A DNA stretch of 64,000 nucleotides from the NCBI RefSeq assembly GCF_003173335.1, contig NZ_QGMZ01000044.1, forward strand, positions 1 to 64,000. The letters run 5' to 3'. The position numbers were made by a program, and so were the translations under genes. The DNA is from Methanospirillum stamsii (GTDB lineage Archaea; Halobacteriota; Methanomicrobia; Methanomicrobiales; Methanospirillaceae). Position 1 is the stretch's first letter; each line of letters begins with the position of its first letter. The notes beneath the pieces are model-generated. The model made no database searches. It saw only the letters and a program-made list of their open reading frames with translations, and was not told the DNA's origin. Shown here in pieces: positions 1 through 64,000 of this stretch.

Positions 1-159
1 TCACGTGAATGACGGTACTGAGGTACGCGAGTCCTCGGAAAATCATTCTCGCTGCTATTGTTTGGAAAATTAATCTATTCTTCTACTGATATTTTTCTAG
101 TACAGAATTTTTTCAGGAAAACCTCATATGATTTATTGATCCTGAGATAAAAGAAAAGT

Positions 160-900
160 ATGAACTATGATAAGTATTCCATTCGGTTTTTTATTATTCT
201 GATTTGCATTTTGGAATTATGTTGTATTTCAATAATCGCAGAAACCACTGAGTCAGATTCAGAACAAGCATATATTGATCTCACCGTTTCTTCGTCTGCT
301 GTAGAAATCGGAGACACTTTTACCATTGAAGGATTTATTGTCCCCTCCCTTCTTTCCCGACCGGGAGATAAAATTCTCCTGCAGGTTACATCACCTAAAG
401 AGAGTCGGGCGGATACATATTATCAGATAAAAGTAGGGGCGGATGGAATTTTTAGTCTGGAACTCCCTGCTGATGCAATGGGAGACTGGAGTTTTGTAAG
501 TAGATATGAAAGTTACTCCAGTGATGTTGTTCCCCTTACGGTAACCGGTCGGGCAAAAGTAAAAGAGACTGAACTTACAATATCCGGACCTTTTTCAATA
601 CTTCATGTCGGAGATAAAGCCCGGTTAAGTGGCTGGCTGAATGATATTGATGGAAATGGAGTTCCCTACCGTCAGGTTTGGTATTCGTTTGGTCTGCCAT
701 CATACAGTTGTGTACTTTGTGATGATGATGGACGGAGAATCTGGCAGACACTGGGCCCGGTGACAACAGATGAGATTGGATATTTTGAGTTTGCATTTGA
801 TATTCGTGAAAAAGGAACATATGCAGTAAAAGCTTCATTCCCCGGTGATGAAATCTATGCTGCAACAGAATCTGAAACGCATTATCCTCAGGTTTTCTAA
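160..900 (+). CDS. Secreted beta-sandwich-type protein, unknown function
   Basis: Not recognised as a named family. An N-terminal hydrophobic segment (about residues 8-27) looks like a signal peptide, and there is no second membrane segment, so the product is probably exported. The rest (about residues 40-240) reads as two Ig-like or carboxypeptidase-regulatory-like modules: glycine/proline turns, alternating hydrophobic residues, and a closing stretch GTYAVKASFPGD that is typical of such folds. A CVLC pair lies near residue 185. It stands alone, converging on the ABC transporter operon. Function cannot be inferred beyond a cell-surface or secreted role. Confidence 0.7.
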   Translation: MNYDKYSIRFFIILICILELCCISIIAETTESDSEQAYIDLTVSSSAVEIGDTFTIEGFIVPSLLSRPGDKILLQVTSPKESRADTYYQIKVGADGIFSLELPADAMGDWSFVSRYESYSSDVVPLTVTGRAKVKETELTISGPFSILHVGDKARLSGWLNDIDGNGVPYRQVWYSFGLPSYSCVLCDDDGRRIWQTLGPVTTDEIGYFEFAFDIREKGTYAVKASFPGDEIYAATESETHYPQVF

Positions 901-913
901 AAAATAATCCGGG

Positions 914-1570
914 TTATCCCGGAATTGCAAACTTTTTCTCAAGTGCACTCGCACCAAAAGTTGTGATTGTTACCAATGCAAGGTATACAAGTGCAACGGC
1001 AAAAAAAGTCTCATTGTAAGCAAAATATTTTGTTGCGATAAGTTTGCTTGCTCCGGTTAGTTCTATTACCGTTATCATGTATGCCAGTGATGAATACTTT
1101 ATAAGATAGATAAATTCATTTGAAATGCCCGGAATTGATCGTCTTAAAGCCTGGGGTAGAACAATATTAATTATTGCCTGATTGCGAGTCATTCCAAGTG
1201 CTTTTGCTGCAATGAGCTGGCCTTCTTTTATAGAAATTATTGAGCCCCTAATATATTCGGAATTGTAAGCACTGTTACAAAAAATAAATCCGAGAACGGA
1301 TGCGACAAATGGGGTAAATACAATTCCAATTGATGGCAGACCAAAATACAAGATAAAAAGAAGAAGAAGTAAAGGACAACCCCTGAAAAAAATGGCATAC
1401 AGTTGCATCAGCCATGAAAGACCCTTTCCGCCATATACTCTCCCACAGGCAACTCCTATACCTATGAGTAGTCCAATCGGGGCAGTAACTGCGACAAGAG
1501 CTAAAGTCATAAGGAGGCCGCTTTCGAAGGCCGGAACCATAACGTCAAGAATAAATGTAATCTGGTCCAT
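914..1570 (-). CDS. Polar amino-acid ABC transporter permease
   Basis: HisM/GlnP-type inner-membrane permease of 218 residues, the usual size. It has about five transmembrane helices, and the EAA loop is visible as AAKALGMTRNQAIINIVLPQA (residues near 120-140), which contacts the ATPase. It is the last gene of a permease-ATPase-permease operon, 9 bp behind the ATPase gene. The second permease at 2338-3009 presumably forms the heterodimer with it. Substrate is inferred as a polar amino acid from the family and from the neighbouring binding proteins; the exact amino acid cannot be read from sequence. Confidence 0.9.
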   Translation of the reverse strand: MDQITFILDVMVPAFESGLLMTLALVAVTAPIGLLIGIGVACGRVYGGKGLSWLMQLYAIFFRGCPLLLLLFILYFGLPSIGIVFTPFVASVLGFIFCNSAYNSEYIRGSIISIKEGQLIAAKALGMTRNQAIINIVLPQALRRSIPGISNEFIYLIKYSSLAYMITVIELTGASKLIATKYFAYNETFFAVALVYLALVTITTFGASALEKKFAIPG

Positions 1571-1579
1571 TGTTCTGGT

Positions 1580-2332
1580 TTATTGACTATATTCCCTGAA
1601 TTCACCGATAAAAGCTTTACATCTTTCAAATTCCGGATTATTCAGTAGTTCAGCCGGAGATCCTTCTTCTTTAATGTGGCCATGTTCCATAAAACAGATT
1701 TTATTTGCAACAGAGCATGCAAAACCCATTTCATGGGTAACCACAAGCATGGTCATACCTTGTAGTGCCAGTTTTTTCATTACTTCAAGGACTTCCCTGG
1801 TAAGTTCAGGATCAAGTGCACTGGTAGGTTCATCAAAGAGCATGATTTCAGGATCCATGGCAAGAGCCCGGGCAATTGATACTCGTTGTGCCTGACCTCC
1901 GGATAACTCTGCAGGATAATGGTCTGCCCAGTCAGCCATTCCAACCTGACGAAGTTCATATAATGCCTTTTCACGAGCTTCTTTCGGAGGTAATTTTTTG
2001 ACTTTCAACAGAGCAATCTCTACATTTCTTACCGCTGTCAGATGATCGAAGAGGAAGAAGTTTTGAAAGACCATTCCGATTTTTTGTCTGAAATAATTTA
2101 TTCGCGGTCCTGCATGAGTCACTTCTTCGTCATTGAGGAATATTTTCCCGCTATCCGGAATCGTCAGCTGATTGATACAGCGTAAAAGGGTACTTTTCCC
2201 GGTACCGGAAGGACCAATAAAACAAACTGTCTCACCTTTTCTGACATTAACAGAAACTCCCTGTAAGACCTGATTTGTCCCAAATGCTTTTTTAATATTT
2301 TCGACCCGTAAGATGTATTTTTCTTCAGTCAT
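1580..2332 (-). CDS. Amino-acid ABC transporter ATP-binding protein
   Basis: GlnQ/HisP-type ATPase, 250 residues. Walker A GPSGTGKST lies at residues 40-48, the Q-loop at MVFQ near 87-90, the signature LSGGQ at 143-147, Walker B IMLFDE at 163-168 and the switch histidine in VVTHEM. The start at 2332 is chosen over a longer in-frame start at 2440 because AGGAGG lies just upstream and the longer form adds a non-homologous stretch inside the preceding permease gene. It drives uptake through the two flanking permeases. Confidence 0.93.
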   Translation of the reverse strand: MTEEKYILRVENIKKAFGTNQVLQGVSVNVRKGETVCFIGPSGTGKSTLLRCINQLTIPDSGKIFLNDEEVTHAGPRINYFRQKIGMVFQNFFLFDHLTAVRNVEIALLKVKKLPPKEAREKALYELRQVGMADWADHYPAELSGGQAQRVSIARALAMDPEIMLFDEPTSALDPELTREVLEVMKKLALQGMTMLVVTHEMGFACSVANKICFMEHGHIKEEGSPAELLNNPEFERCKAFIGEFREYSQ

Positions 2333-2337
2333 GTTCT

Positions 2338-3009
2338 CTATGATCCTCCTGGTCCAAAACCTGGTATTGCAATTTTTTTCTCGAGAATATGGATGCCTGA
2401 GGTGCCTGCATAACTTAACAGAATAAAAATGACTGCACATGCAAGATAGATCGGCATTGTAACATATGTTTGCGAAACAATCTGCGATGAGCGTGTTAGG
2501 AGTTCAGCAACACCAATGGCATAACATACAGATGACTCGGTAAGAATCTCCGGATATTGGTTTGACCATCCTGGCAGGGCAATTCGCATTGCCTGAGGTA
2601 ATATAACTGAACGGATTGCCTGAAACCTGGACATGCCCAGAGATCTTGCTGCAGTCATCTGTCCTTCTGATATTGATTGTATCGCTCCCCGGAAAACCTG
2701 AGACTGGTACGCTGCACCCCAAAGACCAAGAACAATCGCTCCGACATAAAATGCGGGTAAATCCAGACCTAATGCAGGGAACAATCCAAAATAAAACAGG
2801 AAAAGTAGGACAAGGACCGGCAGTCCCCTGAAAAACCAGACATAAATGGAAATGATAAATCTGACTGGTAAGGTTCCATACACTTGTCCAAGAGCTAAAG
2901 GAAGACCAAGGCCGACTCCGATTATTAATGCTGCAGCAACAAGTCCGAGGGTAAGGACGATTCCACTGAAAAGATAAGGAAACCAGTCGATTAGAATCTC
3001 TAACGCCAT
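2338..3009 (-). CDS. Polar amino-acid ABC transporter permease
   Basis: HisM/GlnP-family permease of 223 residues with about five membrane helices and the EAA loop AARSLGMSRFQAIRSVILPQA. First gene of the operon; the ATPase start follows its stop by 5 bp, which suggests translational coupling. It shares family and size with the permease at 914-1570, and the two probably form the membrane channel as a heterodimer. The binding-protein gene at 3133-3957 is on the same strand immediately upstream and probably belongs to the same transcription unit. Confidence 0.9.
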   Translation of the reverse strand: MALEILIDWFPYLFSGIVLTLGLVAAALIIGVGLGLPLALGQVYGTLPVRFIISIYVWFFRGLPVLVLLFLFYFGLFPALGLDLPAFYVGAIVLGLWGAAYQSQVFRGAIQSISEGQMTAARSLGMSRFQAIRSVILPQAMRIALPGWSNQYPEILTESSVCYAIGVAELLTRSSQIVSQTYVTMPIYLACAVIFILLSYAGTSGIHILEKKIAIPGFGPGGS

Positions 3010-3132
3010 AATCAGTAAAACTCCGGCCTAATCATCATGGTCGTCCGGTGAAAAACAGTTCCGCCGGATACATGGTGTATGGCATGGGTCGTGTTGTATT
3101 CAATAATAGGTGATAAGAAAAGATGAATTGTA

Positions 3133-3957
3133 TTATTCCATCTCATATTTTTGCTTGAGTTCATCCCATTTTGAAGATGCCATTAAATGGTCAAGTCCTT
3201 CGTTCATGGTCTCAAGCAGGGTGGTATCCGTCTTTCTGATTGCGATACCATATTCTTCACCTGTGTCAATTTCTCCAATAATGTGCAGTGGTTTCCCTTC
3301 AATTGCATCAAGCATTGGTGGCCGGTCATAGATGGCAAAATCAATTCTCTTGTTCTGAAGATCGGTTGCTACGAGTGGGAAATTATCGTAGGTTATCAGC
3401 ATATCCGGAGTAATAATGCTCTTATTTACCAGATTTTCTTCAACCCAGAATCCGCCGGTTGTACCGCGCTGTGCACCAACCTTCCCCTTTCCTGCGTTAA
3501 AGTCTTCCATGGTAAGACCGGTATCATCATGAGTTGCTACAGACTGGTTGACCTTCCAATATGCCTTACTGAAATTCACCACTTCTTTTCTTTCATCAGT
3601 GATGGTCATTCCTGAATAGACCATGTCGATTTTTCCTGCCTGAAGCGCCGGAATTATTCCGTCCCATGCAATGGCCTGAATTTTAACATTAAAACCCATA
3701 TCATCGGCAATCCACTTAACCGATTCAACATCAAAACCCTCAGGCTCTCCATTTTTATTAATGAAACTGTATGGCGGATATTCCCCATCGATACCTACAA
3801 TATATGTTGGATTTTCATTCACAACCGGAGCTTCTGTAGCCTCCGGAGCAGTTACCGCATCGGGTGTTTCTGCAGGTTTTTCAGTGCAACCACACAGGCA
3901 GACTCCAAAAAGAATGAAAAGAGCCAGAAATATGAATCCTACTTTCCTGTCCATCAT
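3133..3957 (-). CDS. Amino-acid-binding lipoprotein of ABC transporter
   Basis: Family-3 extracellular solute-binding protein, 274 residues. The leader ends in the lipobox LCGC, then a linker rich in Pro, Glu and Thr, then the bilobal binding domain (from about residue 50) with motifs GFDVESVKWIADDMG, PALQAGKIDMVYSGMTIT and ERKEVVNFSKAYW. It lies directly upstream of the permease-ATPase-permease genes and presumably delivers ligand to them. The divergent gene at 4088-4918 is a close paralogue, so the transporter may use two receptors. Confidence 0.92.
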   Translation of the reverse strand: MMDRKVGFIFLALFILFGVCLCGCTEKPAETPDAVTAPEATEAPVVNENPTYIVGIDGEYPPYSFINKNGEPEGFDVESVKWIADDMGFNVKIQAIAWDGIIPALQAGKIDMVYSGMTITDERKEVVNFSKAYWKVNQSVATHDDTGLTMEDFNAGKGKVGAQRGTTGGFWVEENLVNKSIITPDMLITYDNFPLVATDLQNKRIDFAIYDRPPMLDAIEGKPLHIIGEIDTGEEYGIAIRKTDTTLLETMNEGLDHLMASSKWDELKQKYEME

Positions 3958-4087
3958 CTAGAATTTTCTTGGAAGTCATTTATCCGTTTTGTTTTCATTT
4001 GAATAATCTGTCTGAAATATTACCTGACCCTCATCAGGATGCAGGAACAATTCCTAATGCATATGTGTATTCCTGACTAACACAGGA

Positions 4088-4918
4088 ATGATGAACAGGA
4101 AAGGGTTAGCACTGGTCATTAGTTTTGGACTGGTATTGATAGTGTTACTGTGTGGATGTACGGGAACAGATAATACTGCTTCTTCACCGGAAGCAACTCC
4201 GGTAAATGAACAGCAGGCACCTGTTGAACAACCTGCCGGACAATCATTAAAAGTTGGTATTGATGCAGCCTATCAGCCATTTTCCATGATTGGTTCAGAT
4301 GGCAAGGCTGCAGGATTTGATGTTGAATCAATGAAATGGATCGCAAAAGATCAGGGTTATGAAGTTGAATTCATTCCGATTGCCTGGGACGGAATAATTC
4401 CAGCGCTTCAGGCCGGAAAAATAGACCTGGTCTATGCAGGAATGACCATCACCGAAGAGAGAAAGGAGAAAGTTAACTTTTCAAAGCCATACTGGAAGGT
4501 AAATCAGATGGTTGTGGTAAAAGAAGGTTCTCCGATTACTCTTGATGATGTGAAGAATGGAAGTGTATCCATTGGAACTCAGCGCGGGTGTACAGCAGCC
4601 ATATGGATTGATGAGAATCTGGTTAATACAAGTCTCATGCCGTCAGAAAACCTGAAATTATATGATAATACGCCACTGGCAGTTGATGATCTCATCTCTG
4701 GCCGGATTGATGCGGTAATGTATGACAGTACAGTCATGAATGATATTATTGCAGGTAAACCGGCATCGAAAATCGGGTTTATTGAGACCAATGAAGAGTT
4801 TGGAATTGCAGTAAGAAAGGATGATACCGAATTGCTTGAGAAACTGAACACCGGTCTTGATAATTTAATGAAATCACCCGAATGGGATGCTCTCATTGCA
4901 AAATATAACCTGGAGTAA
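4088..4918 (+). CDS. Paralogous amino-acid-binding lipoprotein
   Basis: Solute-binding protein of the same family as the divergent neighbour at 3133-3957, 276 residues, with lipobox LCGC and the same motifs (GFDVESMKWIAKDQG, PALQAGKIDLVYAGMTIT, VNFSKPYW). No permease or ATPase genes follow it, so it probably works with the transporter encoded to its left. The two receptors diverge mostly in the linker and in residues of the second lobe, consistent with different ligand preference; that is inference. Confidence 0.9.
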   Translation: MMNRKGLALVISFGLVLIVLLCGCTGTDNTASSPEATPVNEQQAPVEQPAGQSLKVGIDAAYQPFSMIGSDGKAAGFDVESMKWIAKDQGYEVEFIPIAWDGIIPALQAGKIDLVYAGMTITEERKEKVNFSKPYWKVNQMVVVKEGSPITLDDVKNGSVSIGTQRGCTAAIWIDENLVNTSLMPSENLKLYDNTPLAVDDLISGRIDAVMYDSTVMNDIIAGKPASKIGFIETNEEFGIAVRKDDTELLEKLNTGLDNLMKSPEWDALIAKYNLE

Positions 4919-5000
4919 AAATCCTCTCTTTTTTTCCGAATAACATAAAGCCGGATGACGATATACCTGTCTGGAATATCCTGACCGGATTGTTATCATC

Positions 5001-6101
5001 ATGACTTTTCAAATTCGCCTTTATCTTCCCCTTATCTTTGCAACGTTATCAGCCGTTTTTTTTGGAAGCTGTGCTCCGGTAACAAAATATTTTATTTCAG
5101 ATACCGATCCCCTGATACTCGCATCTCTCTTTTATCTTGGAAGCGGGTTTGGGATGATGCTGATAATAATCAGCCGGACCTTCATCCGGGGGGATAGGTA
5201 TCCTGTGGATTCTCCGGTTACCATACATGATATTCCAAGTCTAGCCGGCATGTCATTTTTTGGGGGAATTTTAGCCCCGGTTACTCTCATGTATTCTATG
5301 CAGGATACCCCGGCAGCAACCGGATCACTCTTATTAAATTTCGAGCCTGTGGCAACCGGACTGGTTGCAGCATTTCTTTTCAGGGAAGCGGTTGGAAGAA
5401 GGATATGGGCAGCAATGGCGCTTATTACTCTTTCATGCCTTGTATTGTCCTACAATCCTGAAGGAGTGTTCGGGTTTTCTCTTGGAGCCATCGGGGTTCT
5501 TCTTGCCTGCACATTCTGGGGATTTGATAATAATATCAGTAGGAAAGTTTCAGGAAAGGATCCTTTCATGTGTATCATGATAAAAGGCCTTTCTGCCGGA
5601 ATTTGCACAGGGATTATTGCTCTTATTATCGGTGAGAATATCCCCGATGTCATGAGTATCCCCTTGTTTCTTCTGATTGGGTTTTTTAGTTTCGGAGGCC
5701 TTGCCAGTGTATTCTTTTTAATGGCTCTTCGTTCACTCGGTGCTGCAAGAACAGGACTTTTTCTGGCATTGTCTCCATTTTTTGGAGTGTTATTCTCTTT
5801 TATCCTGTTTCAGGATTCCTTTCAGCAGGGATTTCCCCTGGCATTCTGTTTCATGGCTTTAGGAGTATACTTACTGGTCTCTGAAAGTCATACCCATACG
5901 CACACCCATCTCCCAATAGTTCATGAACACCGCCACGTACATGATGATTCTCACCATCACCACCAGCATGGCCCTCAGGTTCCCCCGATGTCATCATCCG
6001 GTGAACATAGTCATCTGCATGCCCACGAAGCAATAACACATGAACATCCACATAAGCCGGATCTCCATCACCAGCATGAACACGACAAAAAAAGAAGATA
6101 G
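5001..6101 (+). CDS. EamA/DMT-family exporter with histidine-rich tail
   Basis: Ten-helix drug/metabolite transporter made of two EamA repeats (about residues 5-145 and 155-293). The usual length is about 290-300 residues; this protein continues for about 70 more with a tail extremely rich in histidine (runs such as THTHTH and SHHHHQH), ending in a basic cluster KKRR. Such tails bind Ni, Zn or Co in other proteins, so metal export or metal sensing is possible. The substrate of the EamA core is unknown. It lies 35 bp before the fused agmatine gene, so putrescine or agmatine transport is an alternative. Confidence 0.85.
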   Translation: MTFQIRLYLPLIFATLSAVFFGSCAPVTKYFISDTDPLILASLFYLGSGFGMMLIIISRTFIRGDRYPVDSPVTIHDIPSLAGMSFFGGILAPVTLMYSMQDTPAATGSLLLNFEPVATGLVAAFLFREAVGRRIWAAMALITLSCLVLSYNPEGVFGFSLGAIGVLLACTFWGFDNNISRKVSGKDPFMCIMIKGLSAGICTGIIALIIGENIPDVMSIPLFLLIGFFSFGGLASVFFLMALRSLGAARTGLFLALSPFFGVLFSFILFQDSFQQGFPLAFCFMALGVYLLVSESHTHTHTHLPIVHEHRHVHDDSHHHHQHGPQVPPMSSSGEHSHLHAHEAITHEHPHKPDLHHQHEHDKKRR

Positions 6102-6136
6102 GATAATCCTATAGATATCCACAACAGATAATTCTC

Positions 6137-8062
6137 ATGAATAATGATCTGCGCCGCATCGCACTGATTCAGACGTATGCCGGATCAGATATTGCAAAAA
6201 ATCTATTAAACGCTGAAACGCTGGTACTTGAAGCTGCCCGTAAGGGAGCAGATATCATCTGTCTTCCTGAATTATTTTCAACTATTTATTTTCCACAATA
6301 TATCGGACTTGACATTACTCAGTTTTGTATCTCATCAGATCTTATATTTCTAAAAAAATTCAGATCAATTGCAGAAAAAGAACAGATAGTTCTTATTGTT
6401 CCTTATTGTGAAAAGGATCCGGAAGGTCGTGTATACAATAGTGCGGTGGTTATTGATACCAATGGTTCTCCGTTCTCTCCTTATCATAAAGTCCACATCC
6501 CCCAGGATCCTTTTTTTTACGAAAAAGGGTATTTCTGTCCCGGGGATGGATACAAGGTATTTCATACAAAACATGGAAAAATTGCCGTTTTAATCTGTTA
6601 TGATCAGTGGTTTTGTGAAGCTGCCCGGTCTGTTGCGCTGATGGGAGCTGAGATTATCATGTATCCGACTGCCATTGGTCATATACGGGGTGAAATACCT
6701 GGAGAAGGGAACTGGAAAGACGCATGGCAGACAATTCAGCGATCACATGCCATCGCTAACAGCGTTCCGGTGGCAGCGGTGAACAGGTGTGGATGGGAGG
6801 GTGAACTGTTCTTTTTTGGAGGTTCATTTATCTGTGATGCGTTTGGAAATCTGATATCTGAAGCCGGAGAGGAGGAACAGATAATTTATGCAGACCTCTC
6901 TCTTTCTGATGGCCCTGCAATTCGTGAGGCATGGGGTTTTTTCAGAAACCGAAGGACTGATACCTATCATTCTCTGGTTTCTCCGGAATGTGAAGACGGA
7001 GATAATTCAGTACTTACTCCCGCAAACCAGGGATATCATATGCCTGCCGAGTGGGAACCGCATGAATCGGTCTGGATGTCATGGCCTCATAATGATCTTA
7101 CCTTTCCTCATCTTGAAGCGGTTGAAGAGACATATCTGAAAATTCTGAAGAACCTGGAAAAATCAGAGCAATTGAACCTCCTGGTAAGGGACGGGGTTAT
7201 GATGGACAGGATTATGCACATGATGCAGGTACGTAGTATTGATCCTTCGTTTGTCACATTTTATGAAGTTCAGTATTCAGATGTCTGGATCCGTGACTAT
7301 GGGCCGACATTTGTCATCAATCGTGCATTACGAAAAATATCTGCAGTTTCCTGGAATTTTAATGCCTGGGGGGATAAATATGATGAACTGATTGCTGACG
7401 GGACAATTTCCCGGTACATCCCTGCAAAGCTTGGAATTCATTCATATCTTCCTGGAATAATTTTGGAAGGTGGATCAATTGATGTGAACGGTATGGGCTG
7501 TGTTTTGACAACACATCAGTGTCTGCTTAATCGAAATCGTAATCCTCACCTTTCACCAGAGGAGATAGAACAGTATCTTTCTGAATATCTCTGTGTAAAA
7601 AAAATCATCTGGCTCAATGAGGGTATTGTCGGGGATGATACTGACGGACATATTGATGATATTGCTCGTTTTGTAAACCCGTCTACTATTGTCTGTGCGA
7701 TTGAGAATAATCCCGCGGATGAAAACTACACTGCCCTGCAGGAAAATCTGAAGATTTTACAAAAAGCACGTGATCAGGATAATAATCCGTTTACGATTAT
7801 TCCGATACCCATGCCATCAGCGGTTTATGATGAGGAATACCGGTATCCGGCATCTTACCTGAATTTTTTTATTAGCAATTCTGTTGTTTTAGTGCCGGTA
7901 TTTCAGGTTCCGGAGGATAGGCTTGCACTTGACATTCTGCAAAACCTGTTTCCGGAAAGAAGAGTGATTGGTATTGAATCACGGGAACTTGTTGAGGGAT
8001 TTGGGACTATCCATTGTGCAACACAGCAGCAGCCATGCATTAATCTCATCATGGAGCGGTAA
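6137..8062 (+). CDS. Fusion: N-carbamoylputrescine amidase-like plus agmatine deiminase-like
   Basis: A 641-residue two-domain enzyme. Residues 1-275 are a nitrilase-superfamily amidase with catalytic Glu45 (LPELF), Lys118 (YHKVHIPQDP) and Cys154 (ICYDQWF), most like N-carbamoylputrescine amidohydrolase (AguB). Residues 298-641 are a peptidylarginine-deiminase-type agmatine deiminase (AguA): MPAEWEPHESVWMSWP, VWIRDYGPTF, EGGSIDVNG, GDDTDGHIDD (His505) and the terminal catalytic Cys near 627 in GTIHCATQQQP. Together these would turn agmatine into N-carbamoylputrescine and then putrescine, CO2 and ammonia. In most organisms these are separate proteins. All visible catalytic residues are kept in both halves. 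Confidence 0.88.
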   Translation: MNNDLRRIALIQTYAGSDIAKNLLNAETLVLEAARKGADIICLPELFSTIYFPQYIGLDITQFCISSDLIFLKKFRSIAEKEQIVLIVPYCEKDPEGRVYNSAVVIDTNGSPFSPYHKVHIPQDPFFYEKGYFCPGDGYKVFHTKHGKIAVLICYDQWFCEAARSVALMGAEIIMYPTAIGHIRGEIPGEGNWKDAWQTIQRSHAIANSVPVAAVNRCGWEGELFFFGGSFICDAFGNLISEAGEEEQIIYADLSLSDGPAIREAWGFFRNRRTDTYHSLVSPECEDGDNSVLTPANQGYHMPAEWEPHESVWMSWPHNDLTFPHLEAVEETYLKILKNLEKSEQLNLLVRDGVMMDRIMHMMQVRSIDPSFVTFYEVQYSDVWIRDYGPTFVINRALRKISAVSWNFNAWGDKYDELIADGTISRYIPAKLGIHSYLPGIILEGGSIDVNGMGCVLTTHQCLLNRNRNPHLSPEEIEQYLSEYLCVKKIIWLNEGIVGDDTDGHIDDIARFVNPSTIVCAIENNPADENYTALQENLKILQKARDQDNNPFTIIPIPMPSAVYDEEYRYPASYLNFFISNSVVLVPVFQVPEDRLALDILQNLFPERRVIGIESRELVEGFGTIHCATQQQPCINLIMER

Positions 8063-8104
8063 AAAGATTCATAGGCTTATCCTTATGATATACCTTTGAT
8101 CTCC

Positions 8105-8410
8105 ATGTCATTCATTACTGAATTTTTGGAATTTTTGAAAGAGTACAAGGTTGTCGCTTTGGCAATTGCTTTCATAATTGGCGTAGCTGCTACCGCTCTG
8201 GTAAAATCATTTGTTGACAACCTCATTATGCCCTGGGTAAATGTAATTACTCCCTCCGGGGACTGGAAAGAAGCAGTTCTTGCTATTGGGCCGGTTGACC
8301 TCGGCATTGGGCCATTTGCAGCAGAGTGTATCAATTTTATTATTATTGCCCTTGTAGTATTCCTGGTTGCCAAATATGTAATGAAAGAAGATAAAGTTGA
8401 AAAGAAGTAA
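8105..8410 (+). CDS. mscL: Large-conductance mechanosensitive channel MscL
   Basis: Small two-helix membrane protein of about 101 residues. The N-terminal amphipathic helix and TM1 (VVALAIAFIIGVAATALVKS) carry the MscL signature, then comes NLIMPWVNVI, a short loop, and TM2 (INFIIIALVVFLVAKYV) with a charged C-terminus. Releases solutes during osmotic downshock. The ATG at 8105 is preferred; a TTG three codons upstream (8096) is an alternative. It is shorter than typical bacterial MscL (about 130-150 residues) because the periplasmic loop and C-terminal bundle are short. The stop overlaps the region just before the next gene. Confidence 0.85.
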   Translation: MSFITEFLEFLKEYKVVALAIAFIIGVAATALVKSFVDNLIMPWVNVITPSGDWKEAVLAIGPVDLGIGPFAAECINFIIIALVVFLVAKYVMKEDKVEKK

Positions 8411-8411
8411 A

Positions 8412-8933
8412 ATGACCGCTCGTAATTATGTCCCTGACATCTGGTATATGATTGCCGGACGGATAGCACCTCCGTTCTGCTGTTCTATCCCACCTATTCC
8501 CTATCGTGTATTTCAGATGGCGATGGGTGAAGTCTCTAAAAAAGAAGGGGACATTGACCGGGCAGTTTCACTCCTGCATGATATTATTGCAAATGTACCC
8601 CCGGAGTGGATGGTTTTTGAACAGGCAAGTCAGCTTCTCAATGTTATCGGCTGGCGGAATACCTATCACCGGGAATGGTTTTCATCAGATCAGAAAGTCA
8701 GTTCTTTCAGACCTGGGACCTGTGGTCCTCATGTAGCTCATGCATATGCACTTATGCAGGCTGCTGTTGATGAGGATGCACTCTCTCTTGCTGATCGGAT
8801 TATTCGTGAAAGTATTCCATACTCGGATGATTACCGGATGGCACGACTCATTCGGATTTCAATCCTGATTTGTCTGGGAAGGATTGACGAAGGAGAACAA
8901 GAACTTTCTTTGATGGATAGCCCTGGTACCTGA
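8412..8933 (+). CDS. Conserved hypothetical protein, TPR-like helical
   Basis: A 173-residue soluble protein that I do not recognise. The ATG at 8412 directly follows the mscL stop. It is alpha-helical, with repeats of small and hydrophobic residues (about residues 40-60 and 120-165) resembling tetratricopeptide-type helical hairpins. A CC pair near residue 22 and the proline-rich PPFCCSIPPIPY stretch are distinctive. Probably cotranscribed with mscL. No function is assigned. Confidence 0.65.
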   Translation: MTARNYVPDIWYMIAGRIAPPFCCSIPPIPYRVFQMAMGEVSKKEGDIDRAVSLLHDIIANVPPEWMVFEQASQLLNVIGWRNTYHREWFSSDQKVSSFRPGTCGPHVAHAYALMQAAVDEDALSLADRIIRESIPYSDDYRMARLIRISILICLGRIDEGEQELSLMDSPGT

Positions 8934-8973
8934 TTCCCGAATCTTTTTTTTAGCTCTACTACAAGTTCAATAG

Positions 8974-9711
8974 ATGAATCAGAATATTAAGGATGATGAG
9001 GGTAAATCCCGGGATGAAATAATCCGGATGCTTGAGGGGCTGGCTCCTCCTGACCTTGCAGAACCATTTGATTCCGGACGCATTGGTCTTATTGTAGAAG
9101 GAAAACCAAAGATAACAAAAATATGCACCTGTCTTGATGTTACACCTGCAGTTGTACAGGCTGCAATAAAAATGAAAGCCGATATTCTCATTGCCCATCA
9201 TACTCCTATCTGGAATCCGCTTACGAGTATTGGAGGTAGTGATGCTCGGTTATTATCCAAAATTCTCAGCAATGAACTCAACATTTATGTGATGCATACG
9301 AACTGGGATCACGCCATCGGTGGAGTGAATGATATTCTTGCAGATATCCTGGGCCTTACAGATACCGTCTCCATGAGCCTCGGGCTTGTCGGGTCAGTCA
9401 CGAAAAATCTCAAAGAGATTGCAGAAATTTTACATGCACCACTTCGTGTCTGGGGAGATATATCAAGTCTCAAACGCCTAGCCATTGCGGCCGGTTCTGG
9501 ATTTGATATTGAAATAATAAAAGAAGCAGAAAAACTTGGTGCTGATGCATATTTATCTGCAGAATTACGGCATTCTGTCTACCGTTCTTCTCCTATTCCT
9601 CTCCTTGAGTCTACTCATTACGCCCTTGAATCTCCCTCAATGCGCGTTTTAGCTCAAAATAATGGATGGGACTACCTTGATGATCCTCCGATGCTTCATG
9701 AAATTTCATGA
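8974..9711 (+). CDS. NIF3/YbgI-family dinuclear metal-centre protein
   Basis: 245 residues, the compact NIF3 form without an inserted PII-like domain. Metal-binding motifs are LIAHHTPIW (around residue 72), HTNWDHAIGGVND (around 110) and a C-terminal LESTHYALESPSMR. The family forms hexameric toroids with two metal ions per subunit. Proposed roles include GTP cyclohydrolase-like and hydrolase activity, but the physiological substrate is not settled. It overlaps the next gene (SWIM protein) by 4 bp, so the two are cotranslated. Confidence 0.9.
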   Translation: MNQNIKDDEGKSRDEIIRMLEGLAPPDLAEPFDSGRIGLIVEGKPKITKICTCLDVTPAVVQAAIKMKADILIAHHTPIWNPLTSIGGSDARLLSKILSNELNIYVMHTNWDHAIGGVNDILADILGLTDTVSMSLGLVGSVTKNLKEIAEILHAPLRVWGDISSLKRLAIAAGSGFDIEIIKEAEKLGADAYLSAELRHSVYRSSPIPLLESTHYALESPSMRVLAQNNGWDYLDDPPMLHEIS

Positions 9712-10043
9712 GAACTCCGATAGATTATCTGTTTGAAACAAATGTTCTTGATGAGCGAATGCGTAGAAGCATCTCCCGATATTACAAGAGCAGGGGTGAA
9801 AAGGCTCTTGAAATTGTTTTTCAGGATCGGGTAAAAAGATACCGTGATTTCTTTGTAGTGGTGGGTGATTCCGGAGAATATGTCGTAGAAGGGGATTATT
9901 GTTCTTGTGAGGATTTTCTCCGCCGGGGAAGTAATTGTGCACATATTCTGGCCGTTTTAATTGCCCGTGCCATTGGCAGATATGAATTGATTGATCTCTG
10001 GTATTATGAGGATCTTAAGGATGAGAGAATTAGACCCATATAG
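9708..10043 (+). CDS. Small SWIM zinc-finger protein
   Basis: A 111-residue protein whose only recognisable domain is a SWIM finger: Cys65-x-Cys67-x9-Cys77-x-His79 in DYCSCEDFLRRGSNCAHI. SWIM domains bind DNA or protein and, in archaea, are often single small proteins; some partner with recombinase-like factors. The ATG overlaps the stop of the NIF3-family gene (ATGA), and alaS follows after 38 bp. Function is unproved. Confidence 0.85.
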   Translation: MRTPIDYLFETNVLDERMRRSISRYYKSRGEKALEIVFQDRVKRYRDFFVVVGDSGEYVVEGDYCSCEDFLRRGSNCAHILAVLIARAIGRYELIDLWYYEDLKDERIRPI

Positions 10044-10081
10044 AATACAAGCAGATAGCTAAGGCATCACAGGCAATTGTC

Positions 10082-12832
10082 ATGATGGAAGATGAATATC
10101 AGCTTGAATATTTCAGGTCCGAAGGTCTGACCCGAAATATCTGTACTTCGTGTGGGAAAGCCTTCTGGACCCGTGATCCTGATCGGACAGTTTGCGGGGA
10201 TGCTCCCTGTGAACCTTATCAGTTTATAGGAAAACCCATCTTCAGGCCACATACTGTTGATGAGATGCGTGAATCTTATCTCTCTTTTTTTGAAAAACAG
10301 GGGCATACCCGGATAGACCGGTACCCGGTTGCAGCACGGTGGCGTGATGATATCTATCTGACAATTGCATCGATTGCGGATTTTCAGCCATTTGTAACCA
10401 GTGGTGTTGTTCCACCGCCTGCAAACCCTCTCACTATCTCACAGCCCTGTATCAGGCTTAATGATCTGGATTCAGTTGGTAGATCTGGTCGTCATCTGAC
10501 CTGTTTTGAGATGATGGCTCATCACGCCTTCAACTCTGATGAGAAGGAGATATACTGGAAAGACAGGACTGTGGAACTTTGTGATCAACTTCTGACCTCA
10601 CTTGGTGCAAACAAGGATATGGTGACCTATAAGGAACACCCGTGGATTGGAGGAGGAAATGCAGGTCCCAGTGTTGAAGTACTCATCGGTGGTCTTGAAG
10701 TTGCAACCCTGGTATTTATGAGTCTTGGGAAACAAAAAACCGAAAAACCTCCGATTAATCTTGAAGGTACCCCTTATTACCCCATGACTCTTCGTATTGT
10801 TGATACCGGTTATGGTCTTGAGCGTTTAGTCTGGGCTTCACAAGGGTCACCAACCATTTATGATGCAGTATTTCCTGAGATGGTCAGCCATGTCATGCAG
10901 GAAGCAGGTTTTGGCCATCGGCTGCATGATCCGGACTTTATTCATATTCTAGGTGAGAATGCAAAGTTTGCAGGTCTGATGGATATTTCAGGTCAGCGGA
11001 TCTTTGAACTTCGGCAGAAAGTTGCGGATAAGATAGGCATTCCGGTAGATAAGCTGGAAAAGATGATCGCACCGGTTGAAAGTGTGTATGCAATCGTTGA
11101 TCATACCCGGTGCCTTTCTTACATGCTTGGTGACTGTATTGTACCCTCCAATGCCAAGGATGGATATCTTGCACGGCTTGTCATCCGCCGGACACTCCGG
11201 ATGATGCGGGAACTCAACCTGGAAGATGATAAACTGGCTTCCCTTATTGAACGTCAGATGAGAATCATCGGTGTTTCCAGATTTGAGCAGGATATTGATA
11301 TGGTCATGGAAATTGTCGGCCGTGAGATTGAGAAATACCAGACTACCATGGACCGGGGCGCCCGGACGGTAGAACGGCTTGCCCAGACCTACAAGAAGAA
11401 ATGTGAAAAGATTCCTCTTGAAGAACTGGTTACTCTGTATGATTCCCATGGTATTCCTCCGGATATGGTTCGTGACCTTGCAACCGCTCAGGGTGCTGTT
11501 GTTGACCTTCCGGACGATTTCTATTCCCAGATTGCTGATATGCATTCGGAGTCAGAGCAGGTTCAGGAAAAGAATCCTCTGTTTGATTACCTTGACCGGC
11601 TTTCCCATCTTCCTGAGACGAAAAAGCTCTATTATGATCGTCCCGGATCCATGGAATTTGAAGGAAAGGCTCTTGAAATATTTGATAATGAATACGTTGT
11701 CCTTGATCAGACCCTCTTTTATCCTGAAGGAGGAGGTCAGCCTGGTGATACCGGACTTTTCCTGACTCCAGATGGCCTCACCGTCAGGGTTTGTGATACC
11801 CTGAAACTTGGAGAAACCATTCTGCATAAGATAGCAGGAGGAGTAGTCCGGAAAGGTGATATGCTTCGCGGTATTCTTGACGAAGACCGCAGGTTATCAC
11901 TGATGCGTCATCACACTGCAACTCACATCCTTCTTTTTGCGGCAAAAGAGGTGCTCGGTGCACATATCCATCAGGCCGGTGCACAGAAGGGTGAATTTAG
12001 TTCCCGAATAGATATCCGGCATTATAAGCACATCACCACTGATGAACTAAAAAAGATAGAGGTTGTTGCAAACCGGCTGGTAATGGCAAATACTGCAACT
12101 TCAATCGGGTGGGAAGATCGGACAGATGCAGAGCAAAAATACGGGTTCTGTCTATATCAGGGAGGTGTGCCTCCCGGATCAAGTATCCGCGTTGTGAAGG
12201 TTGCAGGTGATATTGAAGCATGTGCCGGTACTCATTGTGCGTATACCGGAGATGTCGGGACGATTACTATCATCCGGGTTGAACATGTCCAGGACGGTGT
12301 GGAACGACTGGAGTTTGCTGCGGGTCTTGCCGCAATCCAGTATAAACATCACCAGGAAGATATTCTGAACCAGTCCGCAGAGGCATTTTCTGTTCAGGTA
12401 GATGCACTTCCGGCAACTGCGAACCGGTTCTTTGATGAATGGAAGGATCAGAAAAAAGAGATTGAACGACTTTCTTCCCGGATATGCGAACTTGAAAGTA
12501 AAAACCTTGAAACCTATGAAATAAATGGAATATCTGTCCTTTTGAAACGAATTGATCTTCCAAATCCGGAACTGGTTAAGATTGCAACCAGGATTTCTGA
12601 TAACGGTGGAATTGCGATTCTTTTAGCGGGAGGAGAAACCGCAAGAGCTGTAGTATCCTCCGGTACACCGAAGATTAAGGCCGGAGAACTCATCGCTGCT
12701 GTATGCAGTGTACTTGGCGGTAAAGGAGGAGGAAAACCAACACTGGCCCAGGGTGGAGGTCCGGATGTCTCCAGTATTGATGAGGCTCTTGCTGCTGGAG
12801 AAAATTTCATAAAAACTGCTCTTCATGCCTGA
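10082..12832 (+). CDS. alaS: Alanyl-tRNA synthetase (archaeal type)
   Basis: 916 residues, full length. The archaeal N-terminal extension carries a Cys-rich motif (CTSCGKAFW with a further Cys pair), then the class II catalytic core (RWRDDIYLTIASIADFQP; GGGNAGPSVEVLIGGLE), the tRNA-recognition domain, the editing domain with HHTATH and the AGTHC pair, and the C-terminal oligomerisation domain ending in a glycine-rich GGKGGGKPTLAQGGG stretch. Charges tRNA-Ala and clears mischarged Ser and Gly. The stop overlaps the next gene by 8 bp. Confidence 0.98.
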   Translation: MMEDEYQLEYFRSEGLTRNICTSCGKAFWTRDPDRTVCGDAPCEPYQFIGKPIFRPHTVDEMRESYLSFFEKQGHTRIDRYPVAARWRDDIYLTIASIADFQPFVTSGVVPPPANPLTISQPCIRLNDLDSVGRSGRHLTCFEMMAHHAFNSDEKEIYWKDRTVELCDQLLTSLGANKDMVTYKEHPWIGGGNAGPSVEVLIGGLEVATLVFMSLGKQKTEKPPINLEGTPYYPMTLRIVDTGYGLERLVWASQGSPTIYDAVFPEMVSHVMQEAGFGHRLHDPDFIHILGENAKFAGLMDISGQRIFELRQKVADKIGIPVDKLEKMIAPVESVYAIVDHTRCLSYMLGDCIVPSNAKDGYLARLVIRRTLRMMRELNLEDDKLASLIERQMRIIGVSRFEQDIDMVMEIVGREIEKYQTTMDRGARTVERLAQTYKKKCEKIPLEELVTLYDSHGIPPDMVRDLATAQGAVVDLPDDFYSQIADMHSESEQVQEKNPLFDYLDRLSHLPETKKLYYDRPGSMEFEGKALEIFDNEYVVLDQTLFYPEGGGQPGDTGLFLTPDGLTVRVCDTLKLGETILHKIAGGVVRKGDMLRGILDEDRRLSLMRHHTATHILLFAAKEVLGAHIHQAGAQKGEFSSRIDIRHYKHITTDELKKIEVVANRLVMANTATSIGWEDRTDAEQKYGFCLYQGGVPPGSSIRVVKVAGDIEACAGTHCAYTGDVGTITIIRVEHVQDGVERLEFAAGLAAIQYKHHQEDILNQSAEAFSVQVDALPATANRFFDEWKDQKKEIERLSSRICELESKNLETYEINGISVLLKRIDLPNPELVKIATRISDNGGIAILLAGGETARAVVSSGTPKIKAGELIAAVCSVLGGKGGGKPTLAQGGGPDVSSIDEALAAGENFIKTALHA

Positions 12833-13490
12833 AGAATCACCATTACCAGAACATCAGAATGTTCGCCTGCTCTCTCCTGATGACGAACAGGCACGGCTTA
12901 TTGGAAAGGCCATTGCGAGTGAAACCGCAGGAAAAATTTTATCCTCGATGGCGGGAAGGGAAGTCACTGCAACGGTACTTTCTGATGAACTGGCTGTTCC
13001 TGTATCAACTATTATGTATCATCTTGACAATCTGGTGGCAGCAGGCCTGGTTGAAGTCAGTAGGACGAGGTACAGTGTAAAAGGCCGGGAAATGAAAGTC
13101 TACGGTCTGGTTGATCAGGTTCTTATCGTTTCATCCGGAAAGCAGGATCTAAAATCGGTTCTGGCAAGATGCATAACACTATCTTCCATACCTCTTGCAA
13201 TTGCTTCTATCCTGGCATTTTTTGCCCTTAATCAGAATTTCGTGGCAAATGTATCAACATTTGCCGAAAAGGGGGCGGGAGGCGCAGCAAAACTTCAGAT
13301 GGATACGGCCTGTTATTCGTTAGAAGAAGTTATGGAAGTGGCACCAGCACCGGATGTAGCGGTACCCTCAGTTATCTATAACGCTTTGGAACCTACACTT
13401 CCATTTTTGGATATTGCTCTTGGAATAATAATCGGTGCTTTCCTGGTCATTTTTACCGGGTTATTCATTGATTATATCAAAAAAAGGTAA
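12825..13490 (+). CDS. Membrane-anchored winged-helix regulator (ArsR-like)
   Basis: 221 residues. A winged-helix DNA-binding domain lies at about residues 30-105 (VTATVLSDELAVPVSTIMYHL as recognition helix region, followed by a wing with VEVSRTRYSVKGREMKVYGL). Two hydrophobic helices follow, at about 122-142 and 192-214, with a roughly 50-residue loop between them. The protein would place its DNA-binding domain in the cytoplasm and a small sensor loop outside. Such membrane-bound ArsR-type proteins are common in methanogens. Target and signal are unknown; cotranscription with alaS is suggested by the 8 bp overlap. Confidence 0.8.
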   Translation: MPEESPLPEHQNVRLLSPDDEQARLIGKAIASETAGKILSSMAGREVTATVLSDELAVPVSTIMYHLDNLVAAGLVEVSRTRYSVKGREMKVYGLVDQVLIVSSGKQDLKSVLARCITLSSIPLAIASILAFFALNQNFVANVSTFAEKGAGGAAKLQMDTACYSLEEVMEVAPAPDVAVPSVIYNALEPTLPFLDIALGIIIGAFLVIFTGLFIDYIKKR

Positions 13491-13530
13491 TTTCTATTAA
13501 TATCCGGAAAAGAGGGATTTTAGATTCATA

Positions 13531-14862
13531 TCAGTATTTACTGATATATCTTTCAACTTCCCATGGATGAACAGCAAGACGGAACGCATCGTTTTCTGCA
13601 ATGGCAATTTTTGTAAGGTTTTCAACAATATGCGGACCTAATGCGTCACAGATTACCTTATCTTTTAAGAGTTCTTCATTTGCTTCGATAAGTGATCCGG
13701 GAAGCATCTCGATTCCACGGTTCTTTCTTTCTTCTTCACTCAAGTGGTAGATGTTTACATCTGTTGGCGGTGGTGGAAGGATCTTGTTTTTGATTCCATC
13801 AAGTCCGGCTGCTATCATTGCCGCAAAGAGGAGATATGGATTACAGGTCGGGTCAGGGCTTCGAAGTTCTGCCCGGGTACTGTTACCACGAGCTGCCGGA
13901 ACACGAATCATTGCAGAACGGTTTGCTGCACTCCAGGTAATGTATACCGGGGCTTCATATCCGGGTACCAGACGTTTATATGAGTTAATGGTCGGATTTC
14001 CAAGTCGGGCAATTGCTTTTGCATGTTTTATGAGACCGCCAATATAATAGAGCATGGTCTCTGAAAGCTGGTTTTCTGCATTTGGATCGAAGAAAACATT
14101 CTTGCCATCTTTACTCAGTGAACCATGGGTATGCATACCGGAACCATTGATGAGTCCGATTGGTTTTGCCATGAATGTTGCATGCATTCCACTCTTTAAT
14201 GCAAGTGTTTTCGTAGCAAATTTAAAGGTAATAACCTTATCTGCAACTGATAATGCATCACCGTATTTAAAATCGATTTCATGCTGTGAATCTGCTACTT
14301 CATGGTGTGAAGCTTCAATTTCAAATCCCATATCGGTGAGGGCAAGGACAATATCCCGCCTCAGGTCTTCCGCCGTATCACTTGGTGCAAGATCGAAATA
14401 TCCTCCATGATCGACGAATTCTGTAGTTGCCTCTCCCTTTTCATTAATTTTAAAGACAAAAAATTCTAATTCAGGTCCTGTATTAAAGGTATACCCCAAT
14501 TTTGCTGCTTCGTCGAGGTTTTTCCTTAAGACAGATCGCGGGTCGCCATCAAATGGTTTGTTTCCATATGTATATACATCACAAATAAACCGGGCAACTT
14601 TTGTCTCTTCAGATCTCCACGGAAGGATTTGATATGTGTCAATGTCTGGTTTTAGAATCATATCTGATTCATCAATCCGGGCAAATCCTTCTATTGAAGA
14701 ACCATCTATCCAAATCCCTTCTGTCAGGGCTTTCTCAACCTGAATAACTGGGATTGCTACATTTTTTGGAATGCCGAGGATATCATTGAACTGTAAGCGA
14801 ATAAATTTTACATTGTCTGAATTTATCTGCCTCAGCATCTCGTCTACCTTTTGATCAGACAT
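13531..14862 (-). CDS. glnA: Glutamine synthetase type I
   Basis: 443 residues, the size of the GSI-alpha subtype. Motifs: DGSSIEGFARIDESDM, GPELEFFVF, NGSGMHTHGSLS, the ATP-binding KRLVPGYEAPVYITWSAANRS, and RSPDPTCNPYLLFAA. The adenylylation loop tyrosine of GSI-beta is not visible, which fits the short length; regulation is more likely by feedback or PII-type proteins. It assimilates ammonia into glutamine and is divergent from the glutamate synthase operon across a 293 bp promoter region. Confidence 0.97.
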   Translation of the reverse strand: MSDQKVDEMLRQINSDNVKFIRLQFNDILGIPKNVAIPVIQVEKALTEGIWIDGSSIEGFARIDESDMILKPDIDTYQILPWRSEETKVARFICDVYTYGNKPFDGDPRSVLRKNLDEAAKLGYTFNTGPELEFFVFKINEKGEATTEFVDHGGYFDLAPSDTAEDLRRDIVLALTDMGFEIEASHHEVADSQHEIDFKYGDALSVADKVITFKFATKTLALKSGMHATFMAKPIGLINGSGMHTHGSLSKDGKNVFFDPNAENQLSETMLYYIGGLIKHAKAIARLGNPTINSYKRLVPGYEAPVYITWSAANRSAMIRVPAARGNSTRAELRSPDPTCNPYLLFAAMIAAGLDGIKNKILPPPPTDVNIYHLSEEERKNRGIEMLPGSLIEANEELLKDKVICDALGPHIVENLTKIAIAENDAFRLAVHPWEVERYISKY

Positions 14863-15155
14863 CGAAATATGCTTCTACCTGCGTGCACTTAAAATTAACT
14901 CATGGTCCTATCAAAAATTTCTGAAAAAACCATTCCTGCTCAGGTCATTTATCTCATATTAATGTCGCTGAATGCTCTTTAAAATCTTATTTTAGTTGTA
15001 TTTTTGAGATTTTGATCCTCCGTAAACAGGGGCGGCGGCATGCAAGAGCATAAATACGCACTACATATATAGATGTTATACGCAGTCAGCTTCCATCTTG
15101 AGTACTAGAAAATTTATTACCTGATGTTATCTGTCGATAGAGTGTATGTGATTAT
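14863..15155. promoter_or_regulatory. Divergent glnA / glutamate synthase promoter region
   Basis: The 293 bp between the two nitrogen-assimilation units holds no gene. A good TATA box for the rightward operon is ACATATATAG at 15063-15072, placing a start near 15097. A GC-rich run (GGGGCGGCGGCATGC, near 15029-15043) stands out in AT-rich sequence and could be a regulator site. I saw no clear GGAA-N6-TTCC operator of the NrpR type known in other methanogens. Confidence 0.5.
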
Positions 15156-16208
15156 ATGTGTGGAATAATTGGAGTAATAGATAAGCAGCGTGAATTCATG
15201 GACGGGTCTGCCCTCAGAGATTCCCTTTCGATAATGAATGAGCGTGGAAGCGGTGAAGGGGCTGGATATGCTGCATATGGAGTTTATCCGGATTATTCAG
15301 AGCTCTATGCAATCCATGTTTTTTATGATAATCTTGTAGAGCCAAAAACCCAGGTTGAAGACCTTCTTGAAACATGGGGTATGATAGAACATGATGAAGA
15401 AATTCCAACATGGGAGCAGAATGGGATTAGAAAGATCCATATTCCCTGGAGATATTTTTTCAGGCCGAAAACCAGGCTCATGCAACGAAGCAGAACCCCG
15501 GATGATGAGATTGTCAAGTACATTGTAATGGAGGTGAATAAATCGATCAAAGGGGCACTGGTTTTTTCATCCGGAAAGAATCTCGGTGTTTTTAAAGCCT
15601 CCGGATGGCCGGAAGAAGTGGCGAATTTTTACCGGATAGAGAATTACGAAGGATATCTCTGGCTGGCTCACAACCGGTACCCGACAAATACTCCGGGTTG
15701 GTGGGGTGGAGCCCATCCGTTTAACCTGTTAAACTGGAGTGTGGTGCATAATGGGGAAATCACGTCATATGGAACAAACCGGAGGTACATTGAAAGTTTC
15801 GGGTATGACTGTTCGATGTATACTGATACTGAGGTTGTTGCATATCTGATGGATCTTCTTATTCGAAGACATGAGCTCACCCAGGAACTCGCAGTCAGGG
15901 CGTTAGCACCTCCATTCTGGGAAGAAATAGAACGAATGCCGGAAAAAGAGCAAAAATTGACAAAAGCACTTCGCCTTACCTATGGCTCTGCAATGATGAA
16001 CGGGCCATTTGCAATCGCAGTAGCTTCTCCGGATTCTATGGTGGGTTTTTCAGATCGCATCAAACTCAGACCGTTGGTTATTGGAGAACATGATAACCGG
16101 TTATATATCTCAAGTGAAGAAGCGGCAATCAGGACCATTGATTCCTCAATCACCAATATCTACATGCCGAGAGCAGGAGATCCAATAGTCGGGAGGACTA
16201 TTGCATGA
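15156..16208 (+). CDS. Glutamate synthase, glutamine amidotransferase subunit
   Basis: 350-residue class II (Ntn) glutamine amidotransferase. Cys2 in MCGIIGV becomes the N-terminal nucleophile, with HNRYPTNTPG and HNGEITSYGTNRRYIE typical of GOGAT/PurF-type domains and TDTEVVAYLMDLL further on. It releases ammonia from glutamine for the synthase core. It corresponds to the first domain of bacterial GltB, encoded here as a separate protein, and overlaps the next gene by 4 bp. A weak ribosome site (GTGAT) precedes the ATG. Confidence 0.93.
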   Translation: MCGIIGVIDKQREFMDGSALRDSLSIMNERGSGEGAGYAAYGVYPDYSELYAIHVFYDNLVEPKTQVEDLLETWGMIEHDEEIPTWEQNGIRKIHIPWRYFFRPKTRLMQRSRTPDDEIVKYIVMEVNKSIKGALVFSSGKNLGVFKASGWPEEVANFYRIENYEGYLWLAHNRYPTNTPGWWGGAHPFNLLNWSVVHNGEITSYGTNRRYIESFGYDCSMYTDTEVVAYLMDLLIRRHELTQELAVRALAPPFWEEIERMPEKEQKLTKALRLTYGSAMMNGPFAIAVASPDSMVGFSDRIKLRPLVIGEHDNRLYISSEEAAIRTIDSSITNIYMPRAGDPIVGRTIA

Positions 16209-17716
16209 TAATAGGTTCCCGCCCGACCAAGTTTCAGGTAGCCATTGATAATGACCAGTGTATGCTCTGTGAACGATGTATTGAAAACTGTTCATATGGC
16301 GTATTCCGTCGTGATAATGAAAAAATTCTCATAAATTCCAGAAATTGCGTAGCATGTCACCGGTGTATCTCTCAGTGCCCACGAGATGCCATCATAATTA
16401 AAGAACGGCCATGTGACTATCGTTCTCACCCGGTCTGGACTGCCCAGGTGAAAGAAAATATCTTTAAGCAGGCAGAAAGCGGCAAAATTCTGCTGGGAGG
16501 AATGGGAAATGCAGCACCATATCCAATTATCTTTGATCAACTGGTTCTTGATGCCTGCCAGATTACCAACCCCTCAATTGACCCGCTTCGGGAACCGATG
16601 GAACTTCGGACATACATTGGGAAAAAGCCAAAGAAACTGGAATTTGTAAAAAATGCAACGGGGGATATGGACCTTGTTACAGAGATTGCACCAAATCTGA
16701 AGGTTGAAACCCCTATTATGATCGGGCATATGAGTTATGGTGCAATCTCATTGAACGCCCAGCTCTCCCTTGCACGTGCAGTTTCAGAAGTAGGTACCTT
16801 CATGGGGACTGGAGAAGGCGGTCTGCATAAAGCGCTCCATCCATATCAGAATAATATGATTGTTCAGATTGCTTCTGGCAGGTTCGGGGTTGATGTAAAT
16901 TATCTGGAACGGGGAGCAGCCATTGAAATAAAAATCGGTCAGGGGGCAAAACCCGGAATCGGAGGGCACCTTCCCGGTGAAAAAGTTTGTACTGATGTTT
17001 CCTGTACCCGGATGATACCGGAGGGAAGTGATGCAATAAGCCCGGCTCCTCACCATGATATTTACTCAATAGAGGATCTCAAACAACTTGTCTTAAGTTT
17101 AAAAGAAGCAACAGAATGGAATAAACCGGTATTTGTTAAAGTAGCCGCTGTTCACAATGTTGCAGCAATTGCAGCTGGTATTGCACGTTCCGGAGCTGAT
17201 GCGGTTGTGATTGACGGCTTTCGGGGAGGAACCGGAGCAGCCCCCACCATTTTCAGAGATCATGTGGGCATTCCGATTGAAACTGCAGTGGCTGCTGTGG
17301 ATGCCAAACTTCGAAAACAGGGTATCAGAAATGAGGTTTCCATAATTGCCTCCGGAGGTATCAGACAGAGTGCAGACGTTGCAAAAGTTATCTGTCTTGG
17401 GGCCGATGCTGTGTATATCGGTACTGCAGCTCTCGTTGCTATGGGATGCAGAGTGTGTGGAACCTGCTATCGGGGCCTTTGTACATGGGGTATAGCGACC
17501 CAGAGACCTGATCTGGTTGCCCGTCTAAATCCGGACGAAGCATCTCAGAATGTGAAAAATCTCATCGATGCCTGGACACTGGAACTTGCTGAATTTATGG
17601 GAGCGGCTGGGATCAATAGTATTGAATCTCTGAGAGGGAATCGTGACAGACTTCGTGGATATATGCTTGATCAATCAATGCTGGATGTCCTGGATGTCAA
17701 AACAATTGGAGCCTGA
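16205..17716 (+). CDS. Glutamate synthase FMN core with N-terminal ferredoxin domain
   Basis: 503 residues. Two ferredoxin-like clusters sit at Cys19/22/25/29 (CMLCERCIENC) and Cys48/51/54/58 (CVACHRCISQC). The FMN-binding barrel follows from about residue 80, with motifs HMSYGAISLNAQ, GTGEGGLHKAL, KIGQGAKPGIGGHLPG, GADAVVIDGFRGGTGAAPT and a cluster motif CRVCGTCYRGLC. This is the archaeal GltB core where 2-oxoglutarate and ammonia become glutamate. Electrons come through the ferredoxin domain, probably from the FrhB-like subunit encoded two genes downstream. Confidence 0.93.
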   Translation: MIIGSRPTKFQVAIDNDQCMLCERCIENCSYGVFRRDNEKILINSRNCVACHRCISQCPRDAIIIKERPCDYRSHPVWTAQVKENIFKQAESGKILLGGMGNAAPYPIIFDQLVLDACQITNPSIDPLREPMELRTYIGKKPKKLEFVKNATGDMDLVTEIAPNLKVETPIMIGHMSYGAISLNAQLSLARAVSEVGTFMGTGEGGLHKALHPYQNNMIVQIASGRFGVDVNYLERGAAIEIKIGQGAKPGIGGHLPGEKVCTDVSCTRMIPEGSDAISPAPHHDIYSIEDLKQLVLSLKEATEWNKPVFVKVAAVHNVAAIAAGIARSGADAVVIDGFRGGTGAAPTIFRDHVGIPIETAVAAVDAKLRKQGIRNEVSIIASGGIRQSADVAKVICLGADAVYIGTAALVAMGCRVCGTCYRGLCTWGIATQRPDLVARLNPDEASQNVKNLIDAWTLELAEFMGAAGINSIESLRGNRDRLRGYMLDQSMLDVLDVKTIGA

Positions 17717-17717
17717 T

Positions 17718-18458
17718 ATGACTCAGATCACGATAAATGCAGAAGGTATGCATTACACTCCCCTCAACAAACTTATCCGGCAGGCAGTTCGCGAAGGTGT
17801 TTCTGAAATAATCCTCGATAATGTCATGGGACAACGATTCATCTCTGATGGTCTTATCGGAGATGTAAAAATTACCATAAATGGAATTCCCGGAGGTGAT
17901 CTCGGGATGTTTATGAAAGGCCCGACTATTGAGGTCTTTGGCAATGCAGATCACGCTCTTGGAAATACGATGGATGATGGTACAATTATTATTCATGGAT
18001 CAAGCGGGGATGCTACAGCACATAGTATGAGAGGGGGCACTGTTTTCATCCGGGATGATATCGGATACCGGGGTGGAATCCATATGAAACAGTACGAGGA
18101 CAAACGCCCGAATCTCATTATTGGTGGTTCAGCACGAGCATTCCTGGGAGAATATATGGCCGGTGGCCTTGTCATCATGTTCAGACTCCATGATGATACC
18201 CCTTATGCGGAAATGGGGCTCGCAAGCGGGATTCATGGCGGAGAGATTTTTATTCGTGGAACTGTTGAAGAGTGGACTCTTGGAATTGGGAGTAGTGCCC
18301 GGGAAGCAACATCTGAAGACATGGAAAAAATTACTCCATACATCCTCGAATTTTCAAAACACTTCAACCTGGCCTCTTCATTTTTACTGAATAGTTCATA
18401 TACCCGGATTGCACCGGTAAGTTCGCGGCCCTTTGCAGGAAAATACACCTGGGAGTAA
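17718..18458 (+). CDS. Glutamate synthase GXGXG-domain subunit
   Basis: 246-residue right-handed beta-helix protein corresponding to the C-terminal domain of bacterial GltB, with repeated glycine turns (GDLGMFMKGPTIEVFGNADHALGNTM, split over residues 55-85; GSSGDATAHSMRGG; GEYMAGGLVIM). Structural role in the synthase complex. The start at 17718 is chosen because a longer reading to 17643 lies inside the upstream gene in another frame and lacks homology. The stop precedes the F420 subunit gene by 4 bp. Confidence 0.9.
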   Translation: MTQITINAEGMHYTPLNKLIRQAVREGVSEIILDNVMGQRFISDGLIGDVKITINGIPGGDLGMFMKGPTIEVFGNADHALGNTMDDGTIIIHGSSGDATAHSMRGGTVFIRDDIGYRGGIHMKQYEDKRPNLIIGGSARAFLGEYMAGGLVIMFRLHDDTPYAEMGLASGIHGGEIFIRGTVEEWTLGIGSSAREATSEDMEKITPYILEFSKHFNLASSFLLNSSYTRIAPVSSRPFAGKYTWE

Positions 18459-18462
18459 CAAT

Positions 18463-19476
18463 ATGACCAAAAATAAAACATATACTGCATTAAAAGAGGA
18501 AGTCTGGGACACTGGAATATGTAGTGGCTGTGGTGCATGTACTGCAGTATGTCCTGCTGATGCCCTGTTTTTTTCTGATGATCCGGGAATAAATCACCCA
18601 TTATCATCAGGATATTGTAAACAGGAGACTGACCAGGTTCCCTGTGGTGCTTGTTATGATGTCTGTCCCAGAACCAGACCGAAAAAAGAGGAGATACTGG
18701 GCAGTTATTTACACGTGACCGGGGCAAGATCTACTTCAGAAATTGCCCATAAGCAAAGTGGTGGAGCAGTAACCGCACTATTGGTGAATGCCTTTCAATC
18801 CGGAATGATTGATGGGGTTATTACGGTTACTGAAGATAGGTGGACACATCGTTCAATCTCAATTCTTATAACGAGTGCCGGAGAATTAATTGAACACGCA
18901 GGAAGCAGGTATAACTGGAGTGTTCCGGTATTAAAGTCACTTAAATCTGCAATTATTTCAAAGAAACTAAAGCATCTCGCAATTGTGGGTACACCATGCG
19001 TTGTCCAGGCTGCACGGTTAATGAAAGAATCATCCCATGATCTGGTTAAACCATACGGAAAATCAATCCGACTAATTATCGGGCTTTTCTGTACTGAAAG
19101 TTTTGATTATTATCCTCTGATGGATAAGATCCTAAAAGAACAGCATAATATTCCATCATATACGATAAAAAAAATGGATGTGAAGGGTAAACTTGAGCTC
19201 TCACTCACGGATGGATCGCAAACAGCGATAGCCCTTAAAGAGATTGAACCGGCAATCAGGAATGGATGTAAAACCTGTACCGATTTTTCCGCTCTTGATT
19301 CAGATATTTCTGCAGGTAGTGTCGGAACAAAAGATGGATGGACAACGCTATTGGTCAGGACCGAAAAGGGTAATCAGTTTGTCCAAAATGCAGTTAACTC
19401 ACACCAGTTAGAATTATCTGATGAAATTGATATTGATGCAATTATGCATCTGGCAGAAAAAAAATTTAATCGGTAA
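18463..19476 (+). CDS. FrhB-like F420-binding subunit of glutamate synthase
   Basis: 337 residues. An N-terminal ferredoxin motif CSGCGACTAVCPADAL is followed by a second Cys pair (CGACYDVC) and the FrhB/FdhB fold: KQSGGAVTALLVNAF, GTPCVVQAARL, LFCTESFDY and CKTCTDFSALDSDISAGSVG. In hydrogenase, formate dehydrogenase and Fpo complexes this family carries FAD and oxidises or reduces coenzyme F420. As last gene of the glutamate synthase operon it most likely supplies electrons from F420H2 in place of NADPH. F420 dependence is inferred from family and context. Confidence 0.85.
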   Translation: MTKNKTYTALKEEVWDTGICSGCGACTAVCPADALFFSDDPGINHPLSSGYCKQETDQVPCGACYDVCPRTRPKKEEILGSYLHVTGARSTSEIAHKQSGGAVTALLVNAFQSGMIDGVITVTEDRWTHRSISILITSAGELIEHAGSRYNWSVPVLKSLKSAIISKKLKHLAIVGTPCVVQAARLMKESSHDLVKPYGKSIRLIIGLFCTESFDYYPLMDKILKEQHNIPSYTIKKMDVKGKLELSLTDGSQTAIALKEIEPAIRNGCKTCTDFSALDSDISAGSVGTKDGWTTLLVRTEKGNQFVQNAVNSHQLELSDEIDIDAIMHLAEKKFNR

Positions 19477-19527
19477 TTTTTTTACCTCAATTCTGAATTT
19501 AAATTTTCACTATTTTTAAAAAAGATA

Positions 19528-20397
19528 TTATCTGTTCTTTTTTCCTGCAATCATAACAGCACCTGCAATACTTATGACTGCACTTACCAGTGTCAACGGA
19601 GATTTGGTTGGTGTAGGAGAAGGGGGAACTGGCACAGGGGTTGGCGGTGTAGTATTTGTATCCGGTGTTTTAACCGGTTCTATTGTTAACTTAGGAGTTG
19701 GTGTTATCGTCATTTCCGGAGTAATGCTTGTTACAACAAATGCATATTCTCCAATGTATCCATTTCTATCTGACATGCTTGCCTGGTACTCTCCGGGTAT
19801 GGATACTGGAATACTGGTGGAAAACTCTCCAGAATTATCTGTATATCCCTTTTTTGTTATCATCTGTTCCGGACCATACGTAAATTGTTCAGGGCCAAAA
19901 ACCCGCAGTGTTAATACCCCGTCACCAATATCTTTCATTCTTCCGGAAATGGTAAGTGCCTGGTCTTGTGGCTGTTTTTGTGGTGAAGTGATCTGAATTT
20001 CGTCAGACCTGTCTGTAATCTGGACAATTCTTCTGATGGTTGATGATGAACCTAATTGTTGTTCAACAAATAACTCATTGTCTGACATGATATTATGGAC
20101 TTCAACTTTATACTGTCCCTTTTCAAGATGCCGGGTATCAAAATCAGCCCTGAACAACTGCGTTTTATCTGTTATAATTCGTATCCGTCCGACTTCACTC
20201 GCTGTATACTTGGAGTAATACAAAAGCAGGTCAAAATAGGTATCTTCCGGAAATGTTGTACTTCCGGTGACAACGAGAGGTGTGCCTTTTACAATGGTTT
20301 TTGGAGCATCAATTTCGATGATATAGCCCTGTACAATACCGACGGTCAGAATTAGCAGGATGAAAGTTGATATTAAGCCAGGTCTGAATTTTTTCAT
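19528..20397 (-). CDS. Surface protein with proline/threonine stalk and C-terminal anchor
   Basis: 289 residues. Signal peptide (about 1-24), two beta-rich Ig-like modules (IIEIDAPKTIVKGTPLVVTGST near residue 25, and ITSPQKQPQDQALTISGRM near 140), then a Pro/Thr-rich stalk (about 225-262) and a C-terminal membrane helix ending KKNR. This is the architecture of archaeal S-layer-associated proteins. The hydrolytic or binding role is unknown. Standalone gene, convergent with the glutamate synthase operon. Confidence 0.78.
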   Translation of the reverse strand: MKKFRPGLISTFILLILTVGIVQGYIIEIDAPKTIVKGTPLVVTGSTTFPEDTYFDLLLYYSKYTASEVGRIRIITDKTQLFRADFDTRHLEKGQYKVEVHNIMSDNELFVEQQLGSSSTIRRIVQITDRSDEIQITSPQKQPQDQALTISGRMKDIGDGVLTLRVFGPEQFTYGPEQMITKKGYTDNSGEFSTSIPVSIPGEYQASMSDRNGYIGEYAFVVTSITPEMTITPTPKLTIEPVKTPDTNTTPPTPVPVPPSPTPTKSPLTLVSAVISIAGAVMIAGKKNR

Positions 20398-20445
20398 ATA
20401 TATTGATCTGATGAGCTGCTATATTGCGGTGATGGATATGTATTG

Positions 20446-20784
20446 CTATTCACAGCTCATTGCATAAAACCTGGTAAGTTGTTTCGCAGTATTCTCACCC
20501 AGAGCCTCTCGTATTCTCTCCTCAAGTTCATGAAAAAAAATATGGAGGAATACAATGAAGGCTCTCCTCTCCTGTAAAAACCAGATCAACAAGATACATG
20601 AGTTCTTCTTTTTTAGTAATTCTATCCTGCGCCTGAAATCACTGGCATTTTGCGCATAATGATTTGCTACCGGAGGAAGTAGTGAGTGGTATGGCATCCC
20701 TGACCCGCTGCAGGATTCACCTGAAAACTCAGGTGCAAGTACTTTTAAAAGGCTAATGTCTCTCTCTGATAACAATCGTGACAT
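20446..20784 (-). CDS. Hypothetical protein; middle part apparently frame-shifted
   Basis: A 112-residue reading frame with no recognised domain. The first half (GMPYHSLLPPVANHYAQNAS) and the last third (HELEERIREALGENTAKQL) look like ordinary protein. The middle (about residues 55-82: NSCILLIWFLQERRAF) does not, while another frame of the same DNA reads ITKKEELMYLVDLVFTGEES then LHCIPPYFF. A one-base loss near 20620-20640 and a one-base gain in the A8 run at 20533-20540 would restore one smooth protein. Either compensating mutations or sequence errors are possible. Function unknown. Confidence 0.55.
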   Translation of the reverse strand: MSRLLSERDISLLKVLAPEFSGESCSGSGMPYHSLLPPVANHYAQNASDFRRRIELLKKKNSCILLIWFLQERRAFIVFLHIFFHELEERIREALGENTAKQLTRFYAMSCE

Positions 20785-20865
20785 AAGTGTACTTCTGTAT
20801 TGTTCTACCTGCTATTCTATTAGATCTGTGAAAGAGGTTTTTTCATTGAGATTCAACATGTATGT

Positions 20866-21603
20866 ATGGTACCATTACCCTGGCATGTGAAATTGGGATG
20901 TACTCTTGTTGGTTGTTCTGTCATTGTTTATCTTCTTAAACTGACCCTGATAGATAATCTCCCGGGGACAATCGAATATATTTTCAATTCAGCCGGATTC
21001 CTGTTTATTAATGTGTTATTCGTCACCCTGGTAATCAATGGATTACTATCAAGGCGTGCAAAAAATGAACGGCTTGAAAAACTGAACATGGTTATCGGTA
21101 TATTTTTTATTGAAGTCGGGAATGAACTCTTAAAACGAATTATCCCTGCTGATAATGACCGGTCAGGTTTTGGGAAATCGTTTTTTCTGGATGGAAAAGA
21201 AAAACCTGATACTCTGGCAATGCAGAATGCTGCTACCAATCATTCATTCAGATTAAATCCTGAAATAATTGATTTAAAAGAGATGCAGGACTTTTTACAG
21301 GAGAAGCGGAATTTTCTGCTTCGGCTAATGGAAAATCCGGTGATGCTTGAACATCAGAGTTTTACTTTTCTTTTACAGTCCGCTTTTCACCTGACAGCAG
21401 AACTTGGTCATCGGAAAGATCCGGATAATCTTACTGTTTCTGACAGAACTCATCTGTCTGGAGATATCAGCCGGGTTTATCAGGCTCTGACGAATGAATG
21501 GATTAATTACATGGGATATCTGTATCTTAATTACCCATACCTCTATTCACTTGCAGTCAGAACGAATCCCTATGATCCGAATGTGAGTGTGGAAGTGAAA
21601 TAA
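20866..21603 (+). CDS. Membrane protein of unknown function
   Basis: 245 residues with two N-terminal membrane helices (about 8-27 and 38-62) followed by a soluble, helical domain rich in charged residues (about 70-245). No family recognised. Asn/His-rich stretch NAATNHSFRLNPEI near residue 125 and a His in ELGHRKDPDNL near 185 are the only notable motifs. It is unlinked to neighbours: the gene at left is convergent in reverse and ferritin follows on the opposite strand. Confidence 0.7.
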   Translation: MVPLPWHVKLGCTLVGCSVIVYLLKLTLIDNLPGTIEYIFNSAGFLFINVLFVTLVINGLLSRRAKNERLEKLNMVIGIFFIEVGNELLKRIIPADNDRSGFGKSFFLDGKEKPDTLAMQNAATNHSFRLNPEIIDLKEMQDFLQEKRNFLLRLMENPVMLEHQSFTFLLQSAFHLTAELGHRKDPDNLTVSDRTHLSGDISRVYQALTNEWINYMGYLYLNYPYLYSLAVRTNPYDPNVSVEVK

Positions 21604-21632
21604 CCCGAAATCACGGATATTCATTTAAAAAA

Positions 21633-22193
21633 TTATGGCTTAAGGGTGGCAGGAGGGGTGTATGTCCTTGATGCCAGTTCTTTATCAAGCATGAACAACA
21701 ACCCAACTCCTTTCTCCTGGCTGATCATGGAGATCTGTTCAAGTATGGTTCTGGCATTATCTTCTTCTTCTACCTGTTCATTGACAAACCACTGAAGAAA
21801 ATTCAATGTGGCATGGTCTTTTTCAGTAATTGACAGGTTTACGAGGTTATTTATGAGGTTTGTAACTTTTAATTCGTGAGCGAGCTGAGTTTCAAATGCA
21901 TCTTTTGGATTGTTCCATACACTCTGCGGAGCATCAATTTTTGTCATGACTGCCCGGCCACCCCGGGTGAGAAGATAATCAAAGATCTTCATTGCATGGT
22001 CTTTCTCTTCCATTGCCTGTATTCGTTCCCAGTTTGCAAATCCCCGGAGACCTACTGAATCAAACCAGGAAGACATTGAGAGATACAGATATGAGGAGTA
22101 AAGTTCTGCATTTATCTGTTCATTCAATGCTTTTTCGACTTTTGGGTTCATGCCGCCCACAGGAGCAGCAGCTACCTTCTTTCTTGGAGGCAT
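21633..22193 (-). CDS. Ferritin
   Basis: 186 residues, non-haem ferritin of the FtnA type. A short basic leader (MPPRKKVAAAP) precedes the four-helix bundle. Di-iron ligands are recognisable in EQINAELYSSYLYLSM (helix A), MEEKDHAMKIF (helix B) and FLQWFVNEQVEEEDNA (helix C). It oxidises Fe(II) and stores iron in a 24-subunit shell. The lysine-rich N-terminus is unusual for ferritins and may be an extended tail. An in-frame Met at residue 15 (GGMNPKVEKALNEQ) matches the usual ferritin start and could be the true one. Confidence 0.93.
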   Translation of the reverse strand: MPPRKKVAAAPVGGMNPKVEKALNEQINAELYSSYLYLSMSSWFDSVGLRGFANWERIQAMEEKDHAMKIFDYLLTRGGRAVMTKIDAPQSVWNNPKDAFETQLAHELKVTNLINNLVNLSITEKDHATLNFLQWFVNEQVEEEDNARTILEQISMISQEKGVGLLFMLDKELASRTYTPPATLKP

Positions 22194-22514
22194 GAATGGT
22201 TGTTATACGTATAGGTATTTCAAGATGCGTGGATCCCTGATTGAGTCACTAGTCAGTTTCCTTCTAACCTGCTATGATAATATTTTCCATATGTCTTTTA
22301 AGAGTGACGGAAGGAAAGGGATTATACCATTCACATAGAAAGATAACTTGTTCGGATATACACCGGACTTTCCCATCCGGTAGAGAATTAGGTCTTTGAT
22401 GATGGATGGTATCATGAATCATACGTCCATCTTTCATTTGAATGGTGGACCGACATTATTCTTTTACTGAATAATTACCGCTTTCATGGGACAAATTGTA
22501 TAATCTCAGGTGAA
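22194..22514. other. Intergenic region between ferritin and fno
   Basis: About 320 bp between divergent genes. I see no convincing gene or structured element. Short TA-rich stretches (for example ATGATAATATTTTCC near 22275) could belong to promoters of either side, but none is a clear TATA box with correct spacing. Confidence 0.4.
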
Positions 22515-23177
22515 ATGATGAAAATTGGAATCATTGGTGGTACTGGTGATATTGGTGAGGGCCTTGCCCTTCGGGTATCAGATAAACATGAAATCATTCT
22601 TGGGTCGCGTGATCCTGCAAAAGCTGTTGAATCAGCTGATAAGATAAAAAATACCCTGAAAGAGCGAGGGATAGATGGGAACTGTCGCGGGACTACTAAC
22701 GAAGATGCGGCAAAAGCTGGTGATATGGTTGTTATCTCCTTACCATTCCAACATGTTGCGCCAACTCTTGCAGGAATAAATCCGGATTGTTTTAAGGACA
22801 AGATTGTCATCTCCCCCGTAAACCCGATGGTCAGAAAGAACGGGTGTTTTCTCTATTGTCCTCCTGATGAGGGATCTGCTGCTCTTGCCATCAAAAAAAT
22901 GCTTCCGGAATCATGCAAACTGGTGACCGCGTTTAATAATATAGCTGCACGAAAATGGTCCATGCTGGATTGCGTACTTGACTATACCGTTGCGGTAACC
23001 AGTGATGATACTGATGCAAAAATGCAGGTGATGGCACTTGCTCAGCAGATTTCAAAGCTACAGCCGGTTGATGCAGGTGGGCTTGAGCTCGCCGGTATTG
23101 TTGAAAGTCTGACTCCGCTTACGATAAATATCGCTCAAAATAACAAGTTAAAAGATCTCAGTATCTATATGAGATAA
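22515..23177 (+). CDS. fno: F420H2:NADP oxidoreductase
   Basis: 220 residues, the usual length. The N-terminal Rossmann fold carries the NADP-binding IGIIGGTGDIGEGLALR and SRDP after strand 2. Central motifs are VVISLPFQH and the F420-contacting loop region with SPVNPMV, and the C-terminal part is PVDAGGLELAGIVESLTPL. Transfers hydride between F420H2 and NADP+, supplying NADPH for biosynthesis. It lies near other nitrogen/redox genes but stands alone. Start at the first of two adjacent ATGs. Confidence 0.95.
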   Translation: MMKIGIIGGTGDIGEGLALRVSDKHEIILGSRDPAKAVESADKIKNTLKERGIDGNCRGTTNEDAAKAGDMVVISLPFQHVAPTLAGINPDCFKDKIVISPVNPMVRKNGCFLYCPPDEGSAALAIKKMLPESCKLVTAFNNIAARKWSMLDCVLDYTVAVTSDDTDAKMQVMALAQQISKLQPVDAGGLELAGIVESLTPLTINIAQNNKLKDLSIYMR

Positions 23178-23999
23178 TAATCCCTTCTTTTCAGAAAAGC
23201 AACGTCATATAATTTTACTGTACAGTCCATTATTTCGCGCCAACTCCGTTACATTTATTTTCTGCTTTATTTGGAAATCATTGTTGTCTCTTGCTCAGTT
23301 TTTGTAAATATTACTCCTGATGTTTGGATGATGTTTAAATTGCGAATTCCTTCTTAAAAGCAAAAACCTGCGCTAAATTTCTCTCATTGTATTTATTGCG
23401 GTTGGAGAATATTATTTGACATATGACAAACTTTATATTCGATGGAAGGTAACTTCTTACTTGTCTGATTATGTCTAATCAGATACAGGTCAACCCGATA
23501 GTACTGGTGCCAAGGATTCATTCTGATAAAAGGAGTCCGGAAAAGTACCATCCTGGTTGATTGATAGAATGAGGTAGGTGATAGAGAAAAAACCCGAAAA
23601 AAAAAATAAAAAAACAATCGGAGGTTGGACTCTCCTTACTGTTATTTGGTGTGGAATCCGGATAATGTTTCTCCATGGCTGGTTTATCATGTCTATGCGG
23701 GTTAACAATCCTTTTCACTCCTTACATCGTATCCGGAGTCCTTTTGATGTAGTGAACCAGCCTGGTCGCGATGGTGACAGAGCAGTGAAAGTGATGCTGA
23801 TGCCTACAGAGAATTTGCATCAGAAAAAACGTGTTCTGAACTTTAGGATCATTGGGAATGATAAACCCGGGAAACAGGTTTAGTATCTCGTCAGGGGTTC
23901 ATAGACATGAAAGGATGCATGGTTGTGAAAAATAACGGTTTAAGACGAAAAATGACTGCAATTGTCGGATTTTCTCATCCGAAAAAAACAAGGTGCATT
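23178..23999. other. Long intergenic region between fno and PII-like gene
   Basis: 822 bp with no credible protein gene; an open frame from a GTG at 23578 (101 residues) has biased composition and no recognisable feature. The interval holds a TATA-like box (ACTTTATATT, near 23430-23439), a strongly structured segment at 23464-23560 (listed separately), an A-rich tract at 23584-23615, and a further inverted repeat with arms GGCTGGTTTA (23677-23686) and TGAACCAGCC (23753-23762). Confidence 0.55.
23464..23560 (+). ncRNA. Candidate structured RNA, unknown family
   Basis: Seen directly: a perfect 8-bp hairpin TCTGATTA/TAATCAGA (23464-23471 and 23476-23483). A long interrupted helix follows, TCAACC/GGTTGA (23490-23495 with 23555-23560), GAT/ATC and GTACT/AGTAC (23501-23505 with 23544-23548). 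It encloses an inner stem GGATTC/GAGTCC (23514-23519 with 23533-23538, one G-T pair). A TATA-like box sits about 30 bp upstream of the first hairpin. No coding potential is evident. It does not match an RNA family I know; orientation is inferred from the promoter-like box. Confidence 0.4.
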
Positions 24000-24332
24000 A
24001 TGCAGCATGTCAAAGCAATACTTCATCCAGAAAGGTTCGATGAAGTGAAAGGTGCTCTTGAAAAAGCCGGATTTAAGGACATGGTTACTGATGAAGTCCA
24101 TAACCGGAACGATAAGGGCGGAATATTTGTTGAATACAGCCATGGCAATATCATAATCAATACAATCCCCATGAGTGAAATTGAGGTTTTTGTTGATGAT
24201 ACAGAGGTAAAAAATGTTGTTGAATCAGTCAGAAAATTTGCCAATTATGGAAAAATTGGTGGATTTAAGGTCTTTATCTGGCCTGAGGCTGTGTCAAATT
24301 CATTGCAACTCTCTGATGAAATAACGGAGTGA
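24000..24332 (+). CDS. Diverged PII-like signalling protein
   Basis: 110 residues with the PII ferredoxin-like fold: beta1 MQHVKAILHPERFDEVKGAL, helix, central strands, and the B-loop-like YGKIGGFKVFIWP in place of the canonical TGKIGDGKIFV. The T-loop (about residues 36-60) lacks the usual GRQKG and the modifiable Tyr, so target and effector binding probably differ from GlnK. ATG 24000 has AAGGTG upstream; a longer frame to 23907 adds non-homologous sequence. Not next to an ammonium transporter gene. PII membership is a fold-level judgement. Confidence 0.7.
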   Translation: MQHVKAILHPERFDEVKGALEKAGFKDMVTDEVHNRNDKGGIFVEYSHGNIIINTIPMSEIEVFVDDTEVKNVVESVRKFANYGKIGGFKVFIWPEAVSNSLQLSDEITE

Positions 24333-24371
24333 TTATCAGGAAACTCAAACGAAACGAGTTCGGAATATCTG

Positions 24372-24836
24372 ATGATTATGGAAAACTCACTAATGATTCG
24401 GGGTCTTTCAGCGGTTAATTACTTTGTATCTGATGTGCCTACTGCGAAAAAATGGTATATGGAACTACTCGGTGTCGTTCCACACCGTGAAAGCCCGGAC
24501 TATGTTGAATTTCACATAGGAGCCTCTAAACACGAATTAGCCCTGATTGACAAGAAATACGAATGTAAAAATATGCCTGCTGCCCCTTCTGGTGCTGTTG
24601 TATACTGGCACACAGACGATGTGGAGGCATTCATGGAAAAATTACTAACGATGGGTGCAAAGGAACATGAACCAATCCGGGACTTTGGTGGAGGGTACTC
24701 AACCGCTTCTGTAGTGGATCCCTTTGGGAATATCCTGGGAATTATGTCAAACCCACAATATCACTCGTTAAATCCTCATCCGCTGGTTCTGCTTGATTTC
24801 CATGAAAATCCAATGGAATCTGTTGAAAACGGATAA
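24372..24836 (+). CDS. Glyoxalase/VOC-superfamily protein
   Basis: 154 residues, one vicinal-oxygen-chelate domain: first module SAVNYFVSDVPTAKKWYMELLG, second module VVYWHTDDVEAFMEKLLTMGA, closing with SVVDPFGNILGIMSNP. Typical metal ligands (His and Glu) can be placed at the beginnings of strands. The substrate cannot be predicted; the family includes lyases, dioxygenases and resistance proteins. It starts 39 bp after the PII-like gene, so they may share a transcript. Confidence 0.88.
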   Translation: MIMENSLMIRGLSAVNYFVSDVPTAKKWYMELLGVVPHRESPDYVEFHIGASKHELALIDKKYECKNMPAAPSGAVVYWHTDDVEAFMEKLLTMGAKEHEPIRDFGGGYSTASVVDPFGNILGIMSNPQYHSLNPHPLVLLDFHENPMESVENG

Positions 24837-24994
24837 AAAAGGGAAGAAAAGAGGTGTAATTTGGTCATCCTCTAATCCTCTCTGGTTTCACATCATATTT
24901 CTCTCTCACGATATTTATATCTGACATCGCCCTGATGAGAGAAGAGATTTTTTCTGTTTTGTCTGACCTTATCAGAAAGATGTTTCCTATATGT

Positions 24995-25003
24995 TTTATA
25001 TTT
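24995..25003 (+). promoter_or_regulatory. TATA box of gdhA
   Basis: TTTATATTT with the archaeal box A consensus. A transcription start about 24 bp downstream would fall near 25027, inside the palindromic region listed next. Confidence 0.5.
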
Positions 25004-25020
25004 AAGAATGTTGTATCTGT

Positions 25021-25060
25021 TTTGTCAAATGTGTTCTATTAAAAAATAGAATATGACAAA
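25021..25060 (+). promoter_or_regulatory. Nested inverted repeat at gdhA start region
   Basis: Outer arms TTTGTCA (25021-25027) and TGACAAA (25054-25060); inner arms TTCTATT (25034-25040) and AATAGAA (25045-25051) around a four-base A loop. The position at the predicted transcription start, 22 bp before the gdhA ATG, fits either a repressor operator or a 5' leader hairpin. The regulator is unknown. Confidence 0.5.
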
Positions 25061-25082
25061 TAACAGTAACAGGGAGAAAAAC

Positions 25083-26333
25083 ATGTCAAAGGTAAACCCG
25101 TTTGAGATGGCTCAACAACAACTCCTGGATTGTGCAAAGATCCTCAATCTGGAACAGGGCGTTGTTGACATTCTTTTGCAACCACAGAAACAAATTCAGG
25201 TTTCCATCCCGGTCAAGATGGATAATGGCACAACCCGGGTGTTCCAGGGATTTCGTGTTCAATACAACAATGCGCTTGGTCCATACAAAGGTGGTATCCG
25301 GTTCCATCCTGATGAAACAATTGATACCGTTCGTGCACTTGCCGCATGGATGACCTGGAAGGGTTCTGTTCTTGGTCTGCCCCTTGGAGGAGGAAAAGGA
25401 GGAGTTATCTGTAACCCGAAGGAGATGTCCGAGGGTGAACTGGAACGATTAAGCCGTGGGTACATTCGTGCACTTTGGCAGCACATTGGACCAGACATGG
25501 ATGTTCCGGCACCTGATGTCTATACCACTGGTCAGATCATGGCATGGATGATGGATGAGTACTCCGTTATCAGCGGAAAGAACCAGTATGGTGTTGTCAC
25601 GGGTAAGCCGATTGTCGTTGGTGGATCACTTGGTCGTGGAGATGCAACCGCAAAAGGTGGTATGTATACCCTTCGTGAAGCCGCAAAAGAACTCAAACTT
25701 GATCTTTCCAAGGCTAAAGTGGCAGTTCTCGGTTTTGGAAATGCAGGAACATTTGCAGCAACTCTTGCCCAGGAGATGTTTGGATCAAAGATTGTTGCAG
25801 TTACTGACTCCAAGGGTGGTGTGTATGATGAAAACGGTCTTGACATCGCTGCATTAGCCGACCACAAGAACAAAACACGCTCTGTCATCGGATTTAAGGG
25901 ATTAAAGACGCTGACCAATGAAGACGTCCTTGCTCTTCCTGTTGATATTATTGTAGCAGCTGCACCTGATGAGGGAGCAATCAACGGTAAGGTTGCTGCA
26001 ACTATTAAGGCAAAAGTAATCTGTGAACTTGCAAACGGGCCGACAACTCCAGACGGTGATGCAACCCTCCATAAAAACGGTGTTCATGTCATACCTGATT
26101 TCCTCTGTAATGCCGGTGGAGTGACTGTTTCGTACTATGAAATGGTCCAGAATATGTACATGCACTACTGGTCCATTGATGAGGTCTATGCAAAACTTGA
26201 CAAGGCAATGACTAAATCATACCATGAAGTTCTTGCCGCCTCAAAAGAATATAAGATTAACATGCGTCAGGCAGCATATGTTGTTGCAGTAAAACGTGTT
26301 GTTGAAGCAATGAAGGTCCGTGGCTGGGTATAA
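25083..26333 (+). CDS. gdhA: Glutamate dehydrogenase
   Basis: 416 residues, the hexameric GDH of about 415-420 residues. Catalytic-domain motifs: PYKGGIRFHPDETIDTVRALA, the glycine-rich LPLGGGKGGVICNP with the catalytic Lys, and PAPDVYTTGQIMAWMMDEYS. The nucleotide-binding domain has VAVLGFGNAGTFAA. The ATG at 25083 follows AGGGAG by good spacing, so it is preferred over the in-frame ATG at 25053. It interconverts glutamate and 2-oxoglutarate plus ammonia. Its presence beside glnA/glutamate synthase genes gives the organism both low- and high-ammonia routes. Confidence 0.96.
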   Translation: MSKVNPFEMAQQQLLDCAKILNLEQGVVDILLQPQKQIQVSIPVKMDNGTTRVFQGFRVQYNNALGPYKGGIRFHPDETIDTVRALAAWMTWKGSVLGLPLGGGKGGVICNPKEMSEGELERLSRGYIRALWQHIGPDMDVPAPDVYTTGQIMAWMMDEYSVISGKNQYGVVTGKPIVVGGSLGRGDATAKGGMYTLREAAKELKLDLSKAKVAVLGFGNAGTFAATLAQEMFGSKIVAVTDSKGGVYDENGLDIAALADHKNKTRSVIGFKGLKTLTNEDVLALPVDIIVAAAPDEGAINGKVAATIKAKVICELANGPTTPDGDATLHKNGVHVIPDFLCNAGGVTVSYYEMVQNMYMHYWSIDEVYAKLDKAMTKSYHEVLAASKEYKINMRQAAYVVAVKRVVEAMKVRGWV

Positions 26334-26363
26334 TCGCCAATTATATACGTAAACTTTTTTTTG

Positions 26364-26416
26364 GGCGTGTGTGATTTTTAAATCGTTAAAAATCTGATTT
26401 ATCAATTATCACACGT
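26364..26416. terminator. Bidirectional terminator-like stem-loop
   Basis: Arms GTGTGAT (26369-26375) and ATCACAC (26408-26414) flank an inner AAATC/GATTT stem, between the convergent gdhA and the minus-strand gene at 26437. A T8 tract (26355-26362) precedes it on the plus strand. Position and symmetry suggest a shared terminator. Confidence 0.5.
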
Positions 26417-26436
26417 TATTACAAAACAAGAAAACC

Positions 26437-27615
26437 CTATGATCCCGGGGGCTGTTTCTCCGGAGCTGAAAAACAGTACTGCGATAACGTTTCAATGAGT
26501 TTAATCGCTACCTGAGATCCCAGTTCAGGTTCAAGTGATTCAAGCCAGACATAAAACCCAACTTTTGGTGGCGTCTTTCGTTCATATTTAAAAGTCCCCT
26601 GTCCGTCATAGACCATTTTGTAGTATTCTTTTTTCTGCCTGGGTTTAAGGTAAATGAGCGGACTGTAATCCGGAATATCTGCGGCAAGAATTATCTTTGA
26701 AAAGTTGTCATTTAACTCCTGTGCGTTAAAAGATTGATCACGATAGACAAAACGGAACTGCTCACAGAGTCTTTTTACTGTTGAGGGGAATAACCTGCCA
26801 AAGAGTATCTTTTTTACGAGGGTATGGGTCCGGTAAGGTGAAGGAAGGTTAATAGGCCCATTGTTATTTCCAAGCTGGGAAAAAACCCAGTCTTTTTCCA
26901 TGTCATGAAATTGTTTATATGGAAATGGGGCTGCGGTGGTAAGTTCTGTGCAAAGACAGGTCTTTCCTGGAGGGTGATAGGGCTTTAATGATTGTTTGCT
27001 CCATGTTCCGGCGATATGTTTCCTGAAATTATCGCATGAGCGTGTGCATATCGAGATATGCTCTTCTGATCCGAGGACCTTTCTTCCTCCTTTGTAATTT
27101 GTCAGGGGGAATGAAGTAACCAGAATGAATGTCACCGCCTTCTGGTTGAAAAGGTACCTGATTACCTGTTTTTTGTAATAAATCTCCTGGAGAAAATCCT
27201 TTAGATCAGAAGGGGAAGTGACTACTTCGACAAAGATGAGTGATCCGTCCGGTTTAGTCATCAGGAGATCGAATTCTGCGAGGTCCTGACCATTTCCCCG
27301 GATGGTGATATCTCCGTTTCTTGAATAAAAAAAGCCATTCTGACCCAGTGCCGGAAAAGGTTTTTTTCCTCTGGCATCCGCTCCTTTCAGAACAACACTC
27401 TTTAGTGTATCTGTTTTACTGGCAATATCGAGGAATAGTTCGTAGGTTATCATCTCAAACCATCTTCCCTCTGCGGATCGCATGTAGGATATCTCCTCAG
27501 AAAAGAGATTTTTTTTCTCAAGCCTGGAAAGGTGCCGTAAGGCCCGTTGTGCATGTTCCTTCCGTGGCTGACATAGTTTCTGGTGTGACTCTATCCATTC
27601 GGCGAGATTATCCAT
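26437..27615 (-). CDS. Hypothetical protein with nuclease-like motif
   Basis: 392 residues, unrecognised as a named family. A central region resembles a restriction-endonuclease-like fold: Glu54 in RWFEMITYELF on a helix, then EFDLLMTKPDGSLIFVEVVTS with Asp116 and Glu130. The usual catalytic Lys two residues after the Glu is replaced by Val132, with lysines displaced to about residues 139 and 147. Several Cys/His (CTRSC near 195, CLCTEL near 222) might bind metal. It could be an inactive or variant nuclease. No toxin, methylase or CRISPR gene is adjacent. Confidence 0.6.
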   Translation of the reverse strand: MDNLAEWIESHQKLCQPRKEHAQRALRHLSRLEKKNLFSEEISYMRSAEGRWFEMITYELFLDIASKTDTLKSVVLKGADARGKKPFPALGQNGFFYSRNGDITIRGNGQDLAEFDLLMTKPDGSLIFVEVVTSPSDLKDFLQEIYYKKQVIRYLFNQKAVTFILVTSFPLTNYKGGRKVLGSEEHISICTRSCDNFRKHIAGTWSKQSLKPYHPPGKTCLCTELTTAAPFPYKQFHDMEKDWVFSQLGNNNGPINLPSPYRTHTLVKKILFGRLFPSTVKRLCEQFRFVYRDQSFNAQELNDNFSKIILAADIPDYSPLIYLKPRQKKEYYKMVYDGQGTFKYERKTPPKVGFYVWLESLEPELGSQVAIKLIETLSQYCFSAPEKQPPGS

Positions 27616-27784
27616 TATTTGTTGACACTATCCTCCATATTCTGCTGATTATGGTATTATAAAAAAAATCATCCTCTGTATTTCTCTCCATGACCGGAGA
27701 AGGACAATTCCTTTAAAACTAGATTATAATAATTGATATAGGTTATTCCCGCGCAGCAGGTATTTTTTAACATACGTATGCGTG

Positions 27785-27816
27785 AATTGAGATCTCTTTT
27801 TTTCTCTCAATTTTTT
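27785..27816 (+). terminator. Hairpin followed by T tract
   Basis: AATTGAGA (27785-27792) pairs with TCTCAATT (27805-27812), followed by four more T. It lies upstream of the tRNA-Lys promoter and downstream of no plus-strand gene, so it may instead be a regulatory or vestigial element. Confidence 0.35.
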
Positions 27817-27845
27817 GGCAGGAGTGATGGTGAAACCTGGAAAAA

Positions 27846-27853
27846 TTATATAT
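27846..27853 (+). promoter_or_regulatory. TATA box of the tRNA-Lys/RNA polymerase operon
   Basis: TTATATAT preceded by AAAAA, with an expected start near 27876, about 20 bp before the tRNA. It may also drive the rpo genes that follow directly. Confidence 0.6.
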
Positions 27854-27896
27854 GGAGCTACATCATTCTAATAGTGCTACAGATCAGTGGCCAACG

Positions 27897-27970
27897 GGGT
27901 TCGTAGCTCAGTTTGGCAGAGCGCCTGGCTTTTAACCAGGTGGTCGGGGGTTCAAATCCCCTCGAGCCCG
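27897..27970 (+). tRNA. tRNA-Lys (anticodon TTT)
   Basis: 74 nt cloverleaf: acceptor GGGTTCG/CGAGCCC, anticodon stem CCTGG/CCAGG with loop CTTTTAA (anticodon TTT), T-arm GGGGG-TTCAAAT-CCCCT, discriminator G. The CCA end is not encoded. It lies 65 bp before rpoH. Confidence 0.96.
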
Positions 27971-28035
27971 CTCCACGACAGTTGTGGTCTTTTCGTGCAG
28001 ACTTTTTACCGAAACGCGTTTCCAGGGGGTATGGC

Positions 28036-28287
28036 GTGACCGCCGAGCTGAATGTACTGAAACATGAGATGGTGCCAGAGCATAGTATCATGAGCGAAGA
28101 AGACGTAAAAAATCTTTTCGCCCGATACCAGATCGGACCTGAGCAACTGCCCAAGATCTATCATGATGATCCGGCAGTGCAGGCAATAGGGGCTAGAATT
28201 AGCGACGTAATAAAAATCGTCCGAAAAAGTAGGACCGCTGGCCGTGCAGAAGCGTATCGGCTTGTGGTGAGACGACCCAAAAAATAA
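28036..28287 (+). CDS. rpoH: DNA-directed RNA polymerase subunit H (Rpb5-like)
   Basis: 83 residues, the archaeal form corresponding to the C-terminal domain of eukaryotic Rpb5: [19 protein letters not shown], then [31 protein letters not shown] (two pieces) and EAYRLVV. GTG start at 28036 has AGGGGGT just upstream; the out-of-frame ATG at 28031 ends after two codons. First protein gene of the operon and contacts downstream DNA in the enzyme. Confidence 0.95.
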
Positions 28288-28306
28288 ATTTTCCGGGGCT
28301 GATCTG

Positions 28307-29863
28307 TTGATAGACCTTAGTATACTTTCCCAGGCTTACTTTTCCCGTGAACACGTTGCCCGGCATCAGTTGGATTCTTACAACCATTTTCTCATTAACA
28401 ATTTACAAAAAGTCGTTGATGAGCAACGAGTAATCGAAACTGATATCGAGTCAAGAGGAAAAGGGAACGAACCGGTCTCTGTTGAACTTGGAGACCTGAA
28501 AATTTTAAAACCGCTTGTCCGTGAAGCAGATGGATCGCAGTCTGAACTGTATCCAGGAGAAGCACGGCTTCGTAACATTACGTATGCAGCACCAATTCAA
28601 CTAGGTCTGACCCTTGTCCAGGGAGGTGTCAGGCATGAACCGGTTATTGCAACAATCGGGCAGCTTCCTATCATGGTGGGCTCTGTTGCCTGTAACCTGT
28701 ATGGAATGACCGATGAAGAGCGGACCACTCATGGAGAAGATCCTCTGGATCCGGGCGGATATTTCATCGTTAATGGAACTGAGCGTGTGCTCATGACTCT
28801 TGAGGATCTTGCTTCAAACAAGATCATGACCGAGTACACCGAGCGGTATAGTGAGCGTATCTATGTTGCAAAGGTGTTTTCCCAGTTCCGTGGATATCGT
28901 GCTCTGGTCGTTGTTGAACGAAACAGAAAGAATCTTCTTGAGGTAACGTTCCCGTCCGTTGCTGGGCATCTCCGGTTCGTGGACATGATGCGTGCCCTTG
29001 GTATGACAAGTGATGCAGATGTTGTCCGGGCTGTCTCTACCGATGAAGAGATCCTCACATTCATGATGCAGAATCTTGAAGAGAGTGAGTGTGAGACCGT
29101 GGAGTGCGGTGTCATGTATGTCGGTAAAAAACTCGCTCCGAACCAGACCCGTGATTATCAGCGAAAACGTGCCGAATTTGTTCTTGATAACTATCTCCTG
29201 CCTCATCTGAATTATCTGATGCCAAGAATCGTGAATGAGGAAGATGAAGAGTGTATGAAGATTGTCCACTCGGTTCGTCTTGCAAAAGCACATTTCCTTG
29301 GGCGAATGGCTGAAGCCTGTTTTGACCTGGTGCTTGACCGACGTCGTATTGATGACAAAGATCATTACGCAAACAAACGGCTCAAACTTGCCGGAGACTT
29401 AATGGAAGATCTCTTCCGTATTTCACTCAACCGACTTACCCGTGATATCAAATATCAGCTTGAACGGGCCAGCATGAGACACCGTGATCTTTCCATTGCA
29501 ACGGCAGTCCGTGCGGATGTTCTTACCGAGCGTCTGCTTCATCCGCTTGCAACCGGAAACTGGGTCGGAGGAAGAACTGGTGTTTCACAGCTTCTTGACC
29601 GGGTTGATCACATGAGTGTTCTTTCACACTTACGAAGGGTCATATCCCCGCTTTCAAGATCTCAGCCTCACTTCGAAGCTCGTGATCTTCATCCGACACA
29701 GTGGGGACGTATATGTCCAAGTGAGACTCCGGAAGGACCAAATTGTGGTCTGGTGAAAAACTTTGCCCAGATGGTTGAGATAAGTAAAGGTGTCCATTCA
29801 GATGATGAAGTTGTACGGATGCTCTATGGAATGGGAGTAGAGAGAATAGGAGTTGAAATCTGA
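28307..29863 (+). CDS. rpoB2: RNA polymerase subunit B'' (Rpb2 N-terminal half)
   Basis: 518 residues, the separate N-terminal half of the second-largest subunit, as in most methanogens. It begins [22 protein letters not shown], and carries [18 protein letters not shown] and the lobe/fork regions ending [20 protein letters not shown] start (28307) is used because no ATG or GTG is well placed upstream of the conserved first strand. Its stop TGA overlaps the rpoB1 ATG by one base. Confidence 0.95.
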
Positions 29864-31683
29864 TGATCTCTTCACAGTCCCGGGTTTTTGTTGATGGTGC
29901 TCTCATTGGTCTTGTAGATGACCCCCGCGAACTTGTTGGGAAAATCAGGGCAATGAGGCGTCAGGGCGTTATCTCGACCGAAGTGAACTGCTCTTATAAA
30001 GAGTTCAACGGCGACGTTATCATTCATACCGATCGTGGCCGGGCCCGAAGACCTCTCATCGTCCTGCAGGACGGAGTTCCGATAATCCCTGATGAAGAAG
30101 TGCAGAAACTTAAAAATAAAGAGATTGAGTTTCCTGATCTTATCAAAAAGGGATATATTGAACTTATCGATGCAGAAGAGGAAGAAGATCTCAACATTGC
30201 AATAAAACCGGAGAATATCACTCCCCTGCACACTCATCTTGAGGTTGATCCTTCTCTTATTCTTGGAATCGGTGCTGCCCACGTCCCGTTCCCGGAACAC
30301 AATGCATCTCCCCGTGTTACCATGGGAGCAGGAATGGTCAAGCAGGCACTCGGATTTGGCTGCGCAAATATGAAACTCCGGCCGGATACCCGTGGTCACC
30401 TGCTTCATTATGTTCAAAAACCTCTCGTATATACTCAGACCTCTGATGTAATCGGGTCTGATGACCGGGCAGCAGGACAGAATTTTGTTGTTGCCATCCT
30501 TTCTTACGAGGGTTATAATATTGAAGATGCTCTGATTTTTAATCAGGCGTCTATTGACCGGGGTGTCGGACGTTCACACTTTTTCAGGACATATGAAGGT
30601 GAAGAGCGTCGGTATCCTGGTGGTCAGATTGACCGTATTGAGGTTCCGGACGAAGATGTAACCGGAGCTCATGGTTCTGATTATTACTCCAACCTTGATG
30701 ACGATGGAATCATCAATCCGGAAACCATCGTGAGGGAAAAGGACGTTATCATTGGAAAGACCTCTCCACCCCGGTTCCTTGAAGAACCGACATCAGAACT
30801 TATAACCGTAGAAAAGCGTCGTGACACGTCGGTTACCATGCGTTCCAATGAACACGGTATTGTTGACACGGTTATCCTGACCGAAGGAGAAAATAATTCC
30901 AAATTGGTCAAGGTCAGAACCCGTGATCTCCGTGTTCCGGAAGTCGGTGATAAGTTCGCATCCCGTCATGGTCAGAAAGGAGTGGTAGGTCTCATCACTC
31001 CGGCAGTTGACATGCCATTTACTGCAGCGGGCCTGACACCGGATCTTGTAATTAATCCCCATGCAATTCCGTCCCGTATGACCATCGGTCACATGCTTGA
31101 GATGCTTGGAGGGAAAGTGGGTTCCCTTGAAGGAAGGCGTATTTCGAGTACTGCATTCTCCGGTGAACGTGAAGAGACCCTTCGTGCCTCCCTGAAAAAG
31201 TTCGGGTTTTCACACACCGGACGTGAAGCAATGTGGGATGGCATCACCGGAAGACGGTTCTTTGCAGATATCTATGTCGGTGTCATCTACTATCAGAAAC
31301 TGTACCACATGGTTTCATCCAAGATGCATGCCCGTTCCAGGGGTCCGGTGCAGGTTCTTACCCGTCAGCCGACTGAAGGTCGTGCCCGTGAAGGAGGTCT
31401 TCGTTTCGGAGAAATGGAGCGTGATGTGATGATTGGTCATGGAGCAGCCATGGCTCTCAAAGAACGTCTGCTCGAAGAATCTGACAAAGTATCCGAGTTT
31501 GTTTGTGCAAAGTGTGGAATGATCGCCATGCTGGACCGCAAGCAGAATATCACCCGGTGCCTGAATTGTGGCAGTGAGACCGATATCTACCCGGTTGAAA
31601 TGTCCTATGCGTTCAAACTGCTCCTCGATGAGATGAAGAGTATGACCATCGCTCCCCGTCTCAAACTTGAGGATGTTGTTTAA
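29863..31683 (+). CDS. rpoB1: RNA polymerase subunit B' (Rpb2 C-terminal half)
   Basis: 606 residues, usual size. Motifs include [33 protein letters not shown] (active-site lysines), the hybrid-binding region [13 protein letters not shown] and [20 protein letters not shown]. The C-terminal zinc finger is CAKCG with [10 protein letters not shown]. Coupled to rpoB2 by overlapping stop and start. With B'' it forms one side of the active-centre cleft. Confidence 0.97.
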
Positions 31684-31697
31684 GGAGGAGAAGAGTA

Positions 31698-34358
31698 ATG
31701 CCAAGTCCTAAACGGATCGGGAAGATTGAGTTTGGTCTCCTCTCCCCGAAAGAGATTCGACAGATGAGTGTCCGCAAGATCATCTGGGCGGATACCTATG
31801 ATGATGATGGATTTCCCTATCCCCAGGGTCTTATGGATCTCCATCTTGGTGTTATTGATCCAGGCCTTCGATGTAAGACCTGCAGTCAGAAATCAGGAGA
31901 ATGTCCTGGTCACTTTGGTCACATCGAACTTGCAAAACCGGTTATCCATGTGGGGTATACCCGGCTCATCAGAAAGTTACTTCGTGTAACCTGCCGTGAG
32001 TGTGGTCGTCTGCTTCTGTCTGATGAAGAAATTGAGAAGATCATCGGGCCGGAAGAAGAGATGGGCACAGACTCTGTCAGTGAAAAGGATGTGAAAAAGG
32101 AGCGTATCTGTCCTCACTGTGGTGAACAGCAGCTCAAAATCAACTTTGAAAAACCTACCACCTTTGCAGAGATTACAACTGATGACCGTGGTAAGAAAGT
32201 TGAAAACAAACTGACTCCTGCTGACATTCGTGCACGTCTTGAAAAGATCCCTGATGATGATCTGCAGAAACTCGGGATTGTCGGAGAGGTAGCCAGACCT
32301 GAATGGACCATCATGACGGTGCTTCCGGTTCCTCCGGTTACTATGCGTCCTTCTATCATCCTGGAAAATGGTCAGCGTTCAGAAGATGATCTGACCCACA
32401 AACTGGTGGATATCATCAGGATTAATCAGCGGTTTAAAGAAAACCAGGATGCAGGAGCTCCGCAGCTTATCATCGAAGATCTCTGGGAACTGCTTCAGTA
32501 CCATGTTACTACCTATATAGACAATGAGGTTGCAGGTTGTCCTCCGGCACGTCATCGGTCCGGGCGTCCGCTCAAGACCTTATCCCAGCGTCTGAAAGGA
32601 AAGGATGGTCGTTTCAGAGGAAGTTTGTCTGGTAAACGTGTGAACTTCTCATCACGTACGGTTATCTCACCAAACCCGAACCTCTCGGTAAATGAAGTGG
32701 GTATTCCCCAGAAGATTGCAAATGAGATGACCATTCCGGTGCAGGTTACCACCTTTAATATCGAAGAGCTTCGCCGGATCGTTCGTGTTGGACCTGAACG
32801 TCCGGATCTCAAAAGCCCGTGCGGTGCAAATTATGTTATCAGACCTGACAAGCGCCGTATTCGTCTGGTAAAAGGGACCGGTACTGAAGACGGAAACCTC
32901 GACTTTGTGGCAGATCAGATTGAAGTCGGGTGGATAGTAGAGCGCCATCTTCGTGATGGAGATATTGTGCTCTTTAACCGTCAGCCCTCTTTGCACCGGA
33001 TGTCCATCATGGCACACTGGGTCAGACTTATGGATGGGAAGACCTTCCGTCTTAATCCTGCAGTCTGCCCGCCATATAACGCGGATTTTGATGGTGATGA
33101 AATGAACCTGCATATCCCGCAGACTGAAGAGGCCCGTGTTGAAGCGGCCATGCTTGCTGCGGTGCAGGAAAACATTCTCTCACCCCGGTTTGGTGGTCCG
33201 ATCATCGGTGGTATCCACGATCACATCTCCGGAATATTCCTTCTGACTCATCGGCTCAGATGGTTTACCAAAGAAGAGACCATTGATCTTTTAAAGAACA
33301 ATCATGTTGACCGGCTTGGAGAGCCCGGAAAAGTTGAAAACGGTATTCCATACTGGTCAAACAAGCAGATATTCTCAAAAATTCTCCCTGATGATCTGAA
33401 CATGGTATTCCGTGCATCATCATGTATCAACTGTGATGAATGCAAGCGGGTAAACTGTGAACGAGATGCGTATGTGCAGATTATCGACGGTGAGTTGATC
33501 TCCGGTGTTATTGATAAAAAAGCCGTTGGTGCATTCGACGGAGCAATTCTTCACCGGATTATCAGACAATATCAGTATACCCGGGCAGCTCAGTTCATCG
33601 ATGACATGACCCGTCTTTCAATCCGTGGAATTATGCATGACGGGTTTACTTTCGCAATCGATGATGAAGATCTCTCAAAGAGCGATTACGGCCAGATCAA
33701 GGAAGTTCTTCATCGTGCTGCACAGGATGTAGAGCGTCGTATCCAGATCTTTGAAGATGGTCAGTTAGAGCCAATGCCAGGTAGAACTCCCGAAGAAACC
33801 CTTGAGATGCAGATCATGCAGGTACTTGGAAAGGCTCGTGATAACACGGGAGAGATTGCAGGCCGTCACCTTGGTCTGTCCAACTCTGCAGTGGTCATGG
33901 CGGTTTCCGGTGCAAGAGGTTCAATGCTGAACCTGACCCAGATGGCTGGTTGTGTCGGACAGCAGGCAGTTCGTGGTGAGCGAATCATGCGAGGGTACGA
34001 AGACCGTACACTCCCGCATTTTAAGAAAGATGACCGGGGCGCAATGGCTCACGGGTTTGTTATGAATAGTTACAAATCCGGACTGGACCCGACTGAGTTC
34101 TTCTTCCATGCAATCGGAGGACGTGAAGGTCTTGTCGATACTGCAGTCAGGACATCCCAGTCTGGTTACCTCCAGCGAAGAATGATCAACGCTCTGCAGG
34201 ATCTCAAAGTTGCGTATGATATGACGGTGAGAACCACCGGTGGCAGAATCATCCAGTTCGAATATGGTGAAGATTCTACCGATCCAATGAAGAGTTCCTT
34301 TGGTGAACCGGTGGATGTCGAAGGAATAGTAAGTAACATCCTCAAGGAGGAAATTTAA
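31698..34358 (+). CDS. rpoA1: RNA polymerase subunit A' (Rpb1 N-terminal part)
   Basis: 886 residues. Clamp zinc site [20 protein letters not shown], second Cys-rich hairpin CRECG/CPHCG, and the catalytic metal motif [10 protein letters not shown] near residue 460 with three Asp holding Mg. The Cys pairs [12 protein letters not shown] near 575 are typical of archaeal A'. A GGAGG site precedes the ATG. It ends at the usual split point before the A'' subunit, whose ATG shares the last base of the stop codon. Confidence 0.97.
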
Positions 34359-36328
34359 TGGAAAAGTTAAATGTTCCATCTGAAGCAGCATCAAAAGTCC
34401 TCCGGTATTTTGAGGAACATAAGGTAAAACGCAAGTTTCCGGATGACATCCCTGAGCATATCCGCGAAGTTCTCATCGAGATGGTTGAGTACCGGATGAA
34501 GGAGGAAGATGCGGATGCTGAAGATACCATCGATGATCAGACATTTGTTGCAAAGATGGAAGATCTCATTCACGCGGAAAAATTCTATGACTGGCTGACG
34601 GAGAGTTTTACTCCCCTGGTGGTTGAATCTGAAGAAGAACCTGAGGAGGAACAACCCGGTCTTCCCCAGACCATTATCACTCCGACTGCCCGTCCCCGTC
34701 TCACTCCTCTTGATAAAAAGTCCATGGAAGTCAGGGAATTTTTCTCTGATCACCAGATGAACCCGGATAATCTTGATATCATTCCTGAAAAGGTCGAAAA
34801 GATCTTAAAGGAGCGTATCAAGGATATTAAACGGGATGAAAATCCGAATTTCCGTCTGACTCAGAAGCAATACACGGTATTTCTGACCGATCTTCTCAAA
34901 AAAGGAGATTTTGAGTCCTGGGTTATGCAGACATTTCCTCTTCCTGTCGATATGGAACAGGAGGTCTTCACTGTCCGCAAAATAGTCCCTGAAGAAGAGA
35001 TTAAGATTCCGGACTGGGTTGATGCAGTGGCATTTGAAGCCCTTAACCGGTTTGAACAGGACAAATTCCGTGCATTACTTCGTGATCACCTTGCCCCCCT
35101 GACCGATCTTGTTGAACATGAAGAGGTCATCGGGCGGTTATCAAAACGGTTTTTTGAACTGATTGCCATAGGTCTCCCTCACCGGACCAATACAACTCTT
35201 GCCCGGATTATTATCTCACGCGAGACCGACGGACTTACTACCCCGTCACGGATCGTTTCCGATGAGGATTATGCAAAGATCCTTGCCCAGATGGTTAAGG
35301 AGTACAAACATACCCGGATTGAACCGTGTGAAGCAGTCGGGGTTGTCGCAGCCCAGTCGATTGGTGAACCAGGTACCCAGATGACGATGCGTACCTTCCA
35401 CTACGCTGGTGTCGCTGAAATTAACGTAACGCTCGGTCTGCCACGTCTGATTGAGATCATGGATGCGAGAAAGGAACCATCCACTCCAACCATGACCATC
35501 TTCCTCCGGGAAGGGTATTCCACTGACCGTGATAAGGCCAGACAGGTATCATGGCAGATTGAAGCGGCCCCTCTCCAGGAGTTTGGGGATATTACCACCG
35601 ATATGGCAAATATGCAGATCGTGGTTCATATCAACAAAGCGGTCTGTGACAAACGAAAAATCTCTGTTCGTGACATCCTGGAAATCGGACCGAAAAAGAT
35701 ACGTGAAAGACGGCACTATCGTGATTTTGATTATGAAACTAATGAATCTGAAGGATTACTTGTGTTCCTTCCCAAGGACCGGGGAAGTTATCAGAACCTG
35801 TTCCAGCTGAAAGAACATGTTCGGAATGTCATTGTTCAGGGTATCGATGATATCGAGCGTGTGGTGGTCAGGAAAGAATCCGGTGAGTATATTCTCTACA
35901 CTGAAGGTTCAAATTTAAAAGACGTCTTTGCAATTCGTGGTGTTGATACAACCAGAACCAGGACAAACAACATTAATGAAATTTCCCAGGTCCTGGGTGT
36001 TGAAGCAGCCAGAAATGCAATCATCAATGAAGCTCTTGCAACCTTATCTGAACAGGGTATCATGGTTGATGTGCGTCATATCATGCTGGTTTCTGATATG
36101 ATGTGCATGGAAGGGGAAGTAAAACAGATCGGTCGTCATGGTATTGCCGGTGAAAAAGAGTCTGTTCTTTCACGAGCAGCATTCGAAGTCACCGTGAATC
36201 ATCTCCTGGATGCGGCAGTAGCACACGAGTCAGACATACTGTGTGGTGTTACTGAAAATGTCATTGTGGGTCAGCCGATCCAGCTCGGAACAGGGGATGT
36301 TAAATTAGTAGTAAAGCAGAAAGTATAG
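34358..36328 (+). CDS. rpoA2: RNA polymerase subunit A'' with long N-terminal extension
   Basis: 656 residues; archaeal A'' is usually about 380-400. The conserved core begins near residue 318 ([20 protein letters not shown], then the trigger-loop [18 protein letters not shown]). The first ~315 residues contain two similar segments of about 70 residues: 14-86 (VLRYFEEH, then FYDWLTESF) and 125-193 (VREFFSDH, then FESWVMQTF), joined by an acidic, Pro-rich linker (about 89-115). The ATG has AAGGAGG just upstream, and the reading frame is continuous, so the extension is probably translated. Core function is transcription; the role of the extension is unknown. Confidence 0.93.
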
Positions 36329-36339
36329 GGGTATCTGAT

Positions 36340-36627
36340 ATGGATTTCAATACATCGCTTCGGCGTGCAATTAAGACGGGGAAGGTTATCCTCGGTCAGA
36401 ATGAGACAAAAGAGAGTATAGAAAGCGGAACTGCGAAACTTGTAGTTGTTGCGGGCAACTGCCCTGCCGAATTTGCAGGTTATGTTGCAGGAAAGGATGG
36501 ACTCAAGACCTTCAAATTCGAGGGTTCAGGCGTCCAGCTTGGTCGTGCATGCGGTAAACCATTTATGGTCAGCGCACTGGCAATTGAAGAGTCCGGTGAT
36601 TCTGACATTCTAACTCTTGCACGGTAA
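36340..36627 (+). CDS. rpl30e: Ribosomal protein L30e
   Basis: 95 residues, L7Ae/L30e RNA-binding fold: FNTSLRRAIKTGKVILGQNET, then AKLVVVAGNCP and GVQLGRACGKPFMVSALAIEE. Present in the same position (between rpoA2 and nusA) in many archaeal operons. It starts 11 bp after rpoA2. Confidence 0.93.
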   Translation: MDFNTSLRRAIKTGKVILGQNETKESIESGTAKLVVVAGNCPAEFAGYVAGKDGLKTFKFEGSGVQLGRACGKPFMVSALAIEESGDSDILTLAR

Positions 36628-36636
36628 CGAGGCCCT

Positions 36637-37065
36637 ATGGGAGTAGTCCTGAATGAAGAGACCATCGCTCTTATCGCTCAGTTTGAGCGTCTGACTGGGG
36701 CAGGAAGTCGTGATGTCATTGACGATGGTGAAGATGAACGACTGATATTCATCATCAATCCCGGAGATATGGGATTTGCCATCGGGAAAAAAGGTCTGAA
36801 TATTAAAAAAGCTTCTGAATCCTTCGGGAAAAAGATCGAAGCGGTGGAGTACTCGGACGATCCTGCCCAGTTCATCAGGAACTGCTTTCATCCGGCACAG
36901 GTAAAAGAGGTACAGTTTTCAGATTATCATGGGGACCAGATTGCCCATGTTGTTATCCGGGATGAAGACCGGGGACGAGCAATTGGAAAATCGGGGAAAA
37001 ACCTGGATCGTTCCAAAATGCTTGCCCTCCGTGAACACGATATTAAAAATATCATCATAGAATAA
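36637..37065 (+). CDS. nusA: Archaeal NusA-like transcription factor
   Basis: 142 residues consisting of two KH domains: GDMGFAIGKKGLNIKKASESFG (first) and RDEDRGRAIGKSGKNLDRSKML (second), each with a GxxG loop. Archaeal NusA lacks the bacterial N-terminal and S1 domains. It follows rpl30e by 9 bp. In many archaea the genes for S12, S7 and elongation factors come next; here they do not. Confidence 0.94.
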   Translation: MGVVLNEETIALIAQFERLTGAGSRDVIDDGEDERLIFIINPGDMGFAIGKKGLNIKKASESFGKKIEAVEYSDDPAQFIRNCFHPAQVKEVQFSDYHGDQIAHVVIRDEDRGRAIGKSGKNLDRSKMLALREHDIKNIIIE

Positions 37066-37140
37066 CCGGATTATTTCAGGTGTACTCACCTTTTTTTCTA
37101 TTTCATAATCTTGAAATAGGTAGCAGTAGGATTCTCTCAT

Positions 37141-37920
37141 ATGCTTTTTCATATGAGAAGATGGAAACTGTTCATTTGTGGTCTGCTAATTCTGATTGCT
37201 GTCCCTGCTTTTTCTGCATTGGCAACAGAAATTGCAGAATCGTCACCATCACTCGGGACGGATGACGTTCCTTCCAACCTGACTGTGTCAGTACAACTTG
37301 ACCAGGAAGGCAAATCTATCACCGCGACTTTCAGGGGCGGTAAAGGTCAGAGTCTGCTCAAAAAGATAAATCTAAATGTAATTTATCCTGATGGGACGAA
37401 AGTGAACGGCGTTTTAGGGAATGTCGTTGGTGAATCCGTGGTTTTGCAGGGGTCCGGATGCGGCGACCAGGTTATGGGGACCTCATATTACCTGAATGGG
37501 CAGAGTTATGCGTTCCTTAACGAAAAAATGCATTATATTTCCGGAATTTGTCCGGCAGATTATTCTCCCTATACTGATCCCTGTGCAGAAATTGCAGCAT
37601 CACCTGCGATGAATCCAGACCCTGTACAGGATATACCGCAGAACAAATCGGTAATAATTCAGGCAAATGTGGATATCAGTACCATTGAGGTTCAGTTCAG
37701 AGGAGGTTTTGGTCAGAATATGATAAAAACGTTACAAGTGAGCAGAATCGGTCCTGATGGCTCTGCAGAGACCAAAAATCTTGGAAATATGATCGGAGAT
37801 GAAGTGACATTTACTGCAACTAATAACTGTATGGATAGAATTGCTGCAAATGTCAGTTTTATTGATGGAACACGGTATCATTTCTATGATGAAGTGCTGC
37901 ATATCAGCAGATACCAGTAA
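37141..37920 (+). CDS. Secreted protein with two related beta domains
   Basis: 259 residues, no known family. Signal peptide (about residues 8-27, alternative start at 37153). Two homologous modules of about 85 residues follow: SITATFRGGKGQSLLKKI with YAFLNEKMHYI, and TIEVQFRGGFGQNMIKTL with YHFYDEVLHI. Both keep a single Cys near the centre (GSGCGDQ; TNNCMDR). Between them is a short Pro-rich linker. Exported, function unknown. Confidence 0.75.
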   Translation: MLFHMRRWKLFICGLLILIAVPAFSALATEIAESSPSLGTDDVPSNLTVSVQLDQEGKSITATFRGGKGQSLLKKINLNVIYPDGTKVNGVLGNVVGESVVLQGSGCGDQVMGTSYYLNGQSYAFLNEKMHYISGICPADYSPYTDPCAEIAASPAMNPDPVQDIPQNKSVIIQANVDISTIEVQFRGGFGQNMIKTLQVSRIGPDGSAETKNLGNMIGDEVTFTATNNCMDRIAANVSFIDGTRYHFYDEVLHISRYQ

Positions 37921-37941
37921 TTTTTTTTAAAAAAGTTATAA

Positions 37942-38016
37942 CGGACCTGGAGGGATTCGAACCCCCGACATTCGGGTTAGAAGCCCGACGCTATATCCTG
38001 GCTAAGCCACAGGCCC
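37942..38016 (-). tRNA. tRNA-Arg (anticodon TCT)
   Basis: 75 nt on the minus strand: acceptor GGGCCTG/CAGGTCC (one G-T pair), anticodon stem TCGGG/CCCGA with loop CTTCTAA (anticodon TCT, reads AGA), T-arm with TTCGAAT, discriminator G, no encoded CCA. Confidence 0.95.
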
Positions 38017-38043
38017 ATAACAGTTGAGCCTTATTTTGTTGTC

Positions 38044-38052
38044 ATTTATACC
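38044..38052 (-). promoter_or_regulatory. TATA box of tRNA-Arg
   Basis: Minus-strand GTATAAATG, about 28-36 bp upstream of the mature tRNA 5' end. Confidence 0.6.
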
Positions 38053-38098
38053 TGATAATAGTAGCGTATCCGGGTATCAAAAATCATGAGGGCGGGGC

Positions 38099-38494
38099 TT
38101 ACCCTGCATGGAAGGCAACCGGCCGTACCACATCAACAATTCTGGGCTCAGTTACTGAACATTTTGTCACATTTGCCCGGATTGTCGTGTTTGAAATGAA
38201 TTTTAATTTGCACCGTGCGGTTAGTTTCTCACGTTCCATGATGTAATACCCATGTCCGGATTCCACGGTATGTTTCATCGTTACCACGACAGAGATTACT
38301 TCGACAACAATTCCTGTATCACTGACAGCGAGATCCTCGCAATCGATGGATGTCAGAAAAATCTGAGATCCCGGACTCACCTGTGCTAGTGATATGACAT
38401 TGTGAGCGCTGGTCACTTCTACGGTTCTTGGAATTCCTTTCCTGAGTTCTTCGATAACCTTCGGAAAAATCCCGGTAAGAGCTATGCATTCCAT
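38099..38494 (-). CDS. DUF473-family protein
   Basis: 131 residues, an archaea-specific conserved family without known function. It begins MECIALTGIFPKVIEEL, has beta-rich segments (ISLAQVSPGSQIFLTSID) and ends VVRPVAFHAG. The ATG at 38494 has GGGTGAT upstream, overlapping the stop of the PAC2 gene; a GTG at 38503 is the alternative. Cotranscribed with the PAC2-family gene, which suggests a shared process. Confidence 0.85.
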   Translation of the reverse strand: MECIALTGIFPKVIEELRKGIPRTVEVTSAHNVISLAQVSPGSQIFLTSIDCEDLAVSDTGIVVEVISVVVTMKHTVESGHGYYIMEREKLTARCKLKFISNTTIRANVTKCSVTEPRIVDVVRPVAFHAG

Positions 38495-38499
38495 GGTTA

Positions 38500-39234
38500 T
38501 CACCCATACATCGGAAGTTGCTGATCTTTTCTGATCGGTTGTTCTTCTGCAGTCTGCACTTCTTCTGCAAGCCTGTGCATTTGAGCCTCAATTTCTTCAG
38601 CCTGTTCTATTAATCCGGCTGTATCTATCTGCAGATCATAGAGGCTGTTCAGAACCCCGATTGCTCCCGCAGCCGCCCGGGGATCCGGAGCATTAATAGT
38701 CTCTCCAAGCAGCCCGATACCCGGAATATTTCTTATCTTACATTCTGTCAGCAGACTGCTTGCAATACCTGATATACTTCCAATCGGGAGCCTGATGGCT
38801 GAGTCACCAAGCCGGTCTAGGAGTGGTTTATCTGTAGCCACACAAAAAACCCGTTTTTCTGGTTCGTTTGTAATGATACCAGCCAGGGTGACTACTTCTG
38901 CAATCTTAAACGCTGCAAGCCAGTCAAGGATTGCGTTTGCTACTTCATAACAAATCTGGGGATGAATCGGAATATCTGCAAGGATAGCGACAAACTTTTC
39001 CTTTTCATAAATCCGGACAGGAACTGCGATCACTCCATCCGACATCATGGCCATCGGCGGGAAGTATTTACTTGTCATTGTTCCTATCAAATCAAATCCA
39101 AGTTTGTCAACCATATAGGAAAGTGCGATACTTCCCACGAGGCCACTTCCCGGAAATCCGATGAGAATTATGGATCCCTCGGATGAAAGAGGCCTTGCCT
39201 GTACAATAACGTCAGGTATCTGGCTGGTGGTCAT
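38500..39234 (-). CDS. PAC2-family protein (proteasome assembly chaperone-like)
   Basis: 244 residues. The PAC2 fold begins IILIGFPGSGLVGSIALSYMVDKLG and includes PVRIYEKEKFVAILADIPI and GIGLLGETINAPDPRAA. A charged C-terminal helix follows (about 200-240). Eukaryotic PAC2 helps assemble the proteasome alpha ring; archaeal relatives are predicted to act similarly or as ATP-grasp-associated proteins. First gene of the two-gene unit with DUF473. Confidence 0.87.
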   Translation of the reverse strand: MTTSQIPDVIVQARPLSSEGSIILIGFPGSGLVGSIALSYMVDKLGFDLIGTMTSKYFPPMAMMSDGVIAVPVRIYEKEKFVAILADIPIHPQICYEVANAILDWLAAFKIAEVVTLAGIITNEPEKRVFCVATDKPLLDRLGDSAIRLPIGSISGIASSLLTECKIRNIPGIGLLGETINAPDPRAAAGAIGVLNSLYDLQIDTAGLIEQAEEIEAQMHRLAEEVQTAEEQPIRKDQQLPMYG

Positions 39235-39338
39235 AATACAAGATAGGATGACTCAGGAAATAGGTTTGTCGTAATATGCCGAATCAGAAATACATCAAAC
39301 GGTACTTATCTCATTACAGCGAACGCTCTCCGGTTATT

Positions 39339-39824
39339 ATGCATACACGGGTACCTTTCCATAAACAAAATAACATGGTCTGGTTATCTGTATTGCTGCT
39401 GGAGTTCGTATTATTTGTTTTTTTGTCCGGATGCGTGCAATCAAACACGGGCTATACGATAAAACCTGAGGCATTTGAGGTGTCTCCTGATGTGTATGCA
39501 GATGAGATGACGAGGGAAATTACCATGCCTCTTCATGGCACCATGCTTGTTTCATATCCCTGGTCACCGGAGGATGGAAGGTACTGGCGTGTCGGAGTTA
39601 CTGAAGGACTATATGTTACCGGTGATCGGTATGTCCCATCTCCTGCGGATATTCCTGTTGAAGTGTCCGGAACACGTGAATGGATGGTAAAAGCCATCGC
39701 CCCCGGAGAAAATACCTTTATTGGAACTCTGAGACCCCGAGGAAATTCATGGAATCAGGAGATAGTCCAACTGAAAATAGATGTTTTAATAACTGAAGAA
39801 AGTCCGGAGAGTGGAAATATATGA
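39339..39824 (+). CDS. Lipoprotein, possibly I42/chagasin-like
   Basis: About 161 residues from the ATG at 39339 (an in-frame start exists at 39276). A signal peptide ends in the lipobox LSGC. The mature part is a beta domain: EITMPLHGTMLVSYPWS, YWRVGVTEGLYV, then TREWMVKAIAPGENTFIGTL and VQLKIDVLI, resembling the chagasin-type inhibitor fold but without clear NPTTG or GxGG loops. The stop overlaps the phosphatase gene (ATGA), so the two are cotranslated; the lipoprotein might sense something outside for the phosphatase. Function inferred weakly. Confidence 0.6.
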   Translation: MHTRVPFHKQNNMVWLSVLLLEFVLFVFLSGCVQSNTGYTIKPEAFEVSPDVYADEMTREITMPLHGTMLVSYPWSPEDGRYWRVGVTEGLYVTGDRYVPSPADIPVEVSGTREWMVKAIAPGENTFIGTLRPRGNSWNQEIVQLKIDVLITEESPESGNI

Positions 39825-41950
39825 GGTTTGGAGTAGCGATAAAGCTCCTTTTGGTTATGCTTCTTCTGACCAGTATCATCTTTGTAGTCATTGGAGGAAT
39901 GTCCTGGATAATGATGGGAAATCTGGGAAACTATGCCACTGATTCAAGTCTTGCCCTTGGAGAGCAGGCAATTGGTGAAAGTACTAATGCCCTTGAAGAG
40001 GATGCTGAATCATATCTCCTGCGTCTTGCAACAGACCAGGCAGAAATCTCTGATATGGTCTTTGAGCGGATAACCTCTGAAATGAATGTCATCTATTCGG
40101 AAGGAAAAGAGGTCATATCTGGTACTGGTGCAACTCCTGAGAGATGGTATTTCCGTGATGAAAAACCCTCAAAACCAGGAGAAGTCGGGGTAGTTCATCT
40201 CCCGGAGGGAGTGTCTATTGATTCTGTCCGGGATGAGATTGAAAATTTGAGTTCATTCCAGTCATTATTTAATCCCCTTTTCCATGCAGACAATCGTCTG
40301 ACTGCTCTTTATATCGCTTCATCTTCAGGTCCGGTCCTCTTTTTTCCCTGGACTCCCCGGATTGAATCATCATTTGACGCCCGGATAAGGGGATGGTACC
40401 AGGAAGCACTCAGTCATGAAGGAATAGTCTGGTCAGACCCATACGTAGATGCACTTGGAAACGGGCTTACAATTACCTGTTCTAAAAGACTTGAAAACCC
40501 TGAACAAAACCTTACCTGGGTTATCGGGGCAGATATTACCATTGAAACAATTAATTACCGGATTATTACCACCCAGCTTGGAGAAGACGGATATGCGTTT
40601 CTCATTAATCAAAAGGGAGATGTGATATCAAGGCCTGGTCTTTCAGCCGGAAGCACCAGGTGGGATGAATCATATAACACGGAAAACTTCCTTGAGAGTT
40701 CGAATAGTGATCTCAGAAATATCACCCGTGATATGATTGCAGGGCTTTCGGGGGTTACCCGGTGCCGGTTCATGGAAGGGGAAAAATACATTGCATATGC
40801 ACCGGTGAAGAGTGTGGGATGGAGTATCGGACTTGTTGTTCCGGTTGAGGATATCATTGCTCCTGCACAAATTACCGGCGGTGTAATCCGGAATGCAAGT
40901 GAGGAGACCCATGCTCATATTACCGAGCAGATGGTATTTTTGCAGCATGTTCTGACAGTCAGTTTTATTCTGCTCTTTTTTGGAGTAATTGCGATTGCAA
41001 TATTCTTTTCCCGGTTCATTACCGGGCCTCTTCGAATTTTAAGCGAAGGGGTTAAAAAGATAGGTTCCGGTGACCTGCAGACCACGGTAGATATCACCTC
41101 TGGTGATGAATTTGAGGATCTGGCCGGAACTTTTAACCGGATGACTGCCGATCTTCGCAATTACGTTCTGGAACTTCGGAGAACTACCGCGGAAAAAGAG
41201 CGTTTCACCCGTGAACTTGAAATTGCTCAGGGGATACAACAAAGTTTCCTTCCGGATACCATTCCTGAAATACCCGGAATTGAACTTGCAGTATTTTCAA
41301 GTCCGGCCCTTGAAGTCGGAGGAGATTTTTATGATTTCATTCCGGTCGGAGATGATGAATGGGGGCTGGTAATCGCTGATGTAAGCGGAAAAGGTGTCCC
41401 TGCAGCCCTTTTTATGGCTCTTTCCAGAACACTTATCAGAGTTAGTACAACCTGGAAGAGTGATCCTGCAAGTGCCATAACAGAAGCGAATTCACTCATC
41501 TGTCGTGATTCCAAAACCAGCATGTTTGTAACACTCTTTTACCTGGTCATAGATTCGCAAAAGAGAGAGTTAACATACGTAAATGCAGGACATAATCCTC
41601 CACTTATGTTAACCCGGGAGAAAAAGAATGATATCACCCTCCTGAAAGCTGAAGGAATAGCCTTAGGCATTATAGATGGGATTGACCTTGGATCTGTGAC
41701 CGTCCGATTAAAAGAGGGAGATTTGGTTGCACTGTATACCGATGGTATAACCGAAGCAATGAATGGTGCAGGTGAAGAGTATGGAATGGATAGGTTCTCT
41801 GAAATTCTCCTGAAATGTCGTGATAAAAAACCTGATGAAATGATCGAGGATATCAGGGCATCGGTAAAGGAGTTTACCGGGACAACACCACAGTCTGATG
41901 ATATTACCCTGATTTTAATTAAAGCCGGTCAGGGGATGGGTGCCACCTGA
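39821..41950 (+). CDS. Membrane sensor serine phosphatase, RsbU/PP2C type
   Basis: 709 residues. TM1 (about 8-30), an extracellular double-Cache-like sensor (about 60-360, with WTPRIESSFDARIRGWYQEAL), TM2 (about 370-398), HAMP (about 398-455, PLRILSEGVKKIGSGDL) and a PP2C/SpoIIE phosphatase domain (about 485-705). The latter has the metal motifs GGDFYDFIPVG, IADVSGKGVPAALFMAL, YVNAGHNPPL and QSDDITLILIK. It would dephosphorylate a STAS protein such as the one encoded at 43741. Its 3' end overlaps the convergent MBL gene by 22 bp. Confidence 0.92.
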   Translation: MRFGVAIKLLLVMLLLTSIIFVVIGGMSWIMMGNLGNYATDSSLALGEQAIGESTNALEEDAESYLLRLATDQAEISDMVFERITSEMNVIYSEGKEVISGTGATPERWYFRDEKPSKPGEVGVVHLPEGVSIDSVRDEIENLSSFQSLFNPLFHADNRLTALYIASSSGPVLFFPWTPRIESSFDARIRGWYQEALSHEGIVWSDPYVDALGNGLTITCSKRLENPEQNLTWVIGADITIETINYRIITTQLGEDGYAFLINQKGDVISRPGLSAGSTRWDESYNTENFLESSNSDLRNITRDMIAGLSGVTRCRFMEGEKYIAYAPVKSVGWSIGLVVPVEDIIAPAQITGGVIRNASEETHAHITEQMVFLQHVLTVSFILLFFGVIAIAIFFSRFITGPLRILSEGVKKIGSGDLQTTVDITSGDEFEDLAGTFNRMTADLRNYVLELRRTTAEKERFTRELEIAQGIQQSFLPDTIPEIPGIELAVFSSPALEVGGDFYDFIPVGDDEWGLVIADVSGKGVPAALFMALSRTLIRVSTTWKSDPASAITEANSLICRDSKTSMFVTLFYLVIDSQKRELTYVNAGHNPPLMLTREKKNDITLLKAEGIALGIIDGIDLGSVTVRLKEGDLVALYTDGITEAMNGAGEEYGMDRFSEILLKCRDKKPDEMIEDIRASVKEFTGTTPQSDDITLILIKAGQGMGAT

Positions 41951-43671
41951 AACGCTAGTATTATCTCTTCTTTTTCTCTTGAGGGAATTTTTTTAACCTT
42001 CCCTCCTGTATATCCCGCAGACCTGAGTAAAGATGGGGAGAGAGGGAGTTCTGGATGGCAGCCAGTATCCGGTGTTATAGAAATAATTGCATCATTTGCA
42101 TGATATGAGATAAAGAAAGTAATTTTCCGGGCATTGTAGGTTTCATAATAATCAATAATCGCATGAAACAGATCAGATAGCCGCATCGAATCAGCGTAAA
42201 TAAAAACCTGATTTTCGGGTAGGTTTATTGCAATTTCTGCATTTGCATAGCACTGGTTTTCTGAAAGTCTTAAGATAAGATTTCTCCGATAGGCTTTTTC
42301 ATCATCAATTGATTCTAATAATTCATCATCGCTTATCCGGGATGTTATCCGGGTTTTTCGAGAGTTCCTGATAAGATCCACCGGATCTAGCGCTGTTATG
42401 GTTGCAGAAGGAATAATTCCCTGAAGAGTGCTTAAAAAATCTACGCACAGGTTCTCACATCTCCTGAGCATTGTTCCATCGACAATCCATTCCATCTCAT
42501 GTTTTGGAAGGCATGAACGGATTTTCTGGAGAGTTTGGTGTATTCTCAGGACAACTTCTATATCTTTCTTTTTACCTTCTGTATATGCCTTGTAAAATGC
42601 ATTAAAATTTGAAAGCAACTGATCAATTTCATCGTCCCGGATAATCTCTGCAAGTCTTTCAGCAATTTCATGTTCTTCCAGTTCATCAAGATGGTACCGA
42701 AGAACCATCAACTTTCCAGCAATAACAGGAAAAAGCCGGTGAGCTTCATCAATAAGGTCCATACCATGGAGCATTGCGATATCCACCCGTTTTCTGTCAA
42801 ATACTCCAACATGCGGATTGGCTTTTAATTCCTTCTCGCTGTTATCCAGAATTTTATGAAGCTGTGCGGGAATGATGGCATTTCCATGTCCGGTGAGAAT
42901 CACTGATACCGGTCTTTTTTTGAGTATCCATCTGACCCGCTCCAGGGTTTTGTCAAGTTCACGGGGATTGTACCCCACTATCCCCGCTACCCCGGGATTT
43001 GTTGCAAAAGGAATATCTCCGACATGTATCATTTTTCCTGCCTGAATTGCCATGCTGTCAGGGGAATGACCTGGTACCTCCCAGAAAATTAGTTCCTGTT
43101 TATCCGGAAACACGAGCCTGATGCTTCTTAATGAAATTGTATCCTGAATCGTGTAGAGTTCTGTAATATATGAAAAACCAGAGAGTAACTCTTCGATTTT
43201 TATTTTTTCGTCGGGATTTTCAGAGAAAAGAGGGATATCTATTCTGAACGGAGGGGCAGGAAGATCTACAAGAGACGACTGGATATATGTCGCATCTCCA
43301 TCCATCAGGGGTTTTTCTGCATGGGCATGACATACATAGACGGTATTTCCTACTGCTTCTATTCTTCTGTCAACAAGTCCCTGGTAGATGTGATCAAAAT
43401 GCGCATGCCCGAAGATGATAATGACCGGTTTTTCTTTGTCGATGGTTTTAGAAATAAGGGTTGAATACACGGTGTTTGTAATATCCTGCCTGTTCCCGGT
43501 ATCGATAACTATCAGGTAATCTCCGATATTCAGAATAAAAACATTTGAGCAACTCACGTCCGGCTTCCTGATAATGGGGAATATTCTGGCATTTTCCATT
43601 CCTGGTACTTCCTGCCAGGTTTCATTCAGGAGCACGTTATTTTCTCCCTCCGGAGACAATCGTATTTTCAC
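41929..43671 (-). CDS. Metallo-beta-lactamase protein with degenerate kinase-like C-terminus
   Basis: 580 residues. N-terminal metallo-beta-lactamase domain (about 35-290): HAHFDH at 89-94 gives the metal ligands, with further ligands in VPGHSPDS (about 201), HVGDIPF (about 219) and LTGHGNAI (about 260). The middle (290-420) is helical. The last ~130 residues read like a GHKL ATPase remnant (ENQVFIYADSMRLSDLFHAI; ITPDTGCHPELPL; AGYTGGKVKKI) without a convincing N-box Asn. It lies between a PP2C phosphatase and STAS/kinase genes, suggesting a signalling role. Substrate unknown. Confidence 0.8.
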   Translation of the reverse strand: MKIRLSPEGENNVLLNETWQEVPGMENARIFPIIRKPDVSCSNVFILNIGDYLIVIDTGNRQDITNTVYSTLISKTIDKEKPVIIIFGHAHFDHIYQGLVDRRIEAVGNTVYVCHAHAEKPLMDGDATYIQSSLVDLPAPPFRIDIPLFSENPDEKIKIEELLSGFSYITELYTIQDTISLRSIRLVFPDKQELIFWEVPGHSPDSMAIQAGKMIHVGDIPFATNPGVAGIVGYNPRELDKTLERVRWILKKRPVSVILTGHGNAIIPAQLHKILDNSEKELKANPHVGVFDRKRVDIAMLHGMDLIDEAHRLFPVIAGKLMVLRYHLDELEEHEIAERLAEIIRDDEIDQLLSNFNAFYKAYTEGKKKDIEVVLRIHQTLQKIRSCLPKHEMEWIVDGTMLRRCENLCVDFLSTLQGIIPSATITALDPVDLIRNSRKTRITSRISDDELLESIDDEKAYRRNLILRLSENQCYANAEIAINLPENQVFIYADSMRLSDLFHAIIDYYETYNARKITFFISYHANDAIISITPDTGCHPELPLSPSLLRSAGYTGGKVKKIPSREKEEIILAFQVAPIP

Positions 43672-43740
43672 AAATCATTAATTCTATGCAAATGGAGTTT
43701 TGATCATACATCATAGTAATTACAACAGGAACTGAGTTAC

Positions 43741-44091
43741 ATGGAATGCAATCTCAATATAACTGAACGGGAAATTTCCGGGATCACCATTCTGGATATA
43801 TCCGGAAGGGTCGATGCTGCAACCTCATCAAAAATGGAAGAAGAATTAACAAAAAAAGTTGATGCCGGTGTTATCAATATCATCATGAATATGGAGAATC
43901 TGAGTTATATCAGCAGTTCAGGTCTTCGTGTTATCCTGGCCTCACTGAAAAAAGTCAAATCCGCTGGCGGGAAGATTGCACTTTTACAATTACAACCCGG
44001 ACCTGCAGAGGTTTTTAAGATGACCGGATTTGATAGATTATTCCCCATCTGTTCCTCAATGGAAGGGGCTGTAGAGCAGTTTAGTGCGTGA
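43741..44091 (+). CDS. STAS-domain anti-sigma-factor-antagonist-like protein
   Basis: 116 residues, a single STAS domain. GRVDAATSSKMEEEL and NLSYISSSGLRVILASL contain the serine at the helix start that is phosphorylated in SpoIIAA/RsbV; the C-terminal part is FKMTGFDRLFPI. In bacteria it is dephosphorylated by an RsbU-type PP2C and phosphorylated by an RsbW-type kinase; both partners are encoded here. There is no sigma factor in archaea, so the output must differ. Confidence 0.93.
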   Translation: MECNLNITEREISGITILDISGRVDAATSSKMEEELTKKVDAGVINIIMNMENLSYISSSGLRVILASLKKVKSAGGKIALLQLQPGPAEVFKMTGFDRLFPICSSMEGAVEQFSA

Positions 44092-44117
44092 GATAATCTT
44101 ATTCCGATAGCGCATAC

Positions 44118-44531
44118 ATGGCAACACACCAGATCGAACTATCAGATCCGAAAAAAGCAGTACCAATTTTGTCTGAGTTTTTATCTGACATACTGGCAGA
44201 AGAGCAAGTTCCCTTTGAAATTGAAAATGCAATGCAGCTCTGTGCTGAAGAAGCGGTTGTAAACATCTTCAAACATGGGTACAAAGGTGCCGAGGGGCCT
44301 GTCAGGGTCAGATTTACTTTGGATGATAACCGGGTGATCCTGGAGATAGAAGATGAAGCACCCTTTTTCAATCCACTAACGCTCCCTTCTCCTGATGTGG
44401 ATGCAGAACTTGATGAGCGCAAGATTGGAGGTCTAGGGGTATACCTGATTCGTTCACTGATGGATGATGTCAGATACCAGGAAACACCCAAAGGCAACTG
44501 CCTGGTCATGGAGAAATCCTTTTCTGGGTGA
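44118..44531 (+). CDS. RsbW-like serine kinase (GHKL ATPase)
   Basis: 137 residues, HATPase_c family. N-box EEAVVNIFKHGY, G1 EIEDEAPFFNPL, G2 IGGLGVYLIRSLMDDVRYQ, as in SpoIIAB/RsbW. Would phosphorylate the STAS protein encoded 27 bp upstream and bind an unknown target. Not preceded by a phosphorelay domain. Confidence 0.92.
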   Translation: MATHQIELSDPKKAVPILSEFLSDILAEEQVPFEIENAMQLCAEEAVVNIFKHGYKGAEGPVRVRFTLDDNRVILEIEDEAPFFNPLTLPSPDVDAELDERKIGGLGVYLIRSLMDDVRYQETPKGNCLVMEKSFSG

Positions 44532-44608
44532 TCTTACTCCGAATTTTTGGGGCATCTTTTGTTACGAGCGGAAACAATTCTAATAATCGTGATACAATGA
44601 CATGAGAA

Positions 44609-45415
44609 ATGTCGAAATCATATGTTCATGGCTATTCTGAAGTAGAAGCTCAACGCCTCTTTGACCAGGCAGACACTCTGACGTCTATTATTCATCATGA
44701 TTCTTTTTTTCCTCCGAAAAGCCGGATTCTCGAAGCCGGATGCGGGACCGGGGCACAAACCTGTATTTTGGCTAAACAAAATCCCGATTCTCACTTTACA
44801 TCGGTAGATATATCGGAATCTTCGCTTGATGAAGCAAAGCGGCGGATTTTAAAGGCCGGTATTTCTAATGTTACATTCATTCATCACGATATTATGGATG
44901 CGGATTTTTCATGCGGAATGTTTGATCATGCGATATTCTGTTTTGTCCTTGAACACCTGAAAGAGCCTGAAAAAGCAATTTTACGGGTAATGCAGATGGT
45001 AAAACCCGGTGGAACCATCACCGCGATAGAGGGAGATCATGGTTCGGTCTGTTTTCATCCGGAAACAACCATGGCGATGCGGACTATAGAGTGCCAGGTT
45101 ATCCTACAGAAACAAGCCGGGGGTGATGCCTGTATCGGGAGGAAACTCTATCCGATTCTAGTCCGAGCCGGTCTTAAAGATGTCCGGGTAACTCCGAGAA
45201 TAGTGTACGCAGATGGAGGAAGACCAGAAATGGTTGACGGATTTACCTTAAAGACATTTATTGCTATGATCAAAGGGGTGAAAGAGCAGGCTCTTGCGGC
45301 AGGTCTGATGACAACTGTAGAATGGGAAGAAGGCATAAATGATCTCTCCAGTTCTGCAGAAAAAACAGGGACTTTCAGCTATACTTTTTACAAGGGATCA
45401 GGATATATCCCATAA
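44609..45415 (+). CDS. SAM-dependent methyltransferase
   Basis: 268 residues, class I methyltransferase. Motif I ILEAGCGTGAQT, motif post-I SVDISESSL, motif IV region DHAIFCFVLEHL, and VKPGGTITAIEGDHGS; the C-terminal part (about 170-268) is helical with a variable substrate-binding lid. Small-molecule substrate likely but unidentified. It stands alone 77 bp after the kinase-like gene. Confidence 0.9.
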   Translation: MSKSYVHGYSEVEAQRLFDQADTLTSIIHHDSFFPPKSRILEAGCGTGAQTCILAKQNPDSHFTSVDISESSLDEAKRRILKAGISNVTFIHHDIMDADFSCGMFDHAIFCFVLEHLKEPEKAILRVMQMVKPGGTITAIEGDHGSVCFHPETTMAMRTIECQVILQKQAGGDACIGRKLYPILVRAGLKDVRVTPRIVYADGGRPEMVDGFTLKTFIAMIKGVKEQALAAGLMTTVEWEEGINDLSSSAEKTGTFSYTFYKGSGYIP

Positions 45416-45568
45416 ATTTTCCGGTATTTTTTTCATTTTCATTACGCGCCAGTCAAAACAGGGGAAATGCTTTAAGCAACATTGTTCTTTTGTCTGAGTA
45501 TGTCTTTACTTCTGATTTTTTCCTGATTTTGACCAGTAAGTTCATACCCTATTGCGTTAACCTAGAGA

Positions 45569-45827
45569 GACATGGATCGGATTGTTACGTTCCTTCTCTT
45601 ACTGGTTTCAGCAGTTCTGCTGGCACCCGGATGTATTGCAGACGAACAGGCAGTTTCAGAAGTAACTGAAATTGTACCGGAAGTAACCGTTACTGAAGAA
45701 GTAACTGAGACTGTCACTGAGGAAGTCACTGCAGAAGTTCCAGCATTCGATGTAACTGCTGACATGAACACCACTGCTCTGAATATGACCCAGAATCAGA
45801 TTGTCCTTGTAACCCTCCCGGAGACCT
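45569..45827 (+). repeat. Duplicated segment, copy 1 (signal peptide and linker)
   Basis: This stretch of about 260 bp is nearly identical to 46246-46501; I count only about ten substitutions. It covers the start codon, signal peptide, acidic linker and first strand of the inhibitor genes, and identity ends abruptly where the inhibitory loops begin. Confidence 0.85.
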
Positions 45828-46042
45828 CCGGATATGAGTGGAATACAACCGTTTCAGAAGGTCTTACCCTCCTGAATGAGACCCACGTTGATGCAGCCGA
45901 GGGTGATGAGAGCGCAACAGCTTTACACCAGATGTTTGTTCAGGCTGTAGCAGCTGGAGAACAGACCATCAAGAGCGTTGAGCAGAAGGCAGATTCAGAA
46001 GAGACTGGAAGCGAATACACTCTTACTATCCTTGTAGAGTAA
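45572..46042 (+). CDS. Chagasin-like (I42) lipoprotein lacking inhibitor loops
   Basis: 156 residues. Lipoprotein signal with lipobox APGC, a linker rich in Thr, Glu and Val (EEVTETVTEEVTAEVP), and a beta domain of the I42 family. Compared with the copy at 46249 the NPTTGY loop is reduced to TSGY and the GVGG loop is missing, so cysteine-protease inhibition is doubtful. It precedes its paralogue by about 200 bp. Confidence 0.82.
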   Translation: MDRIVTFLLLLVSAVLLAPGCIADEQAVSEVTEIVPEVTVTEEVTETVTEEVTAEVPAFDVTADMNTTALNMTQNQIVLVTLPETSGYEWNTTVSEGLTLLNETHVDAAEGDESATALHQMFVQAVAAGEQTIKSVEQKADSEETGSEYTLTILVE

Positions 46043-46245
46043 ATTTCGAATCATATTGTCTATACGACAATATTGTTTTTTTTAATTGTCTATTGTCCGG
46101 ACGATCTTTTCCCGTGTTTTCTTCGTTTTGTTATTTGTTCTGTACCTGACCGCTCTTTTAATTTCATAACTCGTTATTTTCAAGGAAATGTCGGTTTCAA
46201 ATGTCAGAACCATTATATTCATACTCTACCAGGTTAATTTAATAA

Positions 46246-46501
46246 GACATGGATCGGATTGTAGCGTTCCTTCTCTTACTGGTTTCAGCAGTTCTGCTGG
46301 CACCCGGATGTATTGCAGACGAACAGACAGTTTCAGAAGCAACTGAAATTGTACCGGAAGTAACCGTTACTGAAGAAGTAACTGAGACTGTCACTGAGGA
46401 AGTCACTGCAGAAGTTCCAGCATTCAATGTTACTGCTGACATGAACACCACTGCTCTGAACATGACCGAGAATCAGGTTGTCCTTGTAACCCTCCCGGAA
46501 A
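46246..46501 (+). repeat. Duplicated segment, copy 2
   Basis: Partner of 45569-45827. The near identity in the leader and linker against strong divergence downstream fits recent duplication or gene conversion. Confidence 0.85.
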
Positions 46502-46737
46502 ACCCGACCACCGGCTACACCTGGAATGTTACCCTTTCTGAGGGACTTACCCTGGTAAATGATACTTACACCCAGGACGCAGCAGAAGAAGGTATGACTG
46601 GCGTTGGCGGTGTCCACGAATGGTTCGTTCAGGCTGTCGGAGCCGGAGAACAGTCATTCTTTGGTATCGAAAAGCAGGAATGGGAAGAAGAGACTGGCAA
46701 CGAAACCACCTATACTCTTAACATTCTCGTTGAGTAA
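46249..46737 (+). CDS. Chagasin-like (I42) protease inhibitor lipoprotein
   Basis: 162 residues. Same signal, lipobox APGC and linker as the preceding gene, then a complete chagasin-type domain: LPENPTTGYTWNV (L2 loop), MTGVGGVHEWFVQAVGAGEQ (L4 loop GVGG, and a Trp-containing strand). Chagasins block papain-like cysteine proteases; related archaeal and bacterial members are assumed to act on cell-surface proteases. The third loop (RPW) is not clear. Confidence 0.87.
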   Translation: MDRIVAFLLLLVSAVLLAPGCIADEQTVSEATEIVPEVTVTEEVTETVTEEVTAEVPAFNVTADMNTTALNMTENQVVLVTLPENPTTGYTWNVTLSEGLTLVNDTYTQDAAEEGMTGVGGVHEWFVQAVGAGEQSFFGIEKQEWEEETGNETTYTLNILVE

Positions 46738-46836
46738 TTATCACATCAGATTGTCGGGTAACCGACAATTTTTCTTTTCTCTAAATTTACATCCCGGATT
46801 AGAGATTTTTTAAAAAAAGTTTTAGAGATCTTTGAA

Positions 46837-47304
46837 TCAGGATTCGATTGGAATGCCTTTTTCTATTGCCTGGATATGTTGTCTTACCAGGTCCTGCATA
46901 TTAGGGACATGAAACTGATTTGCTACATCCTGAATCGCTTCAAGGAGATGGACTGCATCTTCAAGGTAACTTAAGATATCTGCAGCATAAATTTCAATTC
47001 CAAACTCATCCCGAAGATACTGGCTTATCTGGATATGATCAAGTCCGGATTCACGCAGTTCGATTATTTCTTTTACAAATTTTCGTTCCGGACAGCCACA
47101 GAATGGATTGTCCTGGCATTTACACCTAAGAAAACTCTTAACAAAAGATAATATCTGTTCCCTTGTTGACCGGTCAAAGGAGTCATAAGGAACAGATAGA
47201 AGAGCTTCAAGGGTAGCACCATGAAATGCTCCCTCAGGAAGCCGGTATCCTATTAATTTCCCTATCTGTCTGTGATATCGAAGTCTTGCACGGGCAGATA
47301 TCAC
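46837..47304 (-). CDS. Conserved archaeal protein with Cys-rich zinc-like motif
   Basis: 155 residues. The central CKCQDNPFCGCPERKFVKEII motif suggests a zinc site and resembles the region found at the C-terminus of some archaeal DEAD/DEAH helicases (DUF5814-like; assignment from memory, moderate). Helical C-terminal half (about 90-150). Overlaps the DUF2150 gene by 4 bp, so cotranslated. Function unknown. Confidence 0.7.
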   Translation of the reverse strand: MISARARLRYHRQIGKLIGYRLPEGAFHGATLEALLSVPYDSFDRSTREQILSFVKSFLRCKCQDNPFCGCPERKFVKEIIELRESGLDHIQISQYLRDEFGIEIYAADILSYLEDAVHLLEAIQDVANQFHVPNMQDLVRQHIQAIEKGIPIES

Positions 47305-47939
47305 GAAACTTCGCCTGCTTCTTCATCAAAGTTTTTGAGGGTACCCATGGCTTCGTTCATGCTCTCAATCTGGATGAGCCATTCATCAAAGACACCCATA
47401 TCTTCCGAATCTTTGATGTAACGTCCACAGCATGACTTACCATTTATGACATTGGCACCAATCTCTGCAGCGACGGCAAGCAGTTCATCGGTATCTTCTT
47501 CTTTAATTCCGCGACCTTTCTTGACCAGAGCTTTGATGTCATCACTATATCCGCCCTCAAGAAATTTCTTTGCTGAAGCAAACAGGGCCAGGAGCTGGAA
47601 GTGCATTGGAGCAATGAGTTCAATCATATCTTCATCGACTTCCTGTTCCATGATGATCTCCTCGACCTCGATGAGTTTGTTCATTGACTCATCTTTTGAG
47701 AACCGGTTGTTCTGGTTGAGTTTGATGATCTTCAGAACTTCAATGCAGATATCCTGGTTAAACCCGTTCAGTAACTGATATCCTTCAGGCATCTCATCCT
47801 CATCGCCACCTTCAAAGTCAGCTTCACGCAGGGAATTGATCCAGTTATCCCACCGCTCCTGACTGTAAAAGATATAGAAGAGCTTCATGGGGGTTTCTTC
47901 TTGCGCTGATGACGAGTCCTTCTTTTTCCGTGGAGCCAT
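47301..47939 (-). CDS. DUF2150-family protein
   Basis: 212 residues, acidic, archaea-specific. Begins MAPRKKKDSSSAQEE (flexible basic/acidic start), then MKLFYIFYSQERWDNWINSLR and a long helical region to EMGVFDEWLIQIESMN-like end, with NGKSCCGRYI near residue 175. ATG 47939 has AGGTG upstream; the longer frame to 47987 adds no recognised sequence. Role unknown; divergent from thiI. Confidence 0.8.
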   Translation of the reverse strand: MAPRKKKDSSSAQEETPMKLFYIFYSQERWDNWINSLREADFEGGDEDEMPEGYQLLNGFNQDICIEVLKIIKLNQNNRFSKDESMNKLIEVEEIIMEQEVDEDMIELIAPMHFQLLALFASAKKFLEGGYSDDIKALVKKGRGIKEEDTDELLAVAAEIGANVINGKSCCGRYIKDSEDMGVFDEWLIQIESMNEAMGTLKNFDEEAGEVS

Positions 47940-48053
47940 TACATACACCTGTGATTTACCGGGCATAAGAGGTTGTCGGCTGTTCATTCTCAGGTGACAT
48001 CAGACTCTCTTTTACAACAGTCATTTTTGGACAGAAAATAAAGTACTGACAAG

Positions 48054-49244
48054 ATGGAGCAGGATGCCCGCAAGGTGGTTATGGTCCGGTTCGGAGAAAT
48101 CTTTTTAAAGAGTGAAGCGGTGCGCAGGGAGTTTTTAAACCGGCTCCGTGACAATATCCGGGCAGCTCTGAAGGCCAGTGGTATAGATGGAACGATTACT
48201 ATCACCCGGAGCAGGGTTCTGGTCAGTACCGAATCACCCGTTGATCTGGTTCCAGTTTTGTCTCATATTTTCGGGATTATTGACATTGCACCGGTCACCA
48301 TGACCCCCAGTGATATGGATGGGTTATGTGATGCGGCGGCCCTGCTTGCAAAAAAACATCTCTCTCCTTCAACACGATTTGCAGTCCGGGCCAGACGGGA
48401 AGGAGTTGAAGGGTTTTCAAGTCAGGAATTAGGAGCCGAGGCCGGGTCACGGATAATAGATGCAATCCCTGATCTGAAAGTGGACCTGACAAATCCTGAG
48501 TACGAGGTCTTTATTGAAGCACGAAAAGGGGGAAGCATGGTCTATGATACCCGGACTCCCGGTCCAGGCGGACTTCCATACGGAACCCAGGGAAAAGCAG
48601 TCTCTCTTATCTCCGCCGGGATTGATTCTCCGGTTGCTGCATGGCTTATGATGAAGCGTGGTGTCCGGATGGTCTTTCTTCATATTGCACCAGGCAGGTT
48701 TGGTGGAACTGACATCTCTAAAAACCTGACAAGCAATCTGCAAGCACTTTCCCGGTGGACTCCAGGCATCGAATTACGACTTGTTACAGTAAAGGCCGAG
48801 CCATTATTTCAGGCACTTATGGATCTTTCCGATCAAAAACTCCGGTGTGTGGTCTGCAAGCGGGCGATGCTGCTACTTGCTGCAGAGTATGCAAAAGAGG
48901 CCGGATGCGATGGAATTATTACCGGAGATAATCTTGGACAGGTTGCGACCCAGACACTTCATAATCTTGCTCCTATTTCTGCTGGGATAGATGTTCCAAT
49001 TTACCGGCCGCTTATCGGGTATGACAAAGAAGAGATTATCACTCTGGCAAGAAAAATCGGGTCATTTTCATCAGAACCCGGAGATACATCCTGTCATGTT
49101 CTGCCTTCCCGTCCGGTTACAAAGTCTGATGCCGGACAGATTGATGCATGTATGGATGAGTTATCAATGAATTCAATTATCCGGGATATCCTGAGTCAGG
49201 CAACGATAATTAAAATAAAAAATGAGGAGATCCAATCAGGATGA
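48054..49244 (+). CDS. thiI: tRNA 4-thiouridine synthase ThiI
   Basis: 396 residues. Ferredoxin-like and THUMP domains (about 1-165), then a PP-loop ATPase domain with SLISAGIDSPVA, and LRCVVCKRAML plus DTSCHVLPS. The CxxC and later Cys correspond in pattern to the three Cys known in Methanococcus ThiI to bind an iron-sulfur cluster. No rhodanese domain, as usual for archaea. Makes s4U8 in tRNA. Convergent and overlapping SepCysS by 9 bp: two sulfur-transfer enzymes side by side. Confidence 0.93.
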   Translation: MEQDARKVVMVRFGEIFLKSEAVRREFLNRLRDNIRAALKASGIDGTITITRSRVLVSTESPVDLVPVLSHIFGIIDIAPVTMTPSDMDGLCDAAALLAKKHLSPSTRFAVRARREGVEGFSSQELGAEAGSRIIDAIPDLKVDLTNPEYEVFIEARKGGSMVYDTRTPGPGGLPYGTQGKAVSLISAGIDSPVAAWLMMKRGVRMVFLHIAPGRFGGTDISKNLTSNLQALSRWTPGIELRLVTVKAEPLFQALMDLSDQKLRCVVCKRAMLLLAAEYAKEAGCDGIITGDNLGQVATQTLHNLAPISAGIDVPIYRPLIGYDKEEIITLARKIGSFSSEPGDTSCHVLPSRPVTKSDAGQIDACMDELSMNSIIRDILSQATIIKIKNEEIQSG

Positions 49245-50417
49245 ACAAGAGAGTCCTTCTGCTTTTGCAATATCCACAAAAGCATCTGCAACATATTTTG
49301 CCTGTTCTTCAGTTACGCCATAACTGTTAAATTTCCAGACCCGGGTAGAGCCTGCAAGGATTCCGGTAATACCTCTTTCTTTCAATGCACTGGTCAGGAA
49401 AAATCCCCGTTTTTTATGTGTTTTTGCAATCTTGTCAAATGATTCGGTTGTGTTCATCCTGGTGAGTGTGTGTTTTCTTAAGTATTCACTCTGGACTGTA
49501 GTCCCTTCGATGGAAAGGAGGGCATCAACAATCTGGTTCACATATTTTACCTGAGAATCAAACTCTTTCACCCGCTTTTTCACATGGGGGAACGATGCCA
49601 TCATGCCGACGGAGGTGACGCCCATGAGGGTGCATCCCATCATCTCGACCTCCTTTATTCCGAATGTCCTGCCGGTGAGGTCTCCTTTTACCCTGGTTGT
49701 CCGGAATACAGTTTCTGCCCATTCATTTGTGGTTGCAAGAACTCCGGAAGGTGCCGGAGCTGCCATGCTTTTGTGTCCGGAACCGACAAGGAAGTCTGCC
49801 CCCAGTGCTTTTCCATCGACTTCCATGATTCCGACGGTATACGCTCCGTTGCAGAGAACCGGGATGTCATACTGGTGAGCAACTTTGATGATATCAGCCA
49901 CCGGGTGCAGGTTTCCATACTGGTAGTCAACCTGCTCGACAAACATGAGTGCCGGTTTTTTGCCGGTTGTCCGGATGACTTCTTCTATCCGGTCTGCTGC
50001 AGCATCCTTTGTGATGATGTGGGATTCATCTGCCGGAATTTCAAATGGCGTTCCCCTCGCCTGTTCAACCGAGATGAATTCTGTATAGTGAGAGTATGCA
50101 GTCAGGAGCACCGGGTCATCAGGTTTTACGAGAGCATCTGCAACAGCCTGAAACCCTCTTCTCGCTCCGGGGACAAGACGTGCAGTATCCATATTTACGA
50201 ATGCTGCAAGGTCTTTATGAAATTCTGCAAGTGGTGGTTTTGATATATAGTCAAGCCGGAAGGGTTTGTTGCAGTGGTCACAGACTGAGTATCCGTCTCC
50301 GTAGGCGAGAACTGCTTTCATTGCATCGGTTGTGAGTCTTCCTCCGGCCTGAATGGGATCAAGGTTGATGTAGAGTTCATCAATCTGCCGTGTATCTATT
50401 CCTTCACCGCAGTTCAT
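49236..50417 (-). CDS. O-phosphoseryl-tRNA:Cys-tRNA synthase (SepCysS)
   Basis: 393 residues, PLP-dependent. Converts Sep-tRNA(Cys) to Cys-tRNA(Cys). The PLP lysine lies in GSGHKSMAAPAPSG; N-terminal Cys46/Cys49 (VCDHCNKPF) and a later Cys (MMGCTLMG) match the conserved Cys that bind an iron-sulfur cluster in Methanocaldococcus SepCysS. This route to cysteine is a hallmark of methanogens. Its ATG overlaps the stop of the 60-residue gene upstream by 4 bp. Confidence 0.95.
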   Translation of the reverse strand: MNCGEGIDTRQIDELYINLDPIQAGGRLTTDAMKAVLAYGDGYSVCDHCNKPFRLDYISKPPLAEFHKDLAAFVNMDTARLVPGARRGFQAVADALVKPDDPVLLTAYSHYTEFISVEQARGTPFEIPADESHIITKDAAADRIEEVIRTTGKKPALMFVEQVDYQYGNLHPVADIIKVAHQYDIPVLCNGAYTVGIMEVDGKALGADFLVGSGHKSMAAPAPSGVLATTNEWAETVFRTTRVKGDLTGRTFGIKEVEMMGCTLMGVTSVGMMASFPHVKKRVKEFDSQVKYVNQIVDALLSIEGTTVQSEYLRKHTLTRMNTTESFDKIAKTHKKRGFFLTSALKERGITGILAGSTRVWKFNSYGVTEEQAKYVADAFVDIAKAEGLSCSS

Positions 50418-50596
50418 GCAAGTAGTTCCTCCTTAAGTACTGAGATCTGTTTTTCCAGTTTGCCGATGATCTTTTCTGCCTCTTGTTTTTGTTTATCCGA
50501 GAGGGTATGGCTTGGGACGGTGTCCCGAAGTATGCCCCGGATATCTGTTAAGAGGTATAGTCCCTGAAATACGGCATCTACTGCCCGCTTTGACAT
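50414..50596 (-). CDS. 60-residue helical protein upstream of SepCysS
   Basis: MSKRAVDAVFQGLYLLTDI begins a two-helix protein: a first amphipathic helix (about 3-25), a turn (DTVPSHTLSD), then a charged helix (about 33-59). Translationally coupled to SepCysS (4 bp overlap). In Methanococcus a scaffold protein, SepCysE, joins SepRS and SepCysS; this small protein could be a short counterpart. The link rests on gene position and size only. Confidence 0.65.
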   Translation of the reverse strand: MSKRAVDAVFQGLYLLTDIRGILRDTVPSHTLSDKQKQEAEKIIGKLEKQISVLKEELLA

Positions 50597-50819
50597 ATAT
50601 TCACCTTAATAGTATGTTGGTGTCCGGATGCAATAAGAGGAACGATACGAATGATTTCACTACTCTGGTTTTTTAGGCAGGTACATATATCAGATGACTC
50701 TGATGGATTGCTGTTATATCTAAAATTTGAGAATTTTTGTTGGATTAATGAGGATGGTCTCCTTTTTTTCTGAAGACCGGATAAGAAAGCTTAAGATGGT
50801 CTATTAGAAATGTTCCGTT

Positions 50820-51908
50820 ATGATTCCTCGGGTATTACTCTATCTTATTTTCGTATCGTTCCTTGTTTTAAGTACCATTTCCCTTGTATCAGCTTCCGGT
50901 GTTGACCTTTATAGTGCTGGTGATTATGATGGGGCCATAGAAGCATTTACTCAGGAACTTGAATCGGTATCCGGAGCAGAGCAGGCTCCACTCCTGAATA
51001 ATATCGGAACCTGCTATGTTTCTCTCGGGAAGGCGGATGAGGCGATTTCATACTATTCGCAGGCAGTAGATGCTGATCCATCCTATGCACGGGGATGGAT
51101 AAATCTTGGCGTTGTGCAGGAAAAAACCGGAAAGACGAATGAAGCACTGACAAGTTATGACAATGTGCCGGTTGCAGATACGGTGATGTATGCAGAAGCA
51201 ATGGTAAAGAAAGGTTCGCTTCTTGCGGCTCTTGGAGAGTTGGATGAAGCGTTATCTGCATTCAACCTGGCAAAACCTGGTGCCAATGGGACAACGGTAG
51301 TGGATCTTTACACCGGAATCGGAGCGGTGGAGTTTTTAAAGAAGAATGGTGATGCTGCTGATGAAGCCTTCCAGAAAGCAATAGATGCAGATCCGGAGGG
51401 TGCTGCCCTTGCTTATACTAACCTTGGAGTTCTCCGGATATCCCAGGGCAAAAATGATGAAGCGAAGGAATTGTTCGAAAAAGCTGTTGCAAATGATAAA
51501 TCCGGGCAGACAAATGCTGCAGAGTACCTGAAAAAGCTTGAAGGAATGGAAAATTCAGAGTCAACAGTGACCCCGATCCAAACACCTGTTCCTACTATAG
51601 AGCAACAATCGGATAAGGCCACATTAGGTGAGAAGAACGCAGCTAAAAAGGCATTGAGTTACCTTGAATACTCGGCCTTCTCAAAAGAGGGACTCATTAA
51701 ACAACTAGAGTACGAAGGATTCTCTAATAATGAAGCTGAATACGGAGTTGAACAATCTTATGCTGACTGGAATGAACAGGCCGCGTTAATGGCAAAAAAA
51801 TACTTAGACTACTCATCCTTTTCACGAGATGGATTACGAAAGCAACTTGAATATGAAGGATTTACCCCACAACAAGCAGAATATGGAGTAAAATCTGTAG
51901 GGTATTAA
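50820..51908 (+). CDS. Secreted TPR protein with two C-terminal Ltp repeats
   Basis: 362 residues. Signal peptide (about 1-25), then about six tetratricopeptide repeats (about 28-238; for example SLGKADEAISYYSQAVDADPSYARGW in two parts), a Thr/Pro/Gln linker, and two tandem repeats of about 45 residues: ALSYLEYSAFSKEGLIKQLE with YEGFSNNEAEYGV, and KYLDYSSFSRDGLRKQLE with YEGFTPQQAEYGV. The latter match the Ltp domain of bacterial and phage host-cell-surface lipoproteins. No lipobox is present. Surface role, function unknown. Confidence 0.85.
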   Translation: MIPRVLLYLIFVSFLVLSTISLVSASGVDLYSAGDYDGAIEAFTQELESVSGAEQAPLLNNIGTCYVSLGKADEAISYYSQAVDADPSYARGWINLGVVQEKTGKTNEALTSYDNVPVADTVMYAEAMVKKGSLLAALGELDEALSAFNLAKPGANGTTVVDLYTGIGAVEFLKKNGDAADEAFQKAIDADPEGAALAYTNLGVLRISQGKNDEAKELFEKAVANDKSGQTNAAEYLKKLEGMENSESTVTPIQTPVPTIEQQSDKATLGEKNAAKKALSYLEYSAFSKEGLIKQLEYEGFSNNEAEYGVEQSYADWNEQAALMAKKYLDYSSFSRDGLRKQLEYEGFTPQQAEYGVKSVGY

Positions 51909-51981
51909 ATAAAAAAACTTGAGGATATATTCACCCGGAAATCATAATTGATAAATCCTTTTTAATTATAAGACAAAATTC

Positions 51982-52144
51982 GGCTCTGTCGATTTATCAA
52001 GTGATATGAAATGTGACTTCCAAAATCACTTGACTTATTGGATCCCATATTTTTGAACGAAATGAAAATCTCTACCCAAAAATCATTTAGGAAAATAATC
52101 CCGAATATTGATTGAATATTATCACTTGATTTTCACACAGAGCC
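51982..52144. mobile_element. 163-bp MITE-like element with 24-bp terminal inverted repeats
   Basis: Left end GGCTCTGT plus ATCAAGTGAT after a six-base gap (51982-52005) and right end ATCACTTGAT with ACAGAGCC (52121-52144) form imperfect inverted repeats matching at 18 of 24 positions. The interior holds no gene. No target-site duplication is evident. GGCTCTGT recalls ends of IS6-type elements (inference). The right end adjoins the truncated reading frame that follows. Confidence 0.6.
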
Positions 52145-52574
52145 TAATAACGAAAATCTCAATACACCGTTTGATTCTTCTCTCTCGTCTTCACCTCCGG
52201 TAAACATCGTACTCACCGGTGTGTCATTCAATCCAACATCGCCAACACCCGGAAGCAGCGGGAAAGTTACTTTACAGCTTGAAAACACCGGTACCGAGAC
52301 CCTGTCTCCGGAAACACAAATCTCACTCTCTCCGGAAAATCTCCTTGCCCGGCCGATTGGAGAAAATACTGTCGGGTATAAAGCACCGAACCAGTATGAA
52401 TCATCATTCTCTCTGACCATTCCGGATAATCCGGGGAGGTACGAATACGTGTTCCAGCCCGACCAACTGACAACCGATCCGGATACCGGTGTAGTGGTCC
52501 GGATATCTGCAGGAGATCCCATCCGGTTTACAATAACGGTGTCTGAAGACGGGACGGTTGAATTAACGATATAA
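52145..52574 (+). pseudogene. C-terminal fragment of a secreted beta-sandwich protein
   Basis: The frame is open through the right end of the MITE-like element and reads a CARDB-like domain: VTLQLENTGTETLSPET and DNPGRYEYVFQPDQL, ending TVELTI. There is no signal peptide or convincing start; a GTG at 52221 gives 117 residues. Composition resembles surface proteins of this organism (Pro/Ser-rich SLSSSPPVNIVLTGVSFNPT). Most likely the 3' remnant of a larger gene cut by the element; an intact small gene is the alternative. Confidence 0.5.
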
Positions 52575-52643
52575 TATTACATGATACCTTTTTTTGATCC
52601 ATAGAGAACAAAAGGTTTAGAGAACCATTTATAGAAGGGATAA

Positions 52644-53006
52644 ATGAAAGAATCCATGATATTTTCAGGAGAGAAAGAAATATCCCTGGACAATACCGTA
52701 AATCATGCAATCAATTTTTTTACTGCCAGGATTCAGGGGAGATTTGGCGAAAAGATAAAAAAAGTAATCCTCTTTGGATCGTATGCCCGTGGGGAAGCAA
52801 CTCCGGACTCAAATGTGGAATTGATGGTAATCACTTCGGATAATTCGTTTGATACCAAATATGAGATCATAGGAATGGGTTTTGATCTATTTCTGGAAAC
52901 AGGAGGGTTATTATCAGTTAAAGTTACAACAGAAACTCTGTTTAGGGAGCGAAATGGATTTCTTTTTTTCAGGGAACTGTCGAGGGATGGTGTCATAGTT
53001 GCCTGA
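52644..53006 (+). CDS. Degenerate MNT-type nucleotidyltransferase
   Basis: 120 residues of the minimal nucleotidyltransferase fold. The active-site loop reads GSYARGEATPDSNVELMVI, where functional family members have DSDIDLLV: the two metal-binding Asp are Asn-Val and Glu, so catalysis is doubtful. In MNT-HEPN toxin-antitoxin pairs this protein is the antitoxin. A broken HEPN gene overlaps its stop. Decayed member of the cluster running to 57.6 kb. Confidence 0.72.
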   Translation: MKESMIFSGEKEISLDNTVNHAINFFTARIQGRFGEKIKKVILFGSYARGEATPDSNVELMVITSDNSFDTKYEIIGMGFDLFLETGGLLSVKVTTETLFRERNGFLFFRELSRDGVIVA

Positions 53007-53206
53007 AGGAGAGGTTCATTCTCTTAATTTAAAAGCACATAAGAATTGATGCTGCAGTTCTCCTCAATTCTGATGGATTTTATGAGGATGCTGTTTCCGG
53101 AGTATATTGTGCCATGTTTTATGCTGCTCGTGCCTTACTTGTGTCTGAAGGTATTGTTGTAAAAACACACCGGGGAACGATAACAAAAATTGGGGAATTG
53201 TGTTAA
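52999..53206 (+). pseudogene. HEPN-domain toxin remnant
   Basis: A TTG overlapping the upstream stop begins LPEGEVHSLNLKAHKN, then a stop. One base over, the reading continues IDAAVLLNSDGFYEDAVSGV, YCAMFYAARALLVSEGI, VVKTHRGTITKIGEL, then a stop at 53204. This is the start of a HEPN protein with a frameshift near 53040 and an early stop. Further HEPN-like residues (SGESLRESAEYGGEM) appear in another frame to about 53320, ending in the shared 26-bp repeat. Confidence 0.7.
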
Positions 53207-53547
53207 GACCGGTAAAATGGATTGAGAAACCTGGCGAAATTTTGCTTCAGGCGAGTCTCTTCGGGAATCGGCTGAGTATGGGGGTGAGATGATAATTGCC
53301 TCTAATGTGATGGTGCGATAGGAATTCGCTTGTAAACTCCCACCATGTTCAGAATAAATTAGGCCAATACCCAGAAAATCTATATCCTGTTGTTATTCAA
53401 AATCTTACCTTGAAATATTCTCTCAAATTAAAGAGAGGATCATTTTTCAAAAGAAATTTTTTCTGTTCGATTATTCGACATCAAGATGTGACCTAATTGT
53501 TTTACCCTACAAAAAGATATTCCTTCAGGAAGAATATAATATGAATA
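53207..53547. other. Decayed region after HEPN remnant
   Basis: No intact gene. It holds the probable 3' remains of the HEPN pseudogene (to about 53320) and the first copy of a 26-bp repeat; the rest is AT-rich sequence. Confidence 0.45.
53312..53337 (+). repeat. 26-bp dispersed repeat, copy 1
   Basis: GGTGCGATAGGAATTCGCT followed by TGTAAAC; copy 2 at 56323-56348 differs at one position. Contains a GCGA/TCGC hairpin around TAGGAAT. Confidence 0.7.
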
Positions 53548-53769
53548 ATGAGTTCTGTTACAATCCAGGAAGTTTATAATAAACTGCTCTCTATTGAAGA
53601 GCACATGGTAACAAAAGAGGAACTCGAACCATTTATTGATACTATAGAGATCCTTTCCAACCATGAGACTATGCAGGCACTTTAAAAAAGTGATGATGAT
53701 ATAAAAAAAGGAAACCTCAAGTCGATCGATGGAATTGATGATCTTCTGGCTGAATTGGACTCTGAATGA
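53548..53769 (+). pseudogene. RelB-type antitoxin with in-frame TAA
   Basis: Reads MSSVTIQEVYNKLLSIEEHM, VTKEELEPFIDTIEILSNHE, TMQAL, TAA (53683-53685), then KSDDDIKKGNLKSIDGIDDL to a stop at 53767. The text on both sides of the stop belongs to one antitoxin-like protein of about 73 residues. The end overlaps the toxin ATG by 4 bp, as in functional relBE-type operons. Confidence 0.72.
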
Positions 53770-54032
53770 GTTGGGAATTAATTCGAACTGATACTTTTCT
53801 TGAATCCCTAAGGTCATTGAGACAGAATAGGGAGTTTCTTATTGAACTTCAAAAACGCCTCATACTTCTCTAGGAAGACCCACTTCATACCGGCGGTTGG
53901 CTATCAGGATCGTTGAAAGGGAAAAAATCTACTCATATATCCGGAAGATATCGACTTATCTTCACTCCAGTAGAATCAAAACAAGTTGTTTATCTGAATC
54001 TGATTGATCATCGATCACAAGTATATTCGTAA
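53766..54032 (+). pseudogene. RelE-type toxin with in-frame TAG
   Basis: Reads MSWELIRTDTFLESLRSLRQ, NREFLIELQKRLILL, TAG (53871-53873), then EDPLHTGGWLSGSLKGKKST, HISGRYRLIF to a stop at 54030. This is the RelE/mRNA-interferase fold with the core GSLKG and RYRLIF motifs. The single stop falls between helix 2 and the beta sheet and should inactivate it. Confidence 0.72.
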
Positions 54033-54079
54033 ATATTTCCGCCCCCTGCGACTTTGCTTTTCACCCATGAATTATCTGT

Positions 54080-54367
54080 TCAGGCCAAACTCTGGAAAAG
54101 AGAGGGAATTATAAAATCAACAATTCCTGATTTTGGGAAAAAAAGAATGAAATTATCAAAGGTACCTTTCCCTGAATTGAATTCAACCAGGATATCGATA
54201 TCACTATCTGTATGTTCGTCTCCCCAGGCATAAGATCCAAAGAGTAAATCCCTTTTACACCCTATTTTTTTTAATATTGGTAAACGATGATTCAAGTCTC
54301 TAATTATTGGATTTTTAGGAGTTATCCCGGGTATACAGAGTTTTACCAACTCGATGAATGTGATCAA
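54080..54367 (-). pseudogene. Truncated MNT nucleotidyltransferase
   Basis: The active-site loop GSYAWGDEHTDSDIDILVEF is intact (GSx10DxD), but after KGTFDNFI the usual continuation into the second half of the domain is replaced by unrelated sequence. The proper start is not clear: the in-frame ATG at 54367 lies inside the upstream gene. Probably a remnant truncated at its 3' end by rearrangement. Confidence 0.55.
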
Positions 54368-54647
54368 GGAGATCAGTATTCTCTATACGCTGGATATGTA
54401 TCAGATCAACGTTAAATGGTAAATTCAAATCATCGATCAACATTTTAAGATGGAGAAGATCGTTAAAAGTTATTTCATCTGAATCTATTGCGATATCAAT
54501 ATCTGATCCATACCGATGCAACCCCATGGCACGTGAACCAAACAAAATAGCCTGTCGTATCCCTGGGTATAATCCAAATACTGACCTGATTCGTGATATT
54601 TGAACATCTGAAAGACCTGTTGTAGAAGAATCAACCAGCATCTGCAA
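54315..54647 (-). CDS. HI0073-type nucleotidyltransferase
   Basis: 110 residues. The loop GSRAMGLHRYGSDIDIAI has the GS and DxD metal-binding residues, with a third Asp in VDLIHIQ. It overlaps the HI0074-type gene by 17 bp. HI0073/HI0074 pairs form heterodimeric complexes related to MNT-HEPN modules; the biological target is not settled. Confidence 0.85.
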   Translation of the reverse strand: MQMLVDSSTTGLSDVQISRIRSVFGLYPGIRQAILFGSRAMGLHRYGSDIDIAIDSDEITFNDLLHLKMLIDDLNLPFNVDLIHIQRIENTDLLDHIHRVGKTLYTRDNS

Positions 54648-55047
54648 TGCCCTTCATTTTTATTTCTAATTTCAATAGTATTGGATAATATTCAGTAACA
54701 ATTTTCTCTAAAATATCATTGGCGGTTTTCTCATCATAAGTATGTGCCGTACTGTTTCTGCTTTCAATCATGTTCATCCAGGTTTCACCATCAAATATCA
54801 GGTCCATTGCTATTGCCTGACGGATAGCATCACGAGACCCTCTGATCTCCTGATATCCCTGATATAATGAGTAATCTCTCAAAAGATTCCATGAAAGTTC
54901 GTAAGTAAATTCAAATGATTTTATTAATCCCTGTTTCTCCATATTTGAAAGTGGACGAGTTGAATAGAGATCAACTCCTTCCTTTAAAATAATAAGGGCT
55001 TTTTGATAATTTGCAAGTCGTTGAATATACCGGATATCTTTCGCCAT
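54631..55047 (-). CDS. HI0074-type nucleotidyltransferase substrate-binding protein (HEPN fold)
   Basis: About 138 residues, four-helix HEPN-related fold: DIRYIQRLANYQKALIILKE, then SFEFTYELSWNLLRDYS, GSRDAIRQAIAM and RNSTAHTYDEKTA. RNxxxH (RNSTAH) corresponds to the HEPN catalytic-type motif. First gene of the two-gene unit with the nucleotidyltransferase. The start at 55047 (MAKDIRYIQ) is preferred over 55059. Confidence 0.87.
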   Translation of the reverse strand: MAKDIRYIQRLANYQKALIILKEGVDLYSTRPLSNMEKQGLIKSFEFTYELSWNLLRDYSLYQGYQEIRGSRDAIRQAIAMDLIFDGETWMNMIESRNSTAHTYDEKTANDILEKIVTEYYPILLKLEIKMKGIADAG

Positions 55048-55098
55048 TATATCCTTCACTTATGTAACTTATCTATCTTACATTATTACATAGATTAT

Positions 55099-55437
55099 TC
55101 AATTTTTATTCAATTCATCCAGCATGGTCTGAATATGAGGTTTTAATTCAGTGATATCCCGGGTGGCTGTTTTGTATAGTAACCTGACATCAGTTCTGAA
55201 GTAACCATGGATTAGAACATCCCGCATTCCTGCTATCTCATCCCAGGATTTCCGGATGTCTCTCCGTCATCTCATCAGGAATCTGTTTTACAGTTTCTCC
55301 AATAATCATAATCTGATCACGAATTGCACTCATGGTTTTGTCATCATCTGAAAAATCATCCAGTGACAGAGACCCAATGAACCGGTCTATCCCATTACAG
55401 GCATCGAGTATGTCCTGAAGGAAGAGATGAGGGTTTC
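55099..55437 (-). pseudogene. DUF86/HEPN toxin with frameshift
   Basis: First part reads RNPHLFLQDILDACNGIDRF and IRDQIMIIGETVKQIPDEM. After HPEI the frame changes near 55241-55252 to WDEIAGMRDVLIHGYFRTD, ending DELNKN. The RX4HXY motif (RDVLIHGY) is kept but not joined to the N-terminal part. It lies directly downstream of an intact MNT gene, so the toxin is broken and the antitoxin is not. Confidence 0.75.
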
Positions 55438-55731
55438 TCAGATATACACAACATTAGAGAGAATGGGATTCCTAATTTCTGCCCGGATTGCACGTTCAGG
55501 AACTACATCAACAGGTTCCCCAAAAATTTTTTCAAGATAAATCTTTAATCCCGAGTGATCAAGAAGGCTGGCATCATCACTAAAATCAACCAGAATATCT
55601 ATGTCACTTCCCTGCCCGGTCAGATCATGTATGACCGAGCCAAAGATGCCAATCCGGGTGATATGATACTTCTGGATGAGATCAGATCGTTTTTCTTTCA
55701 ATACGGAGATGACTTCTTCCTTCTTTTTCAT
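55438..55731 (-). CDS. MNT-type nucleotidyltransferase (antitoxin)
   Basis: 97 residues. GSVIHDLTGQGSDIDILVDF holds the active-site residues, then LEKIFGEPVDVVPERAIRAE. In well-studied MNT-HEPN pairs the MNT protein adds AMP to a tyrosine of the HEPN toxin. The partner HEPN gene downstream is frameshifted. Start at 55731 preferred over 55776, where the extra residues are unlike the family. Confidence 0.85.
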   Translation of the reverse strand: MKKKEEVISVLKEKRSDLIQKYHITRIGIFGSVIHDLTGQGSDIDILVDFSDDASLLDHSGLKIYLEKIFGEPVDVVPERAIRAEIRNPILSNVVYI

Positions 55732-55843
55732 AGGGATGTCCTGATATTTTGTGTAACGAGAGAAATTATCTCCCACCAGACCTGGTGCGATTATATAATT
55801 GTACTCTCAATTGTCCTTCTTCTCATAATAACACATGGATGAA

Positions 55844-56152
55844 TCAGATTACAGAACTGACTTCATTACAATCAGGAATCTCGTTCAGATATATCTTATT
55901 GTACCGTTTATGAACAACACCTATTGGATAAATATCGGTTACTCTGACAACATCACAATCCAAAAGTTTGGAAAATAATATTGTATCTGTTCGCCCAACA
56001 TGCATTCGGTATACATCTGTGGCGAATCGTTCAATTCCTTGTGTTTGTAAGGGTTCTTCAAGTTTCCGAAGATAACTGAGAATGATCCCCCGATTTTTTT
56101 CCGGAAGATTCCTGACATAATCGTAGGCGTTTCTCTCGATTTCAACCTTCAT
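55844..56152 (-). CDS. RelE/ParE-family toxin
   Basis: 102 residues: MKVEIERNAYDYVRNLPEKN, then LRKLEEPLQTQG and YRMHVGRTDTILFSKL with VVRVTDIYPIGVVHKRY, the RelE-type sheet with basic residues. The ATG overlaps the antitoxin stop (TAATG). The antitoxin reading frame is damaged while this one is intact, so the toxin may be inactive for another reason, unexpressed, or neutralised in trans. Confidence 0.8.
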   Translation of the reverse strand: MKVEIERNAYDYVRNLPEKNRGIILSYLRKLEEPLQTQGIERFATDVYRMHVGRTDTILFSKLLDCDVVRVTDIYPIGVVHKRYNKIYLNEIPDCNEVSSVI

Positions 56153-56312
56153 TATTTCCAATACTCTTCAGCTTCATCCAGGAAAATAAAATCACCATTT
56201 TCAGCGACATCTCGCACATGTCTGATGAGATCCAGTTTTGTCTCTCCGAAATAAGTTCTGAAATGAGGTGATCAAAAGTTTCTTCTGGTTTTTTAAGTAT
56301 TGATAGTTCCTC
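56152..56312 (-). pseudogene. Truncated and frameshifted antitoxin
   Basis: The first part reads EELSILKKPEETFDHLISEL, then after a frameshift near 56232-56246 LDLIRHVRDVAENGDFIFLD, EAEEYWK. The N-terminus ends about 10 bp from the second 26-bp repeat, where the DNA-binding part would be expected, suggesting rearrangement at that point. Confidence 0.6.
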
Positions 56313-56322
56313 TCATGTTGAA

Positions 56323-56348
56323 GGTGCGATAGGAATTCGCTAGTAAAC
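56323..56348 (+). repeat. 26-bp dispersed repeat, copy 2
   Basis: GGTGCGATAGGAATTCGCT followed by AGTAAAC; one mismatch to copy 1 at 53312. Weak similarity continues about 12 bp to the left of both copies. Confidence 0.7.
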
Positions 56349-56418
56349 CTGTTGAGAGATATTTTATTGCCTGATAATGTCATATAAAATGAAATATTAC
56401 TGATAATCAGGATCTCAT

Positions 56419-56748
56419 ATGAAACAAGAAAACCTGCCAAAACTCAATAAGAAGGTAATATCACATCTTTCAACGATTCAGAAAGCATGCACTCGCCATC
56501 GGGTTGAGAAACTGGCAGTTTTCGGTTCAGTATTAACCGAAAAAGGAAACCCGGGTGATATTGACATTCTGGTTACTTTTCATGATATGGATCCTGTTCA
56601 ATACATGCATGAGTATTTTGGCCTTGAATCTGCTCTAGAAAAAATATTTAATCTTCCGATTGATTTGGTTGAGGAAAATGCAATAAGAAACCCGGTTTTT
56701 CGGGAGATCATAGCAGAAAGTAGTATAATAGTGTATGCTTCAACGTGA
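56419..56748 (+). CDS. Solitary MNT-type nucleotidyltransferase
   Basis: 109 residues. Loop GSVLTEKGNPGDIDILVTF keeps GS and DID, and the C-terminal part NLPIDLVEENAIRNPVFREI is typical. No HEPN gene follows; the next 220 bp are AT-rich and empty. May be an orphan antitoxin left after toxin loss. Confidence 0.82.
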   Translation: MKQENLPKLNKKVISHLSTIQKACTRHRVEKLAVFGSVLTEKGNPGDIDILVTFHDMDPVQYMHEYFGLESALEKIFNLPIDLVEENAIRNPVFREIIAESSIIVYAST

Positions 56749-56970
56749 AATTCATAAATTATTTTCCAACATTATTCTATCCAATCAGATGAAAATATGG
56801 GATTTATATCTATTCTCTTTAGATTAATATACGTGAAAAGAATGTGATTCTTTATTTACACAGAAAATTAGATTCATAGTATCGGTAAACATTTCAGAAC
56901 GTTAAAACATTGAATAATTTTTCACAAAAAATTAAGAAAAATTGCTCCTGATCTTTTATGTTGTGAAAAT

Positions 56971-57261
56971 ATGAGTCTATATAGGGAAATAGTAACCCAA
57001 AAAAAGGCAATACTGGAGATAGCTTCCTCGCATGGTGCCTATAACATCCGGATCTTTGGGTCAGTAATCCGGAGCGAAGAAACCCCTGATAGTGATCTCG
57101 ATCTTCTTGTAGAGTTTGAACCTGGAAGAAGTTTAATCGATCATATTGGGCTGATGTATGATCTTCAGGATTTCCTGAATCGCAAAGTCGATATAGTTAC
57201 TGAAAAAGGATTGAATAATCATATCAAAAACCAGGTAATTCAGGAGGCTGTTCCATTGTGA
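56971..57261 (+). CDS. MNT-type nucleotidyltransferase antitoxin of intact pair
   Basis: 96 residues. Active-site GSVIRSEETPDSDLDLLVEF, then LMYDLQDFLNRKVDIVTEKG. The GSx10DxD catalytic pattern is complete. Overlaps the HEPN gene by 4 bp. By analogy with MntA of Shewanella, it would neutralise the toxin by transferring AMP to a Tyr. Confidence 0.9.
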   Translation: MSLYREIVTQKKAILEIASSHGAYNIRIFGSVIRSEETPDSDLDLLVEFEPGRSLIDHIGLMYDLQDFLNRKVDIVTEKGLNNHIKNQVIQEAVPL

Positions 57262-57605
57262 AAGACAGCAGGATATTCCTCCTTCAAATTCTTGAATTTA
57301 TCGCTAAAATAGAGTTGTATACTGAGAAAGGACAGAATGATTTCATGATTTCTCCAATAGTTCAGGATGCAGTCATTCGAAATCTGGAAATAATTGGTGA
57401 AGCGGTAAAAAATATCTCTCCTTCAGTAAAATCTTCATATCCCGATATTCCTTGGCGAAATATTGCCGGATTTCGTGATATTCTCATTCATCGGTATATG
57501 GGTGTGGATTTGGATGCTGTATGGAACGTTGTTTCTTCTGACCTTCCACTTTTAAAATCGTCAATTCATAAGATACTTTCAGATCTGAATAATAAAGGAA
57601 ATTAG
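57258..57605 (+). CDS. HEPN-domain toxin (DUF86)
   Basis: 115 residues, HEPN fold: SRIFLLQILEFIAKIELY, AVIRNLEIIGEAVKNIS and PWRNIAGFRDILIHRYMG. The RX4HXY motif (RDILIHRY) has the catalytic Arg and His and the target Tyr of MNT-mediated AMPylation. GTG start at 57258. An RNase toxin by family; its RNA target is unknown. The only complete MNT-HEPN pair of this cluster. Confidence 0.9.
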   Translation: MKDSRIFLLQILEFIAKIELYTEKGQNDFMISPIVQDAVIRNLEIIGEAVKNISPSVKSSYPDIPWRNIAGFRDILIHRYMGVDLDAVWNVVSSDLPLLKSSIHKILSDLNNKGN

Positions 57606-57826
57606 TCAATATCTTTTCAAAAACCCAGGATTATAGTATATATTTAAGATTTCCACTAGAAAAAAGGGAACCGTTGCATTGAAAATTAAAGTTATCTAAT
57701 CATGATTAATTCTAATCGTAATTAGACAAAAATTAATCCTGTTCTTTTGAATATCCCGGAAGTAATCTCCGGCAGATCATTACACCGGAAAAAAGAATTA
57801 AATTTTATCGTATTATTCCGGAGACT

Positions 57827-58714
57827 TCAGTATTTACACTCCCCTTTTCCCTCGACAACCTCTCCCCGGCAACAGGTCTGGCTCTTCGGGTTATAGCAGG
57901 TATCCCCACATCGCTGGGCACCGACTCCATCAAACACCTGCTGCTGGCAACAGGACTGAGTCTTCGGGTTGTAACATGAATCTCCGCATGGCTGATATCC
58001 AACCCCGTCAAACACCTGGCTCTGACAGCATGTCTGTGTTTTTGGATTGTAACATGAATCCCCACACGGCTGGTATCCGGACCCGTCATACACCTCTCCC
58101 TGGCAACATGACTGGGTGTAGGGATCATATGTCGTATCTCCACAGAACATCTTTCCTTTCCCGTCGTACACTTTGCCTTGCGAGCAGAACTGCGTATCTC
58201 CATTAAAACAGGCATTGCCACACTCTTGCCAGTTTGCCCCTTCATACACCTTATTATTACAGCATGACTGGGTTGTTACATCATAACAGGCATTGCCACA
58301 GGCTCTCCAGTACGGGCCATCCAGGATCTGACCATTACAACACGACTGGGAATTCTCATTAAACTGAACACCATGACAGGAAGAATAGCACCTGCTTCCG
58401 TTCACCGGATATCCGTCACAACAGACCTGTGTTTCACGGTTAAAACATACTCCTTTACATTCGCCCCACATCAGGCCGTCATATACCTGTCCCTTGCAGC
58501 ATGACTGGGAACTCGGATCATAGCAACTGTCGCCACAGGGAGCAACCTGCTTTGGATTATCATACACCTTTCCCTGACAACAGGCCTGTTTCTCCGGATC
58601 ATACGAACTGTCCCCGCATGGAACAGTGGCAGCATAGACTCCGATTATGAAAACAGATATGATGACCATGATCAAAAGACACAATCCACCAATCCTGAAA
58701 TGGTTTTTTTCCAT
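57827..58714 (-). CDS. Secreted protein of ten Cys-rich galaxin-like repeats
   Basis: 295 residues. Signal peptide/membrane anchor (about 8-28), then ten consecutive repeats of about 23-30 residues with pattern CGDSCYDPKTQSCCQGQVYD. Each has Cys at positions 1 and 5 (or 1 only) and a CC pair about nine residues later; the CC becomes CS in repeat 6. This pattern resembles galaxins, known from coral skeletons, and similar repeats in microbes. Likely extracellular and disulfide-rich; role unknown. Isolated gene. Confidence 0.82.
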   Translation of the reverse strand: MEKNHFRIGGLCLLIMVIISVFIIGVYAATVPCGDSSYDPEKQACCQGKVYDNPKQVAPCGDSCYDPSSQSCCKGQVYDGLMWGECKGVCFNRETQVCCDGYPVNGSRCYSSCHGVQFNENSQSCCNGQILDGPYWRACGNACYDVTTQSCCNNKVYEGANWQECGNACFNGDTQFCSQGKVYDGKGKMFCGDTTYDPYTQSCCQGEVYDGSGYQPCGDSCYNPKTQTCCQSQVFDGVGYQPCGDSCYNPKTQSCCQQQVFDGVGAQRCGDTCYNPKSQTCCRGEVVEGKGECKY

Positions 58715-58849
58715 GTATTTTTATATTGCTTCACACCACAAGTAGTCTTCGCTACCATTGTCCGGACTAAAAAAAAGCCCCGGACTCCATCTTACCTCTG
58801 ACTCCTGATCCTTTTTCAACCTCCGGGGTGAATACATACAATAAAGAAT

Positions 58850-60346
58850 ATGGATCAGAGGTTTTTCCAGTTAACCGGAACAGATGTGCAAAAATATTCA
58901 TGGATAATCCCGCCTGATGCCATGATAGCAGTTGGAGAACTTGTGGTGGTCACTGACGAGAACCCGGGTATCAGGTACTTTGCCAGAGTAACCGGAATCG
59001 GACATGACGTACAATCAGGCGGGTTCCTGGTACATGCTCTCCCCATTGGCTGCACTGGTCCGGATGGCATATTCAGAAAACCGCGAACCATGCCTCCTCT
59101 ACATTCTCCTGTCAGATCCCTGGATACAAAGGAAACCCTCCTGCTCCGTCGTTTTATGGGTGAACTTGAAGTCGGGTATTTAATGAGTGGAAACCAGCAG
59201 ATAACCACGCTTCCGGTTGGTATCCCGGCTCAAGCACTAAATCAGCACCTTGGCATATTTGCAACCACCGGAATGGGAAAAAGTAATCTCATGAAGGTCT
59301 TTTGTGCTTCGGCCATCAATACCCGGAAATCCGGCATACTCCTCACCGACCCTCACGGAGAATATGCAACCGGAGAGCCTGGTTCTCCGTCATCCCGGGG
59401 CCTTGTCCACCATCCCCTGGCCCCGGAAGGTCTGTCGGTCTTTACGATTCGTGACGCCCGGATTGCAGACGAGTACGGGATGAAACCACTCCAGATCTGT
59501 TATAACGATCTCTCTATTGCAGACCTCGGGCTGGTATTTGATCTTACTCAGAGTGAATACGAAGTAGTAAATCTCCTCCTCCCGTTTCAGACCAGTGATA
59601 TCATTGATTTTTTTGTAAACGAACAGGTGGAATCCCTTCCATCTCATCTCCGGACAACTGCATACATCGGTAACCAGCAGGATATTGCCCAGCGTATCAG
59701 AAGCGGATCCCCGGATGCCTTACGCCTGGTTCAGCGTCAGGTCAGAACACTCCTTGATCTAACCTCCGGGTTCGTACATGAAAAGAATTCTTCACTTCCT
59801 GAAATTCTGGCAGCACTCGATGCGAACAAGGTGGTATTGATTGATATTCCCGGCATCAGCGACGCTGCAGAACTCTTCATCCTCTCTGCAATCTCCCGTG
59901 CGGTTTTCAAAGAAAAACAACACCGGTTCATCGGACAGGGCTCCACCGGTAATCAGGGGACCGTCCTCATCTGTATCGAAGAAGCTCAGCGTGTGCTCTC
60001 ACAGCGGTCAGAAAAAACAGGAATCTTTCGTGAGATTGCAATGGAGGGAAGAAAATTCGGGCTTGGTATCGGGGTTATCACCCAGCAACCAAAAAACATT
60101 GATCAACGGGTTTTAGCCCAGATGAATACCCTCTTTGTGATGGGGCTTGCAGACCGGCAGGATAGGGAGATCATTGCATCATCGGCAAAACACGATCTCC
60201 GGGTTCTGGATACGGAAATTCAGACCCTTGACCGGGGTGATGTAATCATCTCAACGATTGGCATACCGTTCCCGGTCAGTTGCCATATTCATCATTTTGA
60301 AGCATATCTGGACAGGCTTTGGGAATCTGCTTCCGGATTTACCTGA
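58850..60346 (+). CDS. HerA-type ATPase (DUF87 helicase-like)
   Basis: 498 residues. HAS-barrel-like N-terminus (about 1-95), then a FtsK/HerA ATPase with Walker A FATTGMGKSNLMK (137-149), Walker B VLICIEEAQRVL (about 365) and the sensor region LGIGVITQQPKNIDQRVLAQ. Hexameric DNA translocase that in archaea works with NurA nuclease in end resection. No nurA gene is adjacent. The stop overlaps the convergent transporter by 8 bp. Confidence 0.9.
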   Translation: MDQRFFQLTGTDVQKYSWIIPPDAMIAVGELVVVTDENPGIRYFARVTGIGHDVQSGGFLVHALPIGCTGPDGIFRKPRTMPPLHSPVRSLDTKETLLLRRFMGELEVGYLMSGNQQITTLPVGIPAQALNQHLGIFATTGMGKSNLMKVFCASAINTRKSGILLTDPHGEYATGEPGSPSSRGLVHHPLAPEGLSVFTIRDARIADEYGMKPLQICYNDLSIADLGLVFDLTQSEYEVVNLLLPFQTSDIIDFFVNEQVESLPSHLRTTAYIGNQQDIAQRIRSGSPDALRLVQRQVRTLLDLTSGFVHEKNSSLPEILAALDANKVVLIDIPGISDAAELFILSAISRAVFKEKQHRFIGQGSTGNQGTVLICIEEAQRVLSQRSEKTGIFREIAMEGRKFGLGIGVITQQPKNIDQRVLAQMNTLFVMGLADRQDREIIASSAKHDLRVLDTEIQTLDRGDVIISTIGIPFPVSCHIHHFEAYLDRLWESASGFT

Positions 60347-61199
60347 AAATCTCTTTCTGAAATGCAACCCAGAGTAACAGTCCTGAAAAAACCAACCCTC
60401 CGACAAGGTTTCCTACGCTTGCAGGAATGAGATTATTCAGGAAAAAGGCACTCCAGCTCAGGTTTGCTGCAAGCGGTCCCACCTGTGCAACCTGCATGAA
60501 TGTCAGCGATGGAGCAGCCATAAGACCAGCCGGGATAAGGCAGGCATTGGTTATTGCATGTTCAAATCCTGTTGATACCATTGCCATCGCCGGAAACCAG
60601 ATCCCGACAATTTTTCCAATCGCATCATCTGCACAGATACCAAGGAGCACCGCAAGGTTCAGCAGCCATCCGGCAGCGATAGCCTTCAGGAAACATGACA
60701 AAATACCGAAAATCCCCGGATAACTGCAATGTTCTGCAGCAAATGTGACCATGGAGACTGCATACTGATTGGCAACAATTCCATCCGGTCCTGACTGAAG
60801 GAGAACTCCGGAGGTTACAAGATATGCGAATCCCAATGCACCGATAATATTTCCTGCATATGAGAGGATCCAAAGCCTGAAGACTGCCAGCCAACTGCAT
60901 TTATATGAAAATGCTGCAAATGGGGCAAGCATTGCGTCACCGGTAAAAAGCTCTGCTCCGGTCAGGACGATGAGAATAAGTCCGAGAGGAAAAACTAGGC
61001 CCATGATGAACTGTTCCATACCCTTTCCAAGTGATGTGGCAACACCGGTTGACACAATTATCATGAGGGCAGCACCCATTCCGATATAGGCTCCGGCCAT
61101 TCCTCCCCGAAGAAGAATGTTCCATGCCGGCAGAGACATCCGGTACCTTCCTGATTCAGCACCTTTTGCGATGATTTCGTATGGTGATTGATAACTCAT
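60339..61199 (-). CDS. fdhC: Formate/nitrite-family transporter
   Basis: 286 residues, FNT pentamer channel with six helices. LTGAELFTGDAML (loop motif), GFEHAITNACLIPAG with the central His, and the N-terminal YEIIAKGAESGRYRM. In methanogens the family member FdhC brings in formate for formate dehydrogenase; no fdhA/B genes are near, so nitrite or another small anion cannot be excluded. Confidence 0.85.
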   Translation of the reverse strand: MSYQSPYEIIAKGAESGRYRMSLPAWNILLRGGMAGAYIGMGAALMIIVSTGVATSLGKGMEQFIMGLVFPLGLILIVLTGAELFTGDAMLAPFAAFSYKCSWLAVFRLWILSYAGNIIGALGFAYLVTSGVLLQSGPDGIVANQYAVSMVTFAAEHCSYPGIFGILSCFLKAIAAGWLLNLAVLLGICADDAIGKIVGIWFPAMAMVSTGFEHAITNACLIPAGLMAAPSLTFMQVAQVGPLAANLSWSAFFLNNLIPASVGNLVGGLVFSGLLLWVAFQKEIFR

Positions 61200-61267
61200 G
61201 GAATCTTCCTGGATTATTATCCTGTGTGTTTTTGAATGAAGTCTTCTCTATTGCTTGTTTTTCTCTC

Positions 61268-63013
61268 TTAAGTAATTACCATGTATGCGATAACTGATAA
61301 CACCACTGCGAGCAGCAGCATTCCGGCACTGATGGGAACTACATACACAAGAATGGTGTTGACGATACTCGCAAGCTGGGCAATTGAATCAGATCCGAAG
61401 ATAACTACCCCATTGCAGGTCGCAGAACTACCGGCGGCTTTTGCATCAGAGCAGTCAAGAAGAGCCTTCTCAACCCCGTCAAGGACATGGATAATCAGTT
61501 CATCCGGAGAGATATTCTGTCCTACCGGGTTTTTCCCTGATATGGTATTTACCACATGGGTATCTGAAGTCATGACTTCGGCTTCATCAACCAGGGTCAG
61601 TACTTCATCCCGAATTCGTTCCCGGACGCCCTGGGCCATGTTGTTCCCATCAATCAGGATATATGCGGTCTTCACTCCTCCGGCTTCTGTAACCAACACC
61701 TGAAGACCGATGTCACCAATCCCCTCTTCACGGGAATAGGGTAGAGGAAGGTGGGCATACCCGGCTTTCAGGGGATAACGGAGGATCGTCTCCCATTGGT
61801 CCATCGCCTGGGATGCAGCGGTGAAGTATTCATGTGCAGTCCGGGTTCCTGGCAGGATAACGTCAATTTCTTCCCCAAGGCAGTTATGTGCATCAACAAA
61901 TCCAATATGGGGAGTAATTTTGTGACCTTCGCAGATGATGGCATGTCCGATTCCAAAATCAATATCTTCTGTTTTGTCAGGAGACCGGGTGCTGACCATA
62001 AGGAGGGCGTCCCCAATCCGCTGGTACAGGAGTGAGACGGTTCCGAACTGGATCCTTCCCGGTTTTGATGCATCAGTATGCCACTCCAGCGAACTCTTGG
62101 TCTCATTTATGGCTGTAACGATCTTATCAATTTCAGATTCTGATACCAGGTTATAATCATGAGTCGCACACCCATGAGCAACCATCATCTCTTCTTCAAA
62201 TCTGCTCCGGAGAATTGACGGAAGGTTTCCCCCGCCTATCTCTCCCATCGGGCCGGGGTGAACATTCGGGATGGTAAAGATAACATCCTTTTTTCCGGCA
62301 CGTGAAAAGAAGATGCTGACCTGTGGTACCCATGCCTGCTGGCCGATATCCCGGAAAAAGTCTTCCATTCCCTTGTCGCCATCTGTCAGGTGAGCGATAA
62401 AGGCGTTGAGAAACTTAAGACCCCTGATATGAAATGCCCGGTATAATGGCCGGTCAATCAGCCAGATAAGGATGGTAAACCCGGTACCGAAAAAGACCAT
62501 CAGCATAGGGGCCAGAACCGGGAACGTTCCAGGCAGGATAAGAGAGACCAACAGCCATCCGGCAATACTCTGGATTGCTGCGGGAATTACCATCCTCGTG
62601 GTCCGGTAATCTGAAATGGAAACCAGTACCAGGAGCCTGACACCAAAAATAAACCCTAGCGAGATTGCATAACAGAGATCTACTAAATCCCGTAGTAATA
62701 TCAGTCCGATAAGGGTAATAAGGCAGGAAAAAAGTGTACAGGTTGTTGCAAGGAGTGCTCCCCGGTTCCAGGTCATCTGACGGTTTTGAATGACTATCAG
62801 AGGCCTTGTAAGGAGAAATGCTAAGAAACCGGGAATAACAAAACCGAGTATACCAAACCATTCATACGAAGGGTCAAGCCTCCTGGATAACAGTTCAATT
62901 AAAAGCCCGAGAATGAGCAGGATTACCAGTGACGCAGGCCAGCGGGGTGCGGTGAAGATGTATTTTGACATCCGTTCCATCCGCACAGCACTACTACCTT
63001 GTGCTGAATCCAT
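61268..63013 (-). CDS. DUF2070-family membrane protein
   Basis: 581 residues. About six N-terminal membrane helices (about 25-200), a large soluble domain (about 200-545; PNVHPGPMGEIGGGNLPSIL, ATHDYNLVSESEIDKIV, VDAHNCLGEEIDVI), and a last helix (about 552-576). Archaea-specific family with unknown function. The His- and Asp-rich soluble motifs suggest a metal-dependent hydrolase-like domain (inference). Separated by 26 bp from the kinase gene upstream. Confidence 0.85.
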   Translation of the reverse strand: MDSAQGSSAVRMERMSKYIFTAPRWPASLVILLILGLLIELLSRRLDPSYEWFGILGFVIPGFLAFLLTRPLIVIQNRQMTWNRGALLATTCTLFSCLITLIGLILLRDLVDLCYAISLGFIFGVRLLVLVSISDYRTTRMVIPAAIQSIAGWLLVSLILPGTFPVLAPMLMVFFGTGFTILIWLIDRPLYRAFHIRGLKFLNAFIAHLTDGDKGMEDFFRDIGQQAWVPQVSIFFSRAGKKDVIFTIPNVHPGPMGEIGGGNLPSILRSRFEEEMMVAHGCATHDYNLVSESEIDKIVTAINETKSSLEWHTDASKPGRIQFGTVSLLYQRIGDALLMVSTRSPDKTEDIDFGIGHAIICEGHKITPHIGFVDAHNCLGEEIDVILPGTRTAHEYFTAASQAMDQWETILRYPLKAGYAHLPLPYSREEGIGDIGLQVLVTEAGGVKTAYILIDGNNMAQGVRERIRDEVLTLVDEAEVMTSDTHVVNTISGKNPVGQNISPDELIIHVLDGVEKALLDCSDAKAAGSSATCNGVVIFGSDSIAQLASIVNTILVYVVPISAGMLLLAVVLSVIAYMVIT

Positions 63014-63039
63014 GTCTGATTACCTGTAAATCAAGAATA

Positions 63040-63939
63040 TTATGCCCGGGACGGTCCATGTGACGGAAACGTTCCGGTGGTATCTTCATATCTTTTCACT
63101 AAGGTGTTCCAGTCTGGAAGGCCAATCTGACACCCGCTGGTTTCAACCACAAAAGATGCGGTGACCGTTCCAATCCTGCAGGAATCAGCGGCAGAATACC
63201 CGGCTGCATATGCCGTCAGGAATCCGGCCCGGAATGCATCCCCGGCACCGGTTGGATCAACACACCGGACTTTGACTGCAGGGATGAATGTCTCTTTTCC
63301 ATCTTCAAAGAGCACACACCCGTCACTGCTTTTGGTCTCAATTGCCATTGGAACACGGGAGATAAGTTCCTCCCTTGTTATTCCGAGGGTTTTGCACATC
63401 CCTGCATATTCGTGGTGATTTGCAACAAGCAGGTTAATATTTTCAAAAATTGCCTTCAGGTGCTCTGCAGTATACCGGTGTAGATCCTGTCCGGGATCAA
63501 AGGATGCAAAACCTGACTGTTTTGCAACCTGGACATTGAAATTTGGATCTGCGGTTGCCATATGGACGAACGGGAGTGAAGGGGCTTTTTCGCTCTGAAA
63601 CAGGGTAGAAGCTCCCCACTCAAAGTAGGTCATCTGGTTCTTATCCGGGTCGGTGAACATAAACGCCGTGGCAGTATGCTTGTTTGGTTCGAGGAAAAAC
63701 TCCTGCCGGATATGAAGTTCTTTCATCCTCTTGTCATACTCACTTCCGGCAAAATCACCTCCGACAGCACTGATGAGTGATACCTCTCCCCCAAGTAAGG
63801 CAATGCCAACTGCAATATTTGCAGCACCTCCCCCAAATGCGATAGTCCGGTCAAAGATCGAAGCAGATGCATTGGGTGACGGGAGGTGAGAGACGTTGCA
63901 GATATGATCAACTGCAGTATGTCCGACGACCGAAATCAC
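63040..63939 (-). CDS. PfkB-family carbohydrate/nucleoside kinase
   Basis: 299 residues. N-terminal GG motif (FGGGAANIAVGIALLGGEVSL) and C-terminal signature DPTGAGDAFRAGFLTAYAAG with the catalytic Asp. Family covers ribokinase, adenosine kinase and related enzymes; the archaeal forms are often nucleoside kinases. The GTG start overlaps the stop of the preceding gene (TTGTGA), so the two are cotranslated. Confidence 0.9.
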   Translation of the reverse strand: MISVVGHTAVDHICNVSHLPSPNASASIFDRTIAFGGGAANIAVGIALLGGEVSLISAVGGDFAGSEYDKRMKELHIRQEFFLEPNKHTATAFMFTDPDKNQMTYFEWGASTLFQSEKAPSLPFVHMATADPNFNVQVAKQSGFASFDPGQDLHRYTAEHLKAIFENINLLVANHHEYAGMCKTLGITREELISRVPMAIETKSSDGCVLFEDGKETFIPAVKVRCVDPTGAGDAFRAGFLTAYAAGYSAADSCRIGTVTASFVVETSGCQIGLPDWNTLVKRYEDTTGTFPSHGPSRA

Positions 63940-64000
63940 AACTCTTCGACCTCGACAATCTCAAGAGGGACATCACGAAGAGCCTTTCCGATGGTAGAAA
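63936..64000 (-). CDS. 3' end of a cut-off gene
   Basis: The last codons of a minus-strand gene running off the right edge: STIGKALRDVPLEIVEVEEL then TGA. Too short to name. Cotranslated with the PfkB-family kinase. Confidence 0.6.
   Translation of the reverse strand, partial: STIGKALRDVPLEIVEVEEL

Follow-up and report, generated by a model that had tools for sequence, protein, structure and literature searches.

A metallo-β-lactamase protein with a dead histidine-kinase core as a candidate target of an archaeal partner switch

Organization of the Locus and Integrity of the Switch Genes

The window, i.e., the whole 64,000-nucleotide stretch of DNA analyzed, is part of contig 39 in the 3.74-Mb genome of a methanogenic archaeon whose nearest kin is Methanospirillum. 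It harbors a row of four genes coding for a phosphatase (+), a metallo-β-lactamase (MBL) protein (−), a STAS protein (+), and a kinase (+), as listed below.

39821..41950 (+): membrane-bound switch phosphatase with dCache sensor, HAMP, and SpoIIE/RsbU-type PP2C, 709 aa
41929..43671 (−): ORF of the MBL-pseudo-histidine-kinase protein, 580 aa from GTG 43671; probable start GTG 43635, 568 aa
43741..44091 (+): STAS protein, RsbV/SpoIIAA type, 116 aa
43915..43917 (+): S59 of STAS, the predicted phosphorylation site (Y56-I-S-S59)
44118..44531 (+): serine kinase of the RsbW/SpoIIAB type, 137 aa, with N box E45/N49/H53 and an intact GGLG box

The PP2C and MBL genes are placed tail to tail with a 22-base overlap (41929-41950), and the MBL gene diverges from the STAS gene. 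An earlier note, made from the sequence, had described an RsbU-type PP2C with a Cache sensor and HAMP, a STAS protein with a phosphorylatable Ser, and an adjoining RsbW-type kinase, with an MBL protein lying within the set; the four-gene row was confirmed, the MBL gene being on the opposite strand, and domain searches bore out each of the three switch proteins. The phosphatase matched the Pfam models dCache_1 (6.7e-17), HAMP (1.8e-13), and SpoIIE (2.9e-53, 181 bits), and its motifs EVGGDF, DVSGKG, YTDGiTEA, and QsDDIT were kept in 38 aligned neighbours; a SpoIIE domain with the metal-binding Asp motifs places it with the RsbU/SpoIIE phosphatases. The STAS protein exceeded the cut-offs of both Pfam STAS (4.3e-22, 78.3 bits against 22.6) and the anti-sigma antagonist model TIGR00377 (5.1e-25, 87.4 bits against 53.45). 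Its S59 is the predicted phosphorylated serine, as it was invariant in 107 aligned STAS domains from neighbouring or related loci, in keeping with the RsbV/SpoIIAA type, and has the same spacing from an aromatic residue as in SypA, where Ser56 lies three residues past Phe53 (PMC10120452). The kinase carries HATPase_c_2 (6.1e-31, 107.5 bits) with the N-box Glu and Asn and the G boxes of the RsbW/SpoIIAB type, E45, N49, and GGLG being invariant in 50 aligned sequences from related loci; RsbW models matched it at 6e-15, below the RsbW and SpoIIAB equivalog cut-offs. Judged by these motifs, the parts of the switch look able to work. Across the genome as a whole, five SpoIIE domains and three matches to STAS were counted, but only one kinase that is clearly of the stand-alone RsbW type.

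Three chagasin-family proteins (PF09394, inhibitor I42) are encoded around the switch genes, at 39276-39824, 45572-46042, and 46249-46737. The first of these genes shares four bases (ATGA) with the phosphatase start, and the latter two are tandem near-copies, a NPTTGY stretch being missing from one. The four nearest loci of Methanospirillum type (L067-L070) likewise have the switch flanked by I42 genes. An Rfam scan of the window revealed nothing beyond two tRNAs.

Domain Architecture of the MBL Protein

The features of the MBL protein, all on the complementary strand, are as follows.

43647..43652 (−): Shine-Dalgarno-like GGAGGG for GTG 43635
42802..43617 (−): metallo-β-lactamase domain, residues about 19-290 (PF00753 and Foldseek)
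43390..43407 (−): metal motif H-A-H-F-D-H, residues 89-94
42346..42795 (−): DHp-like helical region lacking the phospho-His, residues about 293-442, with the aGRL motif at 318-321
41941..42300 (−): degenerate GHKL/CA domain that has lost the N box as well as the ATP lid, residues about 458-577

GTG 43635 is more likely to be the start codon than GTG 43671, owing to the GGAGGG 10 nt upstream of it; the MBL proteins of relatives likewise start a few residues ahead of a conserved Trp. The amino-terminal half matched Lactamase_B (PF00753) at 6.3e-8, and the full-length model (pLDDT 89.7) gave Foldseek matches to MBL structures at E 2e-9. All seven ligands (H89, H91, D93, H94, H202, D219, and H262) were invariant in 115 sequences, down to about 25% identity, and correspond to the HxHxDH...H...D...H set of MBL-superfamily hydrolases. 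The motif HxExDH is the ligand signature of flavodiiron/ODP oxygen sensors; here, the invariant H91 occupies the position where its Glu would be expected.

The C-terminal half showed no Pfam match. As only MBL structures were found among the best 50 Foldseek matches of the full-length model, this half was modelled apart with AlphaFold (pLDDT 88.2), and the best matches were then all DHp-CA structures of histidine kinases (5c93, 4.0e-7; YycG/WalK, CpxA, and HK853). Profile-profile comparison by hhalign with the CA domains of histidine kinases from the same loci was in agreement (probability 83%, E 8.9e-6). A search of PDB sequences with the C-terminal profile (hmmsearch) gave nothing significant, with weak histidine-kinase CA matches on top (0.03). 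Among the 115 family members, the phospho-His position of the DHp region carries T, A, P, or S, no His being conserved there, and the N-box Asn was absent. The ATP-lid region was likewise absent in the alignment. The C-terminal half is therefore a pseudo-histidine-kinase, i.e., a DHp-CA core that has lost the phospho-His and the ATP-binding boxes, and the degraded GHKL-like domain proposed in the earlier note is thus confirmed. A decayed RsbW was also considered for this half and rejected, as the profile comparison with RsbW gave no match (probability 2.7%). Spo0B and ChpT are pseudo-histidine-kinase phosphotransferases of the same DHp-CA fold that likewise do not bind ATP; however, they keep the phospho-His, which has no conserved counterpart in the 115 sequences.

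In four genomes of the genus Methanospirillum, the same pseudo-histidine-kinase domain was present in a second protein of about 1168 aa, which in the copies read also has 5TM-5TMR_LYT membrane receptor parts. In such relatives (L071:2-2878 and L072:16888-19500), some 11-14 kb separate its gene and those of the switch.

Co-occurrence and Genomic Arrangement of the MBL and Switch Genes

The MBL protein was detected in 118 of 232 genomes of Methanomicrobiales. Presence was counted in the 135 genomes of the order that are at least 90% complete, of which 96 contained RsbW, 96 a SpoIIE-type PP2C, and 77 the MBL protein. RsbW was present in all 77 MBL genomes, and the MBL protein in 0 of the 39 genomes devoid of RsbW (Fisher p 7e-20, which is overstated since the genomes are related and the counts non-independent). 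Nineteen genomes had RsbW without the MBL protein, and in three genomes of one genus (g31) the MBL gene lies 0.8-1.9 Mb from the phosphatase/STAS/kinase trio; hence, the switch must also act on other targets. Another methanogen family of the same phylum, f22, had the domain in 24 of 50 genomes. The collection-wide scan used one motif and so is not a census, and the genus labels of related genomes are likely assignments.

Among the 77 genomes, the distance between MBL and RsbW was within 2 kb in 28, within 5 kb in a further 9, within 20 kb in 15, and within 50 kb in 2; it was larger in 5, and the two genes were on different contigs in 18. RsbW was thus within 5 kb in 37/77 and within 20 kb in 52/77, the chance expectation for 5 kb in a 2.5-Mb genome being about half a percent. 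For STAS, the count covered 68 distinct MBL genes that had 5 kb of sequence to either side: STAS was fused to the MBL protein in 3 and within 500 bp in 40 (together 43/68), and within 8 kb in 60. Such figures come from a set in which some loci were chosen for holding the MBL gene and contig ends hide neighbours.

The arrangement itself varies. In Methanoregula, STAS precedes MBL with overlapping ends; in Methanolinea, MBL precedes STAS or the two are fused; in Methanospirillum, they are divergent; in f22, MBL diverges from either a STAS-PP2C-RsbW row or fused PP2C-RsbW; and in Methanoculleus, STAS lies 3-6 kb upstream, with RsbW mostly 12-20 kb away. The one-protein MBL-pseudo-histidine-kinase-STAS fusions of Methanolinea keep the phosphorylatable Ser. 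In the STAS tree, the fused forms had one origin (97/85), and the STAS near MBL in Methanoculleus joined the MBL-linked STAS group of Methanoregula with moderate support (91/83). The complete trio was found beside MBL in 14 of 24 f22 loci, PP2C and RsbW being fused in some. So many different gene orders indicate that the genes were not inherited as one block; unless the partners share a function, it is hard to see why they stayed close while the locus was rebuilt again and again. Outside the trio, no family was commoner than the MBL protein in the 6 kb around RsbW (61 of 102 loci, a sample partly picked by MBL), and no further gene family was seen next to the trio in both of the archaeal families. 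The association between MBL and the switch is close to certain; the earlier note had suggested looking for recurrence of the MBL protein with rsb-like genes, and both the repeated adjacency and the fusions provide it.

The PP2C-RsbW fusions beside MBL in f22 were located at L179:9667-13086, L257:2834-5917, and L273:2937-7136. The first has the order CHASE4-HAMP-PAS-SpoIIE-HATPase_c_2, and these sensor fusions are followed by two STAS genes. In Methanoculleus (L123:4224-7130), an apparent DASS-type transporter gene and a phenylacetate-CoA-ligase-like gene, as read from the ORFs, lie between the MBL-linked STAS and MBL genes on the same strand; they offered no clue to the substrate.

Comparison With Known Partner-Switching Systems

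In bacteria, the phosphatase/STAS/kinase switch frees sigma factors, of which archaea have none. Like RsbU/RsbV/RsbW of Bacillus, the present locus combines a phosphatase, a phosphorylatable STAS protein, and a GHKL serine kinase, but it has no sigma factor and its proteins stay below the RsbW and SpoIIAB/SpoIIAA equivalog cut-offs. A SpoIIAA/SpoIIAB/SpoIIE-like trio in Methanomicrobiales was published in 2009 for M. marisnigri, M. labreanum, and M. hungatei, where its target was declared undeterminable and the trio was described as confined to the order (Anderson et al., 2009; PMC2686161). The three switch genes are the same as those described here, whereas neither a target nor the MBL protein was named in that study; the present analysis adds the MBL link and the presence of the trio in f22. 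A search of open-access full text retrieved no paper linking the trio or a partner switch to an MBL protein. Hence, of the interpretation offered in the earlier note, the complete archaeal set, the missing sigma factor, and the co-occurrence of MBL stand, but the trio was already known; the MBL protein as its fourth part appears to be new.

Several STAS-type proteins drive an enzyme, namely, a diguanylate cyclase, as in SiaC-SiaD, HsbA-HsbD, and BgrV-BgrR (PMC8457831). In SiaABCD and HsbR/HsbA/HsbD of Pseudomonas, a phosphatase, a kinase, and a STAS-type protein act on it by direct binding with no sigma release (PMC8457831; PMC5085249). There, the target is the cyclase and SiaC is a DUF1987 protein, whereas here the putative target is a metallohydrolase with a dead histidine-kinase core.

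Proposed Role of the MBL Protein

Among candidates for the missing target of the switch, the MBL protein is a strong one. A four-part partner-switching module in which an enzyme takes the place of the sigma factor as output, the STAS protein gating the metallohydrolase via the pseudo-histidine-kinase half, has in our estimate slightly better than an even chance of being correct. In such a module, a signal sensed by dCache (by CHASE4 and PAS sensors in relatives) would set the activity of the PP2C phosphatase, and the opposing action of phosphatase and RsbW-type kinase, as their intact motifs suggest, would set the phosphorylation of Ser59. In one phosphorylation state, most likely the unphosphorylated one by analogy with SiaC-SiaD, STAS would bind the pseudo-histidine-kinase half, and docking may activate or shut off the adjoining metallohydrolase domain. 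GHKL kinases are docking partners of STAS proteins, so that a catalysis-free kinase fold is a plausible docking site. All function assignments rest on sequence and predicted structure, from which we infer the docking, its dependence on phosphorylation, and the gating of the hydrolase, as well as the interaction and its direction (target or sensor). Several observations weigh against a target role: the sensor-like place of the MBL domain, the g31 genomes with MBL far from the trio, the 19 genomes having RsbW but no MBL, and a Geobacter copy whose operon contains no STAS gene.

What the archaeal anti-sigma-type proteins regulate was left open by Anderson et al. (2009). As a candidate target, an MBL protein that is confined to genomes with the switch, adjoins it in two families, and forms one protein with STAS in some species makes this question directly testable. 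That the switch gates the metallohydrolase directly, with STAS docked on the dead kinase core, and that this is the missing target of those proteins is put forward tentatively, its chances falling just short of even. If true, the few enzymes controlled by STAS switches would include a metallohydrolase, and the pseudo-histidine-kinase would serve as a docking part, a kinase fold being used in a new way as the receiver of a phospho-switch.

The MBL protein could instead be an input, its MBL domain binding a metal or metabolite and the dead kinase core relaying this state to STAS or RsbW in a stressosome-like manner; we regard this as unlikely and rate the target role above it. The domain order is sensor-like: the MBL domain sits at the sensor position of a histidine kinase, where the 1168-aa relative, encoded some 11-14 kb away from the switch, carries its 5TM receptor, which suits a sensor role. 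RsbR has a sensor-STAS layout, which the MBL-STAS fusion resembles, and sensor-STAS proteins feed stressosomes. However, the phosphatases already have Cache, CHASE4, or PAS sensors, the f22 loci would then hold no other widely recurrent candidate output, and the ligands are of the hydrolase type and not those of the oxygen sensors.

Less probable still is that RsbW or STAS acts elsewhere, for example on a general transcription factor or on STAS-X, a protein of 430 aa, with the MBL gene merely co-expressed. The 19 genomes having RsbW without MBL agree with this, and STAS-X adjoins RsbW in 32 of 102 loci, as one clade (98/83). STAS-X was not seen, however, in those loci of Methanospirillum, Methanolinea, and f22 that were inspected, and co-expression alone explains neither the MBL-STAS fusion nor the retention of MBL through many gene orders. 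STAS-X proteins (420-450 aa; L132:918-2225, L047:9153-10418, and about 30 other loci) consist of an N-terminal STAS domain and a ∼320-aa domain without a Pfam match; they adjoin RsbW in Methanoregula-type and g31 genomes and form a second candidate target of the switch. A classical switch releasing an unrecognised sigma-like protein is very improbable: the trio is motif-complete, but Sigma70_r2 was absent from the genome and ten relatives (11 genomes; the control was positive in ten bacteria), and the archaeal sigma-region-4-like proteins are without regions 2 and 3 (Anderson et al., 2009; PMC2686161).

Bacterial Copies of the MBL Protein

Two bacterial copies were met, in an Omnitrophota (L138) and a Geobacter (L160) assembly, the domain being found in 1 of 244 genomes of the bacterial class searched. 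The Geobacter copy (L160:4623-11158) belongs to a histidine kinase/NtrC operon that has no STAS gene and comprises a hybrid histidine kinase, an NtrC-type sigma-54 activator, the MBL-pseudo-histidine-kinase, and a phospholipase-D-like gene. In the Omnitrophota assembly (L138:7671-9740), a STAS gene lies about 12 bases before the MBL-pseudo-histidine-kinase gene. Misbinning was set aside for both, as their neighbours look bacterial.
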